Shown piece by piece: positions 1-25,952 of a stretch of DNA of 25,952 nucleotides; the first letter of the stretch is position 1; each line of letters starts with the position of its first letter. The notes under the pieces are model-generated. The model had not been told where the DNA came from. It searched no databases and saw only the letters and a program-made list of their open reading frames with translations. A program made the translations under genes and the position numbers. The DNA lies in IMG/VR virus record IMGVR_UViG_3300008266_000406, positions 1 through 25,952 of that record; one strand, 5' to 3'. Source of the stretch: a virus.

Positions 1-27
1 AATATTATTTAATAGGGAAGGTCACAT

Positions 28-573
28 ATGATTGTAAGTCGCATAGAACTTGCTGAAATTTTAGGTATCCCACCTGCAAAGGTCAGTAGTTTTCAAAATC
101 AAGGTGTATTCACTCCAGTATCATTTGGAAAATATGACCTGAAAGAATGTATCCATAAGTTCATTGAAGTATCGGTAGAATATCTGTTGAAGAAGCAGAT
201 GCCGAAAAGTTCAGGAACACCACAAGAGAATCTGCAATTCTGGAAGATGATACGACAGAAGAATGCTGCCCTCAGAGAGTTGGGGGTAACTATGCGTGCA
301 GAAGATGCAGAGAAGTTAATGTCCAATCGTCTAGAACAAATTAGAAATGTCCTAACGACAATTGATTCCGTATGGGCACCATATCTCGTCGGACTTAAGA
401 CAGTAGAAGATAGTCAGAAGATGTTAGCCAAACAATTGGATGTACTCTTTGACCAACTCAGTTCACTCCAAGACTTTCAAGTAGAATTGGAAGAAGTCCC
501 AACAGATGAACAAATTGATGTGGCAATGGAAACCGATGATGTGATTGATATGTCTGAGGATACAGACGAATGA
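28..573 (+). CDS. terS: Terminase small subunit, lambda Nu1-like
   Basis: 181 residues, the size of lambda Nu1. The small terminase binds the packaging site on viral DNA and loads the large subunit. Residues 1 to about 45 read as a winged helix-turn-helix of the Nu1 type: SRIELAEILGIPPAKVSSFQ followed by a basic-aromatic turn and a second helix. The middle (about 70-150) is helical and suited to oligomerisation. The last 25 residues are very acidic (EEVPTDEQ...MSEDTDE), a likely large-subunit contact. The start is set by AGGGAAGG about 7 bases upstream. The stop overlaps the next gene's start as ATGA, which points to translational coupling. Position directly before a GpA-type terminase supports the call. 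Identity rests on fold pattern, size and neighbourhood rather than close sequence identity. Confidence 0.85.
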   Translation: MIVSRIELAEILGIPPAKVSSFQNQGVFTPVSFGKYDLKECIHKFIEVSVEYLLKKQMPKSSGTPQENLQFWKMIRQKNAALRELGVTMRAEDAEKLMSNRLEQIRNVLTTIDSVWAPYLVGLKTVEDSQKMLAKQLDVLFDQLSSLQDFQVELEEVPTDEQIDVAMETDDVIDMSEDTDE

Positions 574-2564
574 TACATGATATTATTCCAGAAGAATATA
601 TTCCAGAAGATAGTGTAGAAAGTATTGAACGATTTAAGACTGCTATCAATGGACTGACCAGACAAATCCTAAAGTCTAGACCAAAGTTAAGTGGGAGTGA
701 ATGGGCAAACCTACACTTTCAATTATCGGCAGAGAATAGTGCTGAACCTGGTAAATATCGTTGGGAACGCATGCCGTGGCAAAAGGAAATGTTAGATATT
801 GCATGTGGCGAAGAATATAAAGATATTGTCTTTATGACTTCTGCCCGTGTTGGGAAAACGGTGACGATGATGGCAACGAATGGATACTTTATGCATCAGT
901 CTCCTTCTCCTATCTTGTGGTTATTACCAACAGAGACTATTGCGAAACAGTTTAGTAATAATGATATTGACCCAATGTTACGCGATGTACCTGCCTTACG
1001 AGAATTGGTCAAAGAGAAGTTCACCAGAGAAGGTGGGAATACGACATTATCCAAACGCTATGTTGGTGGAACAATGACATTCGTAGGTGGTCAGAATAGT
1101 TCTGGTTTGCATGGTAAGACGATTCGTGTATTGTTTGCCGATGAAATAGACAGATATCCTGAGAGTGCTGGTAAAGATGGTGATGTGATTGACCTTGCCT
1201 CTATTCGTACTACGACATTCCAACATAAGGCAAAACGCATTTATGCATCTACACCAACAGTTACCGACTTCTCTGCAATAGAAAAGAAATTTAAGGAATC
1301 TGACCAACGACATTACTATGTTCCATGTCCAAGTTGTGGTCATAAACAAACACTACAATGGGAACAACTCAGTTATAAAGAAAACCCAACCAATCCAAAG
1401 TATATCTGTCGTTCATGTTCATATGGTATGACCGAAAGTGAGAAATACCAAATGGTATTAGGTGGAGAATGGGTCAGACACAATGCCGATAGTAAAGTCG
1501 CAGGATTCTTCTTGAATGCATTGTATTCGGTCAATATGACTTGGGCAGAGTTGGTCGCAGAATGGACCAGTATTGGAAAGAACAGACATAAGTTACAAGT
1601 CTTTATGAATTCCAGATTGGCAAAGTCATTCCAGTTAATAGAAGAATATATTGGTGCGAATAAGTTAGGTGAACGATTGGAGATATACAACGCAGAAGTC
1701 CCTACCAAGACAGAACAATGTAATGGAGTAGGTGTTTTAACTTGTGGAGTTGACATACAACAAAATCGTATTGAAGCATATGTCTGGGGGTTCGGTAAAT
1801 CAGACGAATGTTACCTGATTGATTTTAGACTATTTGAAGGGGATACCCAAAAGAATAATGTATTTGAACAGTTAAGTCATTTCTTATTAAATGAACGATA
1901 CCAGACACTATCTGGGGCAAAGATTGGTATTCGTGCAATTGCAATTGACTCTGGGTACAATGCGAATAGAGTCGCACGATATGTTCGTGACTTAAAGACA
2001 TTAGACCATGCCAATAGAACCATTATGGCAGTCAAAGGTGATGCGAATTATACATCGGGGATATTGGAACGACAAGCAAAGTTCTATAAAGAAAGTGGTC
2101 AAACCTATTTCCGTGTTGGTGTCAATCCTGCGAAAGACCATATCGCACAATTGTTCAACAATCCAGACGCTGGTGAAAACTATGTTCACTTACCAGTTGC
2201 ATATCCTAAACGATTAGACCAAGAACGATTCTTAGATAAAGAAACCTTGTATCAATTCACAGGTGAGAAGAAAGTATACGAATACAAAGGAGCACGACGA
2301 ATCGGTAGTTGGAAAGCAATGCGTGACCGAGTGGAAGCACTAGACTGTTTCGTATACGCATATGCCGCATTGATGGCATTGGGTCCAGAAGTCTTTCGTA
2401 AGTTAGATGAATTGGCTACAAAGGTTTCACTCTTGACACCAGACCCAGAAGATGTTAAGGTTAAAGAAGGAACTCCAGAACAACCACAAGCAGCACAATT
2501 CAGACCTGGTGTACGATTACACAATTCAAAGAATACTGGATTTAGTGTGTTCCGACGATATTAA
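570..2564 (+). CDS. terL: Terminase large subunit, GpA family (ATPase-nuclease)
   Basis: 664 residues, close to the 641 of lambda gpA. This is the packaging motor that cuts concatemeric DNA and drives it through the portal with ATP. The ATPase domain has a Walker A-like motif MTSARVGKT (about 89-97) and Walker B VLFADEID (about 187-194). A zinc-ribbon insert typical of the GpA family follows, with CPSC at 253-256 and CRSC at 280-283. The C-terminal nuclease part begins with CGVDIQQNRIEAYVWG (D395) and continues with AIDSGYN (D460) and a later acidic stretch near VEALDC, consistent with an RNase H-like metal site. The start overlaps the terS stop (ATGA) and has GAGGA 9 bases upstream. GpA-type enzymes are usually linked to cos packaging, but no cos site was identified here. 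Confidence 0.98.
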   Translation: MIHDIIPEEYIPEDSVESIERFKTAINGLTRQILKSRPKLSGSEWANLHFQLSAENSAEPGKYRWERMPWQKEMLDIACGEEYKDIVFMTSARVGKTVTMMATNGYFMHQSPSPILWLLPTETIAKQFSNNDIDPMLRDVPALRELVKEKFTREGGNTTLSKRYVGGTMTFVGGQNSSGLHGKTIRVLFADEIDRYPESAGKDGDVIDLASIRTTTFQHKAKRIYASTPTVTDFSAIEKKFKESDQRHYYVPCPSCGHKQTLQWEQLSYKENPTNPKYICRSCSYGMTESEKYQMVLGGEWVRHNADSKVAGFFLNALYSVNMTWAELVAEWTSIGKNRHKLQVFMNSRLAKSFQLIEEYIGANKLGERLEIYNAEVPTKTEQCNGVGVLTCGVDIQQNRIEAYVWGFGKSDECYLIDFRLFEGDTQKNNVFEQLSHFLLNERYQTLSGAKIGIRAIAIDSGYNANRVARYVRDLKTLDHANRTIMAVKGDANYTSGILERQAKFYKESGQTYFRVGVNPAKDHIAQLFNNPDAGENYVHLPVAYPKRLDQERFLDKETLYQFTGEKKVYEYKGARRIGSWKAMRDRVEALDCFVYAYAALMALGPEVFRKLDELATKVSLLTPDPEDVKVKEGTPEQPQAAQFRPGVRLHNSKNTGFSVFRRY

Positions 2565-2636
2565 TTGTTTCCGTTCATTTTTTCTTAATTTTTATCAATT
2601 ATTCTCTATTTATATAAGAACCTTCTAGGGAAAACT
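2565..2636. promoter_or_regulatory. 72-base AT-rich gap between terL and the gpW-like gene
   Basis: This very AT-rich gap contains T-runs and the motif CTATTTATATAA at 2606-2617. The same core recurs before three other genes. AGGGA at 2627-2631 is the ribosome binding site for the next gene. It is one of the few real intergenic spaces in a block where most genes touch, so a promoter or processing site is plausible. No classical -35/-10 pair is convincing. Confidence 0.3.
2606..2617 (+). promoter_or_regulatory. CTATTTATATAA motif before the gpW-like gene
   Basis: First of four CTATTTAT-core sites, 31 bases upstream of the start at 2637, oriented with the gene. Function unknown. Confidence 0.3.
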
Positions 2637-3188
2637 ATGGCAATTGAATCTTTTTATGCTGGTGATAGTGTCAATTTCACCGTAACCTATAGTGATTATT
2701 TAAGTTCAGACTATACTAGTTCTGTTCTCTATATTAATGGCCCATCCCTACTTTCTATTACTGGGGTCGCATCAACACCAACAAACAACCCAGATGACCA
2801 CATAGACAATGCATATCTCTTCTCACTTGCTCCAAGTGGAAGTGCATATCTCAAAGCTGGTGTCTACAATTATTCTGTTCGTGTATCTAGTGGGTCTGTA
2901 TCGTATACCGCAGAAGTCGGTACATTGAATGTATATCAAAATCCAGCCACCGCAGTATCTAAAGAAGCTATCTGTGTTCGTATGTTAGACCTTATTGAGA
3001 AGGCATTACTCAATCAATTGTCAACAGGTGAAGCAGCAGAAAGTATCAGTATTGCAGGTCGTTCCATTTCTATGATGAATCGTCGTGAACTTCTCATTGA
3101 ACGAGCATTCTGGAATAAGGAAAAGCAAATGTTAATCAATGCAAAGAATGGATATTCTGGTATTAAACAAATTGAGGTGATTGTATGA
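2637..3188 (+). CDS. gpW-like head completion protein with an N-terminal beta-sandwich domain
   Basis: 183 residues. The C-terminal 74 residues (about 110-183) follow the pattern of lambda gpW, a 68-residue head-tail connector: an N-terminal helix, then STGEAAESISIAGRSISMMN as a beta hairpin, then a second helix (RRELLIERAFWNKEKQ). gpW plugs the portal after DNA packaging, and this gene lies between terL and the portal gene, exactly where W sits in lambda. Residues 1 to about 105 form an extra domain of alternating beta strands (AGDSVNFTVTYSD, LKAGVYNYSVRVSSG, TAEVGTLNVYQNPA), Ig-like or BppU-like in style. A similar layout appears in the 113-residue protein at 19211. AGGGA stands 5 bases upstream. 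The stop overlaps the portal start (ATGA). The connector assignment is good; the function of the added domain is unknown. Confidence 0.75.
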   Translation: MAIESFYAGDSVNFTVTYSDYLSSDYTSSVLYINGPSLLSITGVASTPTNNPDDHIDNAYLFSLAPSGSAYLKAGVYNYSVRVSSGSVSYTAEVGTLNVYQNPATAVSKEAICVRMLDLIEKALLNQLSTGEAAESISIAGRSISMMNRRELLIERAFWNKEKQMLINAKNGYSGIKQIEVIV

Positions 3189-4792
3189 GTAGATTTACCG
3201 ATTTTCTCTTTGGTAGAAAAGCAGTAGCCAAGTCTACTCCAATCGTCAACCAAAGTAAGACCAACTTACAAAAAGCACATCTCCCAGCACCATCATTACA
3301 TTTCGCATATAGTCGTGGTGTCTATGCTTCGGTCAACAAAGACCTTTTAAATACATTAGAACGCACCCGTGACCTTTCTCGTTATCTTGTAGGGATTGAC
3401 CCATTCCTTCAACGATACCAAGAAGTCATTTCTGTATTTGTCGTTGGTCAAGATGGATTAAAGATTGAACCAGTCATTACCAATAGTAATGGTAAACTCG
3501 CAGAACGCACCAATGCACAAATTCGTCGTGCATGGAATGATTGGTCAGAAGAAGCAACCTACGATACCTTATCATCATTCAACGAAGTAGAACAATTACT
3601 CGTTCGTACATTAGCACGCGATGGTGAAGGTCTTGTTCGCATGATTACTGGTAAGTCAGTAAACAAGTACGGGTTTGCATTACAAGTATTAGACCCAACC
3701 CTCTTGGATGTGAACTACAATACAGTATTGGATAGTAAGGGTAATCCAGAAAGTCAACGCGTTATCATTATGGGTATTGAATTTGATGGTCGTGGTCGTC
3801 CAGTTGCATACCATGTATGGAATCGTTTACCAGCAGACATCAATATGGCACCACGGGTTCGTGAACGCATTCCCGCAGAAGAAATCATTCACATCTTTGA
3901 CAATAGTGTTCCAGGCGCAGTCCGTGCACTTCCGTGGACTACCGCAGTCTTGAATACTGTATCTCGTTTGAATCAATTCTTAGAAGTTCACTTACAAGCA
4001 TGTTCTATTGCAGCAACGACACCATTGGTTATGACCAATAGTGAACCAGATGTGGTAGGAGCAGATGATGTGGCAGTTAGTGGATTACAAAGTCCACAAT
4101 TCAAGCGACCAGAAATCAATTTGGCATATAGTCAAATTTTAGAACTAGACCATGGTAAGAGTTTACAAGCCCTTAATCTTAATTTCCCAACCCAACAGTT
4201 TGAACAAACTGTCAATGCATATCTTAAGAGTATTGCTGCTGGGTTGTTTATTTCTTATTCTACATTAAGTGCTGACATGAGCCAAGGCAATAGTGCCAAT
4301 GTTCGTTTCAGTTCTTTAGTTGAACGGGAACATTTCCAACAAATTCAGCGTTGGTTAATTAAGAGTTTCCATATGGTAGTTTATAAGAAGTGGTTAGAAA
4401 CCGCAATGTTATATGGTTCATTAAAGCTTCCATCAATGAATCCAGAAGATTACTATCAAGTCAACTTCCGTGGTACTAGACATTCCACGATTGACCCATC
4501 AAAAGATATGAAGGCCTATATTGAAGGTATCAATGTTGGTCTATTCACCCGTACACAAGTTTGTGCGGAATTGGGTGGTGACTTCTACGAAAATATTAAA
4601 CAATTAGCAGTGGAAGAAGAATACATTCAGAAGTATGGGGTCAATGTCAGTATGGGTGACCCAAAAGCACAAGATACCGCAAATCAAGTCGCAATTGGTA
4701 CAATACAAGCACCAGACGAACCAAATATCAGTCCAGATGCGGTCAGTGCACAAGAAGTCATCGCAGCTGATGAACAAGCTGGGTTGGACTAA
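3185..4792 (+). CDS. Portal protein, lambda gpB family
   Basis: 535 residues, matching lambda gpB (533). The portal forms the dodecameric ring at one head vertex through which DNA enters and leaves, and to which the neck attaches. Visible family features are an aromatic-basic N-terminal region (about 40-75) with the R-T-R-D-L-S-R motif, AWNDW (116-120), RTLARDGEGLVRM (141-153), LQVLDPTLLD (166-175) and the hallmark GIEFDGRGRPVAYHV (197-211), followed by PAEEIIHIF (230-238). The C-terminal 40 residues are acidic and probably flexible. GAGGTGA sits 4 bases upstream and the start overlaps the previous stop, so expression is likely coupled to the gpW-like gene. In lambda the N-terminus of gpB is trimmed by the capsid protease; here that is only possible by analogy. 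Confidence 0.96.
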   Translation: MSRFTDFLFGRKAVAKSTPIVNQSKTNLQKAHLPAPSLHFAYSRGVYASVNKDLLNTLERTRDLSRYLVGIDPFLQRYQEVISVFVVGQDGLKIEPVITNSNGKLAERTNAQIRRAWNDWSEEATYDTLSSFNEVEQLLVRTLARDGEGLVRMITGKSVNKYGFALQVLDPTLLDVNYNTVLDSKGNPESQRVIIMGIEFDGRGRPVAYHVWNRLPADINMAPRVRERIPAEEIIHIFDNSVPGAVRALPWTTAVLNTVSRLNQFLEVHLQACSIAATTPLVMTNSEPDVVGADDVAVSGLQSPQFKRPEINLAYSQILELDHGKSLQALNLNFPTQQFEQTVNAYLKSIAAGLFISYSTLSADMSQGNSANVRFSSLVEREHFQQIQRWLIKSFHMVVYKKWLETAMLYGSLKLPSMNPEDYYQVNFRGTRHSTIDPSKDMKAYIEGINVGLFTRTQVCAELGGDFYENIKQLAVEEEYIQKYGVNVSMGDPKAQDTANQVAIGTIQAPDEPNISPDAVSAQEVIAADEQAGLD

Positions 4793-4793
4793 A

Positions 4794-4823
4794 AAATAGT
4801 TTCTTCAGAAATTAACACTATTT
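4794..4823 (+). repeat. Inverted repeat in the portal-capsid gap
   Basis: AAATAGT at 4794-4800 is perfectly complementary to ACTATTT at 4817-4823. The 16-base loop holds a nested TTCT-TC-AGAA mini-hairpin. The right arm is part of the CTATTTATTA motif. The structure fills most of the 38-base gap before the capsid polyprotein start, which has no recognisable Shine-Dalgarno sequence. It may affect translation or message processing. The pairing is seen directly; the function is inferred. Confidence 0.4.
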
Positions 4824-4827
4824 ATTA
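4818..4827 (+). promoter_or_regulatory. CTATTTATTA motif before the capsid polyprotein
   Basis: Same ten bases as at 19158, only 13 bases (first base to A of ATG) before the start. It also forms part of an inverted repeat. Too close for a conventional -10 unless the transcript is nearly leaderless. Confidence 0.3.
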
Positions 4828-4830
4828 CAT

Positions 4831-6918
4831 ATGAAGACATTACCAAAGATTAATAGTCGTTGCCATCGTAGTGTAGAAATTCGTCAACCCCAAGATACAG
4901 AAACGGGGTTGGTGATTGAATTGGCAGCAAGTAGTGATATTCCCTATCGTCGTAACTTTGGGTATGAAACATTACTCCACACAGAAGAAGCAATTGATTA
5001 TAGTAGAGTAGCTGCAGGTTCTTGTCCGTTATTATACAATCATAACAATGACGAATACATTGGTATCGTAGAAAGTGTTAGATTAGATAATGGTCAATTG
5101 CGTGCAGTTGTTCGTTTAAGTAAGAACTCAGATTTTGCTCGTCAAGTATCCGCTGATATTTTGGATGGTATCCTTCGTTCAATTAGTATTGGATACGAAA
5201 TCAACGAAATGGCAGAAGGTGAAGACATTGATGGAATTCCACAATACATCGCTACTCGTTGGACACTATATGAAGTATCAGTAGTAACCACACCAGCAGA
5301 TTATATTAAGGCAGGAATTGGACGCAGTGAAGAACAACCAAATGAGGATACAGATATGAAGAAAAGAGATTTAGCAGCTGTAATGGAGATGCTTCCATCT
5401 CTTTCTGTTGAAGATATGACCGCATTACTTGAAGAAATCTCAGAAGCAGTAAACAATCAAGTAGAAGCTATGGGTCATTCTGAAGAAGAAATGGAAGCAG
5501 TATCCACAGAAATTGCCGAAGAAGTCATGGAAGAAGGTATGGAAGTTGAAAAGACCTATGACGAAATGGGCGATAAAGTTCCATCAAAGGAATATGATTC
5601 ATACGAATCAATTGATGGTGAAGCATCACAAGAAGAAGAACAGATGTTAGAAGGAAAGGCAGGAAAGAAATCGGCTCCAAAAGCCAACTCACGCTCAAAC
5701 ACAGGAGATAAAATGAGCAATGTAAGCAATGGCTCCGTAGGGGCCGACAACACCGTTCGTCTTGCTGAATTAGCAGCTAAGTACGAAAAGAGTGCAGAAC
5801 TTCCAACCTGGATTAAGGAAGGTCGTACTGCAGAAGAAGTCGCATTAGAAATCCTTGATTCACGCTCTAATGCAAAGAAGGCTGGTCCAGCAATCCATGT
5901 AAAGAGTTCAGACAAGCCTGAATTCGCATCAGCTGTTAAGTCTTGGTTACAAGGCAACAACAGTGAACTCGCAGAACGCGGTATTGACCAAGCCCGTGCA
6001 ACTGGTCGCACTGTAACACCAGGAACACTCTACATCCCAACCGATGTAGCAATGATTCGCAGTAGTTTCAACACCCGTGCAGGAACTGCATACAGTAATA
6101 CTGGTCAATATGCAGTTGGTAAGGAATTCTTGACCTTTGAAGAAGCTCTCCGTGAAGGTGCACTTCTTTCTCGCGTAGGTGGTCAAGTTCTTTCATTGAA
6201 CGATGTCGCTTCAATGCCTTACTTCTCAGTTCCAACCGTAGCAACAGCTTCACTTACCGAAACTGCTTCAATCGCAGACAACGAAGTAACTGTTGGTATC
6301 AAGAACTGGACTCCAAATCGTATCGCAGCTCGCTATGTCTTCAGTAACTTGATGACCCGCTTGAACGGCACATACGACTTTGAAGCAGAACTCTACAACG
6401 ACCTTCTTGCAGAATCAGTTCGTGTATTTGACGCACAATGCTGGGGTGGAAGTGGCACCAACGCAATCACTGGTCTTTCCCGTGATACCAACATCACCGC
6501 ATTGAGTCTCACTGGTTCAATGGCATTGGCATCAGCAAGTGCAATGATTACCGAAGTTGCAGCACAAAATGCAAACCTCGCAAACGCACAATTCGTCGCT
6601 GACCACACTGTATACTCACAAATGTTCTCAACCCAAGCATTCGGTGCTGGTTCTGGCATGAGTATCCTTGATGTCATCCAAGCAAGTCACCCAGTTGTTC
6701 GCACTGGATACCTCCCAGAAGTTATCGCAAGTCGCAAGACCATTATGTTCGGTGACTTCAGTAAGGTAACTGCAGCAACCTTCGGTCCAGTTGAAATCAA
6801 GCGTGATGACCTCACCAAGCTACAAACTGGTCAAACTGTCCTCAATCTTGAAATGTTCGCAGATTGTGTGGCACGCCAACCAAAGGCACTTGTACGCTGG
6901 ACAAATGTAACTTACTAA
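4831..6918 (+). CDS. Capsid maturation protease / scaffold / major capsid polyprotein
   Basis: 695 residues joining parts that are usually separate genes. Residues 1 to about 165 are an HK97-type prohead protease: the LLYNHN histidine (H71), the RSISIGY serine (S119) and LYEVSVVTTPAD (E148 region) match the family's His-Ser-Glu arrangement. Residues 176-294 are strongly acidic and helical (EEEMEAVSTEIAEEVMEEG and similar), like a scaffolding delta domain. From residue 295 the chain reads as an HK97-fold capsid protein, with LPTWIKEGRT early, then RATGRTVTPGTLYIPTD and a long folded C-terminus ending QPKALVRWTNVTY. The annotated start has no clear ribosome site, but two in-frame internal ATGs do: codon 176 (5356, GAGG 8 bases before) and codon 295 (5713, AGGAG 5 bases before). 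Separate scaffold and capsid products are therefore plausible, as with nested C/Nu3 in lambda. Codon choice also changes after about 5720 (see findings). Confidence 0.93.
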   Translation: MKTLPKINSRCHRSVEIRQPQDTETGLVIELAASSDIPYRRNFGYETLLHTEEAIDYSRVAAGSCPLLYNHNNDEYIGIVESVRLDNGQLRAVVRLSKNSDFARQVSADILDGILRSISIGYEINEMAEGEDIDGIPQYIATRWTLYEVSVVTTPADYIKAGIGRSEEQPNEDTDMKKRDLAAVMEMLPSLSVEDMTALLEEISEAVNNQVEAMGHSEEEMEAVSTEIAEEVMEEGMEVEKTYDEMGDKVPSKEYDSYESIDGEASQEEEQMLEGKAGKKSAPKANSRSNTGDKMSNVSNGSVGADNTVRLAELAAKYEKSAELPTWIKEGRTAEEVALEILDSRSNAKKAGPAIHVKSSDKPEFASAVKSWLQGNNSELAERGIDQARATGRTVTPGTLYIPTDVAMIRSSFNTRAGTAYSNTGQYAVGKEFLTFEEALREGALLSRVGGQVLSLNDVASMPYFSVPTVATASLTETASIADNEVTVGIKNWTPNRIAARYVFSNLMTRLNGTYDFEAELYNDLLAESVRVFDAQCWGGSGTNAITGLSRDTNITALSLTGSMALASASAMITEVAAQNANLANAQFVADHTVYSQMFSTQAFGAGSGMSILDVIQASHPVVRTGYLPEVIASRKTIMFGDFSKVTAATFGPVEIKRDDLTKLQTGQTVLNLEMFADCVARQPKALVRWTNVTY
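5344..5358 (+). promoter_or_regulatory. Candidate internal ribosome site and start for a scaffold protein
   Basis: GAGG at 5344-5347 lies 8 bases before an in-frame ATG at 5356 (codon 176 of the polyprotein). Translation from it would skip the protease domain and begin at the acidic, helical segment, giving a scaffold-capsid or, after cleavage, a scaffold product. The position is analogous to Nu3 nested in lambda C. The motif is moderate, so use of this start is an inference. Confidence 0.4.
5703..5715 (+). promoter_or_regulatory. Strong internal ribosome site and start for a free major capsid protein
   Basis: AGGAG at 5703-5707 is 5 bases before an in-frame ATG at 5713 (codon 295). This is better than the site at the polyprotein start, which has none. 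Initiation here would give a 401-residue protein, the usual size of an HK97-fold capsid subunit, and would explain how the capsid subunit is made in large excess over the protease. The alternative is that the run is a chance in-frame match and the capsid is released by proteolysis. Confidence 0.5.
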
Positions 6919-6948
6919 TCCACTGATTAGTTAATACACCAAGTAGAT

Positions 6949-6990
6949 AAAGGGGGCGGGCGGTTATATCCGTCCGTCCCTTTTGTCTTT
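6949..6990 (+). terminator. Rho-independent terminator after the capsid gene
   Basis: The arm AAAGGGGGCGGGCGG (6949-6963) pairs with CCGTCCGTCCCTTTT (6970-6984) across a 6-base TTATAT loop. All 15 positions pair if three G-U wobbles are allowed. The 3' arm runs directly into a T-rich tail. It is by far the most GC-rich stretch nearby, so it stands out. It would separate abundant capsid messages from the tail genes, with tail transcription supplied by read-through or by an unseen promoter. Confidence 0.85.
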
Positions 6991-7001
6991 AAAAATAAAG
7001 T

Positions 7002-7193
7002 ATGAAAAAATTTGTTCCGTTGGACCCATCAACAAATATTATTGATATCCTCAAGAGTATTTATAAAGGTGTGGTAAAAACACCATACCAAACCCGTAAA
7101 CCCGAGATAGAACATCATGAGCAATCTTTGGAACTTTGGACTAGAAAGAATGATGAATGTAGCGGGTCAGGAATGCCGTATCGTACTAGATAA
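7002..7193 (+). CDS. Small hypothetical protein overlapping the head-tail joining gene
   Basis: 63 codons starting 12 bases after the terminator. The first 38 residues (MKKFVPLDPSTNIIDILKSI, then basic and aromatic) look protein-like. The last 26 codons lie inside the next gene in another frame, which is a long overlap for this compact genome. The Shine-Dalgarno sequence is weak. It occupies the place of lambda FI, but no similarity to FI is visible. It may be a genuine small gene or an upstream leader peptide coupling translation to the next gene. Not recognised as any family. Confidence 0.35.
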   Translation: MKKFVPLDPSTNIIDILKSIYKGVVKTPYQTRKPEIEHHEQSLELWTRKNDECSGSGMPYRTR

Positions 7194-7467
7194 CGAACCT
7201 GTCTACTTCCGTGGCATTTTGGACCAAGAAAGTCAATTAATTCAAGATGACCGCGGGGTACAATGGGTAGATAACTTATTTAGATTGACTGTTCTTCGGG
7301 ATATTGCAACTCGTATTCCAAAGGATGAACAAAAGACAATACAAATTGACAATCAACAATATACAGTTCGTCATATTCTCTTAACTGGAGATGGGGAAAA
7401 CTGTGAGATATATCTAACAAAGATAAATGCATTCAATAGTGAATGTGACACACCAGGTACTTGCTAA
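7117..7467 (+). CDS. Head-tail joining protein, lambda FII-like
   Basis: 116 residues; lambda FII has 117. FII-type proteins attach to the completed head and form the docking surface for the tail. The pattern matches FII: a short N-terminal helix, then VYFRGILDQ (compare GVFDD in FII), then DNLFRLTVLRDIATRIPKDE followed by KTIQIDNQQYTVRHILLTGDGENCEIYL, which corresponds to FII's LFVRTDEVRQL, RRGDTLTIGEENFWVDRV and GGSCHLWL. The location between capsid and tail genes fits. The start was chosen because this frame has a stop at 7108-7110 and ATG 7117 gives the expected length. Its ribosome site is poor, so coupling to the preceding small reading frame is possible. The stop overlaps the next ATG (TAATG). 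Confidence 0.8.
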   Translation: MSNLWNFGLERMMNVAGQECRIVLDNEPVYFRGILDQESQLIQDDRGVQWVDNLFRLTVLRDIATRIPKDEQKTIQIDNQQYTVRHILLTGDGENCEIYLTKINAFNSECDTPGTC

Positions 7468-7967
7468 TGATTTCTGAAACAATTGACATGGTTAAGACCG
7501 CATTAAAGAACCCAACCTATGGGGTTAATGTGTATTTGACCAGTGGTAGTTTACCAACTATAGCGGATGTGTATGCAGAAACTACAGATTACTGGATGAC
7601 AGTCGGTGGAACACCCGACCTATTTCCCGTATTGATGATTTCGTTGGCAGAAGATGTCAATTTCTTAATGCCAGAAGTACGAACATCTATCCGTGATGTA
7701 GAAATCACATTGGCAGTATCGTATTGGGACAAAATCGTTGCAGCACATACGGGAACTGACCGTGGGTATAAGACACTTTCGTGTGTAATGCAAAGTTTAA
7801 GACAATGGAGTAAAAACGAGAACGCGGCAGCTCGTGTTGATGGAGACATTCAAATTATTGAAATGTCCACTATTCGTCAAACACCACGCGTAGTAAATCA
7901 AGACCAAGATGTAAACATCCTCTCTTCTCTAATCATTACTTTTAGAGTACGAGATACAAACCCTTAG
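7467..7967 (+). CDS. Tail terminator / tail completion protein (gpU/gpZ position)
   Basis: 166 residues from ATG 7467, which overlaps the previous stop as TAATG. A TTG two codons upstream is possible but less likely. The protein is alpha/beta: an N-terminal helix (ETIDMVKTALKNP), a strand, a central GTPDLFPVLMISLAEDVNF, then REVEITL-type strands (VRTSIRDVEITLAVSYWDK), a helix (TLSCVMQSLRQWSKN) and final strands (GDIQIIEMSTIRQTP, LIITFRVRDTNP). This is the layout of tail terminator proteins that cap the tube and halt its growth. Placement between the FII-like and tube genes matches lambda Z-U. Sequence similarity to U is too weak to see by eye, so the exact equivalence (Z, U or a general tail completion protein) is uncertain. 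Confidence 0.6.
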   Translation: MISETIDMVKTALKNPTYGVNVYLTSGSLPTIADVYAETTDYWMTVGGTPDLFPVLMISLAEDVNFLMPEVRTSIRDVEITLAVSYWDKIVAAHTGTDRGYKTLSCVMQSLRQWSKNENAAARVDGDIQIIEMSTIRQTPRVVNQDQDVNILSSLIITFRVRDTNP

Positions 7968-7982
7968 TAATAGGAGAACAAC

Positions 7983-8942
7983 ATGAGTTTTAAATCCGTT
8001 ATTGGATACGGCGTTCTCGCACAAAAAGAAGCAACCTATGGAACTGCAAGTGCTTTTAATACTACGACCCACGCCGTCCAAGTTAGTGAATTACCAACGC
8101 TAACCATCAATTATGTCAACGATGGTGCTCGTCCAAATTCACCATCAACTGCTGGTGCACAACCTTTCGTATCACCAACAGGCCGTTTCGCAGAAATCAA
8201 CCTTGTTATGGAAGCACGAGGCAGTGGTTCTGCATATAGTTCAACATCAACCACTCCACCAGATGTTCACGCATTACTACAAGCATCTGGCTTCTCTGCA
8301 TCATATTCAGGTGGAGCATGGACCTACCAACCAGAAGCAGTAGGAAATGCAGATAGTAGTGCAGCAATTAAGATGTTTGCCCGTGGTGAACAATATATTG
8401 CAGTTGGTACTATCGGTACCTTTACATTAGCAAGTGATGGTGCAAGTCCAGCACAATACACCTTTGATATGTCTGGTCTTGTTTCTGGTTCAGTCATTGA
8501 CAATAGTGTAGCAAGTATCACCTACAATACAACCATTCCACCAAAGACAGAAAACATTGGATTAACCCTTGGGTCATTCAGTCCAATCGTCCGTGGATTT
8601 ACTTTAACTCTTGGTCGTGAAATCAATCCAAGAGTCAATATTAACCAAACCGATGCACACGCAGGATTTGCAAGTGCTCGTCGTGATATGACATTCGTAA
8701 CCACTATTGAAACACCAGAAAGTGCTTCATTTGATATCTACGAATTACAACGCAATGGAACACAATTCGCAACATCATTCACCATTGGTTCAACCACAGG
8801 TAATAGATTCACCGTATCATTACCAACTTGCCAAATCATCGGTATCAGTAATGGAGAAGATGGTGCAGTCTCAACCAGTGAATTAACAATCAAGCCATCG
8901 TCATTAAACGGGGCAAACGATATTACGATTACATACAACTAA
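7983..8942 (+). CDS. Major tail tube protein
   Basis: 319 residues, beta-rich and Ser/Thr/Gly-rich, without cysteine clusters or membrane segments except scattered hydrophobic strands. It follows the large tube-protein pattern: an N-terminal GYGVLAQKEATYGTA motif, long paired strands (RFAEINLVMEARG, FTLTLGREINPRVNI), RDMTFVTTIETPE and a C-terminal NGEDGAVSTSELTIKPSS. The GVLAQKEATYGTA opening is typical of siphovirus tube proteins of the Phage_tube_2 type. It would stack as rings to form the hollow tail. A strong TAGGAG 6 bases before the start suggests high expression, and its position just before the tail chaperones agrees. It is longer than lambda gpV (246). Confidence 0.88.
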   Translation: MSFKSVIGYGVLAQKEATYGTASAFNTTTHAVQVSELPTLTINYVNDGARPNSPSTAGAQPFVSPTGRFAEINLVMEARGSGSAYSSTSTTPPDVHALLQASGFSASYSGGAWTYQPEAVGNADSSAAIKMFARGEQYIAVGTIGTFTLASDGASPAQYTFDMSGLVSGSVIDNSVASITYNTTIPPKTENIGLTLGSFSPIVRGFTLTLGREINPRVNINQTDAHAGFASARRDMTFVTTIETPESASFDIYELQRNGTQFATSFTIGSTTGNRFTVSLPTCQIIGISNGEDGAVSTSELTIKPSSLNGANDITITYN

Positions 8943-8977
8943 AAATACCTTTTAACTAATTCCTATAGGAGTTTACT

Positions 8978-9262
8978 ATGTCTGTAGAACGCTTTATTAA
9001 GGCAACAGAACCCATCAAAGTTGAATTAAATGGTACAACCTATATGGTCAAACCATTAAGTTTTAAGAATTATATCGCAATTCAACGCGAATTACGAAAT
9101 AGTTTTTCTGATGGGTTATCTATTGACGAAAAAGAAAACGCATACATCGCAGCAATAGAAAAACTTGCGAGAGCATTGGAGTTACCAGTGGATGATGTCC
9201 TAAACGCTGATAATGAATTTATTACCAAACTCGTTGATGTTTTTTTGTTGCAGACGAAGTAG
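8978..9262 (+). CDS. Tail assembly chaperone G
   Basis: 94 residues when read without frameshift. G-type chaperones bind the tape measure and keep it soluble while tube subunits are recruited. The N-terminal strand pair (IKVELNGTTYMVKPLSFKNY) and following helices (KENAYIAAIEKLARALELP, DNEFITKLVDVF) match the usual chaperone layout. TAGGAG lies 6 bases upstream. Near its end the message reads GTT TTT TTG, and the normal frame stops soon after at TAG (9260-9262). The location between tube and tape measure genes is the classic G position. Confidence 0.85.
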   Translation: MSVERFIKATEPIKVELNGTTYMVKPLSFKNYIAIQRELRNSFSDGLSIDEKENAYIAAIEKLARALELPVDDVLNADNEFITKLVDVFLLQTK

Positions 9263-9579
9263 CAGATGAAAAGGAACCTGACCCGTTTGATGAAGCATAC
9301 AAGCGTGTCAGGCCTTCTCATAAAAAGGTACTAGAACGCGAACTGTATTACGATATTTCCTTGTTTCTGTGGTATTATGGAAATGATACATTCAAAGATG
9401 GGGACATCGGATACTGGCACTTCTACTATCTCTCACAGCAAATACCTGCAATAGAAGCCAAAGAAGTCTTTGTTGTAATGGAAGGTAACGCAATGTCACA
9501 AGGACTTTCCACTCCACAGATTAAAAAACGGTTCTCTGAACTACAAAAACTTGCCACCTATGGTGTAAAGCAATCATAA
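8978..9579 (+). CDS. Tail assembly chaperone G-T fusion made by -1 frameshift
   Basis: This is a predicted 200-residue product: 90 residues of G, then 110 residues in the -1 frame from 9247 to the stop at 9577-9579. The -1 frame is closed by TGA at 9235-9237, immediately before the slip site. It then stays open for 342 bases and has no ATG until about 9478, so it can hardly be expressed except by slippage at 9241-9247. The T part is acidic, then helical and aromatic (KKVLERELYYDISLFLWYYG, GYWHFYYLSQQIP, STPQIKKRFSELQKLATYG). In lambda, gpG-T is made the same way at low frequency, and the T part recruits tube protein. The ratio of G to G-T is normally critical for assembly. The frameshift is inferred from the sequence. 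Confidence 0.85.
9241..9247 (+). other. -1 ribosomal slippery heptamer T TTT TTG
   Basis: In the G frame the codons are GTT TTT TTG, so the heptamer T-TTT-TTG fits the X-XXY-YYZ rule for simultaneous slippage. Re-pairing gives TTT TTT. It lies six bases after the stop that closes the -1 frame and 12 bases before the G stop codon. No downstream pseudoknot was established by eye. Confidence 0.8.
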
Positions 9580-9590
9580 GGAACTAGCAT

Positions 9591-11177
9591 ATGGCACAAA
9601 AGACAGAAGTAGAAATTGGCGTAAGAGATAAAGCATCAGCAGAGTTAAAAGGAATTTCTGGTGCTTTTGAACGGATGCGTGTATCCGTTGAAACCAATAG
9701 TCGTGGAATAAATAAATTAGACAATGCACTACGAGGCATGGGTGCTCAAGCAGCATCATTACCTGGCCCATTAGGTCGTGTTGCCGATGCATTAGCAGAT
9801 TTTGCGCCTGGTGGATTGACTGGTGCTGCATATCTCGCTGGTATTGGTGCGATGGTGATGATTGGTAAGAGTTACTATGACAGTGCCGAAAAATCAAAGA
9901 AGATAACACAAGATTTAGCCAAAGCTATAGCAGATTTAAATGGAACATCACAACAATTTCAATTAAATAGTTTATTAAATGAATTAAAAGACTTAGAAGA
10001 AAAATCAAACTCTGCTTGGAGAGCATTTTGGTTAGGTAGTGATGGACAATTCTTTGGATTTGGTGAAAGTAACGCACAAGCAAATGCAAGAATTACTACT
10101 GACATATTAAAATCTACAACCGATGCCGCAAGAAAAGCCGCATCGGCTGATGAAGCATTATTTGATGCACAACAAGAACGAGCATTAGTACGAGCTGAAC
10201 AACTTGGTCGTCAACTAGAAGAAAAAGTAAAACAAACTGGAATAAGAGTACAAAGAGCACAGGCTGCATTGACCGTAGCTCGTCAAACTGGTAAAGACCA
10301 ATCTACTATTACACAATTAGAAGCAAATGTAGTAAGAGCTGTTACGGCACAACAACAAGCAATAAATGATTTAGCAAAGGCAGAAGCTAAACGAACAGAA
10401 GATGCTAAGAAACTAGCAGAAGAACGAGTAAAAGCTGCACAGAAAGAAGCGGAACGCGTTATAGCATTTAATAAGCGTATTCAAGATGCTTTATTTGAAG
10501 TACAAATGAAACAATTTGAAGATTTGCAATCTGCCCGTGACCAAGCAAGACAAGTAATTAGCGATTTAATTATCAATGATATAAACAGATTGACCGATGC
10601 AGTAAACGCCGGACTAGAAAAAGATAATGAGATTGCTAAAAAAGCAACGGAAAATGCAGAAAATAGAATGAAAACCATTGAACCAATTATATTTGGTATC
10701 TCTGATGGATTTGATAAAATGGTTGAAGGTATCTTTACTGGTGAGAATGCATTTAAAGCATTTGGTCAAGGGGCACGAAATGCTATCGCTGGTATCTTAA
10801 AAGCATTAGGACAACAGAACCTTGTTGAAGGGTTGAGTTCATTAGGTAAAGGATTTGCCGCAGCAGCTAACCCACTAACTGCATTCAGTGCGTCTGGATT
10901 CTTCAAGTCCGCAGCACAACACTTTGCCGCAGCAGCGGCCGCAGGTGTCGCAGCACGAGCCGTTGGTGGAGCAGGAGCTGGTGGTATTGGAGCAAATGGT
11001 GGAGCATTCAACAATAGTCAACTTGGACGAAGTAACTTTAGTACCACACAACCATTGACCATTGTGGTTCAAGGTGGATTGTTAGATATGAGCAATCCAG
11101 ATACACAACGCTCATTCGTTTCCGCAATGGAAACTGTATCAAATAGACGAGTTAAAATTTCTACCGTAGGTATGTAA
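9591..11177 (+). CDS. Tail tape measure protein
   Basis: 528 residues, short for a tape measure. These proteins set tail length and line the tube before injection. Order of features: a basic-acidic start with EIGVRDKASAELKGISGAFERM, a hydrophobic segment at about 74-93 (GGLTGAAYLAGIGAMVMIGK) that may act in membrane passage, then a long Ala/Gln/Glu/Lys-rich coiled-coil region (about 97-360; for example LAEERVKAAQKEAERV). An Ala/Gly-rich stretch follows at about 430-490 (AAAAAAGVAARAVGGAGAGG), and a short folded end with TIVVQGGLLDMSNPDTQRSF and RRVKIST. Such ends are common in tape measures. It follows the G/T pair directly, with AAGGA 8 bases before the start. Confidence 0.93.
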   Translation: MAQKTEVEIGVRDKASAELKGISGAFERMRVSVETNSRGINKLDNALRGMGAQAASLPGPLGRVADALADFAPGGLTGAAYLAGIGAMVMIGKSYYDSAEKSKKITQDLAKAIADLNGTSQQFQLNSLLNELKDLEEKSNSAWRAFWLGSDGQFFGFGESNAQANARITTDILKSTTDAARKAASADEALFDAQQERALVRAEQLGRQLEEKVKQTGIRVQRAQAALTVARQTGKDQSTITQLEANVVRAVTAQQQAINDLAKAEAKRTEDAKKLAEERVKAAQKEAERVIAFNKRIQDALFEVQMKQFEDLQSARDQARQVISDLIINDINRLTDAVNAGLEKDNEIAKKATENAENRMKTIEPIIFGISDGFDKMVEGIFTGENAFKAFGQGARNAIAGILKALGQQNLVEGLSSLGKGFAAAANPLTAFSASGFFKSAAQHFAAAAAAGVAARAVGGAGAGGIGANGGAFNNSQLGRSNFSTTQPLTIVVQGGLLDMSNPDTQRSFVSAMETVSNRRVKISTVGM

Positions 11178-11178
11178 C

Positions 11179-11619
11179 ATGGGAATCTATAGAATACCAA
11201 AAATAGTTTGGGGAGCTAGTTTCGCTAATACATTGAACATTGGATATCCATTAGACAATTGGGCATCATATAGTAGTGCCTTTGATGGGTCACAATTCTT
11301 ACAGGTAGAAAGTGGAACTGAAGATGCCTGGGTCATCAATACAAATTATATTTTAGAAGGTGACATTCGTTGGATACCAACATCCAATGGAACAAATCCA
11401 ACACAAACTGGATGGGATGGAACTACAGGCGTTCGTGCATTCCTAGAATGGGCACGACAAAAGAATCAATTCCGTTGGTATCCAAATAAGGATGATGTTA
11501 GCTATGTCACTTCGTATTTAGTAGAACCTATTACTGGTGCACATGCACTTGAACCAGATGGTACCCGTACCATTCGTATTGTAATGAGAAATAATACAAC
11601 TTCTTACGACGGATACTAA
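11179..11619 (+). CDS. Distal-tail-like structural protein
   Basis: 146 residues, beta-rich, with conserved-looking aromatic and Asp/Gly turns (VWGASFANTLNIGYPLDNW, GDIRWIPT, FLEWARQKNQFRWYP). It ends with the pattern YLVEP..., then DGTRTIRIVMRN. This arrangement resembles proteins that form the ring at the tube tip between the tape measure and hub genes (Dit or gpM-type). It starts one base after the previous stop, with TAGG 8 bases upstream, and is followed after one base by the next gene, so the three are one translational unit. Not confidently assigned to a named family. Confidence 0.55.
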   Translation: MGIYRIPKIVWGASFANTLNIGYPLDNWASYSSAFDGSQFLQVESGTEDAWVINTNYILEGDIRWIPTSNGTNPTQTGWDGTTGVRAFLEWARQKNQFRWYPNKDDVSYVTSYLVEPITGAHALEPDGTRTIRIVMRNNTTSYDGY

Positions 11620-11620
11620 A

Positions 11621-14164
11621 ATGCAGTTAGCATATAGAATGAGAATCATCAATGGAACCGCTTTCACTTCGGGTTCCACTTCTCTTACACCAGTTTCAGG
11701 CTCATCACATAGCGAACCATTTCAAATTACCACATTAAGTTCTGGTAGTTTGGCTGGATATACACCCTATATGCGATTACCCCGTGGTCAAAATGGTGAA
11801 TTTGATATTAAGAGTGGTCGTTCCTCTGTAGGTGCATATAGTGTAGAAATCCTAGACGCCCGAACACAAGCAACTAGTAATGCAACACGATGGGCATCTG
11901 CATTTATTGGTGATAGTAGTGGTCGGTTAAGTATTATTGGAAAAAAAGCTATTATTGAAGAAAGTACCGATGGTGGGTCCACCTGGAGTCTCTTTTTCTG
12001 TGGTCGTGTCAATAAGTTTGACCTCTCTTCTAAATTAACTTATAATATAGAGATTGGGGACAATCTAGAATTACTTAAACAAAAACTCTTTACGACAGAA
12101 GCAACTAGTACTTCAGCTGTCTATAAGTCTGTATTACCATTAGGTCTATTAGACAAATTAGAAATGCCAGATAGTCAATCGGCATTACCACAAAGTGTAC
12201 CATTTCTTGTTGAGAAAGCAGAAGTTGCTGCCAATGCCAATACACAATTACGATATGACCGTTGGTTAACACTATTCAATCTATCAGTACAAGACCCACA
12301 AAACTTTTGGTCATACGGAAATAAATTCAATACAAGTGCTGGATTACAATACGATGTTGCATCTGGTCAACAACCATTACGCGCTCGTATTGAAATTAGT
12401 GGGTCATATTACTACTATGGAGTAGACATCCTACAAACTCCATCCAATGCAAATCGTGATAAGACATTACAACAAATACAAAAGATTCATATTGCCGAAT
12501 TGGATACATTGGACCCACGATATAGTAGTATTGGGTCTATTCCAACACAAACATTTGGTACAGACATACCCAAGATTTGGTTGTATTCGTTATTAGACAA
12601 TGAACAAGTCAAGGGTACCCTATTCATCAATGCAACACCATATCAAGTCTTACGCGATATCTTAACTGGTAGTTATTTCCCAAAGAGTAATCCACAACTT
12701 ACCATTCCATTTGATACAGCATCTATTAATACATTAGAAGTAGCACGACCATTGGAAAAGATGGTCTATAGAATAGAAGAAAGTATGGAAGCAGCAGAAT
12801 TTATTGAAAAGTATATCTGTAAGCCATTTGGATTGGGATATACTTTTGAACCACAAACAATTGGTGGAGTTCCACAATCTGCATTCCGTCTATTCTCAAC
12901 ATATATTCCTACATCATCGGCAGGATTGTCTACATTAGATGATACCTCTGTAATCGCTGGAACAGAACAAACATGGAATACCAGTGAACCTATATTGGCT
13001 GTAGGTGGAATGTATTATATAGAAAATCTTAAGACATATACGAGAGATACATTATCAGCTGCACAAAGTGAAGGAGAAACCAATCCAACGATTGAACAAA
13101 AGTTTCCTATCATTTATGCACTTACCGATGTTATTGACCCATCTATAAAAATAGAACAATTAGATTTTAATGGATTGCGTGGATTGAACAATGACATCTA
13201 TTCATTCAGTATTGGTGGAATGACAGGTAATATACCTACCGATGTCTATACACAAGGTCGTGCCGTTGGATATTTGAAAAAGTATTTTGATAGAAACCAA
13301 TTTGGTAATCCAATGGTTCAATTGTCTTGTGTACGCAATGTGACAACGGCCGCATTAAAGGTCGGTGACTTCGTATTGGTAGATGTGGATGTATTACCTA
13401 ACCAAGCATTACATACCCGTGGTGGAACAAGAATCTATCAAGTTATACAAAAGAATTTGAATGGAATACAAATTGATTTTACCCTATTAGATAGCGGTGT
13501 CAATCAAAGTATGACTGCACCTGTCTTTGGTGTTGTCTCTTCTTCAGTTAACAATCAAATAGATTTTCAGATTAGTGTAAGTCAACCTGCTGTATTAGAA
13601 ATGGAATATGCAGTCGTATCTAGTGGGTCATCTGTACCTGCCAATAGTAGTGTAGATTGGGTATTCTATAAGTCACAACGCAATACAGGGACAACACAAT
13701 CCTTTAGTATTGATACTTTACCAGAAGGTAAGACCACCTATATTCGTGCAAGAAGTACCAGTCCATCTAATGCAGATATTAAATTACCATCTTCTTATGT
13801 AGTTGCAAGTCCAGTTACATTAGCCAATGTGACTGCTCCAACGAATTTGGTGGTTACCAATATCACCGAACAGTCTGCAGAGATAGATTGGTCAAATACA
13901 AATGACTTCTACCCAATAGAAGTGCAGTTAGCCTCACCATCGGGTAGCATTCCAACTACGACTATTATTCAATTACTTCCATCTTCGTCTACATACACAT
14001 TGACGGGATTAGATAAGAACACAAGTTCAACACATACAGTCGGTGTCAGATATGCAGACCCATATAAAGGATTTAGTCCACTTATCACCGCAAGTTTTAA
14101 TGCAACGGGAACTGGAACTCAATTGGATGCTCCTGCTGCATTAATCGCTTATATTTCAAGGTAA
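11621..14164 (+). CDS. Tail hub / central tail-tip protein with fibronectin type III modules
   Basis: 847 residues. The first ~160 residues are beta-rich and end in KLTYNIEIGDNLELLKQK, reminiscent of hub proteins that bridge the tube end. A long middle part (about 200-640) includes GRAVGYLKKYFDRNQ and VKVGDFVLVDVDVL-like strands. The C-terminus carries two fibronectin-like modules, about 640-735 and 739-828; the second has the typical APTNLVVTNITEQSAEIDWS and YTLTGLDKNTSSTHTVGVRY pattern. Such modules are common in tail tips and may bind cell-surface sugars. It takes the place of lambda's large tip gene J but is not recognisably J. The weak ribosome site suggests coupling to the previous gene. 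Confidence 0.65.
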   Translation: MQLAYRMRIINGTAFTSGSTSLTPVSGSSHSEPFQITTLSSGSLAGYTPYMRLPRGQNGEFDIKSGRSSVGAYSVEILDARTQATSNATRWASAFIGDSSGRLSIIGKKAIIEESTDGGSTWSLFFCGRVNKFDLSSKLTYNIEIGDNLELLKQKLFTTEATSTSAVYKSVLPLGLLDKLEMPDSQSALPQSVPFLVEKAEVAANANTQLRYDRWLTLFNLSVQDPQNFWSYGNKFNTSAGLQYDVASGQQPLRARIEISGSYYYYGVDILQTPSNANRDKTLQQIQKIHIAELDTLDPRYSSIGSIPTQTFGTDIPKIWLYSLLDNEQVKGTLFINATPYQVLRDILTGSYFPKSNPQLTIPFDTASINTLEVARPLEKMVYRIEESMEAAEFIEKYICKPFGLGYTFEPQTIGGVPQSAFRLFSTYIPTSSAGLSTLDDTSVIAGTEQTWNTSEPILAVGGMYYIENLKTYTRDTLSAAQSEGETNPTIEQKFPIIYALTDVIDPSIKIEQLDFNGLRGLNNDIYSFSIGGMTGNIPTDVYTQGRAVGYLKKYFDRNQFGNPMVQLSCVRNVTTAALKVGDFVLVDVDVLPNQALHTRGGTRIYQVIQKNLNGIQIDFTLLDSGVNQSMTAPVFGVVSSSVNNQIDFQISVSQPAVLEMEYAVVSSGSSVPANSSVDWVFYKSQRNTGTTQSFSIDTLPEGKTTYIRARSTSPSNADIKLPSSYVVASPVTLANVTAPTNLVVTNITEQSAEIDWSNTNDFYPIEVQLASPSGSIPTTTIIQLLPSSSTYTLTGLDKNTSSTHTVGVRYADPYKGFSPLITASFNATGTGTQLDAPAALIAYISR

Positions 14165-14168
14165 TCCT

Positions 14169-16043
14169 ATGGCTATCAACGAATTGAATATTGATAAGGC
14201 AAAGACACAAACTGGTGTTGTATTGGTCGTATTCCGTGACCCCGATGTTCCTGCCGATACATCTACTGTAATTGAAAGAACCAATAGTAGTGCATCAGTT
14301 GCAGACCCGAACAATTGGACTGAAATTGGTACATTGGAGAATGTAGACACATCGGGTACATACTTTATTGATTATTTACCATTAACAAAGAATGTATATT
14401 TTTACAGAGCCAAGCATACTGCGCCTGGATTCATCAGTAGTTCCTATATCTTTGAAATCTCTGGGTCTGCTACCACAATTCCTCAAATAGATTGGAGAGG
14501 AAAACCGTGGTTACTCAATCAAACACCATTACAATTGGTGATGGTCGTATCACAGAGTAATGCAACACAATGGATTGTTGTTCCTGAAGTCAATCAACCC
14601 GTAGTTGGTACTGGAACACCAACAATTTCTCTTATCGCATCTGGTAATGTTGGACCCATTTCTAATGTGGGTACCACCTATACAATTGATAGACCAACAG
14701 GTACATCTACCGACGATAGTTATGTGGTCTTTCAAAGTACCCTATCTGGATTTAGAAATGGTGTAGATAAGGTGGAATTGACCCCATTGGTATCGGGTGC
14801 AGCAGTACCAACATTACGCACAGTTATCACACCAATCTCAACGGATAGTTCAAGTGCAGTATTGAATGTGGCAGTCTTTGATGAAACTCCAGCTACTGGG
14901 TCATACATCAATCTCTCATTCACTTCTATCAATATTCCATCTATCACTCCAACTGGTGAGTTCTTTGTATCGTCAAGTGAAGTAAAGACATTTACTATTA
15001 GTCGTCCTGACTTCAATACGGGAACAGGACATATCAACTTTACCGCTACAGGGTCTAATCGTATTACATCAACCACAGGGATTGATATTTCTGAACGACA
15101 AATCAATGCCAATGACCCAGCCTATGCAACGATTACCATTGGAACTGTAGTATCCAGTAGTAATCAAATTACGATTCCATATTCATTTGACCAATCATCA
15201 ACGGCACAATACACAGAAGTCTTTATTCAAGAAAGTTCTGGGTCTGCTCCACAAGTTGATAGTGTAGAATTTACTGGTATTCCTTTTTATAAATCACCAT
15301 TAAATCGTAGTGATGTTCGTAGTCGTATTATTGTTCCAATAGCAAAACCATCCAATTACCTCTTGGTTACTTTTGTTCCATATGATGCACTCAATCGTCG
15401 TGGAACTGAACAATACAAATTGTATCAAGCTACTTCAACAACTGCAGTTGCACCAAATGCATTCGTATCACAAAGTAATGTCACCATTACCAGTTCATCG
15501 GTCACCAATCAAGTAATGATGCCAAGTACCAATCTACCATTGTTTATTAGAACTTATTTAAACAATGCAGTGTATGGTAGTGATGTGGCAGTATCGGCAG
15601 GAGCAAATGGTACACAATCAATTTCTCATACAGGATTAACACCAGTTACTAATTATAGTTGGAGATATTCTGGTGTTTCTGGTAGTGGTGAAAGTGAACG
15701 AACCGATATTATCTATACACAAACAAGTACGGGTGGTACACTTACGACACCAACCATTTCATTTACTGGATGGCAGACTACTGATGGTGGTACATTGAAT
15801 TTCTCTGTAACCAATACCACTGCTTATCCAGCAGGTACCACATTTGAAGGTGAAGTTTATAGTGGAAGTACTTTGTTAGGCAATATGAATTATGTTACAG
15901 AGTTTACCTTAAGTTATCCATATGCAGGACCAGGCACCGATGTTGGAACTGCACGGATTCGTGCCAATAAGTCGGGATATACAACCAGTGCATATAGTAC
16001 CCCTGTCAGTTGGTCTAATGCCTCACCTAAGCAACCATTTTAA
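14169..16043 (+). CDS. Beta-rich tail protein with fibronectin/Ig-like modules
   Basis: 624 residues. It opens with a fibronectin-like module (about 1-105: TGVVLVVFRDPDVPADTSTVIERT, YFIDYLPLTKNVYFYRAKHT), followed by serial beta modules rich in Ser, Thr, Gly and Asn. The end has two more sandwich-like units (about 440-520 with HTGLTPVTNYSWRYSGVSG, and about 530-620 with GTLNFSVTNTTAYPAGT and GTARIRANKSGYTTS). No enzymatic motif or membrane segment was seen. It follows the hub gene by 4 bases with AAGG upstream. It probably extends the tip or anchors the fibres encoded downstream. Specific role unknown. Confidence 0.6.
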   Translation: MAINELNIDKAKTQTGVVLVVFRDPDVPADTSTVIERTNSSASVADPNNWTEIGTLENVDTSGTYFIDYLPLTKNVYFYRAKHTAPGFISSSYIFEISGSATTIPQIDWRGKPWLLNQTPLQLVMVVSQSNATQWIVVPEVNQPVVGTGTPTISLIASGNVGPISNVGTTYTIDRPTGTSTDDSYVVFQSTLSGFRNGVDKVELTPLVSGAAVPTLRTVITPISTDSSSAVLNVAVFDETPATGSYINLSFTSINIPSITPTGEFFVSSSEVKTFTISRPDFNTGTGHINFTATGSNRITSTTGIDISERQINANDPAYATITIGTVVSSSNQITIPYSFDQSSTAQYTEVFIQESSGSAPQVDSVEFTGIPFYKSPLNRSDVRSRIIVPIAKPSNYLLVTFVPYDALNRRGTEQYKLYQATSTTAVAPNAFVSQSNVTITSSSVTNQVMMPSTNLPLFIRTYLNNAVYGSDVAVSAGANGTQSISHTGLTPVTNYSWRYSGVSGSGESERTDIIYTQTSTGGTLTTPTISFTGWQTTDGGTLNFSVTNTTAYPAGTTFEGEVYSGSTLLGNMNYVTEFTLSYPYAGPGTDVGTARIRANKSGYTTSAYSTPVSWSNASPKQPF

Positions 16044-16046
16044 TCT

Positions 16047-19000
16047 ATGATTATACAACGCACAGTTCTTGACCCAATCACAGGTGTCTGTATCCTTGTG
16101 GGTGAAGGGTCACCAAATGGTTTAGATGCACCAAGTGGAAGTCTTTATATTCGTCGTGATTCTGCACAGAACGAAGTACTCTATACCAAATACAATACAG
16201 GGTCATCAGATTGGTCGGTATTGACGAGTGGTTCTGGTGGTGGGTCATCGGTATCTGCTTCATATGCACTAACCGCATCGTTTGCAACTAATGCTGCTAC
16301 GGCAAGTATATTGTTAGGAAGTGTAACTTCTGCATCCTACGCACTAAGTTCATCGTTTGCAACCACTTCATCTTTTGCAAGAAGTGCATCTTTTGCTACA
16401 AATGCAAGAAATGCAGTTACTTCATCGGTTATACAACTATTTGGTGATGCTGGTCCTTCTACACGATATTTTGTATTTGCCGATGATAGTGGTGGTGAAC
16501 AAAAATTATATTTTGATACTTCAGGTGGTACACCGGCATTAAAATATCAACTTGGTAGTGGCATATTAATTGCACCAACTTTTTCTGGAAGTCTTATTGG
16601 TACTGCAAGTCGTGCTACTACCGCATCATTTGTAACAAGTGCATCGTTTGCATCAAATGCTTCAACTGCGGACTTTGCAAGTTCTGCAAATCAAGCAACC
16701 AATGCCAATAGTGCATTAAGTGCAACATCTGCGTCATACGCATTGTCTTCGTCATTTGCTACAACGGCATCATTTGTGGCAACAGCGGCAACGGCAACAT
16801 CGGCTACCAATGCAACAAATACAGCCAATGTTGCGGTCACTGGTTCTGATGACCTTAATACATTCTATGTCACATTTACTGACAATACCTCTGGTAATCG
16901 TCCTATATTCACCGATTCAGATACAAACAATTTAATTTACAATCCATCTATCAATACATTAACTGTTGCTAATATCGTAGGTACAGCTTCCAGAGCAACG
17001 GTAGCAACAACTGCAACATCAGCGTCTTATGCACTATCATCTTCTTATGCATTAAACGCATCTACCGCTGACTTTGCATCATCAGCCAATCAAGCAACTA
17101 ATGCAAATAGCGCATTGAGCGCAACATCGGCATCGTATGCAGTCACTTCATCATTTGCAACTACAGCTTCGTTTGTAGCAACGGCAGCAAATGCTACGAC
17201 TGCAACAACCGCAACCAATACAACCAATGTTGCAGTTACTAGTTCTGGTGAAAATGGTACATTCTTTGTTACCTTTACTGATAATACATTGGGTAATCGT
17301 AGAGTATTTACCGATGCAGATACAACTAATTTAATTTACAATCCGTCTACCAATACACTTACAGTTGCTAACATTACAGGTAACGCATCTACCGCGACTT
17401 CTGCCACATCTGCATCTAATGCAACTTCTGCTTCATTTGCTACAAATGCATTGACGGCAAATACTGCAACCTCTGCAACATCTGCGACATCGGCAATTAC
17501 GGCTACATCGGCATCTTATGCATTAAGTTCGTCATATGCACTGAACGCATCTACCGCAGACTTTGCAAGTTCTGCCAACCAAGCAACTAATGCGAATAGT
17601 GCGACTACTGCAACATCTGCGTCATATGCCGTTACATCGTCATTTGCAAGTGTTGCAGCAACTGCCAATACGGCAACATCGGCAACCTCTGCAACTTCAG
17701 CAACAAATACAACCAATGTAGCAGTTACCAATACAACAGACAATTCAACATATTACTTAGCATTCGTAGACAATACATCTGGTAATCGTGGTATTCGCGC
17801 AGATGCACAGTTGTCTTATAATCCAGGTACCGATACACTAACGGTCACCAATATTAATTCTTCTATTACCGCAACAACTGCAGCAAGTGCTAGTGTATCT
17901 GCAACTTCAGCAAATAGTACATTCTATCTTATCTTTACCGATGCAGCAGGAGCAAGTAAAGCATTACAAGTAGATAGTAATAATCTTACTTATAATCCAT
18001 CAACAGATACTTTATTTGTCACTAACATATCTGGTAATGCATCTAATGCAACTTCTGCTTCATTTGCTACAAATGCATTGACGGCAAATACTGCAACAAG
18101 TGCTACCAGTGCAACATCAGCAACTACAGCAACATCTGCATCTTATGCACTGACTTCATCATTTGCTACAAATGCATTAACAGCTAATTTCGCAACTTCA
18201 GCAGGGTCAGCAACTACTGCTAATAGTGCTACAACTGCAACATCAGCAACAACAGCAACATCTGCATCATTTGCTACAAATGCATTAACAGCCAATAGTG
18301 CAACAACGGCTACATCGGCAACAAGTGCAACATCAGCAACCAATACAAGTAATGTTGCGGTCAATCAAGCATCTGATAATTCTACTTACTATGTAGCGTT
18401 TACAGACAATACAAGTGGTAATAGACCAGTATATACGGATGTAAATTCACTATCATACAATCCATCTACTAATACACTTACTGTTACCAACCTTACAGGT
18501 AATGCATCAACCGCAACTACCGCAACATCAGCCACTTCTGCAACCACAGCAACATCGGCATCTTATGCAACCAACGCGTCAACTGCTGATTTTGCATCGT
18601 CAGCCAATCAGGCAACCAATGCAAACTTTGCAACATCGGCAGGAACAGCAACATCAGCGACAAGTGCATCGTATGCAGCTACTGCAAGTGTGGTAACAGG
18701 AACCATAACTTCTGCATCATTTGCTACCAATGCGAATATTGCAAAGACATCTACTATTACAGGTGTAGGTGATAATTCTCCATATTACATGATTTTTAGT
18801 GACAACAATAGTGGAAATCGTGCTCTGTATGCAGACAATGACAATACCCGTGGATTGTATAATCCATCTACCAATATCTTAACAGTCACCGCAAGTTATG
18901 CAACTGTTGCTGACTTTGCTGCCACACCAACGGTGACGGGTCCACAAGGTCCAACTGGTCCAATAGGACCAACAGGAGAAACTGGACCTGTCGGACCAAC

Positions 19001-19133
19001 TGGTGTTACTGGTCCAGCTGGTTCTGGTGTACCATCTAGTCCGTGTGGTAGTGGTGTATTTTATTTGACTTACAATTGCGGTACTAATCAAACAGAGTGG
19101 AAGTGTTTGGATTTGGGTGACGCATGTGCATAA
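16047..19133 (+). CDS. Long repetitive tail fibre with collagen-like segment and Cys-rich tip
   Basis: 1028 residues. After a short N-terminal region (about 1-68), the chain is built from Ala/Ser/Thr repeats of the type ATSASYALSSSFAT, with hydrophobic residues at regular spacing. This is a pattern seen in aquatic phage fibres and likely to form a trimeric stalk. It is interrupted by six recognisable copies of a ~55-residue module of the form NVAVT...TFYVTFTDNTSGNRP...NLIYNPSTNTLTVANI, starting at about 16827, 17226, 17715, 17905, 18351 and 18750, plus one divergent copy near 16425. Residues 965-991 are nine collagen triplets (GPQ GPT GPI and so on). The last ~35 residues hold four cysteines. 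It probably contacts the host surface, alone or with the giant fibre. No clear Shine-Dalgarno sequence; the start is 3 bases after the previous stop. Confidence 0.85.
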   Translation: MIIQRTVLDPITGVCILVGEGSPNGLDAPSGSLYIRRDSAQNEVLYTKYNTGSSDWSVLTSGSGGGSSVSASYALTASFATNAATASILLGSVTSASYALSSSFATTSSFARSASFATNARNAVTSSVIQLFGDAGPSTRYFVFADDSGGEQKLYFDTSGGTPALKYQLGSGILIAPTFSGSLIGTASRATTASFVTSASFASNASTADFASSANQATNANSALSATSASYALSSSFATTASFVATAATATSATNATNTANVAVTGSDDLNTFYVTFTDNTSGNRPIFTDSDTNNLIYNPSINTLTVANIVGTASRATVATTATSASYALSSSYALNASTADFASSANQATNANSALSATSASYAVTSSFATTASFVATAANATTATTATNTTNVAVTSSGENGTFFVTFTDNTLGNRRVFTDADTTNLIYNPSTNTLTVANITGNASTATSATSASNATSASFATNALTANTATSATSATSAITATSASYALSSSYALNASTADFASSANQATNANSATTATSASYAVTSSFASVAATANTATSATSATSATNTTNVAVTNTTDNSTYYLAFVDNTSGNRGIRADAQLSYNPGTDTLTVTNINSSITATTAASASVSATSANSTFYLIFTDAAGASKALQVDSNNLTYNPSTDTLFVTNISGNASNATSASFATNALTANTATSATSATSATTATSASYALTSSFATNALTANFATSAGSATTANSATTATSATTATSASFATNALTANSATTATSATSATSATNTSNVAVNQASDNSTYYVAFTDNTSGNRPVYTDVNSLSYNPSTNTLTVTNLTGNASTATTATSATSATTATSASYATNASTADFASSANQATNANFATSAGTATSATSASYAATASVVTGTITSASFATNANIAKTSTITGVGDNSPYYMIFSDNNSGNRALYADNDNTRGLYNPSTNILTVTASYATVADFAATPTVTGPQGPTGPIGPTGETGPVGPTGVTGPAGSGVPSSPCGSGVFYLTYNCGTNQTEWKCLDLGDACA
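17411..17470 (+). repeat. 60-base perfect direct repeat, copy 1
   Basis: Identical to 18038-18097, beginning TGCATCTAATGCAACTTCTG. The flanking bases differ on both sides. The copies lie 627 bases (209 codons) apart and in the same frame. Confidence 0.9.
18038..18097 (+). repeat. 60-base perfect direct repeat, copy 2
   Basis: Second copy of the 17411-17470 repeat, in the same reading frame of the fibre gene. Confidence 0.9.
18939..19019 (+). repeat. Nine collagen-like triplets in the first fibre
   Basis: Residues 965-991 read [27 protein letters not shown], a short triple-helix segment just before the cysteine-rich end. Confidence 0.85.
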
Positions 19134-19210
19134 TTTATAAGAGTTACGAATCGTCAACTATTTATTAATAACATAAACTGGCTGCAGGTTGCCAACCCGT
19201 AGGAGAAACT
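19134..19210 (+). promoter_or_regulatory. 77-base gap with motif, hairpins and ribosome site
   Basis: The gap holds AGTTACG-AAT-CGT(C)AACT, a short hairpin with one bulge, followed by CTATTTATTA at 19158-19167. GGTT-GCC-AACC at 19187-19197 is a second mini-hairpin. AGGAG at 19201-19205 lies 5 bases before the next start. Together these suggest a transcription or processing point between the two fibre units, though no standard promoter is evident. Confidence 0.35.
19158..19167 (+). promoter_or_regulatory. CTATTTATTA motif before the fibre adaptor gene
   Basis: Identical ten bases to the 4818 site, 53 bases before the start at 19211, in the largest gap of the fibre region. Confidence 0.3.
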
Positions 19211-19552
19211 ATGATAACCGGTAAGTACAATCTTACAATTCAGACCGCAGAGACATATACCCAACAATTTAAGATATTGTCTGGAAATGGTGCGGCATTT
19301 GACCTATCTCAATACACAGCGTCAAGTTATATCAAAGCAGACTATGCTGCTACAACCGCATCAGCAATATTTACCGCAAGTATCACTTCTCCAACAGAAG
19401 GATTACTTAATTTAGGATTACATGCCAGTTCAAGTGCAGTCTTAACTGGTTCATGCTATTATTATGATATTCGGTTAACCAAGAATGATGGCACTGTTCT
19501 CTATCCATTAGAAGGAAAGGTCTTGGTCAGTAATTCTATCACCAAGCCATAA
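19211..19552 (+). CDS. Small beta-sandwich fibre-associated protein
   Basis: 113 residues made almost wholly of predicted strands: YNLTIQTAETYTQQFKIL, AFDLSQYTASSYIKADY, then LTGSCYYYDIRLTKNDGTVL and YPLEGKVLVSNSITKP. This is the layout of small Ig-like or BppU-N-terminal-like proteins often found beside phage fibres, perhaps as an adaptor or cap linking fibres to the baseplate. The first domain of the gpW-like protein at 2637 has a similar layout. AGGAG 5 bases upstream; 15 bases separate it from the giant fibre gene, so the two are probably co-translated. Function inferred. Confidence 0.6.
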   Translation: MITGKYNLTIQTAETYTQQFKILSGNGAAFDLSQYTASSYIKADYAATTASAIFTASITSPTEGLLNLGLHASSSAVLTGSCYYYDIRLTKNDGTVLYPLEGKVLVSNSITKP

Positions 19553-24571
<5,019 letters not shown>

Positions 24572-24589
24572 AAAAGGAGTTTATTACCA

Positions 24590-24874
24590 ATGGCACATTA
24601 CGCACTATTAGATGAAAACAACATCGTCCTTCAGGTCATCGTTGGAAAAGACGAAGGCACTGAAGGACGAGATTGGGAACAATATTATGGTGGAAAACGC
24701 ACCAGTTACAATACCATCTGTGGTCAACACACCGAAGGTGGTACACCATTTAGAAAGAATTATGCAGGTATTGGGTACACCTATGATGCTGGTAGAGATG
24801 CGTTTATCGCACCAAAACCATCAGAAACTGCAGTATTGAATGAAACGACTTGTTGTTGGGAAGAACCTAGTTAA
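24590..24874 (+). CDS. Conserved phage protein of unknown function, fibre-region type
   Basis: 94 residues. The start MAHYALLDENNIVLQVIVGK and the later SYNTICGQH, FRKNYAGIGYTYDAGRDAFI and APKP match a small family common near fibre genes in aquatic phages. No function is known to me. It has two adjacent cysteines near the end (TCCWEEPS). AAGGAG lies 10 bases upstream, 18 bases after the giant fibre stop, so it probably belongs to the same transcript. Its stop overlaps the convergent endonuclease stop by four bases. An accessory fibre or tip role is a guess from location. Confidence 0.7.
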   Translation: MAHYALLDENNIVLQVIVGKDEGTEGRDWEQYYGGKRTSYNTICGQHTEGGTPFRKNYAGIGYTYDAGRDAFIAPKPSETAVLNETTCCWEEPS

Positions 24875-25254
24875 TCTAGATGTTTCTGGTGAATACGACA
24901 CATAATCCATGTGTTGTACCACAAGTCGGGATGACGAAGCACATCAAATTCAAATTGATATTTCGCTTCATAGTAGGATGCTTCACCTTTCTTTGAACAG
25001 AAGTGTAGGATATCTCTACGAAACTGTTCTGCTCCATATAGAGTAATATCGGCAAGTAGTTGTTTATTACTGCCAAAGTAGACGCGCCAATCGGACTCCC
25101 GTTTGGTGCGTTTTCTTTTTACTTTACGATAGGAGTAGAATTGTTTCTTTCCAATATAGGATTTACCAGTGACCATATTGGTGATTCTGTAGACGAATGC
25201 AATAGCATCGTCGGGGATGTTTGTAACTTTTTTATCGTTGTATAACCATTCCAT
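24871..25254 (-). CDS. GIY-YIG endonuclease, Seg-like
   Basis: 127 residues on the minus strand, the only such gene in the window. The GIY-YIG core is visible: FVYRITN (20-26) for the GIY strand, SYIGKK (32-37) for YIG, then a basic loop (YRKVKRKRTKRESDW), YFGSNKQLLADI and the catalytic-type Glu in YYEAKYQF (E96). Small proteins of this form are widespread in large phages and act as free-standing homing-type endonucleases, though a repair or exclusion role is also possible. No separate DNA-binding domain is present. The upstream region on its strand has AAGGA about 9 bases before the start, and a CTATTTATAAG motif further up. It is flanked by structural genes and a glycosyltransferase, consistent with insertion into an existing gene order. 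Confidence 0.8.
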   Translation of the reverse strand: MEWLYNDKKVTNIPDDAIAFVYRITNMVTGKSYIGKKQFYSYRKVKRKRTKRESDWRVYFGSNKQLLADITLYGAEQFRRDILHFCSKKGEASYYEAKYQFEFDVLRHPDLWYNTWIMCRIHQKHLD

Positions 25255-25315
25255 AAAAGATATCCTTGTTTATCTGATACTTATAAATAGTCACCTAACC
25301 CTTGGGGTTTTTATT
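25255..25315. promoter_or_regulatory. Divergent intergenic region with TATAAATA and a hairpin
   Basis: TATAAATA at 25282-25289 is the exact T4 late-promoter octamer for the plus strand, 26 bases before the glycosyltransferase start. Read on the minus strand it is the CTATTTATAAG motif before the endonuclease. AACCC-TTG-GGGTT at 25297-25309 followed by TTTATT is a small hairpin with a T tail, just before the glycosyltransferase ATG. Either gene could be driven from here. Confidence 0.4.
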
Positions 25316-25952
25316 ATGCAACCAAAACTACACTTACTCGCACTGCCTCATACCCAAACGACTGATGAATACAGTCATTGTGCATTCACTGGTAAAATCA
25401 AACGATTTAGTCCAATGATGCGTTCGGTGGGTTATGAGGTTTTTCATTATGGTATACAAGGTGGACAGAGTGGGGCAACTACGCATGTAGATGTTCTGTC
25501 CATTGATGAATGGGATGACCTTCGTAATCAAGTCATCAGAGAAAAGTATGGTCGTGATAGGCAACCATCAGACTTCTATGGTGACTTGGTAGATAGTAAC
25601 AACATTCTCTACAAGACATTCAATCAACGATTGGAAAATATTCTTATACAAACAGTCGGACCATGGGACATCATCTGTCTCCCATTTGGTCATAGTCATC
25701 AAGATGCCATTAAGATGTTCAAACAACACAAAGTAGAAACGGGTATTGGGTATCCCTATGCCTATCAACCATTCCGTGTCTATGAAAGTTATGCATGGTA
25801 TCACTATCATATGGGACGAGAACAAAAGCATGGCAGTGACTATCATTGGGTCATTCCTAATTACTTTGATGTAAGTGAATGGACTTACAATCCAACACCA
25901 GACAAGTATCTCTTATACTTTGGTCGTATTATGGAGAACAAAGGATTGAATA
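25316..25952 (+). CDS. Glycosyltransferase, GT-B fold, group 1 type (3' end outside window)
   Basis: 212 codons are visible from ATG 25316 with no stop, so the gene runs past the window end. The opening QPKLHLLALPHTQTTDEYSH with CAFTGKIKRFSPMM and GYEVFHYGIQGG is a typical first strand and loop of phage and bacterial group 1 glycosyltransferases. GPWDIICLPFGHSHQ, then TGIGYPYAYQPFRVYESYAW and VIPNYFDVSEW follow. The visible part ends at KYLLYFGRIMENKGLN, the conserved strand that begins the nucleotide-sugar-binding half (compare FGR-x-x-x-x-KG). It would transfer a sugar from a nucleotide donor. The target could be a virion protein, viral DNA or a host surface component. No strong Shine-Dalgarno sequence is seen. 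Confidence 0.88.
   Translation, partial: MQPKLHLLALPHTQTTDEYSHCAFTGKIKRFSPMMRSVGYEVFHYGIQGGQSGATTHVDVLSIDEWDDLRNQVIREKYGRDRQPSDFYGDLVDSNNILYKTFNQRLENILIQTVGPWDIICLPFGHSHQDAIKMFKQHKVETGIGYPYAYQPFRVYESYAWYHYHMGREQKHGSDYHWVIPNYFDVSEWTYNPTPDKYLLYFGRIMENKGLN

Follow-up and report, generated by a model that had tools for sequence, protein, structure and literature searches.

The fused protease-scaffold-capsid gene described here is best read as carrying nested in-frame starts on one message, with predicted products of 695, 520 and 401 aa that would co-assemble and then be trimmed, and we give this reading a probability of roughly three in four. The gene lies in a window of 25,952 nucleotides, which is the whole stretch of viral DNA that was analysed. 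Two in-frame methionines past the protease are invariant among relatives, the Shine-Dalgarno (SD) sequences ahead of them are under selection at synonymous positions, and codon usage changes abruptly just after the second one (Table 1).

Table 1. Features of the fused gene and its surroundings (positions in the window)
Feature	Position	Strand	Basis
Fused protease-scaffold-capsid gene	4831..6918	+	Open frame, Pfam S78 and Phage_capsid, PHROG 617
Full-length start, without SD	4831..4833	+	Duplex energy +2.0 kcal/mol
S78 prohead protease domain, residues 60-156	5008..5298	+	Pfam PF04586 (Peptidase_S78)
SD GAGG of internal start 1	5344..5347	+	GAGG-N8-ATG in five lineages, rare Glu codon GAG
M176, internal start 1, for a predicted 520-aa scaffold-capsid chain	5356..5358	+	M176 invariant; family-wide SD here
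Acidic, disordered scaffold-like segment, residues 176-294	5356..5712	+	Low pLDDT, most variable part of the protein, C-ending codons 5/15
SD AGGAG of internal start 2	5704..5708	+	Four freshwater lineages with AGGAG-N5-ATG; L003 with AAGGAG-N9-ATG
M295, internal start 2, for a predicted 401-aa delta-capsid chain, putative main capsid source	5713..5715	+	M295 invariant, codon step downstream, accessible
Delta-like helical domain, ~residues 295-426, presumably cut off by the protease	5713..6108	+	Aligns to helical segment common to all fused relatives
Presumed mature HK97-fold capsid subunit, ~residues 427-695	6109..6915	+	R4C/8gta alignment; PF05065
Strong intrinsic terminator immediately 3' of the capsid gene	6950..6981	+	Terminator scan

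Results

An ORF check returned a single open frame of 695 aa, for which the ATG at 4831 is the sole possible start. PF05065 (Phage_capsid) matched residues 441-688, and residues 28-695 aligned to HMM positions 27-626 of 626 in PHROG 617, named 'major head protein' (E=1e-56); in the PHROG profile comparison, PHROG 4523 carries the name 'major head and protease protein'. The candidate catalytic residues H71 and S119 are invariant over 12 diverse relatives. The open frame, the Pfam domains and PHROG 617 bear out the first-pass annotation, which had read the frame as an HK97-type protease, an acidic scaffold-like segment and a capsid. The structure model, built from 6 sequences with a mean pLDDT of 41, was used cautiously and for its layout of order and disorder alone: the linker (~152-305, pLDDT 20-50) is predicted to be mostly disordered, and helices are predicted at 307-346, with the best blocks at pLDDT 63-77, so the 401-aa M295 product would start just ahead of the first post-linker predicted helices (307 onward). 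The gene sits in a head module, with a gpA-type terminase (PF05876 and PF20454 at 570-2564), a head-tail joining protein and a lambda-family portal (PF05136 at 3185-4792) upstream of 4831 and a head-closure protein downstream. Further along the window, a slippery heptamer of the classic -1 type (T TTT TTG, 9241-9247) lies near the end of a 94-aa ORF (8978-9262), with the -1 frame open to 9579; it is expected to be the G/GT-type programmed frameshift of a tail-assembly chaperone.

As the first-pass annotation had noticed, the first ATG has no SD and the in-frame ATGs at 5356 and 5713 do, with pairing energies of -6.1 kcal/mol (GAGG, 8-nt spacer) and -7.4 kcal/mol (AGGAG, 5-nt spacer). The mean unpaired probability at M295 is 0.73 versus 0.55, the 90th percentile of internal ATGs, and M176 is also accessible in the window sequence (0.58). 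SD strength by itself was rejected as evidence: among the internal in-frame ATGs of the other window genes, 4/86 (~5%) are preceded by an SD of at least -7.3 strength and 12/86 (~14%) by one of -6.0, and the chance expectation of finding at least one site of -7.3 strength among ~21 internal ATGs is ~60%. That a -7.4 SD is not rare among so many ATGs suits an alternative reading, a single 695-aa precursor delivering protease, scaffold and capsid at 1:1:1, from which the protease frees the capsid and in which the internal SDs are coincidental. It is conservation and the codon step, not SD strength alone, that make the internal sites more than chance.

Scans of viral contigs added relatives of four further lineages, 49-68% identical across the full frame, as well as some fragments. 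The five lineages compared are the window (W), L010, L009, L007/L008 and L003, of which L003 is the most distant and the others are freshwater. Between the two methionines almost no residue is conserved, this segment being the least conserved part of the protein. The SD of site 2 is read as (T/I/S)-G-(D/E) in the freshwater lineages and as K-E, in another codon phase, in L003; the SD was therefore retained there and the encoded residues were not. At site 1 the SD-bearing glutamate is encoded by GAG in 5/5 lineages, and GAG makes up 2/64, 4/41, 2/67, 5/60 and 13/67 of the Glu codons of the respective frames (3-19%); the joint product of these choices is ~1.5e-6 for lineages that share ancestry. 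The homologue alignment proposed in the first-pass annotation for the AGGAG and ATG at 5703-5715 thus spoke for the site, which is kept in five lineages beyond coding need, with its SD phase-shifted in L003. The first ATG is without SD also in L010, L009, L007/L008 and L016, the exception being L003, which has GGAG at its full-length start, so that, judging by sequence, a weak first start is not universal. A G+C-rich hairpin with a T-run 3' of the gene is shared by L010, L009, L007/L008 and L003.

Both internal sites are present wherever the sequence of the relatives covers them, except in L013, which lost the M176 stretch. This incomplete relative (L013:2995-4743) lacks ~42 codons at the protease end (~residues 135-176 of the window protein, M176 included) yet still has the M295 site, with the capsid portion in frame; it could serve as a natural test of the M176 site, unless it reflects misassembly. 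In a near-identical freshwater contig (L001:4414-6324) the fused frame diverges after ~residue 597 into an unrelated tail and downstream head genes are joined too, which might reflect either misassembly or a defective variant.

Codon usage changes within the frame. The share of C-ending codons for Phe, Tyr, His, Asn and Asp is 31% in the protease and 33% in the scaffold segment, then 62% and 71% after M295, the other window genes lying at 18-47%; usage after M295 is of the 'highly expressed' pattern. A changepoint analysis run on synonymous choices only, with 200 synonymous shuffles as the null, placed the change in the window at codon 306, 11 codons past M295, with a likelihood ratio of 56.4 versus a mean of 27.4 and a maximum of 45.5 in the shuffles. 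In the relatives the step falls 12 (L010), 27 (L009), 22 (L007), 28 (L008) and 21 (L003) codons past the aligned M295, which puts it 11-28 codons downstream, well above shuffles, in all six genes. A single codon regime would be expected if all ribosomes traversed the whole frame. Selection for accuracy was rejected as the source of the step: in the pooled freshwater clade, invariant residues differ by domain (C-ending in 6/36 protease versus 82/132 capsid codons, p=1.2e-6), and within the capsid invariant and variable residues are alike (0.62 and 0.64). No comparable step was found in 6/7 other long window genes. The exception is a 1,667-codon gene (19568-24571) with a changepoint near codon 757 (z=9.4), which suggests a mosaic or composite gene.

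The codon step also bears on two other explanations of the internal sites. Were the SD-like motifs pause sites that aid co-translational folding, their position at domain borders would make sense, but pausing would not increase codon adaptation downstream, and the motifs stand at start-like spacing ahead of invariant ATGs, so that we consider this explanation very improbable. A capsid-only product made from a separate shorter mRNA, through an internal promoter or a processing site, would be expected to leave the same codon step and would still require the SD at M295. Against it, a scan for sigma-70-type promoters found no promoter-like sites between 5004 and 5713; it gave three weak sites in the region, fewer than in shuffles, and none in the scaffold segment. 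An internal promoter was rejected on these weak matches, and a shorter message is, on the whole, improbable.

The survey was then widened with relatives of cultured fused phages, giving 181 frames with both domains among the fetched loci, which formed 82 clusters at 80% identity, of which 79 were used; these relatives cannot be treated as statistically independent. Of the ATGs that lie 0-60 codons past the protease, 44% are preceded by an SD at least as strong as -6, compared with 13% of those within the protease itself, 11% in the capsid core and 5% for the linker beyond that stretch. ATGs 0-60 codons past the protease have a mean SD of -5.15 versus -3.74 in synonymous shuffles (p=5.7e-9), while in the rest of the linker the SDs before ATGs are weaker than in shuffles (p=2e-5), a sign of avoidance. 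With clustering at 50% identity (28 clusters) the linker signal is weaker yet significant (p=0.005). These are per-ATG tests, used in place of a per-cluster test of the minimum SD over ATG and GTG, which was diluted. Examples of such sites are AAGGAGGTTGTC-ATG in L183, AAGGAGGACACT-ATG in L131 and CGGAGGACGCA-ATG in phage R4C. Outside the freshwater clade, 12/21 significant codon steps fall within -20 to +60 codons of the internal start (expected 2.8, p=3e-6); some significant steps in the family lie inside the protease, and in a few fused phages (Murka, Alexa and some clusters) the internal site is weak or absent. A genome scan returned a single, distant locus, which lies in a MAG of a Hyellaceae cyanobacterium, and no host was called from it.

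The SD enrichment just past the protease across clusters marks the M176 site as family-wide, and the freshwater clade, as its alignments read, has M176 plus a putative second start, M295, to which the codon step has moved. It is conservation that points to the use of M176 alongside M295. M295 might instead have taken over as the working internal start in the freshwater clade, leaving two products and M176 as a relic of the ancestral site, since the step of this clade is at M295 and not at M176, the single site at the M176 position bears the step elsewhere in the family, and L013 keeps M295 without the M176 stretch. A relic would hardly be expected to keep GAGG-N8-ATG intact in all five lineages, with an uncommon Glu codon, at a site that is accessible in the window sequence, and we regard the loss of M176 function as possible but doubtful. 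Cleavage of a single precursor fares worse, because it predicts neither SD conservation at synonymous positions, nor a codon step at an internal start, nor SD avoidance in the remaining linker, and it would put a protease on each of hundreds of subunits; even with the shortened mature capsid of R4C in its favour, it is a poor candidate as the sole explanation. For this widespread family of tailed phages as a whole, we find it fairly likely that a conserved internal start yields two or more nested products and so sets capsid stoichiometry, and that the freshwater clade gained a second internal start which took over capsid output, making a three-product gene.

Discussion

Our results are in line with nested initiation, with starts of differing strength drawing different amounts of product from one gene. 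The ATG at 4831, lacking an SD, would give little of the 695-aa protease-scaffold-capsid protein, the family-wide M176 start would add some 520-aa scaffold-capsid carrying extra acidic scaffold, and the strong M295 start would supply the bulk product, a 401-aa subunit like HK97 gp5 with its delta domain, which would form most of the shell. Owing to their common capsid fold, all chains could co-assemble, so that a minority of protease-bearing subunits would enter the prohead, and the protease would then cut off everything before ~residue 427 to leave a uniform mature capsid. We infer the three products, their ratio, their co-assembly and the cleavage from the arrangement of the gene and its conserved sites. 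The first-pass annotation had proposed that nested starts, the strongest of them at the capsid, set the output of protease, scaffold and capsid; conservation, the tests at synonymous sites and codon usage support such nested initiation well. The scaffold product that it assigned to the start at 5356 has to be corrected, and with it the idea of a free scaffold, because there is no stop codon from 5356 to 6915 and the capsid is in the same frame as both internal ATGs; what this start would yield is 520 aa of scaffold joined to capsid.

The likely fate of these products can be judged from phage R4C, whose gene is a fused frame of 629 aa and whose solved mature capsid chain (PDB 8gta, 268 aa) is shorter and begins, by alignment, at the equivalent of ~residue 427. 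This start is consistent with a built-in protease that removes everything upstream. None of the solved structures matched the profile of the clade itself; 8gta matched the wider family profile. By this comparison the mature capsid here should be ~269 aa long and start near residue 427, and no N-terminus at 176 or 295 should then be present in virions, even with both starts in use. For the same reason, the search for these N-termini in virions that the first-pass annotation had suggested, and its treatment of a capsid N-terminus cleaved away from residue 295 as a refutation, would not discriminate between the possibilities.

The fusion of protease and capsid raises a problem of stoichiometry, since one protease is encoded for every shell subunit. 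Should the ratio be set by internal starts, annotation as a single product is wrong for a large phage family, cultured phages such as VP882, R4C, ep3 and PPpW-3 included, and heterologous expression or structural work on such proheads must allow for nested products. The codon-usage step could also serve as a general, sequence-only detector of internal initiation in other polyprotein-like phage genes.

The first-pass annotation had set a frame with all three functions apart from the known protease-capsid fusions, but such frames are known too, both from PHROG 617 and from the three-in-one genes described for MD8 (gp5, protease-scaffold-MCP; PMC8508860) and Murka (PMC10892653). Fused-gene relatives comprise MD8 gp5, Murka, VP882, PPpW-3, ep3, R4C and RcCronus, and the record of PPpW-3 annotates its gene as 'major capsid protein and peptidase U35'. 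A few searches of the open-access literature found the fusion described and no internal initiation in the fused family; such an absence is weak evidence, and internal initiation in this family appears to be unreported. The gene resembles the PHROG 617/MD8 type in joining an N-terminal S78 protease, a linker, delta-like helices and an HK97 capsid in one frame, and in following a lambda-family portal and a gpA-type terminase. It differs in that the paper passages and record annotations for that type give one product, and in that, in the freshwater clade, the acidic segment is longer and M295 is added as a second and stronger start, which bears the codon step.

In lambda, the scaffold Nu3 is nested in-frame in the protease gene C, and the capsid E is a separate gene. 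The two systems share a conserved in-frame internal start with an SD past the protease domain and a C-terminally identical product, here predicted; they differ in that the nested product of lambda is a free scaffold, whereas here two internal starts would give nested products that include the capsid. The closest likeness of the predicted 401-aa M295 product is to HK97 gp5, in which the protease removes an N-terminal helical scaffold (delta) domain of ~100-130 aa that is joined to the capsid (PMC10275583). In HK97, however, the gp4 protease and the gp5 capsid are encoded by separate genes, and here they share one frame.
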